A stretch of 64,000 nucleotides of DNA, taken from Halovenus aranensis. GTDB lineage: Archaea; Halobacteriota; Halobacteria; Halobacteriales; Haloarculaceae. The DNA is taken from positions 124,001-188,000 of the forward strand of contig NZ_FNFC01000005.1 in the NCBI RefSeq assembly GCF_900100385.1, written 5' to 3'. This document shows positions 1-64,000 of this stretch, one piece after another. The notes under the pieces are model-generated. The model worked only from the letters and a program-made list of their open reading frames with translations. It did not search any database and was not told where the DNA came from. Made by a program: the position numbers and the translations under genes. Position 1 is the first letter of the stretch. Each line of letters opens with the position of its first letter.

Positions 1-246
1 CGGCCGACGCCCGAACCGGCCGACGTAGACAACACCGCCGACCGAACAGACGTGAACGGGGCAGACAGCACTTCGGTGAACAGAGCAGACGCGAGCGAAC
101 GGACGGAACAGCAGACGAGCGAGACCGCCGATACTGGCTCGGACATAACCGTACTTGAGCCGGGCACAGACCTCTCAGTCACCGATACGAACGGCGCTTC
201 CGAGCAGTCTGATGACGACGGCAGTCGGCATATGGAGGCCGAATAA
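1..246 (+). CDS. C-terminal acidic tail of an unidentified protein (5' truncated by window)
   Basis: The reading frame is open from the first base and ends at TAA 244-246, so this is the 3' end of a gene that starts upstream. The 81 visible residues are low complexity: rich in Asp, Glu, Thr, Ser and Asn, with no hydrophobic segment and no recognisable domain. Tails like this occur at the C terminus of many haloarchaeal membrane or secreted proteins. A GTG at 52 could start a short ORF, but the continuous upstream frame makes a truncated longer protein more likely. Function cannot be assigned. Confidence 0.55.
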   Translation, partial: RPTPEPADVDNTADRTDVNGADSTSVNRADASERTEQQTSETADTGSDITVLEPGTDLSVTDTNGASEQSDDDGSRHMEAE

Positions 247-542
247 CGACGGCCGAACCAGTCGCCGGCACGTCAGACCAGAGACGCACGTTCACACTCG
301 GCTCGATACTGTGTTCTATCGGCGCGATTGACGAGGTCGTCGGCCACAACAGAACAACGAAACGTCCAGAGACACCCCGACAACCACAGGCGTGAGAGAG
401 TTCCGTGAGCAGACAGTGACCGTTGCACTCCCGGAAGTGGCGACACCGCCGTCGCCATGGCAGGTGTGGCGAGAGCAATCGTTTCACCCCAAACAGGGTA
501 GGTACATATCTTAGTAGTTAGTACAGATAAAATACAGTACGG
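247..542. other. Intergenic stretch, no gene recognised
   Basis: Neither strand shows a convincing frame here; the ORFs present are rich in Arg, Cys, Ser and His, unlike haloarchaeal proteins. The last 50 bases turn A+T-rich, with a TATA-like GATAAAATA at about 525-533 just before the small gene that starts at 543. Confidence 0.4.
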
Positions 543-653
543 ATGAGCGATGTCGAGTATCAAGAAAATGGCGATACAGCACTACTGACTACAGATAACC
601 AGGGAGAGTGGATAGAATCCAATAGTATCGTACTCCTCTCGGAGTGGGCCTAA
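543..653 (+). CDS. Small 36-aa protein, DUF7331-like
   Basis: A 36-residue ORF runs from ATG 543 to TAA 651-653. It is acidic (Asp, Glu and Gln rich) and ends with a pattern in which Glu-Trp-Ile-Glu-Ser is followed by a short hydrophobic strand and Ser-Glu-Trp-Ala. This resembles the very small haloarchaeal proteins grouped as DUF7331; that family match is from memory and unverified. An A+T-rich TATA-like element sits about 15-20 bp before the ATG, as expected for a leaderless haloarchaeal transcript. Biochemical role unknown. It lies about 1.5 kb from the bop start, on the opposite strand. Confidence 0.5.
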   Translation: MSDVEYQENGDTALLTTDNQGEWIESNSIVLLSEWA

Positions 654-840
654 CCTCGACGACTACCCGGTACGTGCGTTGTTCGCCAGAACGGTTACGC
701 CGGGTAAAACCCCAAAGTACCGACGATGTACCACGTCGACGCTCTCTGGTGCTGTTTTTATCAGAGCGGGAGCGGGCCACGAGCAGCAAACGGCTGCGGC
801 CGAGTACATCGGCCCATGTGACACCACACTACGACGTGTC

Positions 841-1113
841 TCAGACAAACGCCACGGTCGGCCCGGGCAGTCTGTTCAGGAGTCCCAACCCGACGAATCC
901 ACCGAGCACCAGTCCACCCGAGAGGCCGAGATAGGAGACGATAACCTGCCAGTCTGTCGCCGTTCCGCCACCGACAACGGCGATACCAAAACCAATTCCT
1001 GTGAGTGTGGCCACCCCCAGCATGAACAGCCCACCCATTACTGCGACGCCGAGGAAAACGTTGACCGCCTGTTTGAGTCGATACCCGGACAGATTATCGA
1101 ACACTGGCGTCAC
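841..1113 (-). CDS. Small two-helix membrane protein
   Basis: Ninety residues from a GTG start at 1113 to TGA at 841-843. After a short N terminus (about 12 residues with one Arg and one Lys) there are two long hydrophobic stretches rich in Gly, Val and Leu, at roughly residues 17-47 and 55-80. They are separated by a short Thr-Asp-Trp loop, so two or three membrane passes are likely. It is on the same strand as bop and 230 bp beyond the bop stop, so it might be cotranscribed, but the gap argues for its own promoter. No family recognised; the opposite-strand frame over the same bases is Cys/Arg/His rich and was judged spurious. Confidence 0.55.
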   Translation of the reverse strand: MTPVFDNLSGYRLKQAVNVFLGVAVMGGLFMLGVATLTGIGFGIAVVGGGTATDWQVIVSYLGLSGGLVLGGFVGLGLLNRLPGPTVAFV

Positions 1114-1346
1114 CTCGTACTCCCCACGTCAGCCGAGAGTCGGGCAGCGCGAATAACATCCTTACTCGCCCAGATGAGCGGGCATCTGTTGTAACTGGTG
1201 GTCGAAGACGTTGGTGTAAGCGCGATACGGTGGTTACACGACGCGAAGACAGACGCGGCTATGGCATCAGTGACCCCGAAAAATGAAATCGGCCACACCG
1301 TGAGCCGTCGGAACGACGTGTCCGACAGCGCGACAGTGTGAATCGG

Positions 1347-2174
1347 TTAGTCGGCTGCTGCGGCTTCGGGTTCAGTTGTCGCGGTGGCTGAACCGTCGAG
1401 GACGTTGTGACTGCGCAGCAGGATGATACCGAATCCGACCTTCGCGGTCACATCGAGTACCATGAATCCGGCAGTCTCTGCGTAGAGGTCAAGCAGACCC
1501 AGTCCTTCGGAGCCGACGAGCCACCAGACGGGGTAGGCGAACCATAGCACGACAATCATCCACCGCAGAGTGCTGAACGTGCTTTTGGTGTCCCCGGATA
1601 GCTGTGATACCTTGTCCGAAAGTCCACGGAACAGGTAAAACACCAGCACGAGGAAGAACGCGGTACTGACTGCCCACCAGAGGACTCGGTGCCCTTCGAC
1701 GGCGAGGCCGAGCGAGTCGACTGGTGCAATGGTCAGCGTAGCGACCAGACCGGTCAGAATCATCATCACGTCGAGTCCGACCAGCGTACTGATCGTGTTC
1801 CTGTCTGCGCCGGCGAGCAACGCCAGGTCATACAGCAACAGCGGCGTCGTCAGAATCCAGTCGGTGTACCGCGGCCAGTAGATTTTCAGCTCCTCTGTGC
1901 CTTCGATAAACGGTGCCAGGTCGATGACACCGAATCCCGTCGCCATCGCGAGGTAGTTCGTGAACGCGATGCCGGCGATGAACGTCGTGATGATGTAGAA
2001 CTTCTGCCGATGTGGGTCGGTTACGTTCCACCCTCGGGCGATGAAGTACACCATCCCGAGGAACATACCGGCTGTGCCGAGCCACAACCACATCACCTCG
2101 TCGCCGGGTGTTGCATTTATTCCCCCTAATTGCAGTACTGCTGTCGTTAGTGTGTCTATGACTGATCGCACCAT
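1347..2174 (-). CDS. bop: Bacteriorhodopsin, light-driven proton pump
   Basis: A seven-helix retinal protein of 275 residues. The retinal Schiff-base lysine is K245 in an Asp-Val-Thr-Ala-Lys motif with counter-ion D241. Helix C carries R102, proton acceptor D105, T109 and cytoplasmic proton donor D116, equivalent to R82, D85, T89 and D96 of Halobacterium BR. The proton-release pair is present as E223 and E233 (E194 and E204). With all pump residues kept, this is an outward proton pump, not a sensory rhodopsin or halorhodopsin. Compared with BR, helix D to helix E is about nine residues longer. No bat, brp or blh gene is seen nearby, so retinal supply and bop control genes must lie elsewhere, except possibly the carotenoid oxygenase at 5124-6521. 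Confidence 0.96.
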
Positions 2175-2190
2175 TCCAGTCGATACTAGG

Positions 2191-2208
2191 TATTAAAACA
2201 TAATAATT
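2191..2208 (-). promoter_or_regulatory. Probable bop core promoter (TATA region)
   Basis: Reading the minus strand, an A+T block containing TTTTAATA and TATTATG lies 17-34 bp before the bop ATG at 2174. This is where a TATA box would sit for a leaderless or nearly leaderless mRNA, the known arrangement of bop in Halobacterium. The exact box was judged by eye. Confidence 0.5.
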
Positions 2209-2493
2209 GTTTTGCAGCCAATAACATATCCGATTGGATAGATGACAGGCAACAGGGCTCCCCAATCCAGATTACGAGGGCTAAGAAAGGTGGTTCGTGG
2301 GAAAATAGGTAAGCCAATCTACTATGTAATGATTCAATAAATATCCTTTGGATACGGCTAATCTGATAGGTTTCCGCTCGGACGGTAGTACGTCCGTTTC
2401 ATCGGGGTCTACCACTGTTTTTGCGTTCGTCACTCGGTCTGGCGTTCTGTCTGGCAGGGTGACGATACAGCGCGATAGGGACCGGGACCGGGG
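2209..2493. other. Intergenic region between divergent bop and M50 protease genes
   Basis: About 285 bp without a gene. The half next to bop is A+T-rich (about 2280-2345, several AATAAATA-like runs), where upstream activating sites for bop would be expected. I could not identify a specific activator site by eye. Confidence 0.35.
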
Positions 2494-2499
2494 TTTAAA
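2494..2499 (+). promoter_or_regulatory. TATA box of the M50/CBS protease gene
   Basis: TTTAAA lies 25-30 bp before the ATG at 2524 in an otherwise G+C-rich context. This is the canonical haloarchaeal spacing for a leaderless transcript and supports the chosen start. Confidence 0.6.
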
Positions 2500-2523
2500 C
2501 GCCACCGGCCCCAATCACCGCGT

Positions 2524-3717
2524 ATGCGAGGGATACAGGTCGGCAGTGCATTCGGCATTCCAGTCAGATTGCACTGGTCGTTCCTACTCATCCTCCCGGT
2601 GTTCGCGTTCATCATCGGTCTCGACATCGCGATGCTCGCGGAGGTGCTCAACGACGTCCTCGGCGCTGGCCTCGACCCGGCAGCACTCGAAGGTGAGGTC
2701 CTCCCGTGGGCGCTGGGGCTGGCCGCGGCACTGGGGCTGTTTACTGGAGTATTGCTCCACGAGTTCGGTCACTCGCTTGTCGCGATGCGATACGGGTACG
2801 ATATCGACTCGATCACGCTGTGGCTGCTGGGCGGCCTCGCCAGCTTCACCGAGATGCCCGAGAACTGGCGCCAAGAGTTCTGGATTGCAGTTGCTGGCCC
2901 GATTGTCAGCGTCGGGGTCGGTCTCGTCTGTTATGCGGGTTTTCTCCTGACACCGGTGGCGATAGCTCCCGTCCGGTTCGTTCTCGGCTACCTGGCGCTG
3001 TTGAACGTCGTACTCGCGGTGTTTAATATGTTGCCGGCGTTTCCCATGGACGGTGGCCGTGTCCTCCGTGCGCTGCTCGCCCGGAACCGACCACACGCCC
3101 GCGCGACACAACTCGCTGCGGAAGTCGGGAAGGTCTTCGCGTTCCTGCTGGGTGCTGTCGGACTCCTCTCGTTGAATATCGTCCTCATCTTGCTTGCCTT
3201 TTTCATCTACATCGCCGCCTCGGGCGAGGCCCAACAGACCGTGATGAAGGCGACCTTCGAAGGAGTGACAGTCAGAGACGTGATGACCACCCGCGTCGAC
3301 CTCCACGTCGTCAACCCGGAGACGACTGTCGCGACCCTCATCGAACGGATGTTCAGAGAGCGCCACACCGGCTACCCCGTCGTCGAAAACGGTGCGGTCG
3401 TCGGCATGGTTACGCTCGACGACGCCAGAGACGTGCGTCCGGAGGAGCGCGAGGCGTTTCTCGTCGACGACGTGATGTCGACAGACATCGTCACAATCTC
3501 ACCGGGGGCAGACGCAATGGAGACGCTCCAGACCTTGCGCGAACACGATATCGGGCGACTCCCTGTGGTCACCGAGGACGGCGACCTCGTCGGACTGGTC
3601 TCACGGACAGACCTGATGACCGCCTTCGACGTACTCCAGAGTGGCGGCGGTGTCGACTCGATTTTTCGCTCACCACCCGGACGCGACGACGCTGTAACCA
3701 ACCGCCGTAGCTGGTGA
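2524..3717 (+). CDS. Site-2-type intramembrane metalloprotease with C-terminal CBS pair (M50)
   Basis: A 397-residue membrane protein. The zinc-protease signature HEFGH is at 79-83 inside a membrane segment, and the second active-site motif, an Asn-x-x-Pro-x-x-x-x-Asp-Gly-Gly run, is at 168-178. Together these define family M50 (S2P/RseP/SpoIVFB type), which cleaves substrates within the membrane. About six hydrophobic segments fill residues 15-220. Two CBS domains follow at roughly 250-310 and 315-375; in this family they bind adenine nucleotides and tune activity. The substrate is unknown. Its divergent placement next to bop is suggestive but not evidence of a link. The start is backed by a TATA box at the leaderless spacing. 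Confidence 0.9.
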   Translation: MRGIQVGSAFGIPVRLHWSFLLILPVFAFIIGLDIAMLAEVLNDVLGAGLDPAALEGEVLPWALGLAAALGLFTGVLLHEFGHSLVAMRYGYDIDSITLWLLGGLASFTEMPENWRQEFWIAVAGPIVSVGVGLVCYAGFLLTPVAIAPVRFVLGYLALLNVVLAVFNMLPAFPMDGGRVLRALLARNRPHARATQLAAEVGKVFAFLLGAVGLLSLNIVLILLAFFIYIAASGEAQQTVMKATFEGVTVRDVMTTRVDLHVVNPETTVATLIERMFRERHTGYPVVENGAVVGMVTLDDARDVRPEEREAFLVDDVMSTDIVTISPGADAMETLQTLREHDIGRLPVVTEDGDLVGLVSRTDLMTAFDVLQSGGGVDSIFRSPPGRDDAVTNRRSW

Positions 3718-4178
3718 CCCCCGCGGCAAGCCTGTCACCGCCGTTGCCTGCCTCGGCGTCAGTGACCGAGCCGACGCTCGTATAGAAACTCCCAGCACTC
3801 TCGGCGCGGGAGTCGCTGCTTCATCTGTAACGCTGTGAGTGACAGCGCCAAATTACAGCCCCGGTTCGTGCAGCGTCGGTACTCAAACCAAACGCTTCGA
3901 GCTGTGTGATGGCAGCTTCGCGTGGCTTGGAGACATTGTCAGCACACATGATAGGTCAATCAAAGGACTCCGGAGGGAGTCCGGCACACAGCAACAGCGT
4001 GGTTGGGACCCGTCTGAGCCGTGTGCCACCTCGGCGTTCGTACTCTCCCCGTATAACCTTATTGTGATTATTCGAGTTAAAATAGCAGCTAGCGAGGGTA
4101 ATGAAGGGGAAGTTGTTTTCATGTGGCGCGTGAAGAGGGGATAGGCTGCTGGTTACACAGTAGCACAGGTTGGGACCC
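3718..4178. other. Intergenic region without recognised gene
   Basis: About 460 bp. The only long frame (3839-4144) gives a protein with little acidic bias and no motif, so I left it uncalled. The stretch from about 4055 to 4110 is A+T-rich (TATTGTGATTATTCGAGTTA region) and may hold the promoter or operator of the TrmB-type regulator that follows. Confidence 0.4.
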
Positions 4179-5009
4179 ATGGAAGACATTTCAGACCGAG
4201 AGCAAGCGATAGAATTGCTCCAGCAGCTCGGACTACAGGAGTACGAGGCGAAAGCGTTCGTCGCGCTGACACGACTCCCCCACGGGACGGCCAAGGATAT
4301 CAGCGAGATATCGGAGGTACCGCGCACGCGTGTCTACGACGCAGTCCGGGTGCTCGAATCGAAAGGCCTCGTCGAGATACAACACTCGAACCCACAGCAG
4401 TTTCGGGCGGTTTCCATCGACGAGGCAGCAGACACGTTACAGCGCGAGTATCGGACACGGACCGAGACACTCCGCGACACGCTCGACACGATAGAGCCCA
4501 CCTCAACCGACGTCGAGGCCGACGTTCCCCACGAGGTATGGGCCCTGTCGGGGACAACTGCAATCACGAGCCGAACACAGCAGTTACTCAGCGAGGCCGA
4601 GGAAGAAATCGTGTTCGTCCTCGGTGACGAATCCGTCTTCACCGAGTCACTCGTCGAGAGCCTCAACACAGCCAGGAAACGAGAGGTACGAGTCATGATC
4701 GGAACGACCGCCGAGTCGGTTCAAAACCGCGTCCAAGACAGTCTCCCGGAAGCCGAAGTCTTCGTCTCTGGACTCGAGTGGCTAAGCGAGTCGGCCCCGC
4801 CGGCCGACGATACCGAAATCAGCCGGATGGTGCTGATAGACCGGAGTACAATTCTCGTCAGCACGTTCCACCAGACGCCCGGTGACGAGCGCGAACACGA
4901 ACAGGCGGTGTTCGGGCGCGGGTTCGACAACGGCCTTGTCACGCTCGCCCGGCGACTGATGGCGACCGGACTGCCGTCAGTCGAGTCGTCCGAGTCTACC
5001 GAGCAGTGA
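4179..5009 (+). CDS. TrmB-family transcriptional regulator
   Basis: A 276-residue protein starting at ATG 4179; an in-frame TTG nine bases upstream is less likely. Residues about 5-85 form a winged helix of the TrmB type, with the typical Leu-Gly-Leu-x-x-Tyr-Glu-Ala-Lys-Ala opening and a recognition helix around Pro-Arg-Thr-Arg-Val-Tyr-Asp. A short coiled segment at about 90-110 is followed by a C-terminal PLD-like regulatory domain of the kind that binds sugars or other small ligands in TrmB proteins. No ligand can be inferred. It converges with the carotenoid oxygenase gene (5124-6521, minus) and lies downstream of the M50 gene, so its target may be a neighbour or a distant metabolic gene. 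Confidence 0.88.
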   Translation: MEDISDREQAIELLQQLGLQEYEAKAFVALTRLPHGTAKDISEISEVPRTRVYDAVRVLESKGLVEIQHSNPQQFRAVSIDEAADTLQREYRTRTETLRDTLDTIEPTSTDVEADVPHEVWALSGTTAITSRTQQLLSEAEEEIVFVLGDESVFTESLVESLNTARKREVRVMIGTTAESVQNRVQDSLPEAEVFVSGLEWLSESAPPADDTEISRMVLIDRSTILVSTFHQTPGDEREHEQAVFGRGFDNGLVTLARRLMATGLPSVESSESTEQ

Positions 5010-5123
5010 TGCAGATTCGTCCGGCCACCGGCCGCGGACGCTTCCGTGCAGTCCCGGTGTTGTTCCTCACGTTGGTTGTCTTCGGTTGTGTTGTTTTTTC
5101 GCCGAGATTCAGGCCGTCAGGAG

Positions 5124-6521
5124 TCAATCATCAAAAAAGCGCCCGTGGAAGCCAAACGGGACCGGATGGGGGAGCCGTGCTCGGCCGAGTTCCGACAGCG
5201 TCGCCGCGTCGAGACACAACAGAACAGACTGTTCGGCGGCAACATCCAGTGCTGGGGCGAGAACGACGCCGTCGTCCTCGTGGTCGGGGTCGGGGTGCTC
5301 GACCATGCGAGGTTCCTCGATGTAGAGGTCGCGCTCCCAGACCTCGCTGGCAGACTCTCGGTCGGTGTCGACTTTCACGAGGCCGTTCGCTCCTTTCCGG
5401 TCGGTCGCCTGTCCGTACACGTAGCGGTGCCGGCGGGTTCTGGCCTGTCGCGGGACCGTCGGGAGTTCGATACCACCGTCGTACCGCTGTCGCGCTGTCA
5501 CCCCGCCGTCGGCAGAGACGCGATAGCGGACGAGTCGCCCCGGCGGTGCACCGGCGAAGCCGGCCTCGTCGAGTTCCGCAAGCGAGAGCGCCTGGACAAT
5601 CTGGTCGTCGTCGAACGCGACGAGGTCGACAACCACGTCGCCGGCGTCGTCGAATGCGTTGACGATGTGGAAGGTGAAAAACGACGGCACTGTCGTCTCG
5701 GTGGTGACCTCGCCCGTTTCACGAGAGACGACGTAGACGGTGGTGTCCTGGCTGTCGTCCCACTGAAGCAGGTCGAAAAACCCCTCGGTGAACGGCGAGA
5801 GGGCGGCGAGTACGTCGATTTGAAGCGGCGTTTCGACAAGTACGATCTGTGTCTCGCTGACGCCGATACTGTGGATATAGGCGGGCGTATCCGTTGGAAT
5901 CGCGGCGATTTCTTCCCGGCGTCTGGTCCCCTCGGGGATACGGAACAGGCGGTACTCGTGAGTCCGGCCAAAGGAGAGCGCGTGCCCGAGGTGACCGCCA
6001 CGCGGGTCTGCAACCAGATGTGCAGTAATCATGTCGTACTCCAGCAGGTCGCGAAACGCGAACTCGCCGCGCGTTTCGAGAGCGTCGCCAAATCGCGTCC
6101 ACCGCGGGACTTCGGTCAGTGCGACGTACTCGCCGCCGAGTCTGGCGACGTGGACGTTCGCGTTGTCGGTTGGCTCGGGAGGCCCCAGCCGCCGTAGCCA
6201 GCCGAGCAGTTTCTGGAGTCCGCGCTCGCCGGTCGCGAACTGTCCCGTCGGCCGGCCCGCCATCGCGTCGGCGTAGCTCTCGGTGCGAAGGAAGCGGTTG
6301 GTGTAGTAGACCCCGCCGTCGTCGAACTCGTAGCTGCGGACCATCCCGAGCCCGTCGAACCAGTGTACGACGCGCTCGCCGCCACCCTCGAATTTGGCCG
6401 GCCCGTTGCGGACGAGACGCCCCGATAGCCAGGCGGGTATCTCGCCTTCGACCGGGAGCTGTCGTCGACTTACCTCCTCCTCGAGCGACTGAAACCCGGG
6501 CGTAAAGTTAGCATCTGACAC
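5124..6521 (-). CDS. Carotenoid cleavage oxygenase, RPE65/CCD family
   Basis: A 465-residue soluble protein with the hallmarks of the seven-bladed carotenoid oxygenase family. The four iron-binding histidines are recognisable as H168 (Thr-Ala-His-Leu), H217 (Tyr-Ile-His-Ser), H285 (Thr-Phe-His-Ile-Val-Asn-Ala) and H459 in the C-terminal Gly-Phe-His-Gly motif. The N terminus shows the family's Leu-x-Gly-x-Leu-x-Arg-Asn-Gly-Pro pattern at 32-41. Members cut carotenoids or apocarotenoids oxidatively; some give retinal, others apocarotenals. Haloarchaea usually make retinal with the unrelated Brp/Blh membrane enzymes, so proximity to bop (3 kb away) invites the idea of a retinal or apocarotenoid role. 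That is inference; the cleavage position cannot be read from sequence. Confidence 0.9.
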   Translation of the reverse strand: MSDANFTPGFQSLEEEVSRRQLPVEGEIPAWLSGRLVRNGPAKFEGGGERVVHWFDGLGMVRSYEFDDGGVYYTNRFLRTESYADAMAGRPTGQFATGERGLQKLLGWLRRLGPPEPTDNANVHVARLGGEYVALTEVPRWTRFGDALETRGEFAFRDLLEYDMITAHLVADPRGGHLGHALSFGRTHEYRLFRIPEGTRRREEIAAIPTDTPAYIHSIGVSETQIVLVETPLQIDVLAALSPFTEGFFDLLQWDDSQDTTVYVVSRETGEVTTETTVPSFFTFHIVNAFDDAGDVVVDLVAFDDDQIVQALSLAELDEAGFAGAPPGRLVRYRVSADGGVTARQRYDGGIELPTVPRQARTRRHRYVYGQATDRKGANGLVKVDTDRESASEVWERDLYIEEPRMVEHPDPDHEDDGVVLAPALDVAAEQSVLLCLDAATLSELGRARLPHPVPFGFHGRFFDD

Positions 6522-6943
6522 GGGTCACCATACGCGTCGGTGTCGCTTGAACCTGCGGGTCGTGGTCTGAGATAAATGGAGGAGTGGAGGGCAAGGCGGG
6601 GAACCACGACGAGATGTCCCGGAACGCAGCGGAATCACCGACCGCCAGGCTGGCTGAGACGGGGGGCAAATATAAAAGGAGCCCGGCTGTTTCATGCAGT
6701 GAAACACGGGAGAAGCCAATCGTGTCGCTGTCGTAGCAGGCATCAACAACGAGTCGGAGAGCCGAAGGGGTCGAACCGTCCCTGGCCGTATGCCAGTCGA
6801 CGCCGTGAGGGGGTGGCCACGACGCCATTCCGGTACAACCTCTCCGTGTTCGTGCCACATAACCTGTCAACAGCTGTCTCAGGGCCAGAAACAGCACTGA
6901 TACGCGGGCGAGGCTTGATGAGACATCGCCGTGTTACTGTGGC
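6522..6943. other. Long intergenic region upstream of the deaminase gene
   Basis: About 420 bp with no credible protein; the frames are Arg/Ser/Pro rich with no match to haloarchaeal composition. It contains a strong TATA-like element and an inverted repeat, listed separately, so it may encode a short untranslated RNA or carry a long regulatory leader. The promoter of the carotenoid oxygenase gene (minus strand, start 6521) must also lie here. Confidence 0.4.
6671..6705 (+). promoter_or_regulatory. TATA-like box followed by an inverted repeat
   Basis: TATAAAAG at 6671-6678 is followed 10 bp later by GTTTCA (6689-6694) and its inverted partner TGAAAC (6700-6705), with a 5-bp loop. The repeat covers the expected transcription start, a typical position for a repressor operator. 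No clear coding sequence begins within 240 bp downstream, so the transcript may be noncoding or a long leader of the deaminase gene at 6944. Confidence 0.35.
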
Positions 6944-7408
6944 ATGGACGAGATTCCGCCAGTCGAGTACCGTCACGTATCACACATGCAACATGCAATC
7001 GACCTCGCGCGAGAGGCAGCCGACCGTGGCGACCACCCCTTCGGGAGCGTTCTCGTGTGCAACGATACGGTCGTCATGGCGGAGTCGAATCGCATCAAGA
7101 CAGGAGACGACATTCGCCGCCATCCCGAGCTCCATCTCGCATACCGTGCCTGTCGGGAACTCGACGCCACAGAACGCGCCGAGACGGTGATGTACACGAG
7201 TACCGAACCTTGTCCGATGTGTGCCGGGGGAATGCGCTCGGCCGGCTTCGAGCGCGTCATTTACAGCGTTAGTGCCCCCGAGATAGGCGAATTTACCGGC
7301 AGCAAGCCACCGGTCCGTGCCGCGACAGTCCTCGACGGCGTTACCGACGTTGTCGGCCCCGTGTGCAACGATGCGGGCCGAGAGGTCCACGAGGCGTTCG
7401 AGTGGTAG
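6944..7408 (+). CDS. Nucleoside/base deaminase (cytidine deaminase-like fold)
   Basis: A 154-residue zinc hydrolase of the CDA superfamily. The zinc and proton-shuttle residues are His60-x-Glu62, and the second zinc motif is Pro-Cys90-x-x-Cys93. The N-terminal Asp-His-Pro-Phe-Gly-Ser pattern at 30-35 is typical of the guanine deaminase/TadA-like subgroup. The usual His-Ala-Glu is here His-Pro-Glu. The likely substrate is a purine base or nucleoside, but guanine, cytosine and tRNA adenosine cannot be told apart from sequence. It acts in the cytosol. The next gene (7452) follows after 43 bp on the same strand. Confidence 0.85.
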   Translation: MDEIPPVEYRHVSHMQHAIDLAREAADRGDHPFGSVLVCNDTVVMAESNRIKTGDDIRRHPELHLAYRACRELDATERAETVMYTSTEPCPMCAGGMRSAGFERVIYSVSAPEIGEFTGSKPPVRAATVLDGVTDVVGPVCNDAGREVHEAFEW

Positions 7409-7451
7409 ACGGAGACGAACGTTCAATACTGCTGGGCCCGAAGGGTCGAGT

Positions 7452-7661
7452 ATGGCCAAGCAGAACGTTGGTGGCCGCGACCGAATCGTCCGCGCACTGC
7501 TCGCCGTCGTGCTGACCGTCACCGCGATACGTACGCTCAGAAACGGGAAACGGAAGGCCGGACTGCTCGCGCTCCTCGGCGCAGTTGGCTTTGGCTTCAA
7601 CGCGACGACCTGCTTCTGTGGGCTGAACGAAGCCCTGGGCATCGACACGACCGACGAGTAA
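7452..7661 (+). CDS. Small membrane protein, YgaP-transmembrane/DUF2892-like
   Basis: Sixty-nine residues starting at ATG 7452; the frame is open further upstream, but that extension is Arg/Ser-rich and overlaps the deaminase gene. The start pattern Gly-Gly-x-Asp-Arg-x-x-Arg, followed by two hydrophobic helices (about 14-28 and 37-52) and a Thr-Thr-Cys-Phe-Cys-Gly-Leu-Asn segment, matches the DUF2892 membrane domain found alone or at the end of rhodanese YgaP. The paired cysteines near the end are characteristic. Role unknown; likely a redox- or sulfur-related membrane protein by family association only. Confidence 0.75.
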   Translation: MAKQNVGGRDRIVRALLAVVLTVTAIRTLRNGKRKAGLLALLGAVGFGFNATTCFCGLNEALGIDTTDE

Positions 7662-7742
7662 CGGGACAGCACCATCCCGTCGCTCGGGCCGGAAGGGAGA
7701 GATTTCGTCGCTGCCAACGAGACCGCCACGAAGGGGTGGTCC

Positions 7743-8516
7743 GTGCTGTTGTTTATGTTGTTCTGGCCCCTATTCTGGCTGATGAGACCGATAGTCTCGC
7801 GTCGGCGCGATACTGTGGCCGACGACCTCCAGGAGCGTGGGTACAGCCTCGCGGCCGAGGAATGGCCGACCGTCGCTCGGGGCGACACGACGACAATAGC
7901 CGGGGTCGACGCTCCACTCGCGCTCGTGTCACTCCGGGACGACAGACCGTTGACAGTCGTCTCGGCAATCGCAAACGCTGCACACGAGGGGTGCGTGCCG
8001 GTCCTCGTCGCCCACCCACAGACTGCCAGCGAAGTCGAACCGTTGCTCGAAGACCCGTTCTTGCTGGCCGGCCGGGACGGCGGCCGCGAGTTCGTCCCAA
8101 TCGAGGACCGCATTCTGCTGTCGGACGGTAGCTACGCCTGTCTCGGCACGACCGGCCCCGTCACGTGGTTCGAGGAAGAGTCACGAGAGACAGACTCCCC
8201 ACCACTCGCGCTTACTGTCGGCGGCGACCGCGTCGCCACGCTTGACTCCGTCGACGGACTTGCCTGTCCGGGCCCGGCGGCCGCCACGTTCCGGTACAGC
8301 TACGCCCGCAACGATGCCGGGCGGTTCTGCGTGTTTGACGACGGAGATGTACTGGAGCGATATACGAGCGTCAGCGCGATGCGTGCCGACGGGTTCCGAC
8401 CCGTGCCGCTGCCACTCGTCCCGGAGCATCATATTCGCGACCACGGGCGGCTCGCGCGGGCAACTGTGGTTGCGACGGTCGATGACGGAGTAGTTTCCTA
8501 TCGGTCGCGGCGGTGA
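7743..8516 (+). CDS. Conserved haloarchaeal protein with N-terminal membrane anchor
   Basis: A 257-residue protein. Residues 1-18 form one hydrophobic helix, followed by an Arg-rich stop-transfer (residues 20-22), so the rest should face the cytoplasm. The remaining 230 residues are soluble and acidic, with repeated Val/Leu-rich strands suggesting a beta-rich fold; no catalytic motif or family is recognised. It lies directly upstream of the photolyase gene (76 bp gap, same strand) and may share its expression. The start at 7743 is an ATG that gives the anchor exactly at the N terminus. Function unknown. Confidence 0.65.
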   Translation: MLLFMLFWPLFWLMRPIVSRRRDTVADDLQERGYSLAAEEWPTVARGDTTTIAGVDAPLALVSLRDDRPLTVVSAIANAAHEGCVPVLVAHPQTASEVEPLLEDPFLLAGRDGGREFVPIEDRILLSDGSYACLGTTGPVTWFEEESRETDSPPLALTVGGDRVATLDSVDGLACPGPAAATFRYSYARNDAGRFCVFDDGDVLERYTSVSAMRADGFRPVPLPLVPEHHIRDHGRLARATVVATVDDGVVSYRSRR

Positions 8517-8592
8517 CCGGCAAGCCATCGGCGGTGGCGTCTCGACCACAGCGGACAGTTAGACTCATACCGCTACAACCGTAGTCAACTGC

Positions 8593-9963
8593 ATGCATCT
8601 GTTCTGGCACCAGCGAGACCTCCGTATCCCAGACAACAGGGGACTCGCGCTGGCGGCAAAGAAAGAGCCAACGCTGCCGGTGTACGTGGTCGATACCGAC
8701 CTGCTGAAACAGATTGGGAAGCGACAGCGCGCGTTCCTGCTAAACGGTGTGCGAGCGCTAAAACAGCGGTATCGGCGGCTGGGGACAGACCTGCTCGTCC
8801 GTGTTGGGTCGCCGGCCGAGACCCTCGAATCGCTGTGTTCGGAGTACGATGCCGAGCGGGTGTACTACAACCGTCACTACCGGCCGGCCCGTCGAAACCG
8901 GCAGCGGGCCGTCGACGAGGCGCTACCGACGAAATCGGTCACCGACCTCGTGTTGGTCGACCCGGAACGACTCGCGCCGCGGTATCCGAACCACAGCCAG
9001 TTCTACGACGACTGGCAAGACCAGCACAAAGTGACGCCGTTCGACGTGCCCGACGAGGAGCGGTTCGTCTCACTCAGCGACGATACCGGCCCGCCGTCGG
9101 TCTCGGCGGATATCGACCTCCCGACAGCCGGTTATCGGGCAGCACGGGACCGGTACGACCAGTTCCTGACTGCGGGTATCGAGAGCTACAACGACACACG
9201 CGACGATATGCAACGAGCGGTCGAACAGCCGGTCGGCGCGGTGTCACGGCTCTCACCCTACATCGCGGGTGGAATGCTCGGCATCCGCGAGATATGGGCC
9301 GACGCGAGCGAGCGCTACGAGGGTGCGCGCGGAAGTGCACAGCGAAATATCGGCAAATTCAGGTACGAACTCTCCTGGCGAGAGCAGAACTACCACCTGC
9401 TGTATTACAATCCGACGCTGCTCGTCGAGAACTACAAGTCGTTCCCGAACGACATCGAGTGGCGCGAGGACGACGACCACCTCGACGCCTGGAAGCGCGG
9501 CGAAACCGGCTATCCGTTCGTCGACGCGGGCATGCGCCAACTCAACGAGGAGGGATACATCCATAACCGACCGCGCCAGGTCGTCGCCTCCTTTCTCACG
9601 AAACACCTGCTCGTCGACTGGCGCACGGGCGCGAAGTATTTCAAGCGACAGCTCATCGACCACGACCCGGCAAACAACTACGGCAACTGGCAGTGGATTG
9701 CCTCGACGGGGACCGACAGCGTCGACGTGCGCATCTTCGACCCCGTCTCACAGCTGTCGAAATACGACGACGGCGCGACCTACGTCACCGAGTACGTCTC
9801 GGAACTGCGCGACGTTCCGGCAGACAAAATCATCGACTGGCCGACACTCTCGCGCGGGGAGCGCGAGCGCCTGGCTCCGGAGTATCCACACCCTATCGTA
9901 GACCGCAACGAGGGGTACGAACGGGCACAGCGAACGTTCGAGCGCGCGCTAGGGAAACGCTAG
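8593..9963 (+). CDS. phr: Cryptochrome/photolyase family protein, probable class I CPD photolyase
   Basis: A 456-residue flavoprotein. The N terminus opens with the family signature (His-Leu-Phe-Trp-x-x-Arg-Asp-Leu-Arg-x-x-Asp-Asn), which begins the Rossmann-like antenna domain (about 1-130). The C-terminal FAD domain holds Phe-Arg-x-Glu-Leu-x-Trp-Arg-Glu near 255-265 and the Asn-Asn-Tyr-Gly-Asn-Trp-Gln-Trp active-site stretch near 360, followed by Thr-Gly-Thr-Asp. These features fit class I photolyases, which use blue light and reduced FAD to split cyclobutane pyrimidine dimers. A cryptochrome-like signalling role cannot be excluded, but the Asn-Trp-Gln-Trp core favours repair. Surface-dwelling halophiles commonly carry this gene as phr2. 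Confidence 0.92.
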   Translation: MHLFWHQRDLRIPDNRGLALAAKKEPTLPVYVVDTDLLKQIGKRQRAFLLNGVRALKQRYRRLGTDLLVRVGSPAETLESLCSEYDAERVYYNRHYRPARRNRQRAVDEALPTKSVTDLVLVDPERLAPRYPNHSQFYDDWQDQHKVTPFDVPDEERFVSLSDDTGPPSVSADIDLPTAGYRAARDRYDQFLTAGIESYNDTRDDMQRAVEQPVGAVSRLSPYIAGGMLGIREIWADASERYEGARGSAQRNIGKFRYELSWREQNYHLLYYNPTLLVENYKSFPNDIEWREDDDHLDAWKRGETGYPFVDAGMRQLNEEGYIHNRPRQVVASFLTKHLLVDWRTGAKYFKRQLIDHDPANNYGNWQWIASTGTDSVDVRIFDPVSQLSKYDDGATYVTEYVSELRDVPADKIIDWPTLSRGERERLAPEYPHPIVDRNEGYERAQRTFERALGKR

Positions 9964-10046
9964 GTCGTCTGTGGACCACGCTATGGCGAGGCGTCCGGGC
10001 GGCGAGAACCACCAGAAAAAATACGCTGGCACCCTCCGAAACGGGT

Positions 10047-10511
10047 ATGACACACTACGAACCGCTTTCAGTCTCGCTGCTCTTTTTTCTCGGCGTCGGT
10101 GCCGGTGTGGTTGCCACGCTCGCGATGGACCTCGTCATGCCGCGGCTGCCGGAGGGACGGACACCGCCGACAATCGCCGCGGGCGTGTTGACCGGCAGCC
10201 GGCCGGATTCCGCGCCAGCGCGACTGGGGACGGTCGTCCATTATCTCGCCGGCATCCTGACCGGGCCGCTGTTCGTCTGGCTCTTGCTGGTCAGCGAAGG
10301 CGTCTTCGGGGAGTTGTCGGTGCTCGCCGTGGTGCTGGCTGGCGCTGTGCTCTACGTGTTGATGGTCGCATTCTTCGCTGTCGTCGTCCTGCCCCAGTCG
10401 CTCGTGGCGTCCTCACGTGTGGGTGCGATTCGTCGGGACTGGGCGCTCTGTGCGCTCACGTATCTGCTCGTGTTGGTTCCGCTGGTGGGGACTGCCGGAC
10501 GGCTGGTGTGA
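10047..10511 (+). CDS. Four-helix membrane protein of unknown function
   Basis: A 154-residue protein starting at ATG 10047; the same frame is open further upstream but overlaps the photolyase gene and is Arg-rich there. Hydrophobic segments lie at about 8-28, 68-88, 90-115 and 135-152, so four helices are expected. A Met-Asp-Leu-Val-Met-Pro motif ends the first helix and a His-Tyr pair opens the second, a layout seen in several small archaeal and bacterial membrane protein families, none of which I can assign. It lies 84 bp after phr on the same strand and could be cotranscribed. Confidence 0.65.
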   Translation: MTHYEPLSVSLLFFLGVGAGVVATLAMDLVMPRLPEGRTPPTIAAGVLTGSRPDSAPARLGTVVHYLAGILTGPLFVWLLLVSEGVFGELSVLAVVLAGAVLYVLMVAFFAVVVLPQSLVASSRVGAIRRDWALCALTYLLVLVPLVGTAGRLV

Positions 10512-10533
10512 ACCGGTCGTTCCCCAGTCGCTC

Positions 10534-10971
10534 TCACTGACCGGCCTCCAGTCTCGTCTTGGTGTTCTCCAGCGTGGTCTGAAGTTCTCGCTCGTTGTAC
10601 CGCCGGACAAACGGCGTCGCGAGTGCCGAGATGACGGTCCCTGGCAGGTCGTACGTGGCCCGGTAGCGCAGTTCTGTCCCGTCACCGTCGGGGACTGTCT
10701 CGATTTCGATTTCGCCGGTGAGTTCGCCGCGCATCTCGAATACCATTCGTTCGCCGTCATCGTGTATCTCCTCGACGAGTTCGCCGTCGACGCCGATACC
10801 GGCCATCTTGTAGGTGTGCTCGACGCGTTTGCCGCCGTTGTCGAGCGGTTCGATGTTCCGGACCTCGCTCAGGCTCGGCGTCACCTCGGGGTGGTTTCGG
10901 GGGTCGTCGAGGTATTCGAATACCGTCTCGACTGGTGTGTCGATGTGAATCGAACGGCTGACTGAGACCAT
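10534..10971 (-). CDS. SRPBCC (START-like) ligand-binding protein
   Basis: A 145-residue protein with the polyketide cyclase / CoxG pattern. A first strand with Ser-Arg-Ser-Ile-x-Ile is followed by Pro-Val-x-x-Val-Phe-Glu-Tyr-Leu-Asp-Asp-Pro, then alternating strands and a long C-terminal helix from about 110 to 145. This helix-grip fold binds hydrophobic ligands; no catalytic residue set is visible. It converges with the membrane protein gene at 10047-10511 and is the last chromosomal gene before the integrated element. Its start lies 72 bp from the left attachment repeat. Confidence 0.8.
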   Translation of the reverse strand: MVSVSRSIHIDTPVETVFEYLDDPRNHPEVTPSLSEVRNIEPLDNGGKRVEHTYKMAGIGVDGELVEEIHDDGERMVFEMRGELTGEIEIETVPDGDGTELRYRATYDLPGTVISALATPFVRRYNERELQTTLENTKTRLEAGQ

Positions 10972-11042
10972 ATGTGTTGTTTGGTCTACTGCAAGAAGAC
11001 GGTTCCCCCGGTGCTGTCGCTGTGTGTGATGAGTGGGGAAGA

Positions 11043-11082
11043 AGTGGGCCGGCGCGAATTCGAATCGCGGTTACGGCCACCC
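11043..11082. repeat. Left attachment site (partial tRNA-Pro copy)
   Basis: These forty bases are identical to 25540-25579. They correspond, on the minus strand, to the tRNA-Pro gene from within the anticodon to the discriminator base plus two bases. The 5' half of the tRNA is absent here, so this copy cannot make a tRNA; it marks the left boundary of the element. Confidence 0.9.
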
Positions 11083-11123
11083 TTCGGCGCTCCCTCTTGC
11101 GGTTATGGGCTTCGGAGCAACCT

Positions 11124-12155
11124 ATGTCCAAGCCAAACCGGAACCTGACGCCGACCACGGCAGAGGAAGCGCTCGATTTGTACCTACGGGAACGGAGTAC
11201 CGACGTGACCGAGAGTACCTTACAGGCCCATGAGTACCGTCTGAACCATTTCATCCGATGGTGCGCCGGCGAAGGAGACGTAGAGAACGTAAACAATCTC
11301 ACCGGCCGCGACCTTCACCGCTACAAACTGTGGCGGAAGGAAGACGGCGACCTGAACAAGGTCAGTCTCAAATCTCAGATGGATACTCTTCGGGTATTCA
11401 TTCGCTTCTGTGAGACGGTGGACGCCGTCGAGAGTGACTTACACTCGAAAATAATCTCTCCGACGCTCGGGGATGGAACTGGTCAGCGGGACGTGAAACT
11501 CGATTCCGAGGAAGCCGAGGTACTACTCGACTATCTCGAACGGTTCGAGTATGCCTCGTTCTCTCACACCGTCGTTCTCCTGCTATGGCGGACGGGTATG
11601 CGTATCGGTTCGATTCGTTCGCTCGACCTATCGGACTTTCACCCGGACGACGAGTATCTATCCGTTCGTCACCGACCGGATACTGATACTCCGCTAAAGA
11701 ACAAGGGGAACGGTGAGCGGTACGTGGCTCTGACGACGGCTGTCTGTACCGTGGTCGAAGACTACGTCGACGTACACCGCCACGATGTTACCGACGAATA
11801 TGGGCGCGACCCATTGCTGACGACCAAGCACGGACGCCCCACGAACAACACTCTCCGGCAAACGGTCTATCGGTGGACGCGCCCCTGTCAGTATCAAGGG
11901 GACTGTCCGCACGGGAAAGAGAAAGACGAGTGCGAAGCCATTACTGAACGAGGGAGAGCGAGCAAGTGTCCGTCGTCAGTGTCACCCCATGCCATCCGAA
12001 GAGGAAGCATAACTCACCACCTGACCGAAGATGTACCAGAGCAAGTCGTGTCCGACCGGATGAACGTCAGCCAAGGAGTACTCGACGCCCACTATGACCG
12101 CCGGGACGAAGAGGTGAAGGTCGAACAGCGTCGTGACTATCTCGACGGGGTATGA
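11124..12155 (+). CDS. Tyrosine recombinase / integrase
   Basis: A 343-residue protein starting at ATG 11124, just inside the left attachment site; a longer frame reaching back through the att repeat was rejected. The N-terminal SAM-like core-binding domain spans about 10-110. The catalytic domain carries the first Arg at R160 (Thr-Gly-Met-Arg-Ile-Gly), the His-x-x-Arg pair at H289/R292, a further His at 298-299 and the nucleophile Tyr at Y324. Between the strand region and the His-x-x-Arg box is a Cys cluster (C255, C261, C270, C282) that looks zinc-binding. It should catalyse insertion into and excision from the tRNA-Pro site. All catalytic residues are present, so the element may still be mobile. 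Confidence 0.93.
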   Translation: MSKPNRNLTPTTAEEALDLYLRERSTDVTESTLQAHEYRLNHFIRWCAGEGDVENVNNLTGRDLHRYKLWRKEDGDLNKVSLKSQMDTLRVFIRFCETVDAVESDLHSKIISPTLGDGTGQRDVKLDSEEAEVLLDYLERFEYASFSHTVVLLLWRTGMRIGSIRSLDLSDFHPDDEYLSVRHRPDTDTPLKNKGNGERYVALTTAVCTVVEDYVDVHRHDVTDEYGRDPLLTTKHGRPTNNTLRQTVYRWTRPCQYQGDCPHGKEKDECEAITERGRASKCPSSVSPHAIRRGSITHHLTEDVPEQVVSDRMNVSQGVLDAHYDRRDEEVKVEQRRDYLDGV

Positions 12156-12196
12156 GCCACCCAAAGGGATTCACCCTTCGCGGCTGAAGTACTGGT

Positions 12197-12346
12197 ATGA
12201 GCGACGAACAAGACAAGAACCCCGAGATTCGCATACCAGAAAGCAAAGACTCTGCGGTGAGGATGGTCGAAGAGGGCATGGAAGACGAAGAGTCGGACGA
12301 ACAGAAACGGAACCTGATTCGCGCTCAGTACAGGCTTATCGAGTGA
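12197..12346 (+). CDS. Small acidic protein (49 aa) downstream of the integrase
   Basis: ATG 12197 to TGA 12344-12346 gives 49 residues, 41 bp after the integrase stop. It is strongly charged (runs of Asp, Glu and Lys) with two regularly spaced Arg-Met-Val-Glu-Glu and Asn-Leu-Ile-Arg-Ala-Gln segments that could form a helical hairpin. Composition and codon use look haloarchaeal. Position suggests a small accessory factor such as an excisionase or DNA-binding protein, but there is no motif to prove it. Confidence 0.5.
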   Translation: MSDEQDKNPEIRIPESKDSAVRMVEEGMEDEESDEQKRNLIRAQYRLIE

Positions 12347-12351
12347 ACAAA

Positions 12352-13566
12352 CTATTCTGTTGACTCTTCGGTAGCGTTACTCGTGGTTTCCTCTTTCGCC
12401 GGAAGGATGTTTTCACCATAGAGTTCTCTGCTTACTTCCTCTGGTGACGAATCACGTTTCTCAGCCAATTGGCGGGCCTTCATTGCCCGTTTCACGTCAC
12501 GAATATCGTGCTTAAACTCAATCACGGGGCGCAAAGCCGACTCGAAAATATACGGTTCCTCGTCTTCTGGTGGCGATTCCTCTTTTGACGGGCCGAACTC
12601 AAAGGAACTGAAAACGTCCCATCCAAACATTTCTTGACTCGCTTCTGACGGTGATATACCGTCTCTTTCAGACAGATAGAAGGCAAAAACTGGCCTTGGC
12701 AGTTCACGAATGAGTTCGACCGTTCCCACCCCTTCCCCGTTTATGTTTCTCTCAAACACCCAATCAATGTAGAACTCATAGGCCGAGTCACTAATCCCAT
12801 ACATAACACGCAACATCACGAATACCTTCACTACATCTGTTCCACCCGCAACAGTTTGGTTCCAATCTCGGTACACGGCCAATCGTGCCTTGTTCTCGGT
12901 CGGGTCGGGGTCACGGGCCAAGGCCAAATCAAGAGCCGAGAGGCGGATTGCCACGACGAATACAAGGGCTATAGACAATCCCGCCGCGACTCCGGATGAA
13001 CTCAATAGTTCGGAATACGGGATTAATGCGATATTAGACGGCAGAAGAGTGACCACCGCAAGCGAGAGTCCAAGAACGGCTTCACCATTGGAAAGTTGAC
13101 GACCTGCTTTATCATATGCCTCACGGGCTTCCTGAGCGAGTGTTTCGGGTGAGTCTGTGATTTCAACGTCGCCACTCTCTACGTGTTTGATACCCCGTTC
13201 CACGATACCTTCACGACGATTTTCGATGAATCTCCTACCGGGGTAGAGACCTAATGTCGCCTTCACCCATGACATGACAGAGACGATAGCACCAAGACGA
13301 CGTATCGCAGTGGCAAACTTCGAGACAACCCATCCAACACCGACTATACCGAACTCAAGTAGGTCTATCAACGCCTTCCACAATGAACCTCGAAACCAGA
13401 CCAGAGCGGCGTAGAAAATGAGGATAGCAATTCCGACACACGCGACGAAAATCGGGATTCCAACTGTGTCAAGAATCCAATTGCCCGTGAGAACAAGGAG
13501 TACAGGGAAGACACCAAAGAAAATGGAAGCGAGCAACAAACTGAGTCCGAAAATCAATAGTCCCAT
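12352..13566 (-). CDS. Membrane protein of unknown function, partner of DUF4145 gene
   Basis: A 404-residue protein. Hydrophobic segments lie at about 3-25, 34-58 and weakly 70-90, then two more at about 162-182 and 192-212. The linker between the groups is basic, and the C-terminal 190 residues are soluble and highly charged, ending in an acidic Thr/Glu-rich tail. Roughly four or five membrane passes are expected, with the large C-terminal part in the cytoplasm. It follows the DUF4145 gene by only 50 bp on the same strand, so the two probably form an operon. I recognise no family. In defence loci, a soluble sensor or nuclease-like protein paired with a membrane protein often acts by membrane damage, but that is speculation here. 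Confidence 0.6.
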   Translation of the reverse strand: MGLLIFGLSLLLASIFFGVFPVLLVLTGNWILDTVGIPIFVACVGIAILIFYAALVWFRGSLWKALIDLLEFGIVGVGWVVSKFATAIRRLGAIVSVMSWVKATLGLYPGRRFIENRREGIVERGIKHVESGDVEITDSPETLAQEAREAYDKAGRQLSNGEAVLGLSLAVVTLLPSNIALIPYSELLSSSGVAAGLSIALVFVVAIRLSALDLALARDPDPTENKARLAVYRDWNQTVAGGTDVVKVFVMLRVMYGISDSAYEFYIDWVFERNINGEGVGTVELIRELPRPVFAFYLSERDGISPSEASQEMFGWDVFSSFEFGPSKEESPPEDEEPYIFESALRPVIEFKHDIRDVKRAMKARQLAEKRDSSPEEVSRELYGENILPAKEETTSNATEESTE

Positions 13567-13616
13567 TTGATTACCTCATGCTACACTTATTCCGTAATCT
13601 CACGTAGTTGAATGGG

Positions 13617-14255
13617 TCACGTACCATCCCTCTGTTTGATTCCGTCCATCTTGTTCTCCGGAATCTCGTCGTAGGCCTCTTCTATCATCTTCTCACGCGT
13701 AATCGTGAGTTCGACAATCACGTTCACCAACTCAAAGAGTCGAAGGGCAGTATCCCGGTCGTCAGGGTTGTATATTTCGCCTGCGTGAACGTAGTCGTTA
13801 CCCGTTACTCGAACGCTATCCAACGCCTTCTGAATCCGCTCGTCTATGCGCCCTTCGTCAACCAATTCCCCGATACCAGAGTAGAGACTTTGGTCTTCGT
13901 CCCCGGTCAGGTCTTGTACCAGTTTCTCCATAGCGAGCCGAAGAAGCGCGGCGGCGGCTTTGGGAGAATCATCGACAATCTGTCGTGCCTCGCTGAAGTC
14001 TTCGCGTACCCCATCTGGCATATCTTCGGTCGGTTTTGGAGCCGAGGAAGCCTGTGGATATATCATATCTTCACCTGTCCATATATGGTAGTCTCCACAC
14101 TTCGAACAAGTCCCGACTTGTCCATCGAGGATTTGGAATCGGCCTTGTCTTGGGTGGTGAAGTTTCAACTCTTGCCAAGAGTGGTGAGCATAGGTGTTGC
14201 AATGAGGGCAATGAAATGCGTCTTCACTTGCCTGCGGTGGAACGTAATCATCCAT
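13617..14255 (-). CDS. DUF4145 domain protein with N-terminal zinc ribbon
   Basis: A 212-residue protein. The N terminus holds a zinc ribbon made by C16, C19, C50 and C53. Residues about 90-200 match the helical DUF4145 domain, with its characteristic Ala-Ala-Ala-Leu-Leu-Arg-Leu-Ala-Met-Glu helix and the R149...Gly-Asn(152-153)...H157 signature. DUF4145 domains are helical, often found next to restriction-modification or other defence genes, and resemble the HEPN superfamily; this link is from general knowledge. It is the first gene of a likely two-gene operon with the membrane protein at 12352-13566. Base composition is lower in G+C than the chromosome flanks, in keeping with transfer. Confidence 0.75.
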   Translation of the reverse strand: MDDYVPPQASEDAFHCPHCNTYAHHSWQELKLHHPRQGRFQILDGQVGTCSKCGDYHIWTGEDMIYPQASSAPKPTEDMPDGVREDFSEARQIVDDSPKAAAALLRLAMEKLVQDLTGDEDQSLYSGIGELVDEGRIDERIQKALDSVRVTGNDYVHAGEIYNPDDRDTALRLFELVNVIVELTITREKMIEEAYDEIPENKMDGIKQRDGT

Positions 14256-14360
14256 GTTACGAGTAAGTTGACCAGAGGCGACAAAAACGTCCTGCTACCG
14301 TAGTGAAAGTAGTATTCCACCACCGAACGAATTACTGGCGCGAATCACATAGTATCGTCT

Positions 14361-14753
14361 ATGACCTTCCGCCTACCTGAAGAGCGCGTTCCCGAAGACG
14401 AACCGTGGCGTGACCGTGATTTCCTCTGGCACTGCTATCATGAGCGCGGGCTGTCGCCCCGAACTATCGCTTACGAACTCGGCGTCTCGAAGAGCCGCGT
14501 GACCGTCCACATGGAACGTCTCGGCGTCCTTCGGCCTTGGCGACACGAACCGACACTTCGCCGTCTATACGTCGAGGAAGGCCTGTCAGCGGACGAGATA
14601 GCGGCTCGCGAGGGATTCGACTGTTCCCCGACGACTGTTCGGAAGTACCTTGCGGAGTACGGGCTGACCGACCAAGACACCGGGGATGTGACCTATGGCC
14701 GATTGGACGACCTCGGTGAAACCGAACCAGAATCGGAACAAGCGAAAGCGTAG
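14361..14753 (+). CDS. Double helix-turn-helix DNA-binding protein
   Basis: A 130-residue acidic protein with two consecutive helix-turn-helix units. The first is at about 31-56, where Leu-Ser-Pro-Arg-Thr-Ile-Ala-Tyr-Glu-Leu-Gly-Val precedes a Ser-Lys-Ser-Arg-Val recognition helix. The second is at about 74-101, with Leu-Ser-Ala-Asp-Glu-Ile-Ala and Ser-Pro-Thr-Thr-Val-Arg. The C terminus is a short acidic tail. The arrangement resembles resolvase-type or homeodomain-like HTH pairs common on haloarchaeal plasmids and viruses. It is divergent from the DUF4145 operon (105 bp between starts), so it may regulate that operon or element replication. Specific target unknown. Confidence 0.7.
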   Translation: MTFRLPEERVPEDEPWRDRDFLWHCYHERGLSPRTIAYELGVSKSRVTVHMERLGVLRPWRHEPTLRRLYVEEGLSADEIAAREGFDCSPTTVRKYLAEYGLTDQDTGDVTYGRLDDLGETEPESEQAKA

Positions 14754-14767
14754 GCTGTTCCGATTTG

Positions 14768-14866
14768 TCACTCCCAACTCTTGCCGCAGTCTTGGCAACT
14801 CTTCATACCATGCGTTCGAGTCACGTTGAAACTGCCACACCGGGGGCATTTCGGATTCCGTGCCAT
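14768..14866 (-). CDS. 32-aa zinc-ribbon microprotein
   Basis: ATG at 14866 reads to a stop at 14768-14770, giving 32 residues that are almost entirely a zinc ribbon: Cys-Pro-x-Cys-Gly near the start and Cys-x-x-Cys-Gly near the end, with Ser-Phe-Asn-Val and Trp-Glu closing strands. On the minus strand a TTTATTATATG box lies about 20-25 bp before the ATG, at the spacing of a leaderless haloarchaeal promoter. That supports this short start over the longer, Arg-rich upstream frame. Such one-domain zinc proteins are common in haloarchaea; role unknown. It converges with the HTH gene (15 bp apart). Confidence 0.6.
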   Translation of the reverse strand: MARNPKCPRCGSFNVTRTHGMKSCQDCGKSWE

Positions 14867-14971
14867 GTTATCTGAAACATGACGGCATATAATAAAACCA
14901 CACGCAGACCTGCCGAGCGCTTGGACGACCTCGGCAGTGAGTCGCCTACGCCAACGGTATAAAAACACTAA

Positions 14972-15181
14972 AGGGCCATACCCCGACGATACCGTCATGA
15001 GCGTACCCTGACGCCGACCGTCACTGGCCTGTTCTCGGCCCGTATTCCATCGCTCACGCCCTTGAAGCTCAACGCCGACGAGTGGGCCACGCCGCCGAAG
15101 GCAACCGTCACGACCCGCTATGGGGCCAGTACGACGCCACAAACGCGGTCAATCACCCGCGAAAATCACACATCTCTATAG
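14972..15181 (+). pseudogene. Possible broken small gene (coding-like frame without a start)
   Basis: A frame open from 14972 to TAG 15179-15181 has strong G/C preference at third positions for its first two thirds and reads as a plausible Thr/Pro/Leu-rich peptide, but it has no ATG, GTG or TTG at its beginning. A TATA-like TATAAAAA at 14959-14966 and an ATG at 14997 sit in the right places, yet that ATG's frame stops after four codons; a one-base shift would join it to the coding-like frame. It could be a frameshifted relic or chance. The opposite strand is also partly open. Confidence 0.3.
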
Positions 15182-15646
15182 AGTGTCTGCCGCTCTGAAA
15201 TTTTCGACCCTCTCGAAGCCCCCACCCTACCCCCGACTGTCCCGGCCCGACCGACGACCCCCGTCCCCCACCGGGGCCAGTCCCCCCGACCTCTCGTATC
15301 CCCTACCAGCCCACCCGGCCCGTCAGGGGTACCCACTGGCCTCTGCCTCTCTGACAGCGCTCTGCTGGTACCTGTGCCTGCTGTGCGAGTGCGTAGGCAG
15401 GTGGGCTACGGGCCGGGCTGGCCCCATTGACTACCGATGGATAGGGGTAGGCCGTCAGTTTCGAGTATCATAATACTACATATTTATTGATTTTGATAGG
15501 TTTTCTCCACGAGAGGGGTATGAAGACCGATTTGAAGCGTTTCTGAAAGAGAATCGAACCCCGTCGAGGGGGTCGGGGTTGAAAACATCAAAATTCTTAC
15601 TTTTGAACTACGCTCTTTGTTATACAAAAGAGGATAGTTCGAAGGT
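15182..15646. other. Strand-asymmetric noncoding tract, candidate replication or control region
   Basis: The stretch from about 15200 to 15345 is extremely C-rich on the plus strand (repeated CCCCC and CCCAC runs), with almost no credible coding frame. It is followed by an A+T-rich segment at 15465-15510 containing AGTAT-CATA-ATACT. Then comes an inverted repeat, AACCCCG at 15557-15563 against CGGGGTT at 15574-15580. A nucleotide-skewed tract plus an A+T-rich block plus inverted repeats next to a helicase-like gene is the look of a plasmid origin. It is not proof, and no classical origin-recognition box was identified. Confidence 0.4.
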
Positions 15647-17641
15647 TCAGTCCAAGTCTACGAAATGGTCGCTCGGGGTGTCCGACGATACGGTGTAGAT
15701 GTGCGTACCGTAGGGTTCCTCTTCACGAAGAGTCGCAAACCCCTGTTCAACCAGTTCGTTCAGAACCTTGGTGGCATACTTTCGAGACGCATTGGTATTG
15801 TTCCACACTGCTTTGGTCGTGGTTTCGTCTTGCTCACGGGCGAACGCTATCACCTCGCTCTCTCTGGTCGCGCGTATATCGACACCTTCGCTGTCGTCGT
15901 CAAGTAGGAGAGACGGGCGAATCACGCTCGTATGGACGTAGACGGTCGCAGAGTCGGTCGGATTAGTCGGGTTACGTCCGTACCGAGAAATGGCCTGCTT
16001 CACCTCGTCGCGCCGAACACTGTCGCAGATTCGCTCTGCTACGCGAGCGTCAGGGCCGACGAATCCACGTCCTTCTGCCCGTTCCTTTCCGGTGTGGTTG
16101 CACTCTCGGCACCCGTCCCCCTCGCAGTTCGAACACTCGGTGTTCTTCCGGTCAGGGTTGGCCACAAGTCCGAGTTCAGCGAGCCGGTCAAGCACAGGCC
16201 CGTCGCCCATGTCGATACAGCCGACCACCAAGCCAACGTCTTCGTCCCCAAGAACGTTCCTGCTGTTCTGTTCCCCGAAGGTAAGGATAGTCGGGTCGTT
16301 CACCCCGGCGTCTTCCATCATTTGCTTCAGCGTGTCTTTCGCCGCCTTCGAGGTAATCGCGGACGAGAACGCGTCCCCATGTCGGTCGCGGAGTTCCTCG
16401 ACCAGCGCACGAACTTTTTGCGTGTTCTGGATACCGCGAGTGTAGTGATTTGCGTCTGACCCGACCTGAACGACGCGCAGTTGCTTCTCACGCCGTCGCC
16501 AAACCATTCGTTCTGGTGCCGATAGTAGATGATTCACGTCGAAGGAGACGCCCGTATTCAGTTTCCAAAGCGGTTTCGTCGGGAAAGCGTCCAACCCGAG
16601 AATGGTGTGGGCTTGGCTCATGTCGGGGACAACCCGCACGGTCTGAATCGTGTTCTCGTCGTCAAAGACCACCGTTACCTCTTGGTCGGTGTTCAGGTTT
16701 GAACCACCGAAGCCTGACGGTGCCTGTGGTGTGTAAGTCGCAGTCCCAACATATCGACCGTTCGACCGTGGTTCGGCCCGGAATATCGCACGGGTAAGTG
16801 CCGGTGCCAATGGGTGAGCGTCGTCGTTCGATACGCACCAATCTCTATCTGTCTGATGTGTGAGGGCATTTTGCAACTGTCCCTGAAACGGCTTATCGGC
16901 ACCCCCCTTCGAGAGTTCCATCAATAGTCCCAAGGTCTGTATCGGAGCCTCACCCTCGTCAAGATACGCCACAACAGCACAGCGGATACGCTCTCGACTC
17001 AAGTCGTCCGGCGAGTCCTTGAGGTTCTGCGTGAAGTCGGGCTGTTCGTCAAAAACGACTACCGTACCGTTCCGGAGTGGTGGGGCAAACGCGAACTGGT
17101 GCGTAGCGTGGATAATATCTACGTTGGCTCTGGTGAGCGGAAGCAAATCGGCCCACTGGATACCGGTCAGCGGTGCTTCGTCTAACAAGTCGTCATTGAG
17201 TTCAATCTTCGCCCGGTGAACTGCTTCCGGGTATCTCATGCCGTTGCGTTCACACTGCTGGTAAATCCACTGCCGAAGAGGCTTGCCGCGAATCGAAGGC
17301 CAGTCGAAGGCGTCAGAAGCAGGCAACGAAATCTCTTCCCACCCCTGTAGCACTTCAGCGTCTAATCCTGCTTTCTTACTCTTTTTCGCGGCCTCGTCAC
17401 GGGCGTCTCGTGTCTTGTGGAAATGAATGACTGGCTTCTGATTGGTCAGTGAAGGGTATTGGCCCCACGGAGTCGTCGCTACCGTGTGCGTCTTCCCGAG
17501 TGCTGTCGGAACGTCGAAAAGAGTGTTCGAGCGTTCTCGAAGTGCGTCAAGCACCTCGTCTCGGAAGCGTGAACGATACTCGTCGGTCTTGTAGTCGAAC
17601 TGTGGCGGTACGCTCTTGGCGGTGGAGTACGTAGCATTCAT
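15647..17641 (-). CDS. Helicase/ATPase-like protein with zinc knuckle and C-terminal winged helix, possible replication protein
   Basis: A 664-residue protein, taking ATG 17641 over an in-frame GTG 18 bases upstream. The N terminus has a Walker A-like Ala-Leu-Gly-Lys-Thr (lysine near 50), and a DEx-type Phe-Asp-Glu-Gln lies near 197-200, as in superfamily 2 helicases. Further on are an Ala-Glu-Leu-Gly-Leu stretch and a Cys-x-x-Cys-x4-Cys-x-x-Cys zinc knuckle (about 503-514). The last 60 residues look like a winged helix. Proteins of this layout occur on haloarchaeal plasmids and integrated elements, where a replication role is assumed. The flanking noncoding tract at 15182-15646 supports that idea. 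The strict Walker A glycine spacing is relaxed, so ATPase activity is likely but not certain. Confidence 0.6.
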   Translation of the reverse strand: MNATYSTAKSVPPQFDYKTDEYRSRFRDEVLDALRERSNTLFDVPTALGKTHTVATTPWGQYPSLTNQKPVIHFHKTRDARDEAAKKSKKAGLDAEVLQGWEEISLPASDAFDWPSIRGKPLRQWIYQQCERNGMRYPEAVHRAKIELNDDLLDEAPLTGIQWADLLPLTRANVDIIHATHQFAFAPPLRNGTVVVFDEQPDFTQNLKDSPDDLSRERIRCAVVAYLDEGEAPIQTLGLLMELSKGGADKPFQGQLQNALTHQTDRDWCVSNDDAHPLAPALTRAIFRAEPRSNGRYVGTATYTPQAPSGFGGSNLNTDQEVTVVFDDENTIQTVRVVPDMSQAHTILGLDAFPTKPLWKLNTGVSFDVNHLLSAPERMVWRRREKQLRVVQVGSDANHYTRGIQNTQKVRALVEELRDRHGDAFSSAITSKAAKDTLKQMMEDAGVNDPTILTFGEQNSRNVLGDEDVGLVVGCIDMGDGPVLDRLAELGLVANPDRKNTECSNCEGDGCRECNHTGKERAEGRGFVGPDARVAERICDSVRRDEVKQAISRYGRNPTNPTDSATVYVHTSVIRPSLLLDDDSEGVDIRATRESEVIAFAREQDETTTKAVWNNTNASRKYATKVLNELVEQGFATLREEEPYGTHIYTVSSDTPSDHFVDLD

Positions 17642-17840
17642 CGTCGTAGCCTCTTCCACGACAGGGGAAGGACGACCTTGGCCGGACGACCCTTCCCTCT
17701 TCCTCGCAACCTAACGATTAGCGGCGCGTTTCGTGTGGTTAGTTCACCTATTTTCTCGGGACACTAAAACGGTCGCACAGACGTACCTCAAGGCTTCACG
17801 CAGGCGTATAGGATTTCGCTGATAGGGGTATTGAGAAAGG

Positions 17841-20066
17841 TTACACTTCAGAACGTACTTGATATAGGGGAGCCGTTAGTTCAGAATCACATTCTGCACA
17901 TCGGACTTCTCCGCTATTTGCTTGGATTTTCATTGATAGCGAACCACAATCACAATTTCTTATTGCTGTCCATTCGTTACCGTTGAGCGTTTGGTTCCGA
18001 ATACTAACACTCGCAATCGACTGTCCATTTCTCTTATGATAATTATCACGAACAGATTGGGAAATTCTATTTTGAAGGTCGCGCCTCTGCTCTGTACTAA
18101 ACTCGTGGTATCCCTCTATACACACAGAAGCCTCACTCGCCCCTGACCACCACTTGAGAACGAAATCAACGAGTTCGTCAGTACGATTTTCGATTGCTTC
18201 TCTACCCCATTCAACATTATCTGGATGAGGAAGTTCCCTCAAGTGTTGTTGGTTTGAATTATCATAGGTCTCTTCCCACTTTTGTCGATAAGGCTTGTTG
18301 CTTGCGTGTGGATTATCATCAGGACTGATGAGAGCGAGATTACCCAAGGAGTTCACGCATTCCTCATGCTCTTCAGTGCGCTCTTCTGGTAACTCCCTCG
18401 GGTTCTGCGGCCAAATGTGTTCGAGTTGTACCCGCCGACTTCCCAAGCCAACACCCGTGAATTCACGGAAATCAGCAATTGGCGACTCGCCACTGTTCTG
18501 CATTCGCAAATACCGCTCATATTCATATAACAGATAGACAATTGAGGTTTCACCGATTCCGCCCCACCTATCATTACCATTGACAACATCTGATTGGCGG
18601 AGATAATCTGCAATGAGGTAATCCGGGCAATATCGACCGAGGTCGTCTTCGATTTCTCTCACGATGTACTCGTAAGCGGCTTCTGTGGTCTCAAAGACTT
18701 CTTCTGGTGGGGTATGGCCTTTTCCGAAAATATCATTTGCAGTTTCACTCCGGCCAACCCATGAAACAGGGTACGACATTTTGCGTATATGGGCACGCCT
18801 CTTATCCGCCCGCGAGTTGGCGATTTGATATAGTCGAAACGCATGAGTTCGACACAATTCTATCGTTCTCAAAAACTCTTCACTATGCCCGAACGTTCTG
18901 CCTGCACTCATTAGCAAAGACAGATAGTTGGTTTCTTTCCCGATAGCATTGAAACTTTTTAATGCCGACACTATCTCTCTTTCAACTTTTGTAGGATTAT
19001 TGGCTTCCCGAAGTATAACATCTGGATTCGTGATTTTACGGAATTCCTCTGCCGCTGTTCTCATATCTTGCATATACGCCTCAATCCAAATCTTCTGTTC
19101 TTCGGGTGGGCGGGACTGGGGGATATGAGCAGGAATCCGTTTTACTCGACGGTGTATGTCTGTGATGGTACTCGTCTCAAAACTATATTCACCCGAAAAT
19201 AGTCGCCAGTGTTCTCGAACAAATCTATCAACCGACTCTTCGCCACCGTTTTGTGAGACTTTTTCGATGACGGCCCCAATCTTCTGATAAATATCTTCAG
19301 CAAGCGATTCATCATTTTGCCGGTCTGCACAGAAAATCAGATAACTTTTGATTTTATCAATAGTCGTAAGGTCGCGCCCTCTATCGTTTAGTACCTCGAA
19401 AAAGCGACCTGCTTCACTTGTTTGTTCGATTGTGTATGTAGTAACTTGGATATTAGAAAACAGTACCTCCGACAATCCTGATAAGAATTCGAGAAAGTCG
19501 TCTTCGTCTTCTTCCTTCTCGTCCAACCAATCATGTATAACTTCTTTCGCATTAAGCAGGTACCCCTGCGAAGGGATACTTGCAGATACACTATCTGTAT
19601 TTTCGCTGTTAATGATAACCAAGTCGTAGACTTCTTTTGTCTTTTCTTGCGGTCGAATCCGTGCTTCGCCACGGAAATCAATAAATGTCTCTTGATTGTC
19701 CTCTATGATTTTCTCTACTGATTCACCGTCAATTTCTTCGTGTTTGTACTCTTTCAATCGTTCGTTTATGCATTGGAGTAAGACTGTAATAGTGGTGAGC
19801 CGTTGCTGACCATCAATAACATTGTATTCACTTAATTTCCGTCGAGATACGGTTTTAGTACCAACATTTTGAAGGACAATTGTTCCGAAATAGTGAAAAC
19901 CTTCGAAATCTGCGTTCCTTGTCCTGTCTCGATGAAGATGTTCAATATCAGAAAGTAAGTCCTGTACTTCGGATGTAGTCCATGAATATCCACGTTGGTA
20001 CTTTGGGACAGTGAAAAGTCCGTTCTCAAAAAGAAGGCCTAAATCTTGTTGCTCCGCATCTGCCAT
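17841..20066 (-). CDS. DUF262-DUF1524 nuclease, GmrSD-like type IV restriction protein
   Basis: A 741-residue protein. The N-terminal DUF262 (GmrS-like, ParB-fold) domain shows Val-Pro-x-Tyr-Gln-Arg-x-Tyr-x-Trp at 20-29 and the diagnostic Asp-Gly-Gln-Gln-Arg at 85-89. A long helical middle leads to DUF1524, an HNH-type nuclease with Leu-Glu-His-Ile-Trp-Pro around H550 and Leu-Gly-Asn-Leu-x-Leu-Ile followed by Asn and Ser-Asn-Lys. After it is an extra C-terminal domain of about 100 residues ending in a zinc ribbon (C705, C707, C723, C726). The fused family restricts DNA carrying modified bases, using NTP. The gene is visibly A+T-rich compared with the host, a sign of transfer. The decayed SWIM relic lies just upstream. 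Confidence 0.88.
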   Translation of the reverse strand: MADAEQQDLGLLFENGLFTVPKYQRGYSWTTSEVQDLLSDIEHLHRDRTRNADFEGFHYFGTIVLQNVGTKTVSRRKLSEYNVIDGQQRLTTITVLLQCINERLKEYKHEEIDGESVEKIIEDNQETFIDFRGEARIRPQEKTKEVYDLVIINSENTDSVSASIPSQGYLLNAKEVIHDWLDEKEEDEDDFLEFLSGLSEVLFSNIQVTTYTIEQTSEAGRFFEVLNDRGRDLTTIDKIKSYLIFCADRQNDESLAEDIYQKIGAVIEKVSQNGGEESVDRFVREHWRLFSGEYSFETSTITDIHRRVKRIPAHIPQSRPPEEQKIWIEAYMQDMRTAAEEFRKITNPDVILREANNPTKVEREIVSALKSFNAIGKETNYLSLLMSAGRTFGHSEEFLRTIELCRTHAFRLYQIANSRADKRRAHIRKMSYPVSWVGRSETANDIFGKGHTPPEEVFETTEAAYEYIVREIEDDLGRYCPDYLIADYLRQSDVVNGNDRWGGIGETSIVYLLYEYERYLRMQNSGESPIADFREFTGVGLGSRRVQLEHIWPQNPRELPEERTEEHEECVNSLGNLALISPDDNPHASNKPYRQKWEETYDNSNQQHLRELPHPDNVEWGREAIENRTDELVDFVLKWWSGASEASVCIEGYHEFSTEQRRDLQNRISQSVRDNYHKRNGQSIASVSIRNQTLNGNEWTAIRNCDCGSLSMKIQANSGEVRCAECDSELTAPLYQVRSEV

Positions 20067-20136
20067 GCTATCGACCTAATAAGCGACGATTAAAAACTGT
20101 ACGGGTATTCTAATTATATACAAATAAATAACCCAA

Positions 20137-20299
20137 CAATTTGTCGCCCCCTGTGGCGTTCGGATTTGATTTCTCGAAGCCGTCCCGATAGTAAGCCAGC
20201 AGGGTACGTCTTCTATTGAGGGAACGCACCAACAGCCTTCAAGATGGTCGTTGTCGCGGTCGTCGGCAGTCAATGAGGTACTGTTCTCTACTGACACTG
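20137..20299 (-). pseudogene. Decayed copy of the SWIM zinc-finger gene 3' end
   Basis: This segment aligns without gaps to the 3' part of the intact SWIM gene (about 23108-23270), offset by 2971 bp; about two thirds of the bases from 20151 to 20267 agree. The minus-strand translation keeps Ala-Asp-Asp-Arg-Asp and a Cys-x-Cys followed by a Cys-Trp, matching Ala-Asp-Asp-Arg-Asp and Cys-Asp-Cys...Cys-Trp of the intact protein. The stop codon and the SWIM motif itself are missing. It lies directly upstream of the DUF262 gene and ends near the IS66 transposase start. Confidence 0.72.
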
Positions 20300-20335
20300 C
20301 CTCATAGTTATTGAGAGTTGCATTGATATCCACAT

Positions 20336-21436
20336 ATGGACTCGAATAGCCGCCATTCAGTAGGCCCAAGAGACGAAAGTCAGATTCGGGTCACGCAGGA
20401 TAGGTGTGACCGTTGTGGATGTGTGCTGGACAATGTGAGCGTCGTAATTCCTGTAAACGAAGTAGAACAGCCGGAGAATATTCGATACCTTCGACACCAC
20501 TATGAATGTGAGAATTGCAACAACTCCGTAATTGCCCATCAATCGAATTGTCCAACAGAGGGTGGCTATGGAACGAATCTACTCGCCCAAATGGTTCTCT
20601 TCCGCTATGAATATAGGATACCCTATAAGAAACTCGCACATCTGATTCAACAACTCTATTCATGTGATATTCACCGAACAACAGTTCTCAATGCCTGCGA
20701 GCGTATGGAACGTACTGCTCGTTCTGAATATGAGGCTCTTCATGAACGGATACAATCAGCAGAAGTTCTCTACGCAGACGAAACGCCACACTTGGTTGAT
20801 GGGTCAAAGAGTTGGATATGGGCATTCACGACAGGTGATGAAACGCTCTATGTATTCCGTGATAGCCGAGGGAGTGAAGTTTTAGAAGAAGTCCTTGGCG
20901 AAGAGTTCACTGGGATTATTGTCTGTGACGGCCACCGCTCATATTCTGCGTACCACTCACAGTTACAACGGTGTTGGACACATCTGCTACGTGGTACCGA
21001 TAGTCTTTCGGACGATGACACAGAAGCATGGGGGATTTACAATCGACTTTTCGAGATTTTTGACGGGCTAAAAGAGTTCGTGAACACTGACCCGTCTCCT
21101 GTTCAGCGAATAATTGTTCAACGAGAATCACGTAAGGAACTGCGACGGATTGCAGAAACAGAGGTGGAATCTGAAGACGCCGAAGACGTACTGACTATGC
21201 TCGGGAATGGTATCGGTCACTGGCTTACATTCGTTGTCTATCCACAGGTCAAGCCGACGAATAACACGGTAGAGGCTATATTGCGTGAGCCAATAGCAAT
21301 GCGAAGAATCATCAGGACACTCAAAAACGAGAAGGGAATGAGGTTACATGAGACGTTCTTATCGCTACTTCGGACATGGAAACAGCAAGACGCAAACCCG
21401 TATACTGAACTGAAACGATTGGCACATGATGTATGA
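20336..21436 (+). CDS. IS66-family transposase (ISH10-like), apparently lacking the usual N-terminal region
   Basis: A 366-residue protein. It begins with the IS66 zinc-binding region (C24, C27, then C58, C61) and continues into the DDE catalytic domain: D148 in Tyr-Ala-Asp-Glu-Thr, D198 in Val-Cys-Asp-Gly-His-Arg-Ser-Tyr, and E313 in Asn-Asn-Thr-Val-Glu-Ala. All three catalytic acids are present. Many IS66 transposases are longer and carry an N-terminal helix-turn-helix with a leucine-zipper-like part, which is missing here; archaeal versions can be shorter. I found no convincing terminal inverted repeats or target duplication by eye, so the insertion-sequence ends are undefined. The gene is A+T-rich. 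It separates the two decayed cassette relics. Confidence 0.85.
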   Translation: MDSNSRHSVGPRDESQIRVTQDRCDRCGCVLDNVSVVIPVNEVEQPENIRYLRHHYECENCNNSVIAHQSNCPTEGGYGTNLLAQMVLFRYEYRIPYKKLAHLIQQLYSCDIHRTTVLNACERMERTARSEYEALHERIQSAEVLYADETPHLVDGSKSWIWAFTTGDETLYVFRDSRGSEVLEEVLGEEFTGIIVCDGHRSYSAYHSQLQRCWTHLLRGTDSLSDDDTEAWGIYNRLFEIFDGLKEFVNTDPSPVQRIIVQRESRKELRRIAETEVESEDAEDVLTMLGNGIGHWLTFVVYPQVKPTNNTVEAILREPIAMRRIIRTLKNEKGMRLHETFLSLLRTWKQQDANPYTELKRLAHDV

Positions 21437-21461
21437 TATATTTAATTACTTGACTGTATCC

Positions 21462-21515
21462 GGTCAACAGTCGTCACGCCGACCAACCGACAGCCAGTAG
21501 GCCGGTTCACCGACG
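21462..21515 (-). pseudogene. Possible relic of the 91-aa zinc-ribbon gene 3' end
   Basis: GGTCAACAGTC at 21462-21472 is identical to 22716-22726 in the 3' end of the intact zinc-ribbon gene. It is followed by further matching blocks (CGACCA, CCG, CCAGTA) in the same order, with a 2-base gap. Translated on the minus strand, a Tyr-Trp shared with the intact C terminus is seen before the frame breaks. It lies just beyond the stop of the PLD gene, so the PLD gene is flanked by two versions of the same sequence. Confidence 0.45.
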
Positions 21516-21534
21516 AATCCGCGCCTGTCGTCAG

Positions 21535-22665
21535 TTAGTCGTCCGCGAACATCTCACGAAGCATCTGATTTCTGTACTCTTCGTCAACTGCCGCCCGAAA
21601 CACCAGCGGTTCGTGAGAGTCCTGATATGGCGACCCACTCGCACGCTCTAACTCGTTGTAGACCGTACTAATCCACGCCCGACGGAACGATTGTGACACC
21701 ATTCGCTTCGGCTCTCCGGTAAACTCGACCCAATGTGGTGTCTCGTCGGTGGCTTCCCCGGAGAGGGCATTGAACGCCATGTGTTCGTCGGCAGTTTCGA
21801 TTAGTTTGTCCACGTTCTCGGTGTCGGTACCAACGATGAACCCGGTCGTCGGTTCGCCTGAAAAGAACGCACCGAAGACGTACCGGTTGTTGATGGATAC
21901 GGCGATTCGGTCGTCTTGGGCGATAGATGTGACCAGCCGAGCGTCGTCTTCAGCAAGACCAGTGGCGGCTATCAGGTCGTTCAGCAGGTCGAAGAAGTCG
22001 GTCGCCCATTCCCGGCTCGGGGCTTGCTGAACACGGTGTACCAGTGTCTCGTGCGCCTCTTCGTCGGCGTCTACGTCTTCCGTGGTGGGTTCGGTATCGT
22101 CTGTGAAGGTCGCGCTCACTCGTGGTGCGTCCGAGGAAAGCGAGGTACCGGACTCGGTATGGGTCGTTGGTGTCGAGGGCGACGATTCCACGAACTCGTC
22201 CAATTCCTCGCTATCGACGGGGCCACTTTCAGACCAGAGTCGTGTGAACCACTCGTTCAGTTCTTCTACCTTCGCGTCGTCGGTGAACCGAACCCCCATC
22301 TCTGTCCGACCGACCACGCCCTTCTCCGTGAGGTTGGCCGAACCGACGACAGCCGAATCGTCGGATATGACAGCCTTCGCATGAACATCGGGGAAGTGGT
22401 GAATCTGTTCTCGGTTCGTCGCTATCAACTCGTGTATCTCGTCCCGCGTACTGCCACCGAACGTTCCAATCCACGCTTCCACGTCGGTCACTATCCGCCA
22501 GTCGTCAGCAGAGGCGAGGACGCTTTTCAGGTAACTCGGGCCGATGTACGGACAGACAACCCGAACGCTTTCGGCGTCGGCAGTGTCCCGAATCGCTTTG
22601 TCGAATGGCGATTCAGCACGGGCATAGCCACCCTCGGAATGGTAGATAAGGCGAGACATTAGCAT
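21535..22665 (-). CDS. PLD-family nuclease-like protein with unknown C-terminal domain
   Basis: A 376-residue protein; ATGs at 22665 and 22659 are both possible starts. Residues about 5-150 form a phospholipase-D-type domain with one HKD-like motif: H95-x-K97 followed by Gly-Ser-Ala-Asn at 108-111. A single motif is typical of dimeric PLD nucleases such as BfiI and Nuc. An acidic Ser/Thr-rich linker (about 150-205) joins a C-terminal domain of about 170 residues that I cannot place. It is the last gene of a four-gene cluster starting at 23611, 36 bp behind the upstream stop. A restriction- or defence-type nuclease is the most reasonable guess. Confidence 0.75.
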   Translation of the reverse strand: MLMSRLIYHSEGGYARAESPFDKAIRDTADAESVRVVCPYIGPSYLKSVLASADDWRIVTDVEAWIGTFGGSTRDEIHELIATNREQIHHFPDVHAKAVISDDSAVVGSANLTEKGVVGRTEMGVRFTDDAKVEELNEWFTRLWSESGPVDSEELDEFVESSPSTPTTHTESGTSLSSDAPRVSATFTDDTEPTTEDVDADEEAHETLVHRVQQAPSREWATDFFDLLNDLIAATGLAEDDARLVTSIAQDDRIAVSINNRYVFGAFFSGEPTTGFIVGTDTENVDKLIETADEHMAFNALSGEATDETPHWVEFTGEPKRMVSQSFRRAWISTVYNELERASGSPYQDSHEPLVFRAAVDEEYRNQMLREMFADD

Positions 22666-22701
22666 AAGAGAGGCCCATCTGGTTGAAAATTCCTACGCTG
22701 G

Positions 22702-22977
22702 TCAGGGCCGACTGCGGTCAACAGTCTTGGCACCGACCAGCCGTCCCGACCAGTACACGGCTTCGACAATCACCTCGTCGGCCCCGTCAGTGGGTAGACC
22801 GATAGTCGTACTACTGCACTTGTCACACCACACGCGCCGGACGACCCACCCATCGGCGTCGTAGTAAGTCGCATACGCCCGAACGAGGTCGCCAGTCTTT
22901 ACCCGCTTATTACAGCGGTCACAGATGTTCCCCACCTGTACGCCGTTCAGAACCGCCGCAGGGGATTGGCGGGTCAT
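22702..22977 (-). CDS. Small zinc-ribbon protein (91 aa)
   Basis: Four cysteines, C19, C22, C51 and C54, form two Cys-x-x-Cys knuckles separated by a beta-rich stretch (Leu-Val-Arg-Ala-Tyr-Ala-Thr-Tyr-Tyr), as in treble-clef or rubredoxin-like zinc ribbons. The ATG at 22975-22977 overlaps the TGA of the preceding 45-aa gene in an ATGA, showing translational coupling. It sits between two other zinc proteins and the PLD nuclease. Such ribbons bind nucleic acid or protein partners; which applies here is unknown. Confidence 0.7.
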   Translation of the reverse strand: MTRQSPAAVLNGVQVGNICDRCNKRVKTGDLVRAYATYYDADGWVVRRVWCDKCSSTTIGLPTDGADEVIVEAVYWSGRLVGAKTVDRSRP

Positions 22978-23111
22978 CGACCCACCTCAAGCGACGAGTA
23001 GACAACGTTGCACTCGTCACAGGCCCATCCGCGCTGGCCGGTCACGCAGTCCAACAGTGCGCCGTATTCGAGTTCCCCACCGCAACGGGGACACGTCGGA
23101 GCGTCCGTCAT
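22974..23111 (-). CDS. Zinc-ribbon microprotein (45 aa)
   Basis: ATG 23109-23111 to TGA 22974-22976 gives 45 residues with Cys-Pro-x-Cys-Gly-Gly at 7-12, a lone C22, and Cys-x-x-Cys at 31-34, a compact zinc ribbon. Both ends overlap neighbours by ATGA: its ATG overlaps the SWIM gene stop, and its stop overlaps the 91-aa gene's ATG. This double overlap is strong evidence that the frame is real, despite its size, and that the three zinc proteins are made together. Function unknown. Confidence 0.72.
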   Translation of the reverse strand: MTDAPTCPRCGGELEYGALLDCVTGQRGWACDECNVVYSSLEVGR

Positions 23112-23611
23112 TCGTCGTCACCCGTGGCGTGCGGGTTCGGTTCCTCGAACCCGTCCCTGTAGCAGGGCCAGCAGGCAAGTCCCTCGAAGTCCGGGCTACA
23201 ATCGCAATCCTCGGGACGGTCGTCGTCGCGGTCGTCGGCACCGAACGAGTCGAGGGTGACACCACCGTCGGTCGCGGCGACCTTGGGCGTCCCGGCGATG
23301 TGTTCTCCGAGTTGGGCGTCTATCTCGTCGGCGTCCACCCACGCAGGGATAGCCCGCTGACCAGTGGCGAAGCGAGTGCGGCGGATGTGTTTGCACTCGA
23401 CTTCCCGGTACTGGTGGTCAGGACACGTACACCGGTCTTCACGGGCGTCTACGCGGTACTCTGACCCGCTCTGCGTCGTCACAGAGTACACGTCGCCCCC
23501 GAGCGGAAGGACGGTCATGTACTCCGTCAGGGCGCGTACATCGCGCTGTTCGAGGTCGGTACAGCCAGCCGTGACGGAAGATTCATCTTCCGCTGTCTCG
23601 AATTGGCTCAT
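23108..23611 (-). CDS. SWIM zinc-finger protein
   Basis: A 167-residue acidic protein, taking ATG 23611; the frame extends 15 codons further but is Arg-rich there. The SWIM signature is C61-x-C63...C73-x-H75, preceded by the typical beta strands (Tyr-Ser-Val-Thr-Thr-x-Ser-Gly-x-x-Tyr-Arg-Val). A second Cys group follows near the C terminus (Cys-Asp-Cys, then Cys-Trp-Pro-Cys). SWIM domains bind DNA or proteins and occur in MuDR transposases, SNF2 helicases and many small haloarchaeal proteins. It heads the overlapping cluster SWIM - 45 aa - 91 aa - PLD. A decayed second copy lies upstream of the DUF262 nuclease. Confidence 0.82.
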   Translation of the reverse strand: MSQFETAEDESSVTAGCTDLEQRDVRALTEYMTVLPLGGDVYSVTTQSGSEYRVDAREDRCTCPDHQYREVECKHIRRTRFATGQRAIPAWVDADEIDAQLGEHIAGTPKVAATDGGVTLDSFGADDRDDDRPEDCDCSPDFEGLACWPCYRDGFEEPNPHATGDDE

Positions 23612-23709
23612 GCCTTCTTGGCTCCGTCGAGAAGGCCTCGTCCGGTGTTGGCGCACCGGGCGTTTTCGAGTGAATCACGCCTCAAGAGACGAGTCCTTCT
23701 CTATCTATA

Positions 23710-23773
23710 CCTTGGACGGCACGGATATTAAGTGTACTGCCTTGGACGGTATAGTTAACTGATTACGCGTAAT
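23710..23773. promoter_or_regulatory. Repeat-rich divergent control region (SWIM operon / wHTH gene)
   Basis: CCTTGGACGG occurs at 23710-23719 and again at 23740-23749, exactly 30 bp apart (three helical turns). A perfect 12-bp palindrome, ATTACGCGTAAT, occupies 23762-23773, ten bases before the ATG of the wHTH gene at 23784. GTTAAC at 23754-23759 is a further 6-bp palindrome. This looks like an operator region for the wHTH protein, able to control both itself and the SWIM cluster. Confidence 0.6.
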
Positions 23774-23783
23774 AGAAGCCTGT

Positions 23784-24044
23784 ATGGGCGAAGATTCAAA
23801 GCCGGGGCCTACACCGAGAGTGAGTGACGACGAAATCATCGACCTGTTTCGGGATACCGACGACCCCGTGCTTTCGACTGCGGAAGTGGCAGAACAGGTA
23901 CCGCTCAAGCGACGTGCAACCTACAACCGGCTCCGGTCACTGGCCGACGAGGGTCGATTAGAGAGTAAGCAGATTGGTGGTCGGAACACAGTGTGGTGGC
24001 TGGCCGAATCCGAGAAACTCCAACCGCAGTCGTTTGTGGAATAG
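23784..24044 (+). CDS. Winged-helix transcriptional regulator
   Basis: An 86-residue protein consisting of one winged helix. Helix 1 lies around Ser-Asp-Asp-Glu-Ile-Ile-Asp-Leu-Phe, the HTH around Leu-Ser-Thr-Ala-Glu-Val-Ala...Arg-Arg-Ala-Thr-Tyr-Asn-Arg-Leu, and the wing around Gly-Arg-Leu-Glu-Ser-Lys-Gln-Ile-Gly-Gly, followed by Val-Trp-Trp-Leu. Small haloarchaeal regulators of this layout are frequent on mobile elements. It is transcribed away from the SWIM cluster, with the palindrome and direct repeats between them, so autoregulation and control of the cluster is the natural hypothesis. Confidence 0.8.
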   Translation: MGEDSKPGPTPRVSDDEIIDLFRDTDDPVLSTAEVAEQVPLKRRATYNRLRSLADEGRLESKQIGGRNTVWWLAESEKLQPQSFVE

Positions 24045-24200
24045 TGAAACCGAATCACAGAGAGTTATAGGGTTATAAAACACTCTTCAGGCGCTCTGAC
24101 GGTCGTGACTCTGGTTCAACCTCAAAAAATGGATACCACTCGCTACGCGACGAACGCTCTCACAGCGCACTCACGGCGCTCTCTCGGCTTGCTGGCGGTG

Positions 24201-24219
24201 CTACTATCCTCGAAAGTAG
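24201..24219. repeat. Short inverted repeat between convergent genes
   Basis: CTACT at 24201-24205 pairs with AGTAG at 24215-24219, and TC with GA inside, giving a hairpin with one mismatch and a 3-base loop. It lies in the 280-bp gap (24045-24325) between the wHTH gene and the convergent Schlafen-like gene. Nothing else is seen there. It may mark transcription ends. Confidence 0.35.
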
Positions 24220-24325
24220 TGGTAGAGGAATCAATACACCCGTTCATGGCCAGATAGGGGACGAGTATCCGAGCGGCGTTACTCTGCGTCGTTTGTTTTG
24301 AGTTCCGCCGGACTCTTTATGTCTG

Positions 24326-25132
24326 TTACAGGGTGATGTTCTCAACACCAAGTCGTTTCTCAATTCTGGCTTTCTTTTTCTTTATCAGATGAGATATATA
24401 CTCTTCGTAACCTTGGTTGGGATAGTGTGGATTGGGTTTAGTTTCTTCATGTGGAAACCTATTCAACGCACCGGCAAGAGCCGCTAACGAAGAAATAGTC
24501 TTTTTCTTATCAACCTCGTTATAGAGCGTTTTCAGTTGCCGCAACTCTTCATGGAGTTCTGCCGTTTCCTTCTCGACACCCCTTTCTCGCCTTCTCCGAA
24601 GGAGTGATTGTACTTCTTCGTAGTTCGCAACACTGCTTTTTGTATTCCTTCTAACATATATATCGCCTTCGTCAATGTTTTCCCCGGCATTAGTTGCTAC
24701 AAGAGGGGCACGTTCACCTGCACCATCAATGAAGAGGGCTTGAAATGTGCGGCCAGAAATTCCATCGTCGTATACTTCTCCGTAAGTGAACGTTTCAAGC
24801 GAATAAACGTCATGTGCGGAGTCAGGAAGATATTTTTCGACCTTGTTTCCAAAGTCAGATTCATCAAGAGGGTCGTTTACACCAGACGATTCAAGCGATT
24901 CATCTCCGACTTCTTCTACACCGATTATGATAGCACCCCCACCAGAGTTAGAGAAGGCCAAGATATGGCGGGCCAGTTGCGAACGTTCGTGCCACTCACT
25001 CTTGAAGTCGAGATAATCGTATTCTTTGTCGGCACTCAAGATAGCCGGGAGAGTATCTTTTGAAGGAGAAGTGAAGAAGCGTTCTAAATCATCTTTGAAT
25101 GACTCTTGATATTCGAGGTCTTCACTGGCCAT
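24326..25132 (-). CDS. Schlafen/AlbA_2-domain protein
   Basis: A 268-residue protein, starting at ATG 25132 rather than an in-frame GTG at 25150. The AlbA_2 (divergent AAA-4, Schlafen core) domain is clear at about 38-175: an Asp-Phe-Lys-Ser-Glu acidic motif at 42-46, then Ala-Phe-Ser-Asn-Ser-Gly-Gly-Gly at 59-66 and Ile-Ile-Ile-Gly-Val-Glu-Glu. The remaining 90 residues are charged and helical, probably a coiled coil at about 175-215. Schlafen-type domains bind nucleic acid, and some cleave RNA; archaeal and bacterial forms are frequent in defence islands. The gene is A+T-rich. It is the last sizeable gene before the right end of the element. Confidence 0.8.
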   Translation of the reverse strand: MASEDLEYQESFKDDLERFFTSPSKDTLPAILSADKEYDYLDFKSEWHERSQLARHILAFSNSGGGAIIIGVEEVGDESLESSGVNDPLDESDFGNKVEKYLPDSAHDVYSLETFTYGEVYDDGISGRTFQALFIDGAGERAPLVATNAGENIDEGDIYVRRNTKSSVANYEEVQSLLRRRRERGVEKETAELHEELRQLKTLYNEVDKKKTISSLAALAGALNRFPHEETKPNPHYPNQGYEEYISHLIKKKKARIEKRLGVENITL

Positions 25133-25154
25133 ATGTAGGCCAACTCTCACCCAT

Positions 25155-25283
25155 ATGCCAAAGAATTGTCGCTACAGACACTCTGAACCAATAGAAGCAC
25201 TGCGCGTGAGGGCAGGGCAGACCGAGAAGGACTACGGTGAACTCGGGTTTCGGATTCTCCAAATCCTCGAACATCTGCGGTGA
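25155..25283 (+). CDS. Possible small ORF (42 aa)
   Basis: ATG 25155 to TGA 25281-25283 gives 42 residues. The first half is basic (Lys, Arg, His) and the second could form an amphipathic helix (Gly-Glu-Leu-Gly-Phe-Arg-Ile-Leu-Gln-Ile-Leu-Glu-His-Leu). It starts only 22 bp from the Schlafen-like gene, in the opposite direction. Codon use is acceptable but nothing confirms translation. Confidence 0.3.
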   Translation: MPKNCRYRHSEPIEALRVRAGQTEKDYGELGFRILQILEHLR

Positions 25284-25539
25284 GAGTGCAGTTAGCCTCG
25301 GAACAGGCTACGACCGCTGAAATCCTAATCCCTCGAATACGCCACATACAGCAGTCAAATCTATACAATTCATCCCGAAAGAGGGGAAGACTGAAAGGGC
25401 CAAAGCCCCGACGTATTCACAGAAGTCCATGACGGCACGGGGGCGCACTTGCGGCGCAATTGAACTCAATAGTCGAGTTCCAAACAGGATTGATAAACGG
25501 TAGACTGCCGTCTTGTGAATCCTAATCACCTGAAAGGGT
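25284..25539. other. Right end of the element, no gene; repeated octamer
   Basis: No credible gene in 256 bp. TCCTAATC occurs twice on the plus strand, at about 25323 and 25519, each followed by CC or ACC and a short A+T-poor run. Repeats near an attachment site can be integrase arm-binding sites; two copies are too few to be sure. Confidence 0.35.
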
Positions 25540-25579
25540 AGTGGGCCGGCGCGAATTCGAATCGCGGTTACGGCCACCC
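25540..25579. repeat. Right attachment site (inside tRNA-Pro)
   Basis: Identical over 40 bp to 11043-11082. On the minus strand it spans the tRNA-Pro gene from the second anticodon base to the discriminator base, plus two bases beyond. Because the repeat regenerates the tRNA 3' half, the tRNA gene on this side stays functional. Confidence 0.9.
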
Positions 25580-25614
25580 GAAGGCCGAAGGATACCAAGC
25601 TACCCCACCGGCCC
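25542..25614 (-). tRNA. tRNA-Pro, anticodon CGG
   Basis: On the minus strand a complete cloverleaf can be drawn. The acceptor GGGCCGG pairs with CCGGCCC. The anticodon stem CGGCC/GGCCG encloses the loop TTCGGGT with anticodon CGG (reads CCG). The T arm CGCGA/TCGCG has loop TTCGAAT. The discriminator is A and CCA is not encoded, as usual in archaea. The D stem is weak but typical for proline tRNAs. It serves as the integration target of the element. Confidence 0.93.
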
Positions 25615-25663
25615 GCATCTGTGAGAAAGCCAGCGTCCAATTTAACGGTTGCGGAATCGCCCC

Positions 25664-27163
25664 CTACAGGTCATAGAGGTCCTCGAACTTCGCGCGGACG
25701 TAGTCGACGAAGGGCTGGGCCGAGAGTTCCTGCCCGGTGGCCACCTCGATGAGTTCGGGCGTGGTGTAGCGCTGGCCGTGCCGGTGGACGTGTTCGGTCA
25801 TCCACTCGCGAATCGGCTCGAAGTCCTCCTCGCGGACGAGCGCGTCCACGTCGAGGTCGTCGCGGATGGCGTCGTTGAGCTGTGCGGCGACGACACTGCC
25901 CAGCGTGTAGCCGTGGAACGCGGCGAAGCCGCCGGTCCAGTGGATGTCCTGGAGACAGCCCTCGCTGTCGGTCTCGGGACGCACGCCGAGGTACTCCTCC
26001 ATCTTGTCGTTCCAGACCTGTGGAATCTCCGCGGCCTCGATGTCGCCCTCGACGAACGCACGGCCGATTTCACACCGGAGGATGATGTGCATGTGGTATG
26101 TCAGCTCGTCGGCCTCGACGCGGATGCGGTTGTCCGGGTAGATGCGGTTTGCCGCCTCGTAGACCTCGTCGACAGTGAGGTCGTCGTGGCCGTCGATATG
26201 CCGTTTGAACGTCGGGAGGAACTGCTCCCAGAACGGTTTCGTCCGGCCGATGTGGTTCTCCCAGAACCGGGACTGGGACTCGTGGATACTCATCCGTGAG
26301 GCCCCGAGCGGCGTGCCGTACTCGTCCTGTCGAAGCCCAAGCTGGTAGGTTGCGTGGCCGAACTCGTGGATAGTCGCGGTCAGCGCGTCCATCGGGTCGG
26401 TCGGCTTGAACCGCGTCGTCACGCGGGCGTCGAACTGGTTGCCAGCCATGAACGGGTGCGGTGCGGTGTCGAGGCGGCCGCGGTCGCGCTCGTAGCCCAG
26501 AAAGTCGAGCGCGGCCTCGCTGAGTGCCTCCTGGTCGTCGTCTGGGTACTCGCCCTCCCATGGGTCGGCCAGTTCGCGCCCCTCCGTCCGAATCTCCTCG
26601 ACCAGCGGCGGAATCTCCGACCGGAGCGTCTCGAAGATGTCGGTCATCGTCTCGATAGGGATGTACTGGTGACTGCCCTCGTAGAGGACCGTGTACGGGC
26701 TCTTCTCGGGGTCGATGTGTTCGGCCTTCTGTCGCTGGAGGTCGCGCATCGTCTCCAGGCGCGGCGCGAAGGAGGCGAAATCGTCTTCTGCCTTTGCCTT
26801 TTGCCAAATCTGTTGGTTCTCAGAGGCGGTCTGTGTAATCTCCTCGTTCAGTGCCGCGGGGACGTGCGCTGCACGCTCGTACTCGTTGCGGATTTCCCGG
26901 ACGTTCGCGGCCTGCTCCTCGGTCAGGTCTGCGCCTTCGAGAGTATCGAGCCACTCGCCGACCTCGTCGTCGACGAGCAGCTCGTGCGTCGTCGCCGACA
27001 GCGCAGAGAGCTGTTGTGCCCGTCCCGGTGCACCCCCCTCAGGCATCGTCACCCGCTGGTCCCAGTTGAGATACATCGACGCGTATCCGAGATTCGACAG
27101 CCGTCGGTTCCGTTCGATAAGCTGTTCGTAGGCAGCGTCGGCGTCAGCTTCGTTCGTCGCCAT
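25664..27163 (-). CDS. M32-family metallocarboxypeptidase
   Basis: A 499-residue enzyme of the thermostable carboxypeptidase 1 (Taq/Pfu) family. The zinc motif HEFGH is at 266-270, followed by the family's Met-Ser-Ile-His-Glu-Ser-Gln-Ser-Arg-Phe-Trp-Glu-Asn block near 295, which contributes the third metal ligand. The length is normal for M32. It releases C-terminal amino acids from peptides in the cytosol, acting in peptide turnover. The strongly acidic N terminus fits a halophilic enzyme. It begins the chromosomal flank right of the tRNA and is divergent from the antiporter gene. Confidence 0.95.
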   Translation of the reverse strand: MATNEADADAAYEQLIERNRRLSNLGYASMYLNWDQRVTMPEGGAPGRAQQLSALSATTHELLVDDEVGEWLDTLEGADLTEEQAANVREIRNEYERAAHVPAALNEEITQTASENQQIWQKAKAEDDFASFAPRLETMRDLQRQKAEHIDPEKSPYTVLYEGSHQYIPIETMTDIFETLRSEIPPLVEEIRTEGRELADPWEGEYPDDDQEALSEAALDFLGYERDRGRLDTAPHPFMAGNQFDARVTTRFKPTDPMDALTATIHEFGHATYQLGLRQDEYGTPLGASRMSIHESQSRFWENHIGRTKPFWEQFLPTFKRHIDGHDDLTVDEVYEAANRIYPDNRIRVEADELTYHMHIILRCEIGRAFVEGDIEAAEIPQVWNDKMEEYLGVRPETDSEGCLQDIHWTGGFAAFHGYTLGSVVAAQLNDAIRDDLDVDALVREEDFEPIREWMTEHVHRHGQRYTTPELIEVATGQELSAQPFVDYVRAKFEDLYDL

Positions 27164-27266
27164 GAGATGTGATGGAATGCCAAGACAAAAACGTCGGTGG
27201 TTCGAGCCGGTGGCAGGCCCAGAGCCTGCCGGTACAGTGATAATAACTCCACACGTATTCGGATAC

Positions 27267-29207
27267 GTGTCGGATACGCTGCTGATAACTGTCGTCGGGA
27301 TACTGGCCTTCGGAATTGCTGGCCAGTTACTTGCGAACAGATTCCGGGTGCCGAGTGTCGTCTTCTACATTGCTGGCGGATTGTTTCTCGGTGAGGCCGG
27401 AATTGGCGTTGTGACCTTAGAGACGTTTGGCGGAGCCGGTGGGGGTGGACTGACGACGATGGTCGGGGTCAGCGTGGCAATCATCGTCTTCGACGGCGCG
27501 TTTGCCTTGCGGCTCAAACGGGTCCGCGAGGCCTCCTCCGCGTCGCTCCGTCTGGTCACCGTCGGGGCCGTACTGATGTTTGTCGGGACAGCCGTCGCAG
27601 TCCACTGGTTTATCGGCGCGGAGTGGCCGCTTGCTTTCCTCATCGGTGCGTTGTTAGTCGCGACGGGACCGACAGTCGTCACACCGATTGTCAACGTCGT
27701 TTATCTCCGCGAGCACGTCTCTGCCGCACTTGAAACGGAAGGAATCGTCAACGACGTGACTGCGGCAGTCGCCGCCGTCGTCATCTTCGAAACAATCCTG
27801 CTCCAGGTTCAGGGGATTCCGGTGACAGCACAGGCGTTTGGTTCCCGAATCGGGGTCGGTATCCTGACCGGACTCGGCGTCGCCGTCGTGGTTTACTACC
27901 TCCAGAACGAGGCGTTCGTACAGGTCGAAGGGATTCAGGCAGCCAGGTTTCTCACGCTACTCGGGGCGGTCGGCTCCTACAGCGTTGCCGACTTCGTGTT
28001 CGCCGAAGCCGGCGTCGTGGCCGCAGCGACTGCCGGGGTCGTGCTCGGCAATCTCGACCTCCCATACAGGGAATCTATCAAGGAGTTTACCGAGGACGTG
28101 ACGATGTTGCTCCTCGCGTTCGTGTTCGTTTCGCTGGCCGCACTGGTCGACCTCGGCGCGGTTCGGAGTCTCGGCGTCGGCGGAATCGGAGTTCTTGTCG
28201 TCGTCATGGTCGTACTACGGCCGGTCGTCGCGTTGGTTTCGACTGTCGGAATCGAGCGGTTCACCTGGCCCGAACGCGGGTTCTTAGCCGCGGTAGGACC
28301 GCGTGGAATCATCCCGGCCTCCGTGGCGACGCTGTTTGCCGTCGACCTGGAAGGCGAGGCAGAACAGCTCGAAAAAGAGGCCACAGAGCTGTCGGGCGCC
28401 GAGGCGGCCGAGTTGACCGCGGAGGCGGCATCACTCGACAGCCAAGCACAGATTCTACTCGGGACCGTCTTCTTGGTCATCATCGCGACCGACGTCATCG
28501 AGGCAGGATTCGCTCGACAGATTGGAGACCTACTCGGAGTAACACCTATGCGTACGATAATCGTCGGCGGTGGACGGGTCGGCCGGTCACTCGCCACACA
28601 ACTGGAGAACAGAGACGAGTTCGTCGTCATCGTCGACGACGACGAGAAACAGTGCCGGCTGTCGAGAGGGGCGGGATTCAGGGTTTTCGAAGGTGACGCG
28701 ACCGACCAGCGGACGCTCGAAGACGCCGGCGTCGAAGACGCGAAAGGGGTCGTCGCCGCGACCGACAGCGACGACATCAACCTCCTCGTCTGTCAGACTG
28801 TCAAGACGAAATACGACATCGAACGGGTGTTCGCCCGGGTGAACGACCCAGAGAACGTCGATGCGTTCGACTCTCTCGGTGTCAGTGCAGTCGACGGCGC
28901 CCAAGCGACCGCCTACGCGCTCGAAAACCAGATCGAGCGGCCGGCGATGGCCCACTGGATGAACGACCTCGGCGACGGACACGACATCATCGAGATAGAG
29001 GTCACCTCGGACGAGCTCTCGGGGAAGTCCATCCAGGAAATCAACGACAAGATTCCGGGTGGCTGTCTCATCGCCGAGATTGGTCGCGGGAGCGGTGCGC
29101 ACGTCCCCGAAACTGACGAGATAATCGAATACGGAGACCACATCACCTTCCTCGGCGACGAGGACGCGGTCGACGAGGCAATCAAGCGGTTCCACCCTCA
29201 CGACTGA
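27267..29207 (+). CDS. Cation:proton antiporter (CPA-type) fused to TrkA N and C domains
   Basis: Taking GTG 27267 as start gives 646 residues. An ATAATA box about 25 bp upstream fits a leaderless start there; the frame is open back to ATG 27162 but would overlap the divergent M32 start. About twelve hydrophobic helices (roughly residues 2-385) form a Na+(K+)/H+ exchanger domain. Then a TrkA-N Rossmann domain begins (Ile-Ile-Val-Gly-Gly-Gly-Arg-Val-Gly), followed by TrkA-C. The cytoplasmic RCK part lets NAD(H) or nucleotides gate transport. Likely role: sodium extrusion or potassium and pH control, important in hypersaline life. Ion specificity cannot be told. Confidence 0.9.
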   Translation: MSDTLLITVVGILAFGIAGQLLANRFRVPSVVFYIAGGLFLGEAGIGVVTLETFGGAGGGGLTTMVGVSVAIIVFDGAFALRLKRVREASSASLRLVTVGAVLMFVGTAVAVHWFIGAEWPLAFLIGALLVATGPTVVTPIVNVVYLREHVSAALETEGIVNDVTAAVAAVVIFETILLQVQGIPVTAQAFGSRIGVGILTGLGVAVVVYYLQNEAFVQVEGIQAARFLTLLGAVGSYSVADFVFAEAGVVAAATAGVVLGNLDLPYRESIKEFTEDVTMLLLAFVFVSLAALVDLGAVRSLGVGGIGVLVVVMVVLRPVVALVSTVGIERFTWPERGFLAAVGPRGIIPASVATLFAVDLEGEAEQLEKEATELSGAEAAELTAEAASLDSQAQILLGTVFLVIIATDVIEAGFARQIGDLLGVTPMRTIIVGGGRVGRSLATQLENRDEFVVIVDDDEKQCRLSRGAGFRVFEGDATDQRTLEDAGVEDAKGVVAATDSDDINLLVCQTVKTKYDIERVFARVNDPENVDAFDSLGVSAVDGAQATAYALENQIERPAMAHWMNDLGDGHDIIEIEVTSDELSGKSIQEINDKIPGGCLIAEIGRGSGAHVPETDEIIEYGDHITFLGDEDAVDEAIKRFHPHD

Positions 29208-29466
29208 CCAGAACCGACTCGGGTGTGCCCGGCTGTGACAGATTGCACGCTCGCTGAACAATAGTATCATTAGTGTCCTGTTCGTCAGTATCTGGTACGA
29301 TGGTACGCGCTACGTTGTCGGGACCGACATCATCTCTGTCGTCGTATTCAGGGGACTCTCTACGACGCTCGTCACGGTGTTCTGGCCGGTCGTGGCCGCG
29401 GCTGGGGTCGCGGCCACCCGTTAGCGGCCAGGGTCTCGAAGACACCGACAGGAGGGTGAGGGCAGT

Positions 29467-30933
29467 ATGACCGACTGGACGGAGACGTACCGCCCGTCGT
29501 CGCTCTCTGAGATTCGTGGCAACGACTCGGCCAGAGACGACCTCCGCGAGTGGGCTGACACCTGGGACGACCACCGCGAGGCGGTCGTCATCTATGGACC
29601 GCCGGGCGTCGGCAAGACCTCCGCGGCGCACGCGCTCGCGTCGGACAAGGGGTGGCCGACAATCGAGTTGAACGCCTCCGACACGCGGACGAAAGACGTC
29701 ATCGAGCGAGTGGCCGGCGAAGCGGCAAAGAGCGGGACCCTCGGGCAAGGTGGCGGTGGCCGTCGGCTCGTCATCATGGACGAGGCCGACAACATCCACG
29801 GCAACGCCGACCGCGGCGGAAGCCGGGCCGTGACGAGCCTGGTCAAGGAGGCGAGCCAGCCGATGATTCTCATCGCCAACGACTACTACGAGATGTCGAA
29901 CGGGCTGCGCAACGCCTGCGAGGACATCGAGTTCCGGAGTGTCTCCAAGCGGTCGATACGCCCGGTCTTACGTGACATCTGTCGGAAAGAGGGAATCGAG
30001 TTCGAGTCCGACGCGCTCGAAGCAATCGCGGAGATGAACAGCGGCGACCTCCGCGGGGCAATCAACGACCTCCAGGCCCTCGCCGAGGGCCGAGACCGTA
30101 TCGTCGCCGACGACGTCGTCACCGGCGAACGCGACACCACGACCGGCGTCTTCGACTACCTCGATACGGTCATCAAAGAGGCCGGGCCACAGGACGCGCT
30201 GGAGGCGAGCTACGACGTCGACGAGACGCCCGACGACCTCATCAACTGGATAGAGGACAACGTGCCCAAGGACTACCACGGCGAAGAGCTGGCGTCCGCG
30301 TACGACTTTCTGGCGAATGCCGACCGCTGGCTCGGCCGGGTGCGGGCGACACAGAACTACTCCTTCTGGCGATACGCCGGCGATAACATGACCGCAGGCG
30401 TCGCTGCGGCCCGCCGCGAGCAGAAAGGCGGCTGGACCAGATACAGCCCACCGACGTACTGGTCGAAGCTGGGCCGTTCGCGGGGGACCCGCGACAAGCG
30501 AGACTACATCGCCCGGAAGATTGCAGCGGCAAACGGGACGAGCATGAGCACCGCCCGGCGGGAAATCATGCCTCACCTCGCGGTGATGACACACCACTGC
30601 AAGAACCGCGAGCTCACGGTCGCGATGACTGCCCGCTACGAGTTAGAGACCGAGCACGTCTCGTTTATCACCGGTAGCGGCGAGGACACCAACAAAGTCC
30701 AGTCCATCGTCGAGGATGCCGAACGGCTCCGCGAGGAGCGCGCTGCTGAGGGGACTGGCGGAGCGTTTGCTCCTGGCGAGGTGACAGACGACGCGGCGGG
30801 CGAGTCGACAGACGACGAGATGCCAACAGACGGTGACGCGATGGCGGCGGCCGCTGACGAGGGGGCCGACGACGAGGCAAGCGGCGAGCAGTCTGACGAC
30901 GACACGCAGGCTGGTCTGTCGGATTTCATGTAA
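29467..30933 (+). CDS. rfcL: Replication factor C large subunit
   Basis: A 488-residue clamp-loader ATPase. Walker A Gly-Pro-Pro-Gly-Val-Gly-Lys-Thr is at 44-51 and Walker B with Asp-Glu-Ala-Asp at 105-108; a helical collar domain follows (about 230-420). The C-terminal 80 residues are an acidic Asp/Glu/Ala-rich linker ending in a PCNA-binding box, Gln-x-x-Leu-x-x-Phe-Met, at the very end. With RfcS subunits it loads the PCNA ring at primer ends. The preceding 259 bp hold no recognised gene. Confidence 0.96.
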   Translation: MTDWTETYRPSSLSEIRGNDSARDDLREWADTWDDHREAVVIYGPPGVGKTSAAHALASDKGWPTIELNASDTRTKDVIERVAGEAAKSGTLGQGGGGRRLVIMDEADNIHGNADRGGSRAVTSLVKEASQPMILIANDYYEMSNGLRNACEDIEFRSVSKRSIRPVLRDICRKEGIEFESDALEAIAEMNSGDLRGAINDLQALAEGRDRIVADDVVTGERDTTTGVFDYLDTVIKEAGPQDALEASYDVDETPDDLINWIEDNVPKDYHGEELASAYDFLANADRWLGRVRATQNYSFWRYAGDNMTAGVAAARREQKGGWTRYSPPTYWSKLGRSRGTRDKRDYIARKIAAANGTSMSTARREIMPHLAVMTHHCKNRELTVAMTARYELETEHVSFITGSGEDTNKVQSIVEDAERLREERAAEGTGGAFAPGEVTDDAAGESTDDEMPTDGDAMAAAADEGADDEASGEQSDDDTQAGLSDFM

Positions 30934-30973
30934 GGTGCGGAGAGTTATACTCCTGGAGTCCGACCGTCAGCGT

Positions 30974-31327
30974 ATGCCAACGACACCCGAAGCGACAGTT
31001 CGTGAGTATTACGCCCTGGTGGATGCCGAGCAGTACGACGACCTCGTCGACCTGTTTGCGCCGGATATCCGCTACGAGCGCCCCGGGCAAGGTGCAATCG
31101 AGGGCCGAGACGCCCTGCTTGAGTTCTACCTCGACGGCCGCCCGCTTGAGGACGGGAGCCACGAGATTCACGACATAGTCGTCGACGGCAAGACAGTCGC
31201 AGTCAGAGGGACCTTTTCCGGCGTCCAAAACGGCGAACAGGTCGCCTTCGATTTCGCCGACTTCCACGAGTTCGCCGACGGCCACATCCACCGGCGATAC
31301 ACCTTCACCGACCGAGACGAGGTCTAG
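30974..31327 (+). CDS. SnoaL/NTF2-like small protein
   Basis: A 117-residue protein, choosing ATG 30974; the open frame further upstream overlaps rfcL. The opening helix (Glu-Ala-Thr-Val-Arg-Glu-Tyr-Tyr-Ala-Leu-Val-Asp) and the pattern Leu-Val-Asp-Leu-Phe-Ala-Pro-Asp, Ile-Glu-Gly-Arg-Asp-Ala, with closing beta strands and His-Ile-His-Arg-Arg-Tyr, are typical of the NTF2-like cone fold used by SnoaL-type isomerases and many ligand-binding proteins. No catalytic assignment is possible. Its 3' end overlaps that of the convergent Sco1 gene by 4 bp. Confidence 0.82.
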   Translation: MPTTPEATVREYYALVDAEQYDDLVDLFAPDIRYERPGQGAIEGRDALLEFYLDGRPLEDGSHEIHDIVVDGKTVAVRGTFSGVQNGEQVAFDFADFHEFADGHIHRRYTFTDRDEV

Positions 31328-32040
31328 TACGCGTCTCTAACCTTCTGGAGGTCCGAGAGCAGTTCGTCCGGGCGCGGGACCTCCTGATAGGCGCGCTCGA
31401 CGTACCCGTCGCGGTTCGCGAGGAGAACCAGGTTGACGTGGGTAAAATCGTAGTCGCCCTCACTGGGGTTGAGCGTCTCGCCCTGTGTGGTGTTGTGTCC
31501 GCCGTGGCCACCCCCGCCGGGCGTCCGCTCGAACCCGACGCCGAACTCGCCGTTGACGACCTCGTCTGCCTGCTCGGGCGTCTCGGGCCGGAGTGCCAGC
31601 CAGTTTTCGGCGGTCGGGTCGACGCCGTTACGCTCGAAGAACTTCCGGAGGCGCTGTTCGTCGTCGTACTTGGGGTCGAACGTCGTTGGCATCAGCCCGA
31701 CTTCGTCGCTGTATCCCTGGTCTGTGGCGTCGACGAAGACGTGCGCGAGCGCGGCAGTCATGCCGGGACACGGACCCGGACAGCGCGTGTAGATGAACGT
31801 CATAACCGTCTCGCCCTGACCGACGAACTCCCGTGTCGAGACTTCTTGGTCGTGTAGCGGCGCGGGAAGTGTCACGTCCGGTAGCTCCTCGCCGTGTGCC
31901 GGATAGGCGAGGTCTTCGGGGTTTGCCTGCTCGAGATATGGCTCGTCAAAGACCGTATTCGAGTCGTCGCCACCGAGACACCCCGCGACTGCCCCGCCCG
32001 CAGAGGCTGCTGCCAGGCGCAGGAAGTTCCGTCGTTGCAT
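31324..32040 (-). CDS. SCO1/SenC-family Tat lipoprotein
   Basis: A 238-residue secreted protein. The N terminus has a twin-arginine signal (Arg-Arg-Asn-Phe-Leu) followed by a hydrophobic stretch and a lipobox ending at C21, so it is exported folded and anchored by lipid. The mature part is a thioredoxin-like SCO domain with the copper ligands C87 and C91 (Cys-Pro-Gly-Pro-Cys) and H201. SCO proteins deliver copper to the CuA centre of cytochrome oxidase or act as thiol reductases on the outside of the membrane. An inserted Gly/His-rich stretch around 170-180 may help bind metal. Confidence 0.92.
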   Translation of the reverse strand: MQRRNFLRLAAASAGGAVAGCLGGDDSNTVFDEPYLEQANPEDLAYPAHGEELPDVTLPAPLHDQEVSTREFVGQGETVMTFIYTRCPGPCPGMTAALAHVFVDATDQGYSDEVGLMPTTFDPKYDDEQRLRKFFERNGVDPTAENWLALRPETPEQADEVVNGEFGVGFERTPGGGGHGGHNTTQGETLNPSEGDYDFTHVNLVLLANRDGYVERAYQEVPRPDELLSDLQKVRDAY

Positions 32041-32161
32041 AGCAGGCTGTTTGACTCACGCAGATATACATCTCTTGGTGCACCTCTCGAACCGGATGGC
32101 AGAAATATCAAATGTAATAGTCGTGCTAGTGCTTATATAACAGAGCGTCCCCGCTAGTGGT

Positions 32162-33448
32162 ATGAGTAACCAGGGCGGCGACTCCGACGCAGACGACACC
32201 GCTGGGGGGACGCGACCAACGGCGAGTGAGACGGCCACCAGGAGTCGAGAGAGGAGTACAGGAACTCAAAACGACAGACGCCCAAGCGGGCTCGCAGGAC
32301 GGATTGCGCTCGTGGTAGTCGGGGTGTTTCTGCTGGCGACTGTCGCTGGCGGAAACGTCGCAATCGCAGCCGACCGGACGGTACTCGACTCCAACCATGT
32401 CATCGAGCAGATGGACGAGGAAGGACTGTTCACAGAACAGACGGGTGAGTTCCGCGACGAGGTGGCAGACGAGATTGAGGCCGGAACGGAGGGGCTGAGC
32501 CTTCCACCCGGACTCGGTCTCGGCGAGTTCGACCCACAGACGACCGCCGACGAGAGCGTCAGCACCGATTACGTTCGCGAACAGGCCGTCAACAACATCG
32601 AGCAACTGTATGCGTTCTTGCACGGCGACCGTGACGACCTCGCGTTTGCTATTGATATCGGCCCTGTCAAGCGTAGCGTGGCCGAGTCGGTCACCGAAAA
32701 CGCTGTCGTCGACACGGCGACACTGGTCGGGGAGGGCACGGACCGCCTCGACCGCGAGCGAGTCGCTGCGCTTGGCACAGACGAAGACAGCTTTCAGGAG
32801 GCACAGCTGGACGCCAGCGACCGCGAGGTCGACGCACTGAAATCTACCATCGAATCCGACACCGAATCGAGGGGTTATACCGCCGAACTCACCGACGTCC
32901 TCGTCTCGCTCCAGTTTACCGTCGTCGATGGACTGACCGGTGAGTTGACCTACGAGGAGTACAGTACCCAGCGCGACGCGAACGAGGACGAGCTAAAGGC
33001 GGCGCTCGGCACCGAGGCCGTGGCCGATATCGGCGAGACGATTACGCTCGGTGGCGAGGACGAAGACCCCAGTGAGACGTTTGCCGGGGCCGCAGATATC
33101 GTACAGTTGATAGCGACGTTGACGCTCGTGTTGCCCGCGCTCGCGCTCGCTCTCGTCGGCGTCATCGGGGGGCTCACCCGTGACCTCGTGCGAACCGCGA
33201 GGGTGGCTGGCGGTGCGTTGTTGGGTGCAGGTCTTCTCGGCGTCGTTGCGAGGTTCGTCGCGCCCGGAGTCCTCATGCCAGACGGCGAGGAGACCGACGC
33301 TCTGGCAGACGGCCTCGTTGCCACGGTCGAGAGCATGCTCGAAACCCTGGGCACGCAGTCGATACTGCTGGCGGCCGCCGGTGTGGTACTCGTCGGTCTG
33401 GCTGTCGCTGACCGGCGCGGCTATCTCGACGGCATCACGGGTAGCTGA
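32162..33448 (+). CDS. Membrane-anchored protein, haloarchaeal, function unknown
   Basis: A 428-residue protein. The N-terminal 45 residues are disordered and hydrophilic. One hydrophobic helix (about 46-70) is followed by an extracellular-type acidic helical domain (about 72-305), and three more membrane helices lie at about 310-335, 343-370 and 398-418. The helical domain has repeated Leu-x-x-Glu and Asp-x-x-Val-x-x-Glu patterns. No catalytic motif or family recognised. It is divergent from the Sco1 gene (about 120 bp between starts), which might suggest shared control, and lies 60 bp before truD. Confidence 0.65.
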   Translation: MSNQGGDSDADDTAGGTRPTASETATRSRERSTGTQNDRRPSGLAGRIALVVVGVFLLATVAGGNVAIAADRTVLDSNHVIEQMDEEGLFTEQTGEFRDEVADEIEAGTEGLSLPPGLGLGEFDPQTTADESVSTDYVREQAVNNIEQLYAFLHGDRDDLAFAIDIGPVKRSVAESVTENAVVDTATLVGEGTDRLDRERVAALGTDEDSFQEAQLDASDREVDALKSTIESDTESRGYTAELTDVLVSLQFTVVDGLTGELTYEEYSTQRDANEDELKAALGTEAVADIGETITLGGEDEDPSETFAGAADIVQLIATLTLVLPALALALVGVIGGLTRDLVRTARVAGGALLGAGLLGVVARFVAPGVLMPDGEETDALADGLVATVESMLETLGTQSILLAAAGVVLVGLAVADRRGYLDGITGS

Positions 33449-33508
33449 GGCGAGCTTCCACGTGGACGACACTGATTTATCCGGCGGCCTCTCATCGGCG
33501 GTCGTTAC

Positions 33509-34846
33509 ATGCACAAGGCACACCCGCTCGAACGCGAGGTCGGCATCGGCTACTACGTGAGCGATGCCGACGGTACCGGCGGTCGGTTGCGCCGCGAGCC
33601 AGCAGACTTCCGTGTCCGCGAGCGGGAAGATTTTGACGCCGAGCCCATCGACGCCGGCACCGATGCCTACCCACATCTGTTGCTCCGGGTGACGCTACGT
33701 GACTGGGACACTAACGATTTCGCACGGGCACTGTCGAACAGACTCGGCATCTCTCGCGAGCGCGTGTCCTGGGCAGGAACTAAGGATAAGCGCGCGGTCA
33801 CGACTCAGCTGTTTACCCTCGACGGTATCGAGCCGGGTGCGGTTCCCGACCTCGACGGCGTCGACTACGAGGTCGTCGGTCGGACCGGTCGGCCGATTCT
33901 GTTCGGTGACTTGGCGGGGAACGCCTTCGAAGTGACTGTCCGAGAGACAGACGGGACCGAGCGTGCCGAGGAGACCCTTCAGGAGCTGGCTACGTTCGGT
34001 GGTGGCCAGAGTAACGACGAGGCGCCGGTCGTCGGCGTGCCGAACTATTTTGGCCAGCAGCGGTTCGGGAGCAAGCGACCAATCACCCACGAAGTGGGTC
34101 TTGCTATCCTCCGGGGAGACTGGAAGGAGGCAGTCATGACCTACGTTGGCAACCCGAGCGAGCGAGAACCGGAGAAGACGAGGGACGCTCGGGCGTTTGT
34201 CGACGAGAGTCACGACTGGCAGGCGGCGCTCGACCAGTTCCCCAGACAGCTCACCCACGAGCGAGCGATGCTCCACCGTCTCACGGAGAGCGACGACGGC
34301 CCGGACGACTTCCGTGGGGCATTAGAAGCATTGCCGACGAACCTCCAGCAACTGTTCGTCCACGCCGCACAGTCGTACGTGTTCAACCGGATTCTCTCGC
34401 TGCGCCTCGAGCGTGGTCTTCCATTCGACCGACCTGTCGCGGGTGACGTGGTCTGTTTCACCGACAACGACGCCCCGGCGGGGCTGACCGTCCCCGACAC
34501 CGACCGAACACAGCGTGTCGACGAGTCGCGCGTCGATTCCGTGACCCGCCACTGTGAGCGTGACAGAGCGTTCGTGACGGCCCCGCTCGTGGGCACCGAA
34601 ACCGAGCTGGGTGACGGCGAGCCGGGCGATATTGAACGGACGGTGTTGTCGGAGGTTGGCGTCGAGCCGGCCGATTTCGACCTGCCCGGCGAGTTCCACT
34701 CGACGGGGACTCGCCGTGCTGTTCTGGTCCGGACAACACTCGGCCTCGGATTCGAGCCGCTGGAGCTATCGTTTTCACTTCCGCGCGGGTCGTACGCGAC
34801 TGTTGTCCTCCGCGAGTTCATGAAGTGTGACCCGGGAGAGCTGTGA
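33509..34846 (+). CDS. truD: tRNA pseudouridine(13) synthase TruD
   Basis: A 445-residue enzyme. The TruD signature [11 protein letters not shown] contains the catalytic Asp at D93. A later block, Asn-Tyr-Phe-Gly-x-Gln-Arg-Phe-Gly, is also diagnostic. The central TRUD insertion domain follows, and the C-terminal half completes the pseudouridine synthase fold. It isomerises U13 (and in archaea possibly other sites) of tRNAs. Length and motif order are normal for the archaeal form. Confidence 0.96.
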
Positions 34847-34906
34847 CACGAGGTGACCGGGGTCGGAAACACCGGGCTTATCGCACTCGGCCACCGTATC
34901 GCGTGT

Positions 34907-35629
34907 ATGGAGTGTCGGCAGTGTGCGACGCCGCTGGATAGGCCGGGTGATTACTGCCTGGTCTGTCAGACCGAAAACGCCGACACCATCGTACTCGAAC
35001 TCCAGCGCGAACGGGCGAGAGTGACGGTCCTGTTCGAGGAGACGGTTGTCGGTCATCGGACGGTGACGACGACCCCCGAACCTGACAAGGAGCAAGAGCG
35101 CTCGGAACTACGCTACTTCGCCGGCCAAATCGCCGACGACGTGCGGCGCAAACGCCCTGAAGAGGTCTACGCAACAGGTGAGCGTGACGTACTCAGGGAA
35201 GTCCGGGCACAGCTTCGCTATCCCTTCTACCGCATCGCGGCTGAGGACCCCGTCGAACACGTCATCGAGCGCAAGGGCGACCCGCCGCTGGATGTCGTCG
35301 AGGCGTCGGTCGCCGAGAAACTCGGCGGCTCGCACTCGACGCTCATCGGCGGTCGCGCAGGCCGAGATGTCCTCGAAGTCGTGGCTGGCCACCCCCACGT
35401 GAAAAAGATTATCCCAGGGCCAATCGAGGCAGGCGGGTCGGGGTCACGCACCGGCGTCCGCGGAAAGGTGACCCGAGCCGACGACACCGGGAACGTCCGG
35501 CTGTTGCTGCGAGACGGTTCCAGCGTGCAGGAAAACCGCGTCGTGACGACCGCAAACAACCGTGAGCTGGGCGAGCGGGTCCGGGACGATCTTAACGACG
35601 CACTCGTCGAAGCAGGATTCGCACAGTAG
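34907..35629 (+). CDS. DUF2103 zinc-ribbon protein
   Basis: A 240-residue protein starting at ATG 34907; the frame is open 18 codons upstream, but the Met-Glu-Cys start places the zinc ribbon at the very N terminus, as in relatives. Cysteines C3, C6, C17 and C20 form the ribbon. The rest is a basic/acidic alpha-beta protein with a conserved-looking Gly-Gly-Ser-His-Ser-Thr-Leu-Ile-Gly-Gly-Arg-Ala-Gly segment and a His-Pro-His-Val-Lys-Lys-Ile-Ile-Pro-Gly block, both typical of the archaeal DUF2103 family. An RNA- or metal-related role is assumed in the literature but not proven. It lies just after truD. Confidence 0.8.
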   Translation: MECRQCATPLDRPGDYCLVCQTENADTIVLELQRERARVTVLFEETVVGHRTVTTTPEPDKEQERSELRYFAGQIADDVRRKRPEEVYATGERDVLREVRAQLRYPFYRIAAEDPVEHVIERKGDPPLDVVEASVAEKLGGSHSTLIGGRAGRDVLEVVAGHPHVKKIIPGPIEAGGSGSRTGVRGKVTRADDTGNVRLLLRDGSSVQENRVVTTANNRELGERVRDDLNDALVEAGFAQ

Positions 35630-35817
35630 CGAGCAGGTGAGACCGAAGCCGGCCGACACACGGAGAGTCGCCTCACACAACCGCGCCCTCTCCGTGGCTG
35701 GCAGTCAGGTCATACGCCGCGTGGCTTCGGCTCCCGATATAAATCCGCGGTCCTCGCGACGGACGTTTCTCATGGCGAAGGACTTTAACAGGCCAGTCAC
35801 GTACTGTAGCTCATATT

Positions 35818-36366
35818 ATGCAGCACGTGAAGATACCCGACGACCGTATCGGGGTTCTCATCGGCGAAGGCGGCGAGACGATGCGCGAAATCGAGGACCG
35901 CGCAGAGGTTCGCCTCGATATCGATTCCGAGTCGGGGAAAGTAGGTATCGAGAAGGTCGGCGACCCGGTGCTGGGGCTGAAAGGCCCCGACATCGTCAAA
36001 GCGATTGGTCGCGGGTTCTCCCCGGACGACGCGCTCCGCCTGCTCGACGACGACATGATGATGTTCGATATCGTCGATATCGACGCCGCCGCGCGAAACA
36101 AAAACGACCTGCGCCGTCAAAAGGGACGCCTCATCGGCGAGAACGGCCGGACGCGAGAGCTCATGGAAGAGCTGACCGGTGCCTCTGTCGCAATCTACGG
36201 CTCGACGTTCGGTATTATCGGTGGGCCAAAACAGGTCGCCGCAGTTCGTGAAGCCGCCGAGATGATTCTCGAAGGCGCACCCCACGGCACAGTCTACTCG
36301 TTCCTCGAAGAGAAACGCAACGAACTGAAACACAAGGGTCTGGAGTACCACCCCTACCAGGGGTAA
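35818..36366 (+). CDS. Archaeal KH-domain RNA-binding protein, Pno1/Krr1-like
   Basis: A 182-residue protein with two KH domains. The first has the loop Gly-Glu-Gly-Gly (Leu-Ile-Gly-Glu-Gly-Gly-Glu-Thr), the second Gly-Glu-Asn-Gly (Leu-Ile-Gly-Glu-Asn-Gly-Arg-Thr), matching the archaeal relatives of Pno1/Dim2 that take part in small-subunit ribosome maturation with the Nob1 nuclease. A TATAAAT box at 35737-35743 lies about 75 bp upstream. In many archaea this gene follows eIF1A and rio1; neither is present here. Confidence 0.9.
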   Translation: MQHVKIPDDRIGVLIGEGGETMREIEDRAEVRLDIDSESGKVGIEKVGDPVLGLKGPDIVKAIGRGFSPDDALRLLDDDMMMFDIVDIDAAARNKNDLRRQKGRLIGENGRTRELMEELTGASVAIYGSTFGIIGGPKQVAAVREAAEMILEGAPHGTVYSFLEEKRNELKHKGLEYHPYQG

Positions 36367-36421
36367 CTCCTCGCCTGGCGTACCGTCGTCCCGGACGCGC
36401 TGAAATCCTCAGCAGGTGCGC

Positions 36422-36943
36422 CTACACGTCCTCGACAGGGACGGTCATGTGGTGTCGATACGGCTCGAAGCCGACCTTCTCGTAGAAGCCAAGCGCGCGT
36501 TCGTTGTCGGCATCGACGTCGAGCGATAGCTCCGGAGTACCCCTTTCGCGGGCGTACTCGAGGACACAATCGAGCAGGTCGCCTGCGAGACCGTCACCGC
36601 GGCGAGACTCCTGTACGTAGAAGTCGCCGATTTTGAGACGGTCCGGTCGATCGAACACGGGCGGACAGGAATCGAGGTTGGCTGTCACGAAGCCGACGAG
36701 CTCACGCGACAAATCAGCAAGCGGTTCCTCTGTCGGGTCGCCCTCGACGGCGACCCACGCCCGGTATGTATCAGAGTCGAGAAGGTCGAGACGGAACTCG
36801 ACTTCCTCTTCGAGCGGGACGTCGTCGACGAGTTCGTGATCGTCGACGGCTGCTTCGAGGTCGCGGTGATAGGGCAGCCAAAGCTCCTCTGCGAACCGTC
36901 GCGCAGCGGCCTCATTTGCGGGGAGTCGTCGGGTGTGGACCAT
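36422..36943 (-). CDS. GNAT-family N-acetyltransferase
   Basis: A 173-residue protein of the Gcn5-related fold. The acetyl-CoA binding motif A is the Val-Gln-Glu-Ser-Arg-Arg-Gly-Asp-Gly-Leu-Ala segment near 115, following the strand Ile-Gly-Asp-Phe-Tyr, and motif B ends with Ala-Leu-Gly-Phe-Tyr-Glu-Lys-Val-Gly-Phe near 155. It transfers an acetyl group to an amine of an unknown substrate; no neighbour gives a hint. It is convergent with the KH gene. Confidence 0.88.
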   Translation of the reverse strand: MVHTRRLPANEAAARRFAEELWLPYHRDLEAAVDDHELVDDVPLEEEVEFRLDLLDSDTYRAWVAVEGDPTEEPLADLSRELVGFVTANLDSCPPVFDRPDRLKIGDFYVQESRRGDGLAGDLLDCVLEYARERGTPELSLDVDADNERALGFYEKVGFEPYRHHMTVPVEDV

Positions 36944-36979
36944 ATACCAGAGGGCTGTCGAGCCGTGGTAAGTGCTTTC

Positions 36980-37741
36980 TCATTTATATTTCTCGGCGTG
37001 TCGGTCACAGAATGCGGGTTCTCGAAGCTGTGCCTCGACGACGCCGGGCTGTCGGTGCGGGTTCGAGAGGCGACAGCCCTCGCACTCACAGAAACCCTCA
37101 CCAGTCTCGACGTGGTGGACCGCCTGCAGGACATAACCCTTCAGGGCTTCGGTCGTCCTGGGGTCGTCTTCGACCAGGAAGTCGCCCTCGATTTCGGATT
37201 CGAGCACCTCTCGCGGCGGCGCACCCCCGGAGAGGAGGGCGTGTTTCCCCTTCGCCTCGTAGTACGCCTCTGGCTTGGCGGGGGCTTCGTACAGCCCGGG
37301 AACGGAGACAAGCGTCAACTGCCCGACGACGTTGACACGCTTGTGCCACCGGCCGTCGTGGTCACCCCAGGTTCCGATGACCCGGTCCAGCAGGGCGACG
37401 TGCAGGTGGTCGAGACTGCGTTCGGCGTCGGGGACCCGCTCGCGGAGTCCTCGCTGGAGCGCCAGGCCGTCGTAGACCACGCCGCCCGCTCGGTCGGGCC
37501 GGTCGAGTGCTCGCTCCTCGTAACGGACGACACCGGTCATCGTGTTTCCAGTCTCGCGCTCGTGTGGCGAGAGCACCCGCGTCTGTGCTATTTCGGTCGC
37601 GAGGTCGTCGTCGGTACGCAGCGAGAGAAAGCGGTCCCGAACCTCGACATCGACACCTGTGCGCTCGCCGAGCCAGTCCGCAATCGCGTCGGCGTCGGCG
37701 TTCGTCGTCGGTGCGCGGTAGAGCGTCACCTGTTCGACCAT
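36980..37741 (-). CDS. Conserved haloarchaeal protein, possibly a degenerate archaemetzincin relative
   Basis: A 253-residue protein. The C-terminal 45 residues hold a striking set of possible metal ligands: H209-H210 and E212, then C218, C220, C223, and finally C245 and H248. The order (His cluster, Gly, Cys-x4-Cys, then Phe-Cys-x-x-His near the end) echoes archaemetzincins, whose HExxHxxGxxHC motif is followed by a Cys4 zinc site. Here the catalytic HExxH is not intact. It may be an inactive or structural derivative, or only superficially similar. The N-terminal 200 residues are alpha-beta with no clear motif. Confidence 0.6.
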   Translation of the reverse strand: MVEQVTLYRAPTTNADADAIADWLGERTGVDVEVRDRFLSLRTDDDLATEIAQTRVLSPHERETGNTMTGVVRYEERALDRPDRAGGVVYDGLALQRGLRERVPDAERSLDHLHVALLDRVIGTWGDHDGRWHKRVNVVGQLTLVSVPGLYEAPAKPEAYYEAKGKHALLSGGAPPREVLESEIEGDFLVEDDPRTTEALKGYVLQAVHHVETGEGFCECEGCRLSNPHRQPGVVEAQLREPAFCDRHAEKYK

Positions 37742-37824
37742 ACGCCAAACGCGAGGGCGCGGTCATCGAAACAGTTGCGGTTGCCGGCGCTCGCCTTTTT
37801 ATTCTGGCAGCCGAAAGGAGAGTA

Positions 37825-38526
37825 ATGTCCGAGAAGACCGCAATCGTGACTGCCGCGGGGAGTGGCATCGGCGAGGCCTGTGCGCGCCGACTGGCCGAGG
37901 CGGGCTATGCGCCGGTCCTACTGTCGAAATCGGGGCGTGCCGTCGAGGTCGCAGAGGAACTTGGCGGCGACGGCTTCGAGGGCGACCTCACCGAGCCCGA
38001 CGACTTGGCGGCACTCGTCGACGCGACGCGAGAGCGGTACGGCCGCATCGACGCCGTGGTGAACAACACAGGCCACCCCGCGACGGGTGACCTGCTGGAG
38101 CTCTCAGACGAGGAGTGGCACGACGGACTGGACCTCGTTCTCCTGAATGCCGTCCGGATGGCGCGACTGGTCACGCCGGTCATGCAGTCACAGGGCGGCG
38201 GCGCAATCGTGAATATCTCGACGTTTTCGGCGTTCGAGCCGTCGGCCGAGTTTCCCGTCTCCTCGGTGCTCCGGGCAGGTCTCGGGAGTTTCACCAAACT
38301 CTATGCAGACCGCTACGCCGCCGACGACATCCGGATGAACGCCGTGTTGCCGGGGTTCGTCGACAGTTACGCGGTCGACGAGGAGACACGCGAGACAATT
38401 CCCATGGGTCGGCCCGGCCGAACGGAAGAAATCGCAGACACCGTCGCGTACCTCTGCTCACCGGAAGCCAGCTACGTGACCGGACAGAACATCCGTGTCG
38501 ACGGCGGGCTCACGTCGTCGGTGTAG
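37825..38526 (+). CDS. SDR-family protein lacking the catalytic Tyr and Lys
   Basis: A 233-residue Rossmann protein of the short-chain dehydrogenase/reductase family, starting at ATG 37825. The cofactor loop Thr-Ala-Ala-Gly-Ser-Gly-Ile-Gly is at 9-16, Asn-Asn-Thr-Gly at 80-83, and the catalytic Ser near 132. At the place of the Tyr-x-x-x-Lys motif, immediately before Ala-Gly-Leu, the sequence reads Ser146-Ser-Val-Leu-Arg150, so both catalytic residues are replaced. The rest of the fold is intact, so it probably binds a nucleotide but may not reduce ketones in the usual way. It precedes the thiolase gene by 94 bp on the same strand. Confidence 0.85.
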   Translation: MSEKTAIVTAAGSGIGEACARRLAEAGYAPVLLSKSGRAVEVAEELGGDGFEGDLTEPDDLAALVDATRERYGRIDAVVNNTGHPATGDLLELSDEEWHDGLDLVLLNAVRMARLVTPVMQSQGGGAIVNISTFSAFEPSAEFPVSSVLRAGLGSFTKLYADRYAADDIRMNAVLPGFVDSYAVDEETRETIPMGRPGRTEEIADTVAYLCSPEASYVTGQNIRVDGGLTSSV

Positions 38527-38620
38527 GGGCTGCTCGCCCGGCGGATGCATATGGTCGTATCGACCGGACGGAGTTTTTCGCTCCCGAAGCTATATTACCG
38601 GCTGGCGCGGACGGCGAACC

Positions 38621-39796
38621 ATGCGCGACGCCTACCTCATCGGCGCGGGCCAGACGGCGTTCGGGGCGTTTCCCGAGCGCAGTTACCGGGACCTGTTCGC
38701 CGAGGCCTACCAGCACGCCTGCGAGCGCGTCGACGGTGGAATCGAACCGGGAGATATCGACGAGGCAGTCGTCGGCTCGCTCGGCGTCGGCGGCCGCCAG
38801 CTCGGGCTCTCCGGCCCGGCGGTAACCGAACACGTCGGCCTCCACAACGTCCCCTGTACGCGGGTCGAAAACGCCTGTGCCGCCGGCGGGTTCGCACTCC
38901 GCCAGGCCGTCCAGGCCATTCGCAGCGGCATGGCCGACGTCGTGCTGGCGAGTGGCTTCGAGGTGATGTCCGATATGTCTGGCGACGTGACGAAATACTG
39001 GCTGGGCGTCAGCGGCGAGACCGAGTGGGAACGGCTGACCGGGACGACGTTCTCGGGCGTCTACGCACAGATGGCGAGTGCCTACCTCGACCGCCACGAC
39101 GCGACCGCCGAAGACCTCTCGCGGGTGGCCGTCAAAAACCACGCCAACGGGGCGAAGAATCCGAAAGCCCACCTCGGCTTCGAGTGTTCACTCGAGGACG
39201 CCGTCGGCGCGCCCGAGGTTGCTGCGCCGCTGAACCTCTATCACTGCTGTCCGACCTCCGACGGGGCGGCAGTCGCACTGTTGGCAAGCGAGGACGTCGT
39301 CGAGGAGTACACCGACGAGCGAATCCGAGTTGCGGGCGTCGGCGCGGCAAGCGACCACGTCGGGCTGGCCGAGCGAGACAGCTACGTCGGCCTCTCGGCG
39401 ACCGAAACCGCCGCCGAGACGGCATACGACCGGGCAGGCGTCGACCCCTCGGCCCTCGATTTCGCCGAGATACACGACTGTTTTGCCATCGCGGAGTTAC
39501 TTGCCTACGAGGACCTGGGCTTTTGTGACCGCGGCGAGGCGGCCCGACTGCTCCGTGACGGCGTCACCGACCCCGACGGCGACCTGCCGGTGAACACCTC
39601 GGGCGGGCTGAAATCGAAGGGCCACCCAATCGGCGCGACGGGGACCGGACAGGTGGTCGAGGCCTTCGACCAGTTCACCGGGCAAGCGGGCGACCGACAG
39701 CTCGCCGAGCCCCGCTACGGCCTCACCCACAACGTCGGTGGGAGCGGCGGCGCGACGGTCGTTCACGTCTTCGAGAACGAGGAGGTGGCAGAATGA
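38621..39796 (+). CDS. Thiolase of the archaeal acetoacetyl-CoA thiolase / SCPx type
   Basis: A 391-residue enzyme starting at ATG 38621. The nucleophile is C86 (Glu-Asn-Ala-Cys-Ala-Ala-Gly-Gly); the His of the Gly-His-Pro-Ile-Gly-Ala-Thr-Gly loop is H335, and a second His is H370 in His-Asn-Val-Gly-Gly-Ser-Gly-Gly. This places it in the SCPx-like thiolases, which in archaea form a complex with HMG-CoA synthase bridged by a DUF35 protein. The next gene, overlapping by 4 bp, encodes a synthase-like::DUF35 fusion, so the two proteins very likely assemble. The acyl substrate is uncertain. Confidence 0.9.
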   Translation: MRDAYLIGAGQTAFGAFPERSYRDLFAEAYQHACERVDGGIEPGDIDEAVVGSLGVGGRQLGLSGPAVTEHVGLHNVPCTRVENACAAGGFALRQAVQAIRSGMADVVLASGFEVMSDMSGDVTKYWLGVSGETEWERLTGTTFSGVYAQMASAYLDRHDATAEDLSRVAVKNHANGAKNPKAHLGFECSLEDAVGAPEVAAPLNLYHCCPTSDGAAVALLASEDVVEEYTDERIRVAGVGAASDHVGLAERDSYVGLSATETAAETAYDRAGVDPSALDFAEIHDCFAIAELLAYEDLGFCDRGEAARLLRDGVTDPDGDLPVNTSGGLKSKGHPIGATGTGQVVEAFDQFTGQAGDRQLAEPRYGLTHNVGGSGGATVVHVFENEEVAE

Positions 39797-41202
39797 GCCG
39801 TATCGAGAGCGTCGGCACGTACGTCCCGCGGTATCGCCTGTCGGCCGAGACTGTCCGGGAAGCCTGGGGCCAGTTCCACGGTGCCGGCATCACCGAGACG
39901 GCGGTTCCGGGTGCCGACGAAGACACGCTGACGATGGGTTACGAGGCCGCCTCGCGGGCGCTCGCGGCTGGGAGCGTCGACCCGAGAGGGGTGGACCGCC
40001 TGCTCGTCGCAACGACGACGCCCCCGACAGAAGAGGAGGCGATGGGGCCTCGCCTCGTTAGCATGCTCGGGCTGGGAGCGGCGACGCAGACCCGCCAGCT
40101 CACCGGGAGCACGCGGGCCGGCGTCGAGGCGCTGGTGGCCGGCACACAGACAGACCAGACGACACTCGTCGTCGCGACTGACGCCCCTCGGGGCTCCCCA
40201 GACGGCGAACACGAACACGCAGGTGGTGCCGGCGCGTTCGCGGCGGTACTCGCGCCGTCGGCCCCGGGCGAGATACCGGCACACGCAGACCACGTCGACC
40301 CGCATCCGGGAACGCGCTTTCGTCCCGCCGGCTCAGCAGAGACGACGGGGCTTGGTGTCACCGACTACGACCGCTCGGCGTTCGTCGAGACAGTCGGCCA
40401 GGCAGTCGACACACTCGATATCGACCCGAGCACGGCCGACGCGGTCGCCCTGCAGTCACCGAACGGCAAACTCCCCTACCGCGCGACAGGGCGACTCGGC
40501 GTCGAGGCCGACACAATCCAGCGGGGGACAGTCGTCCACGAGGTCGGAGACGCCGGCACAGCAGGACCGCTACTCGGGCTGGCGACCGCGTTCGCTGACG
40601 GTGCCGAGCGCGTGCTCGTCGTCGGCTACAGCGACGGCGCGACAGCCGCGGTCGTCGAAGACGGTGGCGTGACACACACACCGACGGGAGACACCGAGAC
40701 TGTCGACCTCTCGTATGGCGAATACCTGCGCATGCGCGGCGAGATTACGAGCGGCGAGCCAGACGGCGGCGGTGCCTACGTCAGCGTTCCGAGCTGGAAG
40801 CGAACACTCGCCCAGCGACACCGTCTGGTCGCCGGTCGCTGCCCTGACTGTGATGCGCTCTCGTTCCCGCCCGAGGGTGCCTGTCAGGGCTGTCACACGC
40901 TCGTCGAGTACGACTCCGTCGAGCTTCCCGGCACCGGTACCGTCGAGGCGGTAACGGCAATCGGTCAGGGCGGCGCACCCACAGAGTTCGTCGAGCAACA
41001 GGCCCGGAGTGGCACGTACGTCAGCGCCGTCGTCGCACTCGACGGTCCCGACGGCGAACAGACGGTGTCGATTCCCGCGCAGGTCGTCGGCGTCGACCCC
41101 GATGCGGTCGACATCGGCGACAGACTCACCGCGACGGTGCGACGTCTCTACACGCAGGAAGAGGTCACGCGATACGGCTTCAAAATGCTCCCGGCAAAGT
41201 GA
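39793..41202 (+). CDS. HMG-CoA-synthase-like protein fused to DUF35, catalytic residues missing
   Basis: A 469-residue fusion. Residues 1-320 have the thiolase-fold pattern of archaeal HMG-CoA synthase. However, the position of the catalytic Cys is Thr107 (Gly-Ser-Thr-Arg-Ala-Gly), and the catalytic His before Pro-Asn-Gly-Lys is Gln221. Residues about 330-469 are a DUF35 unit: a rubredoxin-like zinc ribbon (C350, C353, C364, C367) and an OB fold. It overlaps the thiolase stop by 4 bp (translational coupling). By analogy with the archaeal thiolase-DUF35-synthase complex, it is probably a scaffold or substrate-channel partner for the thiolase, not an HMG-CoA synthase. A separate, active synthase would then be expected elsewhere. 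Confidence 0.85.
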   Translation: MSRIESVGTYVPRYRLSAETVREAWGQFHGAGITETAVPGADEDTLTMGYEAASRALAAGSVDPRGVDRLLVATTTPPTEEEAMGPRLVSMLGLGAATQTRQLTGSTRAGVEALVAGTQTDQTTLVVATDAPRGSPDGEHEHAGGAGAFAAVLAPSAPGEIPAHADHVDPHPGTRFRPAGSAETTGLGVTDYDRSAFVETVGQAVDTLDIDPSTADAVALQSPNGKLPYRATGRLGVEADTIQRGTVVHEVGDAGTAGPLLGLATAFADGAERVLVVGYSDGATAAVVEDGGVTHTPTGDTETVDLSYGEYLRMRGEITSGEPDGGGAYVSVPSWKRTLAQRHRLVAGRCPDCDALSFPPEGACQGCHTLVEYDSVELPGTGTVEAVTAIGQGGAPTEFVEQQARSGTYVSAVVALDGPDGEQTVSIPAQVVGVDPDAVDIGDRLTATVRRLYTQEEVTRYGFKMLPAK

Positions 41203-41207
41203 ACGGG

Positions 41208-43100
41208 TCAGCCCTGCCAGGGGTCGGCTAACTCGACGCCGGTAACCTCGAACCGTGCGCCGCCCTCGGTTCCGTCAGTGATGGTTATCTCCCAGTCGTG
41301 AGCTTCGACTATCGTCTCGACGATGTGGAGACCGAACCCGGTCCCGTCCTCGGCCGTCGAGTAGCCGACCTCGAACACCTGGTCGCGCTCTGCGGGCGGG
41401 ATTCCCGGGCCGTCATCGTCGATGTAGAACCCGTCTGGGAGGTCACCGACGGTGACAGTCACGTCACGGCTTGCGTGCTCGTGGGCGTTCCGGAGGAGGT
41501 TCTCGAACAGCCGCTGGAGGCGGTGGTCGTCGGCGTATATCTCCCGGTCGGTCTGGACGGTCAGCGTCGAGTCCGGTCCCGCGACCCGCTCCCAGCAGCG
41601 GTCGACGAGCTCCGGCAGCGAGACCGTCGTCAGGTCAATCGAGGTATCGCCCTCTCTGGCGAGGGTCAGCAGGTCGGTGATGATGGCTTCCATCCTGTCG
41701 AGGGCGCGCCCGACGGCCTCGACGTGCTCGTCGCTGTGCTCCTGTTCGACGAGTTCGAGCTGCGTGTTCGCCGCGTTTAGCGGGTTTCGCAGGTCGTGTG
41801 AGACGAGATTGGCGAACTCGCCGAGACGCTGGTTCTGTCGTTCGAGCTCCGTGCGGTACTGCTGGCGTTCGATTTCGTAGCCGACCCAGCGGGAGGCGAG
41901 CTCGACGAACGTTCGTTCGCTCTCGGTAAAGTCACGGGACCGAGGGGAGTCCGACGCGAAACAGAGGGTCCCGTAGAGTTCGTCGTTGACGATTATTTTT
42001 CCGCCGAGATAACAGCCGAGCTGGAAGGTGTCGTACGCCGGGTCGTCACCCCACCCGTCGGCGAGGGCGTCGAAGACGGCGAGCAGGCCGTCAGACTCGA
42101 TTGTCCGCCTGCAGTACGACTCCTCGAGCGGACACTGCTCGCCGGGCTGGAGAAGCTCGTGGTCCCCGCGAGAGGCTTCGATGAGCTGTGTCTCGTCGGT
42201 AATCTGGGTGAGAAAGCCGTACGGGAGGTCGAGACGGCGACAGCCGAGTTCGAGTATCCGGTCGAGTCGGTACTCGAAGGAGTAGCCGCTGTCGGACCCA
42301 AGCACGTACAGGTCGTGCAGAACCTCGACGGTGTCTTCCAGTTCGTCGATGGCGCGGCGTTTCTCGGTGACATCTTGGAAGAAGACAGACAGCCCCGTCT
42401 CCGAGGGGTAGACATTCACCTCGAACCAGGTGTCGAGTGGTTCGTAATAGGCCTCGAAGGTAGCCGTCTCACCGGTCTCGAAGGCCTGTTCGTATTTTTC
42501 GTAAAATCGCGTCCCGACTATCTCGGGAATCTCGTCCCAGATGCGTCGTCCCTGCAGGTCGGTGAACGAGAGGTCCGCTCCGATGGCCTCACGGATTATC
42601 TCGTGGGCCTGCTCGTTGAGATACGTAAACCGCCGATTACCGTCGAGGGCAAAGAAGGCGTCAGTCATCCGGTCGAGGATGTCAATACGCCCGCCCTGGC
42701 CGCGAAACGTCTGTTCTCGGAGGTCGCTAACTTCGAGAAGTATGACGGTGCCATCTGCTACAGACAGGGTCGCCGTACTGAGCGTGACTGGAACCGGTTC
42801 GCCGTCACTGGTGCTCATCGCCCACTCGAAGGTCTGGTCGCCCGCCGTTGCCGTCTGCTGAACCTGCTCACAGAGAGTCGCCTCCGTAGCAGGCGCAACA
42901 GCCGAGTCAAGCTCAGCCAGCGAGCACTCTTGTAATTGGTCATGGGAGTATCCGAGCAGGTCACAGGCCGTGTCGTTACAGCCGAGTATCGCATCCGCGT
43001 CGTGGTCGTAGAGCAGTAGGCTGGTATCGACCGAATCGTAGACCTGGCGAAGCAGCTCGTCGTCGATGTGACCCACATCATCACTGCCACTACCGGCCAT
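41208..43100 (-). CDS. PAS-PAS-GAF sensor histidine kinase
   Basis: A 630-residue soluble kinase starting at ATG 43100; an upstream in-frame extension is Arg/Cys-rich. Two PAS domains (about 15-125 and 135-260) are followed by a GAF domain (about 285-415), a dimerisation helix with the phospho-acceptor H435 in Ser-His-Asp-Leu-Arg-Asn-Pro, and an ATPase domain with Asn-Ala-x-Glu-His, Asp-Asp-Asp-Gly-Pro-Gly-Ile and Gly-Thr-Gly-Phe-Gly-Leu. No membrane helix is seen, so it senses a cytoplasmic signal such as redox state or light via a bound cofactor. Haloarchaea often leave such kinases orphan, and no response regulator lies nearby. Confidence 0.93.
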
Positions 43101-43138
43101 AGCAGTATCTTCCCGACGGTCGTTCAAAAAACTATGTT

Positions 43139-44272
43139 TCACGCAGGGCGCTCGAACACCGCGGCGACACCCTGCCCGAAGCCGACACACATCGTCGCCA
43201 GTCCGAACTGGCCCTCGCGTCGGCGGAGTTCGTGTAGTAGCGTCGTCGTGATGCGCGCTCCCGAACAGCCCAGCGGATGGCCGAGCGCAATTGCGCCGCC
43301 GTTGACGTTCAGCCGGTCGGACGGTATCCCGAGTTCGCGCCGACAGTAGATACTCTGTGAGGCAAACGCCTCGTTCAACTCCACGAGGTCGAGGTCCTCG
43401 ACAGCGAGGTCAGTACCGGCAAGTGCCTCTCTGGTCGCTGGCACCGGCCCAGTCCCCATAACCCGTGGGTCGACACCCGCGACACCGCGGGAGTGGACCC
43501 GGGCGAGAATATCGAGGTCGTGTTCGCGGGCGTACGCCGCACTGGTGACGAGCATCCCCGCTGCACCGTCGGTCAGCGGCGAGGCGTTGCCCGGTGTGAC
43601 TGTCGCGGCGTCGTCGTCGGCAAAGACCGTCGGCAGGTCTGCGAGCGCGTCCATCGATGTCGACTCCCGTGGCCCTTCGTCAGTTTCGACGGTCCCGTCG
43701 TCAGTCTCGACAGGGACGATTTCGTCGTCGAACCGGCCTGAATCACGGGCCTCGACTGCGCGCTCGTGTGAGCGCAGAGCAAATCGGTCCTGTTCCTCCC
43801 GACTGATGTCGTGTTCGCGAGCCACGCGCTCGGCCGTCGCGCCCATCGGCAACTCGTCGGCGTCGTACCGCTTCTCGATACCCGGGTGGAGCCAGTCCGA
43901 AAACGGCACACGGCTCATGTGCTCGACGCCGGCGACCGGGACCACGTCGCCGTCGCCCGCTTCGACCGCTCGGGCCGCATCGACCAGCGCCGTCAGCGAG
44001 GAGCCACACAGCCGGGTCAGCGTCGCTCCGGGTACCGACTCGGGAAAGCCACCGGCGAGCAGCGACTGTCTGGCGAGGTTGCGTCCCTGTTCGTTCTCCT
44101 GATTCGCACAGCCGAGCCGGAAGTCGTCCCACTCGGCTGCCGGGACGCCGGTGCGTTCTTCCAGCGCCGAGAGGACCGTGACGACGAGGTCCTCGGGGTA
44201 AGTCTCTGCCAGCCCGCCGTCTTTGCGTGCCTGTGGCGTCCGGACCGCGTCGACGATGACAGCGTCAGTCAT
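43139..44272 (-). CDS. Thiolase (acetyl-CoA C-acyltransferase)
   Basis: A 377-residue classical thiolase with the nucleophile C89 (Arg-Leu-Cys-Gly-Ser-Ser), the Gly-His-Pro-Leu-Gly loop H332 and the C-terminal base C362 (Met-Cys-Val-Gly-Phe-Gly-Gln-Gly). The second Cys distinguishes it from the SCPx-type enzyme at 38621. Likely role: the last step of beta-oxidation-like fatty-acid or aromatic degradation, or condensation of acetyl-CoA. It follows the kinase gene on the same strand, 38 bp from that gene's start, but the two are unlikely to be functionally linked. Confidence 0.92.
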
Positions 44273-44393
44273 TACTCGTGATTCGTGACCATATCGGGAG
44301 TAAATTTCGGCTCGATACCCCGACCGTCGCTGTGACCGGGCACCGGCCAGCGGTCCGCGACCGTACCCAACCTGGTTGGCGTCGAACCGCCGG

Positions 44394-44819
44394 CTACCGC
44401 TCGATGTCGACGACGGTAGAGACGCGAGCGTTCTCCTTGAGTGTCAGGCCGGCACCCCCCACAGAGAGGGGAACGCGGTCGAGGGTCGTGAGCCGGAGCG
44501 TCGGATGGAACGCCCCACGCGCCAAGAGTTCGTCTCTGGTCTGGAGGGTCACCGTCGCCGCCTCGGCGGCAATCGACTCGTTGTATTCGAGCAGGTACTG
44601 CCCGGCATCGAGTGTCCACCACTCGTAGTCGTCGTCGGCGTTTCGTTTCCCGCTCTCGTGGGGGGACAACTCGGCGGCTTCGAGTTCGCCGCCGCCGAAA
44701 TCGACGCGCCCGGGGCCAGTAATCTCGTAGACCTCGGAGACGGTCAAATCGACGCCGCGCCCCTCGGTCTGGGTCGGTTCGTGGACGATACCGTCGAGAA
44801 CGTCGGTAGAGGCCACCAT
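44394..44819 (-). CDS. dUTPase/dCTP-deaminase-fold protein
   Basis: A 141-residue protein from ATG 44819 (an earlier in-frame Met at 44843 would reach the neighbouring gene's stop). It has the beta-rich trimeric dUTPase/Dcd pattern: Leu-Leu-Glu-Tyr-Asn-Glu central strand, Leu-Gln-Thr-Arg-Asp-Glu-Leu-Leu-Ala-Arg-Gly-Ala-Phe in the place of the Arg-Ser-Ser-Leu motif, and Gly-Ala-Gly-Leu-Thr-Leu-Lys-Glu-Asn-Ala-Arg-Val near the end. The C-terminal Gly-rich tail of true dUTPases is missing, so it may be a divergent nucleotide-binding member. If active, it keeps uracil out of DNA. Confidence 0.72.
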   Translation of the reverse strand: MVASTDVLDGIVHEPTQTEGRGVDLTVSEVYEITGPGRVDFGGGELEAAELSPHESGKRNADDDYEWWTLDAGQYLLEYNESIAAEAATVTLQTRDELLARGAFHPTLRLTTLDRVPLSVGGAGLTLKENARVSTVVDIER

Positions 44820-44842
44820 AGACCGAAGTGAGCCGGGAAACA

Positions 44843-45346
44843 CTAAATACTGCCCCGGAGAGTCTCGCGCCGCCGTCGGTATCGTTCGAGGGCGAGCGTG
44901 ACCGACTCAGAGGCACAGAGCGCGTCGACCAGCGCGGCGACTGCTCCGAGTCCCACCGCCGTCGCTCGAACCGATCCTCCAGCGACAGGGGAGACGACGG
45001 CGACCCGGGGGCGGTCCCGGCCGTCGAGACGGTCGCCGGTCGCATCGACCACCAAGTCGTAGTATGCCGTCTCGCCGTCGTCCTTCTGGACACGGACGCC
45101 AAGTCGGTTGCTGTCGAGTCCATCGAGGGGTTCGGCACGGCCGACCGTCGCGGGGAGTCTCGGTTCCAAGCAGCCGCCCCCCTCGGTCGGTGCAACCGCC
45201 GTCTCGACGCCACTGGCATCGAGCAGCGTCGCGAGAAGACAGCCAGCAACGGTATGCCCGAGTACCAACACCCGTCGCTTCCCGGGTGGCTCAGGGGCAG
45301 AAGGTGGCGACTCGGCTGCGTTTTTGTTGTAATTTTCTGTATACAT
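44843..45346 (-). CDS. Rossmann-fold FAD/NAD-binding-like protein
   Basis: A 167-residue protein starting at ATG 45346. After a 20-residue flexible N terminus there is Arg-Val-Leu-Val-Leu-Gly-His-Thr-Val-Ala-Gly, a variant of the Gly-x-Gly-x-x-Gly dinucleotide loop, then an Asp-Leu-Val-Val-Asp-Ala-Thr-Gly-Asp segment that in FAD monooxygenases sits near the flavin. It looks like the N-terminal part of a flavoprotein monooxygenase with the middle domain missing, so it is either a compact relative or a remnant. It follows the RND exporter gene by 29 bp on the same strand. Confidence 0.6.
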   Translation of the reverse strand: MYTENYNKNAAESPPSAPEPPGKRRVLVLGHTVAGCLLATLLDASGVETAVAPTEGGGCLEPRLPATVGRAEPLDGLDSNRLGVRVQKDDGETAYYDLVVDATGDRLDGRDRPRVAVVSPVAGGSVRATAVGLGAVAALVDALCASESVTLALERYRRRRETLRGSI

Positions 45347-45375
45347 ATGCCGATGTGTCGTGGTTCGAGGACAGC

Positions 45376-47853
45376 TCAGTCGGTCGCGGCGGGCTCTGTG
45401 GACTGTGCTGGCTGTGGTTCGGTCCCGCTGTGGTGCCACCAGAGAGCGAGCGCGCTGGGGAGGACGAAGACACTGACGAGGAACGCGGCAAACAACGCGA
45501 GAACGACGAGCAGACCGAAGCTCTCGATTTGCGGGTGTGGGTGTATAAGCAGTGCCAAGAAGGCGCCGCCGGAGCTAAGCGCGCTGCCGAACAGCGCACC
45601 CCCGGTACCGGTCACCGCGGTTTCGAGCGCGTCGAAGCCCGACTGCCCGTGGTCGAGTTCCTGCAGGAACCGGTCGGTGATATGGATGTTGTAGTCGATG
45701 CCGAGGCCGACGACGAGGCTCATCAACAGCGCCGTCAGCAGCGTCAGGGGGACATCGAGGACGGCCATCCCGCCGACGACGAGCCCGGTGACGAGCGTAA
45801 TCGGAAGCGCGGTCACGGCACCGACAGCGGCACTGTCGTGGATAGACCGGAAGACGACGACGAGCCCGGCCGAAACCGCAGCGAGTGCGAGTACCAGTAC
45901 GCGGAGGATGCCGTCAGTGACCTCGTCGAGGCCGGCGTCCATGACGATAGCGTTACTCACGGCGGTCGCCGTCAGCGCCGAGTGCTGGGCGTCGATGTCG
46001 GCAGCCATCGCCTGTATGTCCTCTGTCCGGTCGTCACCGAAGCCAGCGCTCTCGGCAGGTCCGACAGCGCGCAGCGAACGGTACTCCCCGTCTGCCCGCT
46101 CGACGACCTGGCCCGCCCGTTCGGGTGCAACGGCATAGAGGTGGTCGTACACCGTCTCAAGCCCGGTGTCGGGGACTCCGTCACCGTTCGTATCGGCGTC
46201 GGCGACGGTCTCGGCGAAGTCGGCGTCTTCGGCCGCGACCGACCGTATCACTGTCATCGGCGACAGTCGTTCCGTCGACGGGTTCTGGGGCGTGAATGCC
46301 CCCGAGCCAGTCGCCTCGCTCACCGTATCGAGTGCGTCGTCGGCGGTCACGTCGCCCTCGACGAGTAGCTGGAACCGCGCGCTCTGGTCGGCAGCGACCG
46401 CGCTGAACGACGACTGGACGTACTGCTGGTTCCGGTTGAATTCGGGGTCCTCCCAGGCGAGAGGGCCGGGGAGTTGCTGTTTCCACTCGGCGGCGGGCTC
46501 GGTCTGTTGCTGGAAGTTCTCCTCGTCGAGCGTCGTCCAGGCGACACCGCCGGCGGCACCGGCTATCACCGCGACGACGAGCACCACCGGTGCTGCGCGT
46601 TTCGCGAGGACGACGGCACTCCGGAGCGCCGGGCCGACGAGCGCTCCGTGTCCGAGTGGGTCGGCGTGCCTGTCGATGCCGACCCGTTCGAGCGTGCCGT
46701 CGATACTGATTTTCAACGCTGGCACGAGCGTCGTGAACACGACGAGGGCCGAAGCCACGCCGAGCGTGATGCCGACACCGAGGTTCCGAATCGTCCCCAC
46801 CGGGTTGACGACGTTCGAGAGGAAGCCGATTGCGGCGGTGACCGTTACCAGGCCGAGAGCGACGGCAACCGAACGGACGCCGCGGTTCATCGATTCCCTG
46901 ATGCCGTCGTCTGGGCCGCGTTGCTCTCTGTATCGGTTGAAGACGTGGAAGCTGAAGTCGATACTCAGCCCCGTAATCAACACCGGCCCGATTATCATCG
47001 TCATCCCGGCACCGATACCGAGCCACCCGAGAATTCCGAACATCCACAGCACCGACACGAGGACGCCGACGAGACCGACGATGACGTCGACAATATTCCG
47101 GTACGTGACTGCAAGTACGCCGAGGACGAGCACCAGCGCAATCGGGACGACGAGTTGCATCGTGTTCTCGTTGAGCTGTGCGCTCGCCTCGCTCGCGGCG
47201 TGTTCACCGAGCGTGAAATACCCCGGCCGGCCTCCGGCTTCGGCAAAGAGTGCGTGCTGTGCGTCGCTCGGCGGGCCCTCCTCGGACGCGAACTGGAACA
47301 GCAGCCGCGTGCTCTCTGCGCTCGCCGTTCCCGGTTCGTAGCTGTCGGGTAACAAACCGAGCAGGTCGCTGTCATCGGCAGATAGTGTTGCTTCGATGGC
47401 GTTCTCGACCGCCTCGGCGCTCGCGGCATCGAGCGTCGCCCGCTGCTCGTCGAGTGAGCCCCCCTCGCCAGCGAGGGTCGTCGCGACGGCGCTGGCGATA
47501 CTGTGTGGCTCACCCACGAGCGTTCCGGCGACCGAGTCGTTGTCGAGAACTGCCTGTTGGTACTCGATGGACTCAAGCAGGCTCCCTTTCGAGAGAGCGT
47601 TCCCCGATTGGTCGCGGACGTAGACGGCCGAAACCGCCGTCTGATTGTCGTTGCGGTAGTTCTCTTCGATATAGTCGGCTGCAGTCGATGCCGCTGTCTC
47701 CGGGAACAGGTCGTCCTGCTCCGCCTGGCTCTCGGTGTCCAACTGCCCCATCCCGACCACCATCCCGGCGGTCAACAAGACCATCACGAGGATGACGACC
47801 CTGTTGTGGGTCGTCACCAGATCGACGAGCCTGTCGAATACGCGTCGTATCAT
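45376..47853 (-). CDS. RND/MMPL-family exporter
   Basis: An 825-residue membrane protein with two similar halves. Each has one N-terminal helix, a large extracellular domain (about 40-220 and 435-620), and a block of five helices. The helix blocks carry Gly-Leu-Ser-Ile-Asp-Phe-Ser-Phe-His-Val-Phe-Asn-Arg-Tyr-Arg-Glu in the first half and Gly-Leu-Gly-Ile-Asp-Tyr-Asn-Ile-His-Ile-Thr-Asp-Arg-Phe in the second; these Asp residues carry the proton pathway in RND proteins. Family members export lipids, drugs or hopanoid-like compounds using the proton gradient. The HTH gene at 48045 lies upstream on the same strand and may control it. Confidence 0.93.
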   Translation of the reverse strand: MIRRVFDRLVDLVTTHNRVVILVMVLLTAGMVVGMGQLDTESQAEQDDLFPETAASTAADYIEENYRNDNQTAVSAVYVRDQSGNALSKGSLLESIEYQQAVLDNDSVAGTLVGEPHSIASAVATTLAGEGGSLDEQRATLDAASAEAVENAIEATLSADDSDLLGLLPDSYEPGTASAESTRLLFQFASEEGPPSDAQHALFAEAGGRPGYFTLGEHAASEASAQLNENTMQLVVPIALVLVLGVLAVTYRNIVDVIVGLVGVLVSVLWMFGILGWLGIGAGMTMIIGPVLITGLSIDFSFHVFNRYREQRGPDDGIRESMNRGVRSVAVALGLVTVTAAIGFLSNVVNPVGTIRNLGVGITLGVASALVVFTTLVPALKISIDGTLERVGIDRHADPLGHGALVGPALRSAVVLAKRAAPVVLVVAVIAGAAGGVAWTTLDEENFQQQTEPAAEWKQQLPGPLAWEDPEFNRNQQYVQSSFSAVAADQSARFQLLVEGDVTADDALDTVSEATGSGAFTPQNPSTERLSPMTVIRSVAAEDADFAETVADADTNGDGVPDTGLETVYDHLYAVAPERAGQVVERADGEYRSLRAVGPAESAGFGDDRTEDIQAMAADIDAQHSALTATAVSNAIVMDAGLDEVTDGILRVLVLALAAVSAGLVVVFRSIHDSAAVGAVTALPITLVTGLVVGGMAVLDVPLTLLTALLMSLVVGLGIDYNIHITDRFLQELDHGQSGFDALETAVTGTGGALFGSALSSGGAFLALLIHPHPQIESFGLLVVLALFAAFLVSVFVLPSALALWWHHSGTEPQPAQSTEPAATD

Positions 47854-48044
47854 CGTGCCAGAACAGAGAGGAGTGATCCATATAAGTACTATCGAATATT
47901 TTATATATTAACAGAACCGTCACAAAATCTCACTTGAGTAGATTGGCGGGCTATATCGGTATTTCAGCTGGTCTTTCCGAGTATCGTCGATCTGGCATAG
48001 AGAGGGTAAACGCGGTTTTTGTAGTAATATCTATACGTTAACGG

Positions 48045-48950
48045 CTAATCGACGGTTCTGCCTCGGACGCGTTCGGTTCGGGTGACGCGCGCATCAGCAT
48101 CGAGATAAAAGCGGAGTTCGTCCGAGTCGTGGGACAGAACGACTCTGTACTCGGCAGGGTCGTCGGACAGTTGTTCCGCGGTCCACTGGGCCGCAAACTC
48201 GTGTAGCTCCCACATTCCCCTAGTACTCAGGTCGATGCCGTGTTCCCAGTGGAACGCGATGGATGCGGGGTGGTAGGCGACGCCGTAGGCCATCGGTCCG
48301 TTGTACTCCCGCAGGCAGTGGTTACACTCGTCTCTGACGAGAAATGAGTGGATGTCTTCGACAGGGAGCCCCTCGGTGTCGATGACAGTCGTCGAGAGGT
48401 CACCAGTGCAGGCGACACAGAGTCCGTTTCGTATCTGTCTGTAATCGAGAGCCATCTTGCTGGCAACTCTGTCGACGAGTTCGTCGCCGTCGTGGGCCCG
48501 AACCAGGGTCGGCGCTATGGGATGTCCCGAGAGGGCGCGCTCGCAGTTCCGACAGGTGACGATGAAAAACTGGAACCTGAGACTCGCTTCGAGTTCCGTA
48601 CTGTCGCAGTACATACAGTGCCCGTCTATCGTCACGGGATCGAACGCCGGCAGGTGCTCGTAGTTGTCCGCGAGTATCATCCGAACGAACTTCTCGCCAG
48701 CGTGCGTGAACGAGTAGCCGGCGTCTGTCTTCCTGAGGAACGGCCCGACAAGTTCGCCGAGGTGATAGGAGAGCTTCGAGGTGTTGTCGACATCGACCCG
48801 TTCGTAGATGTCCGAGAACGCGAGCTCGGTCCGCCCCGAACTCCGTGTCTCCGTCTCGGCTTCGGCGACGGCAATCGCCTCCAGAATGTCCACGCGTATC
48901 TCGTCGGACAGCAGGCCGAACACCGCGGCCGGGGGCGGTGCGTCACTCAT
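48045..48950 (-). CDS. ArsR-type winged-helix regulator with zinc-finger-like C terminus
   Basis: A 301-residue protein. Residues about 8-95 form an ArsR-like winged helix (Leu-Ser-Asp-Glu-Ile-Arg-Val-Asp-Ile-Leu-Glu-Ala-Ile...Ser-Lys-Leu-Ser-Tyr-His-Leu). The remainder has several Cys pairs: Cys-x-x-Cys near 112-115, Cys-x-x-Cys near 132-135, Cys-x-x-Cys near 178-181 and Cys-x-x-Cys near 208-211. These probably bind zinc in two ribbons. This layout is a frequent haloarchaeal regulator type. It is upstream of the RND gene with a 190-bp A+T-rich gap, and TATATATTAAC at about 47900-47915 could be the RND promoter. Confidence 0.85.
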   Translation of the reverse strand: MSDAPPPAAVFGLLSDEIRVDILEAIAVAEAETETRSSGRTELAFSDIYERVDVDNTSKLSYHLGELVGPFLRKTDAGYSFTHAGEKFVRMILADNYEHLPAFDPVTIDGHCMYCDSTELEASLRFQFFIVTCRNCERALSGHPIAPTLVRAHDGDELVDRVASKMALDYRQIRNGLCVACTGDLSTTVIDTEGLPVEDIHSFLVRDECNHCLREYNGPMAYGVAYHPASIAFHWEHGIDLSTRGMWELHEFAAQWTAEQLSDDPAEYRVVLSHDSDELRFYLDADARVTRTERVRGRTVD

Positions 48951-49089
48951 CTATCGTCATCATCGGGTGCGACGGTATTGAAACTACGGCCCGATCTCCG
49001 GGCAGTGTCGCCTGCGTGGCCGTCGGCCGCTAGTCCTGTCTGAGAAACAAAACACGCAGTTGATATATCGGGAGAGCACTACCGGGAGT

Positions 49090-49269
49090 ATGTACCGCAC
49101 CAACTCGTCCGTGGAAACGGTCGTCGGCTTGCCCGTGGCCGCTGTCGCGGTCGTCGGGACGCAAGTGCTCGGCTGGGAGTGGGGCTCCGGACAACTCGTC
49201 CCGACGGTGGCCGGCGTCACAGCGGCCGGGGCCGCCGTCCTCATCGTCGCCGGCCGACTGCGCGAATAA
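49090..49269 (+). CDS. Two-helix membrane microprotein (59 aa)
   Basis: ATG 49090 to TAA 49267-49269. It has a short polar N terminus with Arg, two Gly/Ala/Val-rich hydrophobic helices (about 10-27 and 34-54) joined by a Trp-Glu-Trp-Gly-Ser-Gly turn, and a final Arg-Leu-Arg-Glu. The frame extends ten codons upstream, but the chosen Met gives the balanced hairpin. Small membrane hairpins of this sort are common in haloarchaea; function unknown. It converges with the MATE gene. Confidence 0.6.
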   Translation: MYRTNSSVETVVGLPVAAVAVVGTQVLGWEWGSGQLVPTVAGVTAAGAAVLIVAGRLRE

Positions 49270-49293
49270 CAGCGCGTTCGACAGTCATACCAG

Positions 49294-50691
49294 TCAATCG
49301 TCGGTCGTCAGACTGCCCCGGTCTTCCATCATATCCGTCGCCCGGGCCGCCCAGTCACCGTACTGGAAGCCGACGACGACGATACACAGCGCCGAGACGT
49401 AGTAGAGGACGATACCGGCGTAGATGCCGACGACACCCCAGCCGAAGACGACACTCGACAGATACGAAAAACCGAGGAAAAAGACCACGAGACCGACGGT
49501 GCGAGCGATGAATGGGGTCGTGGTGTCGCTGCCGCCCTGAAGAGAGCCAGAGAGCGTAATATACAGCACCGTCGCCGGTGCCGCGAGCCCGTAGGCGACG
49601 GTGAAACCGACGGCGGTTGGGAGCGTATCGGGGTCGTCGGTGAACAGACCCGCAAGCGGTTCGGCGAAGACAGCCAACAGGAGTCCGATTGTGCCGACAG
49701 AGACCAGTCCGAGCGCCGCGGTCGCCCAACCGTTGTACCGCGCTTCACCCGGTTTCCCTTCGCCGAGGGCCTGTCCGACGACGATACTGGCTCCGGTGTT
49801 GAGACCCCTGCCCAGAGGACTGGTCACCTGCTGGTAGACGCGGCGGCCAATCTGATAGCCGGCGTTGACCTCGGCACCGAAAGAGAGCAACAGGGCGTTA
49901 AACGGAAACTCGACGGCGGTGGCGACCATCCCCTCAGCGACTTTCGGGGCCGAGACAACGAACAGCTGTTTGGCGATGACCAGCCGTCGGGGGTATGTGA
50001 ACGCAGCCGGCGTCCAGTCGGTTGCGATTGCCAGCACGAACGCCGACGCGGTGAAGACGTTGCCAAAGGCCGTGGCGATGCCGACGCCGACGATTTCGAG
50101 CCGTGGGGCACCGAACAGCCCGAGACCGAGCACCAGCGACAGGACGATGTTGAGGCCGTTCGAGGTGAGGTTGACGTACATGGGCGTTCGGGTGTCGCCA
50201 GTCCCCTGAAGCGCACGTGCACCGATGAGCGCGACGTGTCTTGCGGGTGCAGTCAGAAAGACGACCGCGAGATAGGTACCACCGAGATCCGCAACGTCTG
50301 CCATCTGGTCCTGTTCGGCCCAGATACCGAGGATAGCAATCGCCTCCTCGCCGAGGGTGACACCGAAGACGGCGAAAGGAATCCCGGCGAGAAAGCCGAT
50401 GAGAAGCGCCTGCGTGACGGCTTCGTCGCGGTTTGCCGTCGCGTCGCTGCCGGTGTCCTGGCTCGACAGCGCAATCGCGCCCGCACCCATCCCCAGCCCG
50501 ATGCGCAGCGGAAACCGAGCATAGAGGTCTGCGAGTCCGATTGCGGCGACCGCAAGCGGCGAGAACAGCGCCGTGACGAAAATATCGGTCGTCCGCATCA
50601 GCGTCCGCGAGACCTGTTCGACCATCACAGGCCAGGAGAGCGACGTGACCTGCCGCCAGAGCGCGAACAGCCGCTGTCGGTCGACCCTCAC
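49294..50691 (-). CDS. MATE-family efflux transporter (second of a tandem pair)
   Basis: A 465-residue protein with about twelve membrane helices in two six-helix bundles. Each half opens with the MATE-type Pro-Val-Met-Val-Glu-Gln (first) or Ala-Pro-Lys-Val-Ala-Glu-Gly-Met (second) and has the Gln-Ala-Leu-Gly-Glu-Gly segment near the middle loop, diagnostic of NorM/DinF-like antiporters. It exports drugs or metabolites in exchange for Na+ or H+. It lies 21 bp behind the other MATE gene, in the same probable operon with the TetR regulator. Confidence 0.92.
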   Translation of the reverse strand: MRVDRQRLFALWRQVTSLSWPVMVEQVSRTLMRTTDIFVTALFSPLAVAAIGLADLYARFPLRIGLGMGAGAIALSSQDTGSDATANRDEAVTQALLIGFLAGIPFAVFGVTLGEEAIAILGIWAEQDQMADVADLGGTYLAVVFLTAPARHVALIGARALQGTGDTRTPMYVNLTSNGLNIVLSLVLGLGLFGAPRLEIVGVGIATAFGNVFTASAFVLAIATDWTPAAFTYPRRLVIAKQLFVVSAPKVAEGMVATAVEFPFNALLLSFGAEVNAGYQIGRRVYQQVTSPLGRGLNTGASIVVGQALGEGKPGEARYNGWATAALGLVSVGTIGLLLAVFAEPLAGLFTDDPDTLPTAVGFTVAYGLAAPATVLYITLSGSLQGGSDTTTPFIARTVGLVVFFLGFSYLSSVVFGWGVVGIYAGIVLYYVSALCIVVVGFQYGDWAARATDMMEDRGSLTTDD

Positions 50692-50712
50692 CGGGACTCA
50701 CCACCGTCACAT

Positions 50713-52332
50713 CTAGTCATCCTTCTGTGGTGCGGTAGACGTATCGGCCCTGTCGGCGTCGCCGCCGGCGGCTTCCGGACGGTAGGCCTGACTTATCCGC
50801 ATCCACTTGTTGGTCCGGAACCGCCAGTAGTTGATTGCTGCCGGGATGGCCGTCTCCGAGACGAACGCGAGATACAGTCCCCAGAGTCCGAGGGTCGGAA
50901 GTACGACCTCCGGCGTTGTCACGCCGACGACCGGCACAGTAATCGCTGGAATGTCGCCGCCAGCGCCGAGATACGCAAGTGGAATCGAGCCGAGATACTG
51001 GCCGATGAACTGGCTGACGAAGGGAATACGAGTATCGCCACTGGCATCGAGCGGGCCTGCCGAGGCCCCCGAGACGCCCTGGAAGATGATGGCAAAACAG
51101 GCCGCATAGACCAGGTCACGCGCAATCGGTATCTCCGGGCTCGTCGGACTGTCGGCAAATAACTGGACGAGCTGTTCGGCGGAGACGGCGACGATGAGCG
51201 CGGAGACGAAGTAGGTCGCGACGGCAAAGCGGATGATATCTCGGCCGTAGGCTTCGGCCTCACGTTCGTTGTTCTGGCCGAGCGCCTGTCCAACGAGGCT
51301 GGAGGAAGCGAGCCCGAAGCCCCAGCCGGGTGTGTTCATCACCCCCCAGATGCGCCGGGCGATGACCCAGCCGGCGACCGTGTTCTCGCCAAAGATGTCG
51401 AGGATACCGAGCATCGGGAACTGGAAGGTGGTCCAGACCAAGTTTCGGAGCGCCACCGGCGTCCCGATTTCGACGAGGTCGCGAATCATACCGGTGTCGG
51501 TGTAGCTGCCAAAAGGAGCAAGCGTGACCGGGAACTCTCCGACACCGGGGAACCGTCCCCAGACGAGTCCGAGCGTGAACGCGGTGGTGGCCGCCACGTT
51601 CGAGACGACCGTCCCCATCGCCGCGCCGGCGACTCCCCAGCCGAAGCCGAAGATGAAAACGGCGTTGAGGACGATGTTCGCGACTGCGCCGCCGGCCCGA
51701 ATCTGCATCGCTGTGAAGGCGTCGTCACAGCCGACGAGGACACGGCTCGCGACGAGGTTCAGCGCCGCGAAGGGGATGCCGAACCCGACTACCTGCAAGT
51801 AGGTCGCACCTTCGGCCAGCGCCTCGTCGTTGCTCGTGAGCACCGAGATGAGCTGTTCGGGATACAACCAGAACAACACCGAGAGCGGCACCGTCGAGAC
51901 GACCGCGAGGAAGACACTGGAGCGGACTGCCCGGCCGAGTTCGTCGTGGGCATCGGCCCCGAAGCGCTGAGACACCAGCGCGATAGTTCCGCCGGCGATA
52001 CCCCCACCGAGCGAGAAGGCGAGCCCCCAGAACGGGCTGGCGAAACCGACGCCAGCGACCGCCGAGGTGCCGACGGCTACGCCGACCATCGCCACGTCGA
52101 CCGCGTTTTTCGACATCCGGGCGATACCCGTCAGCACGCGGGGCCAGGCGAGTTCGGTCGTCTTCTCTGCGCGGTCTCGGTCGATGAGTCCCAGGCGGAC
52201 GAGCCCGAGGCCAATCCAGAGGATGCCGAGTCGAACCGGGTTTGGGACGGTATCGACGAGCCAGCGGCTCGCGCGGCGGAGGGGAGCCACCACGAACGCG
52301 AACAGCCACGAGAGTGGGGGTGGGAGCGTCAT
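50713..52332 (-). CDS. MATE-family efflux transporter (first of a tandem pair)
   Basis: A 539-residue protein, about 70 longer than the downstream MATE because of an N-terminal extension (about 1-75) and an acidic C-terminal tail (about 515-539). Twelve helices are expected. The Gln-Ala-Leu-Gly-Gln-Asn segment and the early Val-Leu-Thr-Gly-Ile-Ala-Arg-Met-Ser-Lys-Asn-Ala-Val-Asp helix fit the MATE fold. The two copies are only distantly similar, so they either transport different substrates or form a pair. The upstream TetR stop is 54 bp away. Confidence 0.92.
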   Translation of the reverse strand: MTLPPPLSWLFAFVVAPLRRASRWLVDTVPNPVRLGILWIGLGLVRLGLIDRDRAEKTTELAWPRVLTGIARMSKNAVDVAMVGVAVGTSAVAGVGFASPFWGLAFSLGGGIAGGTIALVSQRFGADAHDELGRAVRSSVFLAVVSTVPLSVLFWLYPEQLISVLTSNDEALAEGATYLQVVGFGIPFAALNLVASRVLVGCDDAFTAMQIRAGGAVANIVLNAVFIFGFGWGVAGAAMGTVVSNVAATTAFTLGLVWGRFPGVGEFPVTLAPFGSYTDTGMIRDLVEIGTPVALRNLVWTTFQFPMLGILDIFGENTVAGWVIARRIWGVMNTPGWGFGLASSSLVGQALGQNNEREAEAYGRDIIRFAVATYFVSALIVAVSAEQLVQLFADSPTSPEIPIARDLVYAACFAIIFQGVSGASAGPLDASGDTRIPFVSQFIGQYLGSIPLAYLGAGGDIPAITVPVVGVTTPEVVLPTLGLWGLYLAFVSETAIPAAINYWRFRTNKWMRISQAYRPEAAGGDADRADTSTAPQKDD

Positions 52333-52386
52333 GCAGTCGGTCGTCTACCAGGAGACAGCCGCCAGTCGGCAAGGGGGCTGACCGTG

Positions 52387-53040
52387 TCAGTCGTGAATCG
52401 ATTCGAGTGCGTCGTCCAGCGACGGTCGGTCGACGCCGTCTTCGAGCAGCGGGTCGACGAGGCGTTCGAGCGCCTGTTCGGCGACGGTTCTGGTGTAGCC
52501 GACCTCGTCGTCGCCGCCCTCGTTGAGCGTGACCTGGCGCGTGCGAGCGCCGTCGAGCATCGCGACAAACAGCGCCGCCGTCGCCTCGGTGTCGACTGGT
52601 TTGAGAACGCCGTCGTCGATACCGTCTTCGAGCGTCTCTTCGAGCGTGTCCCGGAGCAGTTCGTCGCTCCGGCGCAGCGACGTGCGGATGCGGTCGTTGA
52701 ACGGTCCCTGCGACCGCATCTCCAGCAAGGCGAGGTGGAAAGAGGCGCGCTCGGTGTCGTCGGGTGCGAACACGAAGCGAGCGACGAACTCGACCAGTCG
52801 GTCAACCGGCGGCTGGTCGGCTCGACACTCCATTTTTTCCTCGTAATCCGCCAACATCTGGTCGAGAAACGCGACGAGCAGGTCCTCTTTCGTGTCGTAG
52901 TGATAGTGCAACAGTGAGGTACTCTTGTCGCACTCGTCAGCGATATCCTGCATCGTCAGTTCGGCGTACCCGTTGTCCCGGAGGGCCTGGTACACCGCGT
53001 CCATGATGTCGTCGGCTCCGAGCGGTTCCTCCTCGCTCAT
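52387..53040 (-). CDS. TetR/AcrR-family repressor of the MATE operon
   Basis: A 217-residue regulator. The N-terminal HTH is classic TetR: Ile-Met-Asp-Ala-Val-Tyr-Gln-Ala-Leu, then Leu-Thr-Met-Gln-Asp-Ile-Ala-Asp-Glu-Cys-Asp-Lys-Ser-Thr-Ser-Leu-Leu-His-Tyr-His-Tyr, with the Tyr-His-Tyr-Asp-Thr-Lys-Glu-Asp-Leu-Leu recognition end. The C-terminal ligand domain is helical. A perfect palindrome overlaps the start codon, so it very probably represses its own operon, releasing it when a drug-like ligand binds. Confidence 0.93.
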   Translation of the reverse strand: MSEEEPLGADDIMDAVYQALRDNGYAELTMQDIADECDKSTSLLHYHYDTKEDLLVAFLDQMLADYEEKMECRADQPPVDRLVEFVARFVFAPDDTERASFHLALLEMRSQGPFNDRIRTSLRRSDELLRDTLEETLEDGIDDGVLKPVDTEATAALFVAMLDGARTRQVTLNEGGDDEVGYTRTVAEQALERLVDPLLEDGVDRPSLDDALESIHD

Positions 53041-53059
53041 TGACTGAGTGGTCAGTCAA
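53040..53059. promoter_or_regulatory. Perfect operator palindrome at the tetR start
   Basis: TTGACTGA (53040-53047), a GTGG spacer, then TCAGTCAA (53052-53059) form an 8-bp-arm perfect inverted repeat. The first base is the A of the tetR ATG on the minus strand, so in a leaderless transcript the repressor would cover the start site of transcription and translation. Arm length and spacing are typical of TetR-family operators. Confidence 0.8.
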
Positions 53060-53091
53060 GCAGCCTAAAACCTCTTACGGCTCGTGACGAG

Positions 53092-54396
53092 TTACCCGAC
53101 CAGCGGGATGGTCCGCTGTGGCGTGATGACCTCCTCGACTTGTGTCAGTGCGAGGACGACGCCGGCGGCGGCGAGGAACGCGGCGACGGCAAACGGCACC
53201 ACGAACCCCCAGGCGACCAGAAAGCCGGAGATGAGCGGGCCGAAGGCGACGCCAAAGCCAAAGGCCATCGTCAACACCGACAGCGTCGACCCCGAGCGGT
53301 CGTCGGGCGCGATGTCGCCGGCAAGTGCGAGCGCCGGCGCGAACACCATCGCACCGGCGGCCCCCTGGAAGAAGCGCGCCCCGAACATCAGCCACGAGTC
53401 TGGCGCGAGTCCGCCAAACAGTGCGATCTCGGGGATGAGCCCCTGTGCGAGCGTCGTCGGCACCAGTAACACCGTGCCAGCGAGGATGAACACGCGCCGC
53501 CCGTAGAAGTCAGTCGCCCGCCCGATAGGAGCCTGGAGCAGAATCTGTGCGAGGACGAACGCGGAAAACTGGAGGCCGAACATGGTCGGCCCCTGGTCGA
53601 GTTTCGCATTGACAATATCGCCGAGCGTGGCGAAGATAGCGATGCCGACAGCCATGAAAAACGAGATAACGCCGAGTGCGAAGACCGGGTCGAGCAGTTG
53701 CTCGCCAGACTGGTCGAAGACGGCGATACCGCCCGAATCGTCGTCGCCGTCGGTGGTCTCGATGTCCGGGTCACGGATGAGTATCGTCACCAGAAGGAAG
53801 GCGACCGTAGCGGTACAGGCGGCGAAATAGAACGCGGCGTCATAGCCCGAGAACGTGACCGATATCCCACCCAGCGACAGCGAGTATGGGCCGGCATCGA
53901 CGACGCCGCCGGCAGCGATGGGGCCGACACCGAAGCCGACCAGCCGGAACGTGTTGTAGGTGCCCATGTTGCCGCCGCGGTTGCCCTCTGCGGCGAGGTC
54001 GTTGACCAGCGCGACCGTCGTCGGGATGATGAACGCGCCGGCGATGCCCTGGAGGACGCGCAACCCCAGGAGATGCCAGTACGACGACGCCAGCGAGTAC
54101 GCGAAACTCGCCGCCGCGATGAGGACGAGCCCGAAGAGGACGAATATCTTGCGCCGTCCGGTTCGGTCCGAGAGCCGACCGGTAAAGGGCTGGAGCGGGC
54201 TGTTGACAAAGCCAAACAGCGAGAGGACGATGCCGGTGATTGCGACCTCGGTCAGTCCGAAGGCGTTGCCGGAGACAAAGTCGCTGGCGATAAACAGCGG
54301 CAAGACGACGATGAGAAAGGAGTTGCCGACCGACTCGGACATCCGTGCGAGCGCCAGCGCGATGACCTGTGGGTTGACGCCGAGCCGGTTCTTCAT
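53092..54396 (-). CDS. MFS transporter, multidrug-efflux type
   Basis: A 434-residue protein with twelve predicted membrane helices. The N-terminal half has the MFS motif A-like loop Gly-Arg-Leu-Ser-Asp-Arg-Thr-Gly-Arg-Arg near 72-81, and the central loop (about 215-235) is acidic. The motif C-like Gly-Pro-Ile-Ala-Ala-Gly in helix 5 suggests an exporter of the DHA type. It ends 52 bp upstream of the tetR start on the same strand, with the operator in between, so it is probably its own unit but part of the same efflux neighbourhood. Substrate unknown. Confidence 0.92.
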   Translation of the reverse strand: MKNRLGVNPQVIALALARMSESVGNSFLIVVLPLFIASDFVSGNAFGLTEVAITGIVLSLFGFVNSPLQPFTGRLSDRTGRRKIFVLFGLVLIAAASFAYSLASSYWHLLGLRVLQGIAGAFIIPTTVALVNDLAAEGNRGGNMGTYNTFRLVGFGVGPIAAGGVVDAGPYSLSLGGISVTFSGYDAAFYFAACTATVAFLLVTILIRDPDIETTDGDDDSGGIAVFDQSGEQLLDPVFALGVISFFMAVGIAIFATLGDIVNAKLDQGPTMFGLQFSAFVLAQILLQAPIGRATDFYGRRVFILAGTVLLVPTTLAQGLIPEIALFGGLAPDSWLMFGARFFQGAAGAMVFAPALALAGDIAPDDRSGSTLSVLTMAFGFGVAFGPLISGFLVAWGFVVPFAVAAFLAAAGVVLALTQVEEVITPQRTIPLVG

Positions 54397-54526
54397 ATTC
54401 CTCCGGACTCGGCGGCTACGCTCGTCTCTCGCGACATATCTTCAGACCGTGCCATGTCGGTCTGGTTGGTTCCTGTGGTCAATATTGTTGTGGTTGCGAG
54501 CAGACACGGGGCAGCCGTGGCCCGAC

Positions 54527-54853
54527 TCAGAACTGGTAGCGTCGGTCGTCGTTTTGCTGTGCCTGGGGGAACTGGCCGCCGGTCATCTCCTCGAAGGTCA
54601 TCCCGTTGAGGTACTCGTCGTAGGTCACGTCGAACTCCTGGCGGAGATTGAAATCGAGTTGGCCGGTCTCGACGGTCGTCTGAAAGAGCAGATGCACCGC
54701 CCGGCGGACCAGTTCGTCCGCGTCCTCTGGGTCGAGCGCCGCCGTGAGCATGGCGAGTTCGTTGCGCGTCTCGCGGTCCAGTGTCACGTCGAGTTCCTCG
54801 CCGAGGTCGCTGTAGGACTGTTCGACATCTGCCGTCAAGTCGTCGAGACTCAT
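54527..54853 (-). CDS. Conserved acidic protein, function unknown
   Basis: A 108-residue protein from ATG 54853. The N-terminal two thirds are helical (Leu-Asp-Asp-Leu-Thr-Ala-Asp-Val-Glu-Gln-Ser-Tyr and a Asp-Ala-Asp-Glu-Leu-Val-Arg-Arg-Ala-Val-His-Leu-Leu-Phe helix); the C terminus is Gln/Asp/Arg-rich and probably disordered. No motif for catalysis, metal or membrane. It lies 74 bp upstream of the end of the Lrp-type gene, with the two divided by no obvious promoter. Codon use and acidity support a real haloarchaeal gene. Confidence 0.6.
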   Translation of the reverse strand: MSLDDLTADVEQSYSDLGEELDVTLDRETRNELAMLTAALDPEDADELVRRAVHLLFQTTVETGQLDFNLRQEFDVTYDEYLNGMTFEEMTGGQFPQAQQNDDRRYQF

Positions 54854-54927
54854 AGAGAAGGGTATCCCTGCCGAACGCAAACAGCTTTCGACCACGGCGC
54901 GACCGGGCGGCCGGACGCGTGAGTTAC

Positions 54928-55671
54928 CTACTCCGTTCCGAAGACATCCAGCGCCTCCCGTTCGAGGGGCGTCTTCGAGAACAGCGAGACTACGTCGCCG
55001 GCCCGAATCTCGGCCTCGCCTTTCGGCGTGAGGATGTCCCCATCGCGTTCGATGCCGACGACGAGCATCTCGTCGGCAAGCAACCCCTCGCTGACGGCCG
55101 ATTCGATTGTCATGCCGGCAATCTCCGCGCCGTCCGAGACGGTGAACTCGACGACCTCGGCAGCGCCAGCGAGGTCCATGAAGTCGGTCAGCGACGGTCC
55201 CGTCGGGGCGTCTTCGGGACCAAACGCGTGGTACGGGTGGTGGTACTCGCCCTCGATGACGCTCTCGTCTTCGATGTCGAGGCCAAGATCCGAGAGGTCA
55301 CCGGCGATTCGGCTGATGTCGTTCGTGTCCGACCCGACGGCGGTGACCGCCAGGTTCGCGTGTCCCGTCATCAGCTCGCGGACCCGCACGACCCCGGAGA
55401 TGTCGAGGGCGGCCTTCGCGAAGCGGTCGCGGTCCGGAATCGGCGCGGTACACCTGAACTGGTAGGTGACGTGGCCGTCGATGCGCTCGTAATCGATGTC
55501 GGCGGGATAGGCCCGGACGACGCCCTCCTCTTCGAGCTGGCGTATCCGGTTGCGAATCGTCGCCGCCGTCACCTGCATCTCCTCGGCAATCGCGGGTGCC
55601 GACGTGTTCCGGGCGTCCTGCGCGAGATAGTAGAGGATGCGCTTGTCGATTTCGTCGGCGCGATATTCCAT
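54928..55671 (-). CDS. Lrp/AsnC-type regulator fused to an RCK-C (TrkA-C) domain
   Basis: A 247-residue protein starting at ATG 55671 (a GTG-initiated extension is possible). Residues 1-60 form the AsnC HTH (Glu-Ile-Asp-Lys-Arg-Ile-Leu-Tyr-Tyr-Leu, then Thr-Ala-Ala-Thr-Ile-Arg-Asn-Arg-Ile). A RAM-like ligand domain spans about 65-150, and the end (about 165-240) is a TrkA-C/RCK-C domain (Ile-Ala-Gly-Met-Thr-Ile...Leu-Thr-Pro-Lys-Gly-Glu-Ala-Glu-Ile). RCK-C domains sense small ligands in K+ channels and transporters. Its position near trkA and trkH and the divergent promoter with nested repeats suggest it regulates potassium uptake. Confidence 0.88.
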   Translation of the reverse strand: MEYRADEIDKRILYYLAQDARNTSAPAIAEEMQVTAATIRNRIRQLEEEGVVRAYPADIDYERIDGHVTYQFRCTAPIPDRDRFAKAALDISGVVRVRELMTGHANLAVTAVGSDTNDISRIAGDLSDLGLDIEDESVIEGEYHHPYHAFGPEDAPTGPSLTDFMDLAGAAEVVEFTVSDGAEIAGMTIESAVSEGLLADEMLVVGIERDGDILTPKGEAEIRAGDVVSLFSKTPLEREALDVFGTE

Positions 55672-55788
55672 ACCTAGGCTACGACGAGGGCTCATAATTA
55701 ATCCCTGTCTTCGAGCTGCTCGGCCGGCATCGCCGAGCGGAGGACACCTGTTATCATCGTTTCTGTTTCGCTATTTCTGTATTGAGTG

Positions 55789-55832
55789 GGTATAAATTTT
55801 CGCTTCAAAATCTGAAAGCACAGATTTATACC
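55789..55832. promoter_or_regulatory. Symmetrical divergent promoter with nested inverted repeats
   Basis: GGTATAAAT at 55789-55797 and its inverse ATTTATACC at 55824-55832 are two TATA boxes facing each other. Transcription starts about 25 bp on would overlap in the middle. Inside, ATTTT (55796-55800) and AAAAT (55807-55811) form a second inverted repeat. One promoter would serve the Lrp::RCK gene (minus) and the other the gene at 55909 (plus). A dimeric Lrp-type regulator could bind here and choose a direction. Confidence 0.6.
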
Positions 55833-55908
55833 GTATCGAAAAAGACGACTGGGTAACGGCTGGTCGGCCGTCGCCGTCAGTGCCGACAACCAATCGGTGA
55901 TACAACAG

Positions 55909-56250
55909 ATGAACCACAGCCAGCCCGACGACGTGCCAGACGCGGTCAAAGACGCTCTCGAAGCGAGTAGCGACCGACAGCTGCGCGCGACCATCGAGTA
56001 CGCACAGCGGTTGCTCGGCGAGCGGTCCCGGCTGACAGACGCAATCGAGCCACGGGAGGGCGAGGACATCGTCCGCATCCACGACCACGAGGCGTACACG
56101 AGCGTCATTGTCGAACGCCCAGAGGAGACGGGACAGGCCCAGGGACCGTTCGCCTACCGCGTCCAGTGGGAGCCAGGGATGGACGACGAGGATGGTCACT
56201 ACCGGTGGCACTATCTCGGCCGCGTCGCCGTCGATTCGGAGGCGGACTGA
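55909..56250 (+). CDS. Conserved acidic haloarchaeal protein
   Basis: A 113-residue protein from ATG 55909; a GTG 12 bases upstream is possible. The first half is helical (Val-Lys-Asp-Ala-Leu-Glu-Ala...Gln-Leu-Arg-Ala-Thr-Ile-Glu-Tyr-Ala-Gln-Arg-Leu-Leu). The second half has beta strands with Tyr-Arg-Val-Gln-Trp-Glu-Pro and Tyr-Arg-Trp-His-Tyr-Leu-Gly-Arg-Val, a small domain often found alone in haloarchaea. Function unknown. It shares a divergent promoter with the Lrp::RCK gene and precedes trkA by 137 bp. Confidence 0.62.
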   Translation: MNHSQPDDVPDAVKDALEASSDRQLRATIEYAQRLLGERSRLTDAIEPREGEDIVRIHDHEAYTSVIVERPEETGQAQGPFAYRVQWEPGMDDEDGHYRWHYLGRVAVDSEAD

Positions 56251-56387
56251 GATGCCGACGCGACCGCTTTCGGTACGTAGTCGACAGGCGTTCCCGGACG
56301 CCGGCGTGATAGCGACGGTCGGGCTGTCCGGCACCGGTCGCTCCCGGCCACAGGCCGACCGAGCAGTTCCGAGGTGAGTTCACAATC

Positions 56388-57074
56388 ATGTATATCATCA
56401 TCGTCGGCGCGGGCGATATCGGCACGCCGCTCATCGACATCGCCACGCGCTCTGGAAACGAGGTCGTCGTCGTCGAACGAGACGCACAGAAAGCAGACGA
56501 GATCGCCGGCGAGTACGACTGTCTCGTCCTCAACGCAGACGCCACGGCGAAAGAGACGCTCGTCGACGCCGGGGCCGAACGGGCGGACGCGATTGTCTCG
56601 ACGACGGAACAGGACGCCACGAACGTCATGGTCTGTCTGCTCGCCGAGGAGTTCGACATTCCGGCGATTATGTCGGTCGTCCACAACCCCGAGCACATGA
56701 CACTGTTCCGTCAAATTGGAGTCAACACCATCGAGAACCCCCAGCAACTCATCGCCGAGCACCTGTATCGGGCGGTCTCCCGGCCGGCTATCGTCGACTA
56801 CATGCGCATCAGCGAGGAGGCCGAGGTGTTCGAGATTACGGTCACCGAGGACGCCCCCATCGCGGGGAAGACACTCAGCGAGGTCGGCGAGCAGGAGGTG
56901 CTCTCGGACGAGGTGTTGATAATCGCGCTCGAACGCGACGGCGAGGACGGCCCGCTGACGCCGCGTGGCGAGACGCGAATCGAGGTGGGCGACCTGCTGA
57001 CCGTCTACTCCGCGTTCGGAGCCTCTCCCGAGCTTACCGACCTGTTCGGTCACTACGAAGACCGGACGGCGTGA
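56388..57074 (+). CDS. trkA: TrkA potassium-uptake regulatory subunit
   Basis: A 228-residue RCK protein. The TrkA-N Rossmann domain (1-130) begins with Ile-Ile-Ile-Val-Gly-Ala-Gly-Asp-Ile-Gly and binds NAD(H) or ADP/ATP; TrkA-C spans about 145-220. It forms a ring on the cytoplasmic face of TrkH and gates it. The order trkA-trkH with only 21 bp between them indicates one operon. Confidence 0.94.
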   Translation: MYIIIVGAGDIGTPLIDIATRSGNEVVVVERDAQKADEIAGEYDCLVLNADATAKETLVDAGAERADAIVSTTEQDATNVMVCLLAEEFDIPAIMSVVHNPEHMTLFRQIGVNTIENPQQLIAEHLYRAVSRPAIVDYMRISEEAEVFEITVTEDAPIAGKTLSEVGEQEVLSDEVLIIALERDGEDGPLTPRGETRIEVGDLLTVYSAFGASPELTDLFGHYEDRTA

Positions 57075-57095
57075 GACAGGGATTCCATCTCGACT

Positions 57096-58643
57096 ATGTG
57101 GGTGAACACTCGAACCGTCGGCCACGATATCGGTCGCATCGTCCGCGCAGTGTCGCTGATGATGGCCGTCTCCGTCGTCGTCGCGGTCGTCAACGCCGAG
57201 TTCTACGCGGTCCCGGCGTTCGCGCTGTCGGGGCTGATTATGCTCGGGCTCGGCACCGCGCTCTCGCACCGGTACCGCGACGCCGACCCGCCGGGCAAGC
57301 TTGAAGCGATGGTCACCGCCGCGCTCGCGTGGGCGGCCACCGGATTGCTCGGCTCGCTTCCGTTCCTCTTCATCGCGTGGACAATCGAACTCGGCCTGTT
57401 CCCCGCGTGGGCGAACACGCCGCCGATGGACGCGACGACGGCCGTGTTTCTCCAGCCGATAGACGCCGTCTTCGAGAGCGTGAGCGGGTTCACCGGGACG
57501 GGGCTGACGATGGCCGCCGTCGAAGAGCAACTGCCCCGCTCGCTGCACTGGTGGCGGTCGTTCATCGAGTGGGTCGGCGGCGTCGGCGTCATCGTCTTGA
57601 CAGTCGCGATTCTCGCCCGGCCCGGCAGTGGCTCGCTCACTCTCTACGAGAGCGAGGCCCGCTCGGAGAAGATTCATCCGAGCATCGTCACCACGGTCCA
57701 GGAAATCTGGAAAATCTATCTCGGGCTGACGCTTGGCTCGATTGGACTGCTTTTCGTTGCCGGGATGCCGCTGTGGGACGCTATCAACCACGGGATGACC
57801 GGCATCGCGACCGGCGGATTCTCCGTCCACGCCGACTCCATCGGCCACTACGGCGAGCCGCTCATCGAGTACGCCGTCGTCCCCGTGATGGTCGCGGGCA
57901 GTATCGCCTTCCCGATTCACTACCTCATCTTCAAGGGCGAACTGGAGAACTTCTACAGGGACATCCAGACGCGGTGGGTCTTCCTCTGGTTCGGTATCGG
58001 GTCACTGGCGTTGACCGGCCTCTTCCTCGCGAACGGCCAGTACGAGACCGTAGAGGAGTCGTTCCGCGTCGGCCTCTTCCAGTTCGTCTCGGCCACCTCG
58101 AACACCGGGTTCGGGACGACGACTATCGGCGGCGCGACCGAACGGGTCTGGCACGCCGGTCCGACGCTCGTGGCGTGTCTGGGAATGCTGACCGGCGCGG
58201 CAGCCGGCTCGACCGTCAGCGGCCTGAAGCTCATTCGCGTTCTCACACTCGTCAAAGGGACCGTTTGGCAGATACTCGACGTGTTCCGGCCGTCGAGTGC
58301 CGTCCGGTACTTCCAGCTCGGCGAGCGCCGGATGAGCGAAGACCAGTTCCAGCGCGAGTACACCGAGGCGACGGTCGTCCTCATCCTGTGGGTGCTGTTT
58401 CTGATGGTCGGCGTCGCCGTGTTGCTACGGGTGCTAGCTCCGGGTCATCCCCTGGAATACGTCATCTTCGACGTGATGAGTGCCCAGAGCAACGTCGGCC
58501 TCGACTCGGGCATCACCGGCCCGGCGATGCCCGAGACCGGCAAGGTCATTCTGATTCTCAACATGTGGGTCGGCCGTCTCGAAGTCATCCCGATTGCGGT
58601 CCTGCTCGCGACAGTGTTGCGGCAGTTCGACCTCTACCGGTAA
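57096..58643 (+). CDS. trkH: TrkH potassium uptake channel subunit
   Basis: A 515-residue membrane protein with four M1-P-M2-type repeats. Selectivity-filter-like segments are seen as Ser-Gly-Phe-Thr-Gly-Thr-Gly-Leu-Thr (about 128-136), Thr-Gly-Ile-Ala-Thr-Gly-Gly-Phe-Ser, Ser-Asn-Thr-Gly-Phe-Gly-Thr and Ser-Asn-Val-Gly-Leu-Asp-Ser-Gly, each with the conserved Gly. It imports K+, the main osmolyte of haloarchaea, under TrkA control. The length and helix pattern are normal. Confidence 0.95.
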   Translation: MWVNTRTVGHDIGRIVRAVSLMMAVSVVVAVVNAEFYAVPAFALSGLIMLGLGTALSHRYRDADPPGKLEAMVTAALAWAATGLLGSLPFLFIAWTIELGLFPAWANTPPMDATTAVFLQPIDAVFESVSGFTGTGLTMAAVEEQLPRSLHWWRSFIEWVGGVGVIVLTVAILARPGSGSLTLYESEARSEKIHPSIVTTVQEIWKIYLGLTLGSIGLLFVAGMPLWDAINHGMTGIATGGFSVHADSIGHYGEPLIEYAVVPVMVAGSIAFPIHYLIFKGELENFYRDIQTRWVFLWFGIGSLALTGLFLANGQYETVEESFRVGLFQFVSATSNTGFGTTTIGGATERVWHAGPTLVACLGMLTGAAAGSTVSGLKLIRVLTLVKGTVWQILDVFRPSSAVRYFQLGERRMSEDQFQREYTEATVVLILWVLFLMVGVAVLLRVLAPGHPLEYVIFDVMSAQSNVGLDSGITGPAMPETGKVILILNMWVGRLEVIPIAVLLATVLRQFDLYR

Positions 58644-58701
58644 GCTGCCGGTCGCTCGCCGGAAGACGGACTTTTTACATAGACGGCCGAACGGTCACGC
58701 G

Positions 58702-59457
58702 ATGACGGTCAGCCACGGCGACCTCACAGTCGACTGGTACGGGAACGCGACGGTGCGCCTCGACGCCGACGGGCGAGTCGTCTACCTCGACCCCGGCCGC
58801 TACGGCGTCCTCACAGGCGAATGGACGGCCGATAGCGAGGACGCGGCCGACGCCCACCCTTCCGGACAGGCACACCGGCCGGCAGACGCCGACCTCGTCT
58901 GTCTCAGCCACGTACACCACTACGACCCCGACGGCATCGAACGCGTCGCGACCGACGACACGACAGTTGCTGCCTTCGAAGGAATGAACATTCGGAGCAG
59001 TTCGCGAGACCTGCCGCGGCTGTCGGAGTTACCCTACGACGTGGTCGAACTGGGAACGGAAGACGAGGCCGTGCTCGCGGACCTGCCGGTGTGGACGGTG
59101 CCGGCGTACAACGAGCCGGACGGGCCGCGGACGCGACCGGACGGAACGCCGTTTCATCCGAAAGGGCGTGGCTGTGGATTCCTGCTCTCTGTCGGCGGCA
59201 CGCGCGTGTTCTGGCCGGGTGACACGGACGTACTGGAGGGCCACGAGCAACTCGATGTCGACGTGTTCCTGCCGCCCATCGGCGGAGGGCTTACGATGGA
59301 CCGCGCCGAGGCCGCCGACCTCGCGGCGGCGCTAGAGCCAGACCTCGTCGTCCCGATTCACTACAACACCTTCGAGACAATCGAAGCCGATTCCCGGGCC
59401 TTCGCGACTGACGTCGCGACGCGGGGAGTTCCGGTCGCTCTCGACGAACAGCCCTAG
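58702..59457 (+). CDS. MBL-fold metallohydrolase, UlaG-like
   Basis: A 251-residue protein from ATG 58702. The metallo-beta-lactamase fold is seen in Leu-Ser-His-Val-His-His-Tyr-Asp (about 68-75, the His/Asp metal motif), Val-Phe-Trp-Pro-Gly-Asp-Thr-Asp (second metal region) and Val-Pro-Ile-His-Tyr-Asn-Thr (last His). Among the MBL groups it resembles UlaG-type lactonases or general hydrolases. The substrate cannot be read. It follows trkH by 58 bp and overlaps the 3' end of the convergent cheC gene by 4 bp. Confidence 0.86.
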   Translation: MTVSHGDLTVDWYGNATVRLDADGRVVYLDPGRYGVLTGEWTADSEDAADAHPSGQAHRPADADLVCLSHVHHYDPDGIERVATDDTTVAAFEGMNIRSSSRDLPRLSELPYDVVELGTEDEAVLADLPVWTVPAYNEPDGPRTRPDGTPFHPKGRGCGFLLSVGGTRVFWPGDTDVLEGHEQLDVDVFLPPIGGGLTMDRAEAADLAAALEPDLVVPIHYNTFETIEADSRAFATDVATRGVPVALDEQP

Positions 59458-60116
59458 AAGGCGCGGTCGCCGTCGTGGGCGGCGGCGACGTTCTCGATTT
59501 CGCGAATCTCCTCGATATCGAGTTTATCGATGAGATTGACGAACGCGCCGGGGTCGGGGACGAGGAAGATGCGGAGCTGGAACTCGGTGTCCTCGTCGCG
59601 GAGGTCGACCACCGAGTCGAGGACGATAGACAGCGAGTCGCTGTGGATGTGTGAGAGTGTCTGGTCGGCGATAACCTCGGCGTCCGAGCGTTCGAGCTCC
59701 GGCGTGTGCATGTTGATCGTCGTCCCGAGCGTGTTGGCGATGCCGTCGATGAACCCGGAGGTGAGGATGTTACACATCTCCTGGAGCGCGCTCTCGTGCA
59801 TCTGGTTGAGGTTGCCGTCCTCGACGGGCTGGCCGGTCATGTGACCGGCTATCTCGTGGGCCGTCCGGTCGCCGAAAGTCATCAGAAAGACGCCGTAGGG
59901 CGGCTCCGTGAGGCGGATGTTCGCGTGGTAGTGGTCACCCTCACCGATTTCCTGGGGGATGTCGCTTGGCTCGACAAACGAGAGGCTCTTGATCTGGATG
60001 TCGGCCTGGATGTTGGCCATCGTCGACAGCGAGTCGGTGACGTTTTTCGCCCCGTGCTGGATGAGCTTCCCGATAATAGTCAGCTTCCGTATATCGATGA
60101 GGATTGGCATTGCCAT
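59454..60116 (-). CDS. cheC: CheC-type chemotaxis phosphatase
   Basis: A 220-residue protein. The CheC active-site pattern is visible as Glu-Ser-Ala-Leu-Gln-Glu-Met-Cys-Asn-Ile-Leu (Glu-x-x-Asn), and only one clear copy is found. CheC-family proteins dephosphorylate CheY-P to reset the chemotaxis signal. No other che or fla genes are nearby, so it is an isolated copy. The N-terminal 45 residues (Ile-Arg-Lys-Leu-Thr-Ile-Ile-Gly-Lys-Leu-Ile-Gln) are a helix that may bind a partner. The start at 60116 or two codons later is ambiguous. Confidence 0.85.
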   Translation of the reverse strand: MAMPILIDIRKLTIIGKLIQHGAKNVTDSLSTMANIQADIQIKSLSFVEPSDIPQEIGEGDHYHANIRLTEPPYGVFLMTFGDRTAHEIAGHMTGQPVEDGNLNQMHESALQEMCNILTSGFIDGIANTLGTTINMHTPELERSDAEVIADQTLSHIHSDSLSIVLDSVVDLRDEDTEFQLRIFLVPDPGAFVNLIDKLDIEEIREIENVAAAHDGDRAF

Positions 60117-60207
60117 TCAATATCGGAGCAGACAGCAAAGTGTTTTCGGCTCCTGTGGGCCGGGACTGTGGGTAATGCTTTTGACCCGCCGGTCTGGTAG
60201 GTGAGAT

Positions 60208-60639
60208 ATGTACGACCACGTGCTGGTGCCGACCGATGGCTCTGACCGGATACTGGACGCGCTGGAACACGCGAGTAGCCTCGTTCAACAGTACGACGCA
60301 ACGCTTCACGTCATCTACGTGGTTCAGGCGAGTGGCGTCGTCGAGAGACTCGGCGAAGAGGAGTTCGAGGCGATGATAGAACGGGTCGAGCGCGCCGGCA
60401 AGGAAGCCGTCGAGACAGCCGTCGAACACGCCAGCGACCACGGACTCACGGGCGTGGAGACGGAAATCAGACAGGGAGTACCCGCCGAGGAAATTGTCGG
60501 CTACACCGAGGAAAACGGCGTCGACATGGTCGTGATGGCGACGGCAGGACGGACCGGTGACGAACGCGATGTCGTCGGCAGCGTCACCGAGCGCGTCGTC
60601 CGCTCGTCGCCCGTTCCTGTCGTTACAGTGAGTGCTTGA
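60208..60639 (+). CDS. Universal stress protein (UspA family)
   Basis: A 143-residue protein with the Usp fold: Tyr-Asp-His-Val-Leu-Val-Pro-Thr-Asp-Gly-Ser at the N terminus, a long helix, and the ATP-binding Gly-x-x-Gly-x(9)-Gly-Ser motif at the end (Thr-Gly-Asp-Glu-Arg-Asp-Val-Val-Gly-Ser-Val-Thr-Glu). Such proteins bind ATP or other nucleotides and help survive stress. It is divergent from cheC. Confidence 0.9.
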   Translation: MYDHVLVPTDGSDRILDALEHASSLVQQYDATLHVIYVVQASGVVERLGEEEFEAMIERVERAGKEAVETAVEHASDHGLTGVETEIRQGVPAEEIVGYTEENGVDMVVMATAGRTGDERDVVGSVTERVVRSSPVPVVTVSA

Positions 60640-60689
60640 CCCCCGCTGGAGGACGAACACTCTTTACGGTTGGGAGAGTTTGAGAGAAT

Positions 60690-61619
60690 ATGAGCTTCGA
60701 CGAGATGGACGTCGGAACCATCTGGATGGACGGGGAGTTCGTCGACTGGGACGATGCGAACGTTCACGTCCTTACGCACGCACTTCACTACGGCACCGGC
60801 ATCTTCGAAGGGGTTCGGTGTTACGAAACCGACGACGGGCCGGCGATTTTTCGCTGGGAGGACCACCTCGACCGGTTCTACGAATCGGCCAAGCCCTTCG
60901 AGATGGAGATTCCCCACGACCCCGAGGAACTGACCGACGCCACCCTGGAGTTGCTTCGCCGCGAGGAGATGGCGTCGTGTTATATCCGGCCGGTGGCCTT
61001 CTTCGGCTACGAGATGCTCGGCGTAAACCCGAGCGATATCCCGGTCGAGACCGCGATTGCGGCCTGGCCGTGGGGGACCTATCTCGGCGAGGACGCGCTC
61101 GAAGAGGGCGTCGACGTCGGCGTCTCTTCCTGGCGGAAACACGCATCGAGCCAGATTCCGACCGGCGCGAAGATGACTGGTGCCTACGTCAACAGCGTGC
61201 TCGCCTCCATCGAGGCCAAGGCCCACCATTACGTCGAGGCAATCGTCCTCAACAAGGAGGGCAACGTCGCCGAAGGTCCCGGCGAGAACATCTTCCTCGT
61301 CCGCGACGGCGAGCTGTACACCCCCGGACTCGCAGAGAGCATCCTCGGCGGCATCACCCGTCAGTCGCTCATCGAAATCGCCCGCGACGAGGGGTACACC
61401 GTCCACGAGGACGCCACCATCTCGCGTGGCGAGCTCTACACGGCAGACGAGCTGTTTTTCACCGGGACTGCCGCCGAGGTGACGCCAATCAAATCGGTCG
61501 ACAACCGCGAAGTCGGCGCGGGCGAGCGGGGGCCGGTGACTGCCGACCTCCAGTCGCGCTTTTTCGAAATCGTCGAGCAACAGCCCCCGGAATACGCCGA
61601 CTGGTTCACGCCGGTGTAG
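60690..61619 (+). CDS. ilvE: Branched-chain amino acid aminotransferase
   Basis: A 309-residue class IV aminotransferase. The PLP lysine is K161 (Gly-Ala-Lys-Met-Thr-Gly-Ala-Tyr), and the family blocks Phe-Glu-Gly-Val-Arg near 39-43, Gly-Pro-Gly-Glu-Asn-Ile-Phe and Glu-Leu-Phe-Phe-Thr-Gly-Thr-Ala-Ala-Glu-Val are all present. It makes valine, leucine and isoleucine from their 2-oxo acids. Length and motifs are normal. Confidence 0.96.
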   Translation: MSFDEMDVGTIWMDGEFVDWDDANVHVLTHALHYGTGIFEGVRCYETDDGPAIFRWEDHLDRFYESAKPFEMEIPHDPEELTDATLELLRREEMASCYIRPVAFFGYEMLGVNPSDIPVETAIAAWPWGTYLGEDALEEGVDVGVSSWRKHASSQIPTGAKMTGAYVNSVLASIEAKAHHYVEAIVLNKEGNVAEGPGENIFLVRDGELYTPGLAESILGGITRQSLIEIARDEGYTVHEDATISRGELYTADELFFTGTAAEVTPIKSVDNREVGAGERGPVTADLQSRFFEIVEQQPPEYADWFTPV

Positions 61620-61678
61620 GCGACCGAAGAGGTTTATTAGTCGGCCATCGAATCACGGGTAGACAACCGATAGCAGCC

Positions 61679-61990
61679 ATGTATCTCTCACATCCAGTCA
61701 GGCGTATGCGCGAAGACCCAGTCGACGGCGAGGAACTGACGGTCATCGTTCGGGTCGCCGCACAGGGCCCCGACGGCGGTGTCGGCGAAGTGACCGACGA
61801 GGCGATCGAGCGAGTAATAGACAATATCGAAGCCGCGGGTGCGACCGTCGAGGACAGCCTCCGGTTTGGCTCACTCCGCGTGCGACTCAGCCAGGACCAG
61901 ATCGACGACATCTGCGAGATTTCGGATATCGCCTCGATAGAGACCGACAACACCATCGGGCTCAGCGGCGACGCGGGCGAGGACCTCTAG
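61679..61990 (+). CDS. Small protein, possibly a free I9-type propeptide/inhibitor
   Basis: A 103-residue protein from ATG 61679; a Met 27 bases later is an alternative. The core reads as beta-alpha-beta-alpha-beta: Glu-Glu-Leu-Thr-Val-Ile-Val-Arg-Val-Ala, then a helix, Val-Glu-Asp-Ser-Leu-Arg-Phe-Gly-Ser-Leu-Arg-Val, then Glu-Ile-Ser-Asp-Ile-Ala-Ser-Ile-Glu-Thr. This resembles the I9 subtilisin propeptide fold, which can inhibit subtilases in trans. No protease gene lies beside it. The comparison is by eye and could be mere fold convergence. TTTATTAG at about 61632 may be its TATA box. Confidence 0.5.
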   Translation: MYLSHPVRRMREDPVDGEELTVIVRVAAQGPDGGVGEVTDEAIERVIDNIEAAGATVEDSLRFGSLRVRLSQDQIDDICEISDIASIETDNTIGLSGDAGEDL

Positions 61991-62028
61991 AGACCAAGCT
62001 CTTTACCGCCGGCAATCAAACACGGGGT

Positions 62029-62271
62029 ATGCGAGTCGAGTTCGACCGGGATACGTGTATCGGGATGTTCCAGTGCGTCGAAGAGTGGGACGCGTTCGAG
62101 GCCGACCGAGACGACGGGAAAGCAGACCTCGCGGGCAGCGAGGAACACGATGACGACGTGTTCGTCCGCGACGTTCCCGAGGACGCCGAACTGGACGCCA
62201 AGTTCGCGGCCCGAGCCTGTCCCGTCGACGCAATTGTCGTCTACGAAGACGACGAACAGCTCATTCCCTGA
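62029..62271 (+). CDS. 3Fe-4S-type ferredoxin
   Basis: An 80-residue protein with C10, C16 and C64 (Cys-Pro-Val-Asp-Ala-Ile), the spacing of single [3Fe-4S] ferredoxins; position 13, where a [4Fe-4S] type has Cys, is Met. A long acidic insert fills the middle. It carries electrons to an unidentified enzyme, for example a P450 or a monooxygenase, but none is next to it. Confidence 0.82.
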   Translation: MRVEFDRDTCIGMFQCVEEWDAFEADRDDGKADLAGSEEHDDDVFVRDVPEDAELDAKFAARACPVDAIVVYEDDEQLIP

Positions 62272-62318
62272 CAGGCGAATCTGGAGGGTTTTTATCTGTG
62301 GTGGTCCAATCTGCAGCT

Positions 62319-62411
62319 ATGAACAAGCCAACAAAGATAGTGGTCGGAACAGTCCTGCTCTCAGTGCTCGTCGGTCTGGCGCTGGCGGTCAACGTCGGGC
62401 TGACGACCTGA
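62319..62411 (+). CDS. 30-aa single-helix membrane peptide
   Basis: ATG 62319 to TGA 62409-62411: Lys-rich N terminus, then one hydrophobic helix (about residues 7-27), a typical membrane microprotein. The stop is directly followed by the ATG of the next gene (62412), so the two are translated together. Function unknown. Confidence 0.55.
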   Translation: MNKPTKIVVGTVLLSVLVGLALAVNVGLTT

Positions 62412-63194
62412 ATGTTCACAGAACGCACGCTCTCAGAGACGCTGGAGTTGGTCAAAGAGCGCCACGCACCTGACGCGCTCGTCCTCGACAGCGCTGAGAA
62501 CTTCGAGTCGTTGCCACCGGCACAGGCCGAGGACCTCCTGCTCGTGACCGACAGCGTCACTCCAGTGACCCACCCCGACGACCGGGTTCCGCCGAACTCG
62601 CCGGAGGTGCTCACTCGCTATGCCAGCAGTGACCTGGTTGTCGGGATGCCCGGTGACGGAAGCGTCGTCTGGACCCACCAGACCGACCCGCCCGTCGTCG
62701 TCTGCAAGCCGCGGCTGGAGGAATCGCCCGACGCGTTCGCCGACTTCCTCGTGGCCGAAGCGCTCGTCGAGGTCGGACTCGGAGAGCCCGAGCACTTTCT
62801 CGGCCTGTTCGGGAGCGACTACCCACGGTTCGCCGCGGCGTGTGACGACCTGCTCTCACCGGCCGAAACCTATCAGGTCGCGGCGGCCTGTTACGACGCC
62901 TATCTGGGCCTCCAGACCCGCGAGACGTTCGCCGAGTGGGAAGGACCCCTGTTCGAGGCGTGGGCCGACGCCGGCGAGCGCCTGGAGCCGAGAGTCGACG
63001 GACTCCCCGGAGAGATGGCACGCGGCGGCACCAGCTTCGCCGAAGCCGCGGAGCTGGCCTGTAGCGCCGTCAAACACGCCGGAGAACTCCCGCCGCCGTT
63101 CGAGGCACTCAATACGTCGGTCTATCTCGACCACGGTCCCGAGTACGCCGTCGAATGGGTCGAGCGGACCGTCGATGCACTCCTCGAGGAATAG
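62412..63194 (+). CDS. Conserved haloarchaeal protein, function unknown
   Basis: A 260-residue soluble acidic protein starting at the base after the stop of the 30-aa membrane peptide. Residues 1-110 are alpha-beta (Asp-Ala-Leu-Val-Leu-Asp-Ser-Ala...Leu-Leu-Leu-Val-Thr-Asp...Leu-Val-Val-Gly-Met-Pro-Gly-Asp-Gly) and the rest is largely helical, with conserved-looking Tyr-Pro-Arg-Phe and Thr-Glu-like segments. No motif for metal, nucleotide or membrane. Coupling with the membrane peptide suggests that the pair works at the membrane, but there is no further clue. Confidence 0.6.
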   Translation: MFTERTLSETLELVKERHAPDALVLDSAENFESLPPAQAEDLLLVTDSVTPVTHPDDRVPPNSPEVLTRYASSDLVVGMPGDGSVVWTHQTDPPVVVCKPRLEESPDAFADFLVAEALVEVGLGEPEHFLGLFGSDYPRFAAACDDLLSPAETYQVAAACYDAYLGLQTRETFAEWEGPLFEAWADAGERLEPRVDGLPGEMARGGTSFAEAAELACSAVKHAGELPPPFEALNTSVYLDHGPEYAVEWVERTVDALLEE

Positions 63195-63197
63195 CAA

Positions 63198-63785
63198 TCA
63201 CGCCGTCGCGATAGCCCAAACCCATTTTCCGTCGGTCTGTAGCGTCGTCGGCTCGAATCCTGCGTTATCGAGCAGCGACCGAAACGTCTCGGCGTCGTAG
63301 TACTCGAAGAATCTGTCGGTGGTATCGCCATCGAGAGTCTCGTCGCGTTTGGCCGAGACGAAGACGTGCCCCGAGGGACGAATCACCCGCCGCCAGTCCC
63401 GGAGCGTCGCGGTAGCTGCCGACCGCGGGACGTGATGAAACGACGCCGACGCCCAGATACCGTCGAAGGAATTTGTCTCGAAGGGGAGCGAGCGCATATC
63501 GCCGCGAACGAACGTCGCCGCGGGAACCCTGTCGGCACCCTCTCGGAGAAACGACGCCGTGATGTCGAATCCGGTCACGTCGTGTCCGGCCGCGCTGAAT
63601 ACCTCGGTATCCGGTCCCGGCCCACAGCCGATATCGAGCACCCGTGGGGTGGCGTCGGCGGCGGCTTCGACCGCGTCGAAAAACGGGTCGCCGTAGAGTT
63701 CGGCGACGGACTCCGCGGTGTATTTCTCGACGTACGAATCCGTTGCGGACTCGTAGACGCCCAGTGTCCGTGTAATCTCGTCCAT
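63198..63785 (-). CDS. Class I SAM-dependent methyltransferase
   Basis: A 195-residue protein with the methyltransferase motif I Val-Leu-Asp-Ile-Gly-Cys-Gly-Pro-Gly, motif II ending in Gly-Phe-Asp, and Phe-Asp-Gly-Ile-Trp-Ala-Ser-Ala-Ser-Phe-His-His near motif IV. The fold is the UbiE/methyltransferase-11 type. The substrate is unknown. It ends 4 bp from the convergent gene's stop. Confidence 0.9.
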   Translation of the reverse strand: MDEITRTLGVYESATDSYVEKYTAESVAELYGDPFFDAVEAAADATPRVLDIGCGPGPDTEVFSAAGHDVTGFDITASFLREGADRVPAATFVRGDMRSLPFETNSFDGIWASASFHHVPRSAATATLRDWRRVIRPSGHVFVSAKRDETLDGDTTDRFFEYYDAETFRSLLDNAGFEPTTLQTDGKWVWAIATA

Positions 63786-63870
63786 ATATCCAGGGCGACT
63801 GCGACCGGAATAACCGTTCTGTCTCGGGACACCGAAGCGTTGAGGATTGTGCTACACGTTCGAGCCACAA

Positions 63871-64000
63871 ATGGGACGCAAGTACGACAAACTGGTCCGA
63901 GACGACATTCCGGAAATCATCGAGGAAAACGACGAGACACCACAGATACACGTCGCCGACGGCGAGGAATACGCGCGCCGCCTGCGGGCGAAACTCGACG
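63871..64000 (+). CDS. MazG-like/PRA-PH-type nucleotide pyrophosphohydrolase, 5' part (cut by window end)
   Basis: The frame starts at ATG 63871 and continues past the window, so only 43 residues are seen. The opening Lys-Tyr-Asp-Lys-Leu-Val-Arg-Asp-Asp-Ile-Pro-Glu-Ile-Ile is the common start of the all-alpha NTP pyrophosphohydrolase group related to phosphoribosyl-ATP pyrophosphohydrolase, followed by the Glu-Tyr-Ala-Arg-Arg-Leu helix. Members hydrolyse damaged or excess NTPs. The catalytic Glu-x-x-Glu region would lie beyond the window. Confidence 0.78.
   Translation, partial: MGRKYDKLVRDDIPEIIEENDETPQIHVADGEEYARRLRAKLD

Follow-up and report, generated by a model that had tools for sequence, protein, structure and literature searches.

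The haloarchaeon Halovenus aranensis carries, within a stretch of 64,000 nucleotides analysed as a whole (NZ_FNFC01000005.1:124001-188000; hereafter the window, from whose first letter positions are counted), a compact run of three genes for small zinc proteins and one for a PLD-family nuclease, with a regulator gene facing away from them. Do these genes form a single conserved system, as an earlier note on the same DNA had suggested, and what stands in front of and behind them? The account that we consider fairly likely as a whole is a different one, in which a leader-led zinc cassette stands before a restriction locus of exchangeable content, carried by an integrative element of haloarchaea. 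Comparison of loci shows a promoter, then the leader with its two exclusive folds and the start codon, then the cassette and the exchangeable cargo, and the leader most likely represents a new family of cis-regulatory RNA. L-numbers below designate individual loci.

The genes of the locus

The four minus-strand genes and the divergent wHTH gene of the earlier note were all reproduced in position, as were the ATGA overlaps at 23108-23111 (SWIM/ZR45) and 22974-22977 (ZR45/ZR91) and the 36-bp gap between ZR91 and the PLD gene:

21535-22665, minus strand: PLD-family nuclease gene (376 aa; single HKD motif; conserved C-terminal domain, about residues 198-376), the cargo gene
22702-22977, minus strand: ZR91, 91-aa zinc protein, the most constant cassette member
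22974-23111, minus strand: ZR45, 45-aa CxxC zinc ribbon
23108-23611, minus strand: SWIM-A zinc protein (167 aa), the first gene behind the leader
23784-24044, plus strand: wHTH regulator, divergent (phrog_18890 transcriptional regulator, E 3.2e-9)

A SWIM start at GTG 23656 was set aside for the better placed ATG 23611, because this is where the leader described below ends and relatives start with MSQF or MQTT. For the three small proteins, described earlier as zinc proteins, Pfam scores lie under the cut-off, both for SWIM (14.7 bits) and for the two ribbon proteins, but the CxC..CxH residues are invariant in SWIM homologues, which also share a C-terminal CxC..CxxC, and C19/C22/C51/C54 are invariant in 24 homologues of ZR91. 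SWIM-A matches phrog_17897 (E 2.5e-27), ZR45 is 73-89% identical in five other loci, and the wHTH protein is 92% identical in L163 and 67% in L104, divergent from SWIM in both. ZR91, whose AF2 model has a pLDDT of 93, shares with the haloarchaeal C(P)XCG small zinc-finger proteins (PMC6562870, PMC11241148) its tiny size and two CxxC knuckles, but is longer and has a beta-rich C-terminal part, and comparison with the PDB gave no confident match to its fold. The words “restriction” and “SWIM” are absent from the 2024 paper of these two.

A structured leader with two competing folds

Few natural riboswitch-type elements are known from Archaea, and haloarchaea are believed to depend largely on leaderless transcripts. 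The region between SWIM and wHTH had been described as a repeat-filled control region, which is right but understated, since it holds CCTTGGACGG twice within an inverted repeat and, in addition, a 93-nt structured leader:

23702-23757, no strand assigned: two operator-like half-dyads, TATACC-N6-GG.. / CC-N6-GGTATA, on either side of the TATA box
23724-23733, minus strand: predicted TATA box (CTTAATATCC), about 28 nt ahead of the leader
23609-23701, minus strand: structured leader RNA of about 93 nt, with a P1-P2-P3 junction, a P4 hairpin and an alternative helix P0

Both operator copies recur in L163 and one (ATACCGTCTAAGGTA) in L104, whose control region has otherwise diverged; the wHTH protein may act as a repressor at these dyads flanking the promoter. 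Over 92 leaders, upstream A+T content peaks at 97% at -29 and 93% at -28, the position of an archaeal TATA box, so the leader begins at the likely transcription start. From there it runs to the SWIM AUG and ends exactly on it.

The leader comprises three covarying stems, with P1 enclosing P2 and P3, and two mutually exclusive helices at the AUG, one of which, the hairpin P4, follows the junction and abuts the start codon. In a six-sequence MAFFT alignment, scored against a structure specified by the analyst, double changes are seen in 10 of 24 pairs and 94.3% of cells are paired, and none of 500 shuffles of that alignment reached the observed number of paired cells or the covariation score. 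Given no structure, RNAalifold returned P0+P1+P2+P3, with P0 covarying. Both P0 and P4 covary and share columns 68-74, and since P0 takes the columns of the 5' strand of P4 the two exclude each other; P0 is 77% paired, against 29-60% for slid positions. A covariance model (R2) built from 26 leaders, among them that of the window (77.9 bits, E 1.9e-14 in cmsearch, as a member of the training set), was then run on other genomes, where 69 matches in 57 loci, with 68 further sequences, showed double changes in 18 of 23 pairs and 94.5% pairing, against 29-49% when slid, in an alignment fitted to the model and hence of a kind that favours the model structure. Mixed MAFFT alignments (A6-A8) that placed P2 wrongly were excluded from the models, as were weak leader matches at L089 that end on a short out-of-frame ORF. 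Pseudoknots of the P3 loop, J12, L2 or L4 with the conserved codons 9-13 gave no convincing excess. Covariation, then, supports the two folds and their exclusivity, and the leader has the traits expected of a riboswitch-like element: covarying structure, a 5' UTR with a promoter before it and a start codon after it, and mutually exclusive helices.

The leader occurs in 107 of 243 Halobacteriales genomes, which brings archaeal RNA-based control through competing helices within reach of direct tests in genetically tractable strains; in a phylum-wide draw of 158 genomes all ten positives fell within Halobacteriales, and none was found in the about 130 genomes outside the order. Several copies are often present in one genome, up to nine. 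Among 95 inspected copies the final three bases are AUG in 93 and two lack it, and a pattern sort of the genes that they open gave 36 SWIM, 26 other CxxC, 3 Tat-signal, 13 short ORFs and 15 others. Leaders also open genes for which no restriction neighbour is in evidence, and the RNA is therefore not specific to defence. Conservation extends into the first 13 codons after the leader (23573-23611, minus strand, in the window) at the nucleotide rather than the amino-acid level, with A at +29, C at +36 and G at +37 across 87 unrelated starts; no pairing partner was found for these three nucleotides. Tandem leader-plus-gene units, three or four in a row and each before a different SWIM-like or unknown gene, are seen at L209 (G105:C108) and at L215 and L217 (G069).

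Could the conserved fold act at the DNA level, as a hairpin for recombination or replication that sets a promoter-plus-start module before many genes? The module, its 13 or so codons included, does head very different genes, singly and in tandem, and in the leader helices G.U pairs (62) barely outnumber A.C mismatches (48), so that wobble does not prove the RNA strand. We nevertheless regard a DNA hairpin as improbable, as the fixed distance to the TATA box, the exact end at the AUG and the two competing covarying helices fit an expression platform.

Taking the leader as RNA, the transcript would open with about 93 structured nucleotides ending at the SWIM AUG and would be subject to a choice between a closed fold (P0-P1-P2-P3), which would consume the 5' strand of P4, and an open one, which would leave the P4 hairpin against the AUG. 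P4 may occlude the start codon and P0 may free translation, with a SWIM or ribbon protein or Zn2+ as candidate effector, and the leader would in this way control the cassette of SWIM, ZR45 and ZR91, behind which a slot appears to take different restriction systems in different genomes, here the PLD nuclease. The fuller proposal, of a new class of archaeal RNA switch that senses a small molecule, a metal or its own zinc-finger product, toggles between P0-closed and P4-open states at the start codon and governs SWIM/zinc-ribbon cassettes fronting restriction loci, is put forward tentatively.

Leaders of this general kind have precedents in Archaea, namely the S15 r-leader of Halobacteria (PMC7247131) and the fluoride riboswitch of T. 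kodakarensis, termed in 2021 the sole natural archaeal riboswitch shown experimentally (PMC8241225). The window leader shares with archaeal leader RNAs a structured, covarying 5' leader directly ahead of a start codon, but differs in heading SWIM/zinc-ribbon genes, in its up to ninefold presence per genome, in its competing P0 and P4 and in having no Rfam match: 4227 Rfam models run on window positions 20000-25700 and 15 loci returned only tRNAs and sub-threshold chance matches. The kind is thus already known, while the family, its downstream genes and the switch layout were found neither in Rfam nor in the literature searched. The open-access papers searched describe neither this leader nor zinc cassettes at the restriction loci of haloarchaea, and the link between zinc cassette and restriction is absent from a survey of RM systems in Halobacteria (PMC6471742).

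The zinc cassette and its restriction neighbours

The recurring unit is the cassette SWIM(-ribbon)-ZR91. Of 243 Halobacteriales genomes, 209 have SWIM relatives and 48 have ZR91 at E<=1e-3, about 15 of them strongly; at E<=1e-10, 29 ZR91 loci were found in 24 of 392 genomes, ZR45 being present at six. A methyltransferase, counted as an N6_Mtase or Eco57I gene within 10 kb of ZR91, accompanies 19 of the 29 loci, against 0.59 expected from gene density; the corresponding tail probability of 7e-27 disregards relatedness and overstates independence, because several ZR91 loci have flanking genes in common and go back to a shared ancestor. L165 counts among the 19 solely through a methyltransferase 8.7 kb away. 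Of the remaining ten, four carry PLD and one has McrBC beside the cassette (L170); RM genes missed by both methyltransferase searches are present at L103 and L164, ZR91 is a pseudogene at L151 and L152, and no restriction gene was found beside ZR91 at L166. The earlier suspicion of a link to restriction or defence is in this sense upheld, ZR91 cassettes adjoining restriction systems far above chance, and the cassette can serve as a marker with which to find restriction and PLD-nuclease cargo in haloarchaea.

Behind the cassette lie type I RM systems (L102, L103, L139, L142, L145, L163), type IIG systems (L117, L141, L143, L144, L146, L147), Mrr plus PLD (L005, L007) or PLD alone (the window, L162), and at L101 GmrSD comes straight after SWIM alone. 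In the closest relatives the large RM genes are convergent with the cassette and so do not form one operon with it; what follows on the same strand there are TBP paralogues, a 168-aa unknown, DUF4268 proteins or PLD. TBP paralogues adjoin restriction genes in several islands (L139:8137-8682, L142, L163, L140, L143). The source genome holds a second cassette (L117), in which ZR91 is disrupted near its end and which is convergent with a type IIG gene read as two overlapping ORFs.

Such adjacency might be selected rather than the result of hitch-hiking, the SWIM and ribbon proteins serving, like C-proteins, as dedicated controllers or antidotes of the restriction enzyme that follows. It persists across unrelated restriction types, the islands also contain TBP paralogues and wHTH genes, which hints at a regulatory theme, and few of the SWIM genes checked that lack ZR91 are near methyltransferases (within 10 kb in two of ten). 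Yet the RM genes are often convergent, ZR45 is optional, SWIM families A and B swap freely, and many leaders and SWIM genes are found where there are no restriction genes, all of which makes dedicated control the less likely reading, though a selected functional link between cassette and restriction genes may exist. We read the arrangement instead, from the gene orders compared, as an element backbone with an exchangeable slot for restriction systems, the PLD nuclease being one such cargo.

The PLD nuclease as probable cargo

The PLD protein is, as the earlier note had it, a one-motif nuclease with an unfamiliar C-terminal domain. A single HKD motif (HAKAVISD..GSAN; Pfam PLDc_2, E 2.2e-11) is present, invariant residues across 13 homologues include H95 and N111, and in the AF2 model (mean pLDDT 81) residues 1-194 match NucT, Nuc, SauUSI (Z 13.8), NgoAVII R (11.2) and BfiI (10.1). 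The C-terminal domain is conserved among homologues and gave only sub-threshold matches, to no family, in a Pfam search; its assignment to DUF4268 was rejected (hhalign probability 1.5%). By analogy with Nuc and BfiI, the protein should dimerise to complete its active site.

With BfiI, NgoAVII/NgoFVII and SauUSI the window protein shares a Nuc-like domain with one HKD motif (Z 10-14), but it differs from them in that no methyltransferase adjoins it, its own chain contains no helicase and its C-terminal domain matches no family. With regard to a B3-like DNA-binding domain at the C-terminus, a trait of the BfiI/NgoFVII type, the structural hits were taken up by the PLD domain. N6_Mtase and Eco57I searches found no methyltransferase within 10 kb of the four ZR91-PLD loci, whose restriction neighbours, Mrr, GmrSD, a GmrSD_N protein (HEC-05 profile) and a PQQ-Mrr protein, are all methyltransferase-free; a nuclease without a methyltransferase, the mark of type IV restriction, is what these loci present. 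The PQQ-Mrr protein, of 938 aa, joins PQQ beta-propeller repeats to an Mrr nuclease domain and is convergent with PLD (L007:9156-11972, L162:9772-12588). Judging by fold, motif and neighbours, PLD probably cuts DNA as a dimer, in restriction of the methyltransferase-free (type IV-like) kind. The PLD core is also similar to that of DISARM DrmC, an identity that was rejected (NF038319, 39.8 bits against a cut-off of 133), and PADLOC found no DISARM core genes (DrmA/DrmB) among nine element proteins scanned.

Might SWIM, ZR45, ZR91 and PLD still be one DNA-recognising, DNA-cutting defence system? The gene order is common to the window and two loci of Halorientalis persicus (L005, L007), but an Mrr_cat nuclease gene stands between ZR91 and PLD in the latter; L162, with SWIM-B, ZR91 and PLD in order, keeps the ZR91-PLD junction of the window, but its SWIM is of another family and ZR45 is missing. 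PLD is usually found without all three zinc genes and the cassette usually without PLD. Of 243 Halobacteriales genomes about a dozen encode a full-length PLD homologue, in most cases with neither SWIM nor ribbons, and within the genus PLD is present in one of 18; outside the four loci, orthologues (35-83% identical) have no SWIM or ribbon partners, with the partial exception of L098, where a ZR91-like gene and a SWIM match, both weak, lie nearby. Several orthologues adjoin genes that, by eye, are VapBC-like or MNT/HEPN-like. A single conserved four-gene system, as first proposed, is contradicted by these distributions, and we hold it to be very improbable. The earlier note had named two signs against its own idea: the four proteins are indeed rarely together, with SWIM near-ubiquitous, but the ribbons are not plasmid staples, plasmids yielding one weak match in 72,556.

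An integrative element at tRNA-Pro

The locus lies inside a 14.5-kb tRNA-Pro element bounded by perfect 40-bp repeats:

11043-11082, plus strand: left att-type repeat, 40/40 identical to 25540-25579
11124-12155, plus strand: tyrosine integrase at the element's left end, inward of the left repeat (44-53% identical to integrases of related loci)
17841-20066, minus strand: GmrSD-type (type IV) restriction protein (GmrSD_N E 4.2e-33, GmrSD_C E 2.8e-18), neighbouring cargo
20193-20276, minus strand: decayed second SWIM gene, lying upstream of GmrSD
25540-25579, plus strand: right att-type repeat, within tRNA-Pro (25541-25614, minus strand)

Repeats, tRNA overlap and integrase, whose homologue at L101:9107-10114 is assigned to PF00589, confirm the earlier placement of the module within an integrated element. 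In having an integrase, att repeats and swapped restriction cargo, the element resembles defence-carrying integrative elements at tRNA genes, and differs from them in the conserved zinc cassette, led by an RNA, with which its cargo slot begins. Besides GmrSD, it encodes an IS66 transposase, an AlbA_2/Schlafen protein and a helicase-like protein. The decayed SWIM gene that precedes GmrSD in the window has an intact counterpart in the same genus, where SWIM and its leader (L101:8016-8498) stand directly upstream of a 94% identical GmrSD. The AlbA_2/Schlafen-domain protein (24326-25150; E 4.3e-9), encoded between wHTH and the tRNA-Pro end, is a possible further defence gene. A 670-aa protein at 15647-17659, which has no confident match in Pfam or PADLOC, may be an element replication or helicase gene; distant relatives (22-34% identical) recur at five or more further loci, close to SWIM or ZR91.

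Follow-up and report, generated by a model that had tools for sequence, protein, structure and literature searches.

A haloarchaeal HMG-CoA synthase-like::DUF35 fusion that has lost the synthase catalytic residues is paired with an intact thiolase gene and associated with phenylacetate degradation genes

Introduction

HMG-CoA synthase (HMGCS) is an enzyme of the cholesterol pathway. The archaeal thiolase/HMGCS/DUF35 complex has two active sites that share a single CoA site (PMC6392133, PMC12329534), and DUF35 domains are scaffolds that hold such multienzyme complexes together (PMC12329534). In PhlABC, the HMGCS-like subunit PhlA lacks the catalytic Cys and Glu and the thiolase-like PhlC is the sole catalytic subunit (PMC6392133); the functional enzyme requires all three subunits (PMC6392133, PMC12955522).

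Here we describe a related locus in a 64,000-nt stretch of Halovenus aranensis DNA (assembly GCF_900100385.1, contig NZ_FNFC01000005.1, forward-strand positions 124,001 to 188,000), referred to below as the window, in which an HMGCS-like domain is fused to a DUF35 module and encoded next to a thiolase. We found no paper on the function of the haloarchaeal family to which this fusion belongs.

Results

An HMGCS-like::DUF35 fusion gene overlaps a thiolase gene

The first-pass annotation had described the fusion as overlapping the thiolase gene and as retaining both the synthase fold and the DUF35 ribbon. We confirmed the ORF, its frame and its coordinates: the fusion starts with an ATG at 39793, ends with a stop at 41202 and encodes 469 aa, and the upstream thiolase ORF runs from an ATG at 38621 to a stop ending at 39796, giving a 4-nt overlap (ATGA) with the start of the fusion. 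A scan for promoters and terminators gave no signal above chance. The features of the locus, in window coordinates, are as follows.

37825..38526, + strand: gene of the SDR family, lying 94 nt ahead of the thiolase (listed for context only)
38621..39796, + strand: SCP2-type partner thiolase, 391 aa, Cys86/His285/His335 intact (Pfam, structure-sequence search, locus alignment)
39793..41202, + strand: HMGCS-like::DUF35 (zinc ribbon and OB fold) fusion, predicted to be catalytically dead, 469 aa (ORF, Pfam, profiles, AlphaFold, fold match)
39793..40692, + strand: HMGCS-like (thiolase-fold) domain, about aa 1-300, cysteine-free (profile search, structure comparison)
40015..40017, + strand: Thr75 codon, at the position of catalytic Glu82 in HMGCS (multiple alignment)
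40111..40113, + strand: Thr107 codon, at the position of nucleophile Cys114 in HMGCS (phmmer, homologue counts, multiple alignment)
40453..40455, + strand: Gln221 codon, at the position of catalytic His238 in HMGCS (phmmer, homologue counts, multiple alignment)
40549..40551, + strand: Asp253 codon, at the position of Asn270 in HMGCS (homologue counts, multiple alignment)
40693..40806, + strand: conserved linker, about aa 301-338, with low model confidence at 323-336 (homologues, AlphaFold)
40807..40908, + strand: rubredoxin-like zinc ribbon (zf-ChsH2), Cys350/353/364/367 (Pfam, homologue counts)
40909..41199, + strand: OB-fold domain, OB_ChsH2_C (Pfam)
43139..44272, - strand: classical acyl-CoA thiolase (Pfam/NCBIfam, locus comparison)

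The structural evidence agreed with an intact fold. A single-chain AlphaFold model of the fusion, built from a 65-sequence alignment from which plasmid-record sequences were excluded, had a pLDDT of 89.4 and a pTM of 0.91; an 18-sequence alignment gave a model with pLDDT 69.8. The top structural matches were the HMGCS chain 6esq_I, which superposed with Z 40.8 and an rmsd of 2.1 across 317 residues, and PhlA, with Z values of 38.6-39.8. Both halves of the DUF35 module scored over the Pfam cut-off (zf-ChsH2, 34.0 bits; OB_ChsH2_C, 34.6 bits). PF01154 did not reach its gathering score on the fusion, and Pfam alone would therefore miss the synthase-like domain. The closest named relative of the fusion gene is in Halovenus salina (81% protein identity).

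All four catalytic positions of the synthase are altered

Comparison with Methanothermococcus HMGCS (6ESQ chain I) revealed changes at 4/4 catalytic positions: Glu82 to Thr75, Cys114 to Thr107, His238 to Gln221 and Asn270 to Asp253. Two of these, Thr107 for the catalytic Cys and Gln221 for the catalytic His, had been proposed in the first-pass annotation, and both pairings were recovered by phmmer, profile search and multiple alignment; the losses of Glu82 and Asn270 were absent from it. In the multiple alignment, E, C, H and N are intact in all 12 of the canonical archaeal HMGCS proteins compared, and the fusion has T/T/Q/D. The synthase-like domain contains no cysteine, the sole cysteines of the protein being the zinc ligands at 350, 353, 364 and 367. 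We looked for another Cys and His that could be placed in the active site and rejected this option, since the domain has no Cys and its only commonly conserved His, H142, is Gln in five alignment rows; the assignment as a pseudo-enzyme was thus not refuted. We also rejected the possibility that the fusion is the mevalonate-pathway HMGCS, because the catalytic positions are lost, the archaeal HMGCS models NF003274 and TIGR00748 match well below their curated cut-offs (133.8 vs 244 bits and 66.3 vs 353.35 bits, respectively), and a separate HMGCS gene is present in the same genome.

The altered site is conserved and under purifying selection

The replacement residues are close to fixed among named haloarchaeal homologues. 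Thr107 was found in 80/80 informative sequences from about 45 genera, one extra row having a contig-truncated start at this position and no genuine change; Gln221 and Asp253 were each found in 80/81, and the zinc Cys4 site in 81/81. Frequencies as high as those of Thr107, Gln221 and the Cys4 site lie well outside what chance would produce. The synthase-like domain has a dN/dS of 0.11-0.22 (eight species pairs), indicating purifying selection, and the listed homologues have an intact frame with no internal stops. With fused and split forms taken together, the family is present in 179/292 sampled genomes of the class. Alteration of four of four catalytic positions is what one might cite in favour of a decaying gene whose catalytic residues were lost through drift, but replacements that stay the same across some 45 named genera, the low dN/dS and the intact frame all argue against it. 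We regard decay as having next to no chance of being correct and ruled out a pseudogene on the basis of purifying selection and the invariant replacement residues; the near-fixation of Thr107 and Gln221 under such selection means that the loss of catalytic residues is not decay. Taken together, the loss of four positions, the lack of Cys, the family-wide occurrence of the changes and purifying selection make it a well-supported prediction from sequence comparison that the domain is dead for HMG-CoA synthase chemistry, as the pseudo-enzyme claim had held.

Four further residues, Arg87, Arg175, Tyr192 and Arg194, do not vary among the fused haloarchaeal proteins, and HMGCS has other residues at these positions. 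Fixed and family-specific invariant residues suggest that the pocket is kept up for some purpose. They could be taken to mean that the synthase-like domain retains a catalytic activity of some kind, using Thr107 or another nucleophile, or that it is a second, regulatory site that binds a CoA thioester. Against residual catalysis, none of the catalytic Cys, His, Glu and Asn residues remains in this cysteine-free domain, and relatives that fill an equivalent role differ from group to group at the Cys position (Thr, Pro, Gln, Ala, Phe or Met, with Gly in PhlA and Glu in MucA), which argues against a conserved nucleophile. We consider residual catalysis or a second regulatory site improbable.

The partner thiolase is intact and its gene is consistently adjacent

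A thiolase ORF adjoins the start of the fusion in 76/80 named loci, mostly with the 4-nt overlap; the nucleophile Cys and the two His residues are present in 75 of these 76 partner thiolases. With thiolase residues kept and synthase residues lost, the ancestral pair of active sites appears to have been reduced to one. In Halobaculum, Natrinema halophilum and two more haloarchaeal genomes we observed a split form, in which the thiolase, HMGCS-like and DUF35 proteins are encoded by three neighbouring genes; the separate-subunit forms in Halobaculum and Natrinema indicate that the fusion unites subunits of one complex. Phylogenetic analysis separated canonical HMGCS (support 99/99), a PhlA/MucA group (100/98) and the fused haloarchaeal family, including the window protein (99/94), with the three-subunit haloarchaeal form (99/98) beside the fused family; the deepest branching is weakly supported. 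One haloarchaeal genome has two different split HMGCS-like, DUF35 and thiolase sets close together (locus L147, 4584-6115 and 9913-12071), both synthase-dead in their predicted active sites.

We considered whether the complex might act not as a thiolase but, like PhlABC, as an aromatic C-acyltransferase, a type marked by CoA-independent C-acylation of phenols. PhlA is the best solved relative of the fusion by phmmer (E 1e-16), and the two proteins carry the same replacements for the catalytic His (Gln) and Asn (Asp). By contrast, the best solved relative of the partner thiolase is the acetoacetyl-CoA thiolase of 6ESQ (chain A, E 5.6e-86), which is far nearer than PhlC (E about 1e-27 to 1e-28); PhlA and MucA form their own clade, and the gene context is one of catabolic CoA chemistry. 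An acyltransferase of this kind is therefore very unlikely.

The likeliest role for this dead domain, fused to a zinc-binding helper and paired with an intact thiolase, is a structural one, as that thiolase's partner. The conserved gene pairing and the homology with 6ESQ and PhlABC suggest that the fusion shapes the thiolase complex. We infer a physical complex, a scaffold or pocket role for the fusion and a degradative function for the thiolase, and we assign a probability of roughly 0.62 to the reading that the dead HMGCS-like::DUF35 protein is the obligate non-catalytic partner of an SCP2-type thiolase that degrades phenylacetate or related aromatic acids. In such a complex, the DUF35 part would clasp and dock the thiolase, as homology with 6ESQ and PhlABC suggests, and the synthase-like part would supply the opposite wall of the acyl-CoA site that the two share, as well as stabilising the oligomer. 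All making and breaking of bonds, including thiolytic cleavage, would take place on Cys86, His285 and His335 of the thiolase. Arg87, Arg175, Tyr192 and Arg194 suggest a reshaped dead pocket, which might, speculatively, accommodate the acyl-CoA or a distal carboxylate.

The fusion family is associated with phenylacetate degradation genes

We compared the distribution of the family with that of PaaA_PaaC across the 292 genomes. Both were present in 152, only the family in 27, only paa in 6 and neither in 107, counts that are unadjusted for genome size. Within five genera that are mixed for paa, the family occurs in 15/16 genomes with paa and 4/22 without (stratified permutation p 5e-5, covering only genomes with a listed genus). 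In annotated relatives that include Haloferax mediterranei, Halorubrum and Haloarcula, the thiolase-fusion pair lies inside paa clusters that also contain paaABCDE, paaK, paaI, MaoC, 3-hydroxyacyl-CoA dehydrogenase and enoyl-CoA hydratase, with a classical thiolase frequently present as well. In Haloferax mediterranei ATCC 33500 the fusion is E6P09_RS16145, its thiolase E6P09_RS16140 and the neighbouring classical thiolase E6P09_RS16150. Within the stretch searched around each of 80 named loci, paaA/C/D/K/I were found at 28, and either these genes or a paa-type dehydrogenase (HADH) at 43; neither was found at 37. No paaA or paaC is near the fusion within the window, and those of H. aranensis are on another contig (C26), so that in its own genome the link with paa is one of genome content rather than neighbourhood.

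An alternative that would keep the scaffold role makes the thiolase a beta-ketothiolase of biosynthetic or general function, comparable to the PHA-making PhaA and BktB, with the paa link secondary. PhaA and BktB of Haloferax mediterranei consist of a thiolase subunit and an essential OB-fold subunit (PMC7137286), 37/80 loci lie outside paa clusters, and 27 genomes have the fusion but lack paa. Nonetheless, the alpha-subunit nucleophile of PhaA and BktB is Ser, whereas the partner thiolase family has Cys in 75/76; the H. aranensis genome has two other thiolase and DUF35 pairs, one with Ser; and co-occurrence with paaA/C is strong, within genera too. We therefore view a biosynthetic or general function as unlikely. 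The 27 genomes with the family and without paaA/C do indicate that further substrates, besides those of the phenylacetate type, are likely.

The degradative reading can be made more specific, since the pair is possibly a haloarchaeal stand-in for PaaJ, carrying out PaaJ-type cleavage of 3-oxo-dicarboxylyl-CoA; a PaaJ-type thiolase acts on 3-oxoadipyl-CoA and 3-oxo-5,6-dehydrosuberyl-CoA. The pair is the sole thiolase listed in the paaK cluster of Haloferax alexandrinus, and at several loci, Halolamina and Halorussus among them, no further thiolase was found in the cluster; many paa clusters also carry a classical thiolase that could perform the PaaJ steps. A classical thiolase homologue lies directly beside the fusion in most paa clusters, and in the window a histidine kinase gene (41208-43190) intervenes. 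We tentatively propose, as a possibility that we hold to be doubtful, that haloarchaea swapped PaaJ for an SCP2-type thiolase plus a dead HMGCS::DUF35 protein, with a pocket (Thr107, Gln221, Arg87, Arg175, Tyr192, Arg194) rebuilt for dicarboxylyl-CoA across the shared site. A 2026 survey found phenylacetate pathways to be only partial in Halobacteria (PMC13186573). Replacement of PaaJ, if true, would help to account for archaeal phenylacetate pathways reported as incomplete, and the fusion would point to the thiolase that is missing from this archaeal pathway.

On plasmids of Haladaptatus and Halalkalicoccus (loci L143 and L179), the pair has as neighbours two UbiD-family decarboxylases, a protein with a metallo-beta-lactamase fold and a second oxygenase set, divergent but resembling PaaA/PaaC. 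This gene group is possibly an undescribed aromatic-acid pathway.

Other altered active sites near the locus and in related thiolase complexes

We made several observations on other proteins. The SDR-family gene upstream of the thiolase was found, among 40 relatives searched, in just one other Halovenus genome (locus L032, 6054-6752), and both copies have FPVSS at the position of the YxxxK catalytic motif; the SDR protein is a possible second pseudo-enzyme in the same gene string. The two additional thiolase and DUF35 pairs of the H. aranensis genome (contigs C15, 43136-44619, and C19, 50744-52179) have no synthase-like domain, and the residue at the nucleophile position is Cys in one thiolase and Ser in the other. 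At least 24 mevalonate-operon loci (L182-L209, L149, L150, L152, L156, L157) have a thiolase in which the nucleophile Cys is changed to Asp (VEAxDASGG) and HDC to HDS, and the neighbouring HMGCS keeps an intact Cys motif in nearly all, the mirror image of the fusion; from these motifs, the thiolase of those complexes looks dead.

Discussion

We propose that a metabolic enzyme has been turned into a permanent structural subunit, kept in most haloarchaea and frozen by fusion with a docking domain. The first-pass annotation had regarded the locus as a twist on the archaeal thiolase-DUF35-synthase assembly. Kinship with that assembly holds, by fold, operon and the proximity of the thiolase to 6ESQ chain A, but the twist is smaller than had been thought, because PhlA already provides a known example of a complex of this kind with a dead HMGCS-like subunit. 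By alignment, MucA is a second precedent. New here are the fusion itself, a dead family across haloarchaea with invariant residues of its own, and the strong tie to phenylacetate degradation.

The locus resembles the archaeal thiolase/HMGCS/DUF35 complex (6ESQ) in its three components and their folds, the thiolase catalytic residues, the adjacent genes and the Cys4 zinc ribbon. It differs in that the synthase site of the fusion appears dead (E/C/H/N to T/T/Q/D), the synthase-like and DUF35 parts are fused, family members occur in aromatic-acid degradation clusters, and the genome has its separate HMGCS gene.

The bacterial complexes with a comparable HMGCS-like chain are more distant. In the Friedel-Crafts acylase PhlABC (Pseudomonas protegens 5M3K, Chromobacterium sphagni 9SKH), PhlA has Gly115 at the Cys position and Cys83 at the Glu position and, by alignment, the same Gln and Asp as the fusion at the His and Asn positions; unlike our locus, PhlABC is encoded by three separate genes with no fusion, its thiolase is only distantly related to the partner thiolase, and PhlA groups with MucA in a separate clade. 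The HMGCS-like chain of the MucABC acyltransferase (Streptococcus macacae, 9VBO/9VBT) likewise aligns with Gln at the His position and has Glu at the Cys position, but this is a bacterial multi-component acyltransferase and very divergent (branch 2.2).

Dead HMGCS-like::DUF35 fusions, judged by their residues, also occur elsewhere. A further archaeal family includes another such version, and plasmids of Novosphingobium, Sphingobium and Variovorax encode an 'OB-fold domain-containing protein' of this architecture beside a Cys thiolase annotated as acetyl-CoA acetyltransferase. The latter have Gln at the Cys position, share 24-27% identity and belong to a separate clade; we found no description of their function in the literature. 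Within haloarchaea, the PhaA and BktB alpha-beta ketothiolases of Haloferax mediterranei share with the pair described here the combination of a thiolase subunit with an essential OB-fold subunit, but they have Ser rather than Cys as nucleophile, have no reported synthase-like domain, and serve PHBV synthesis.
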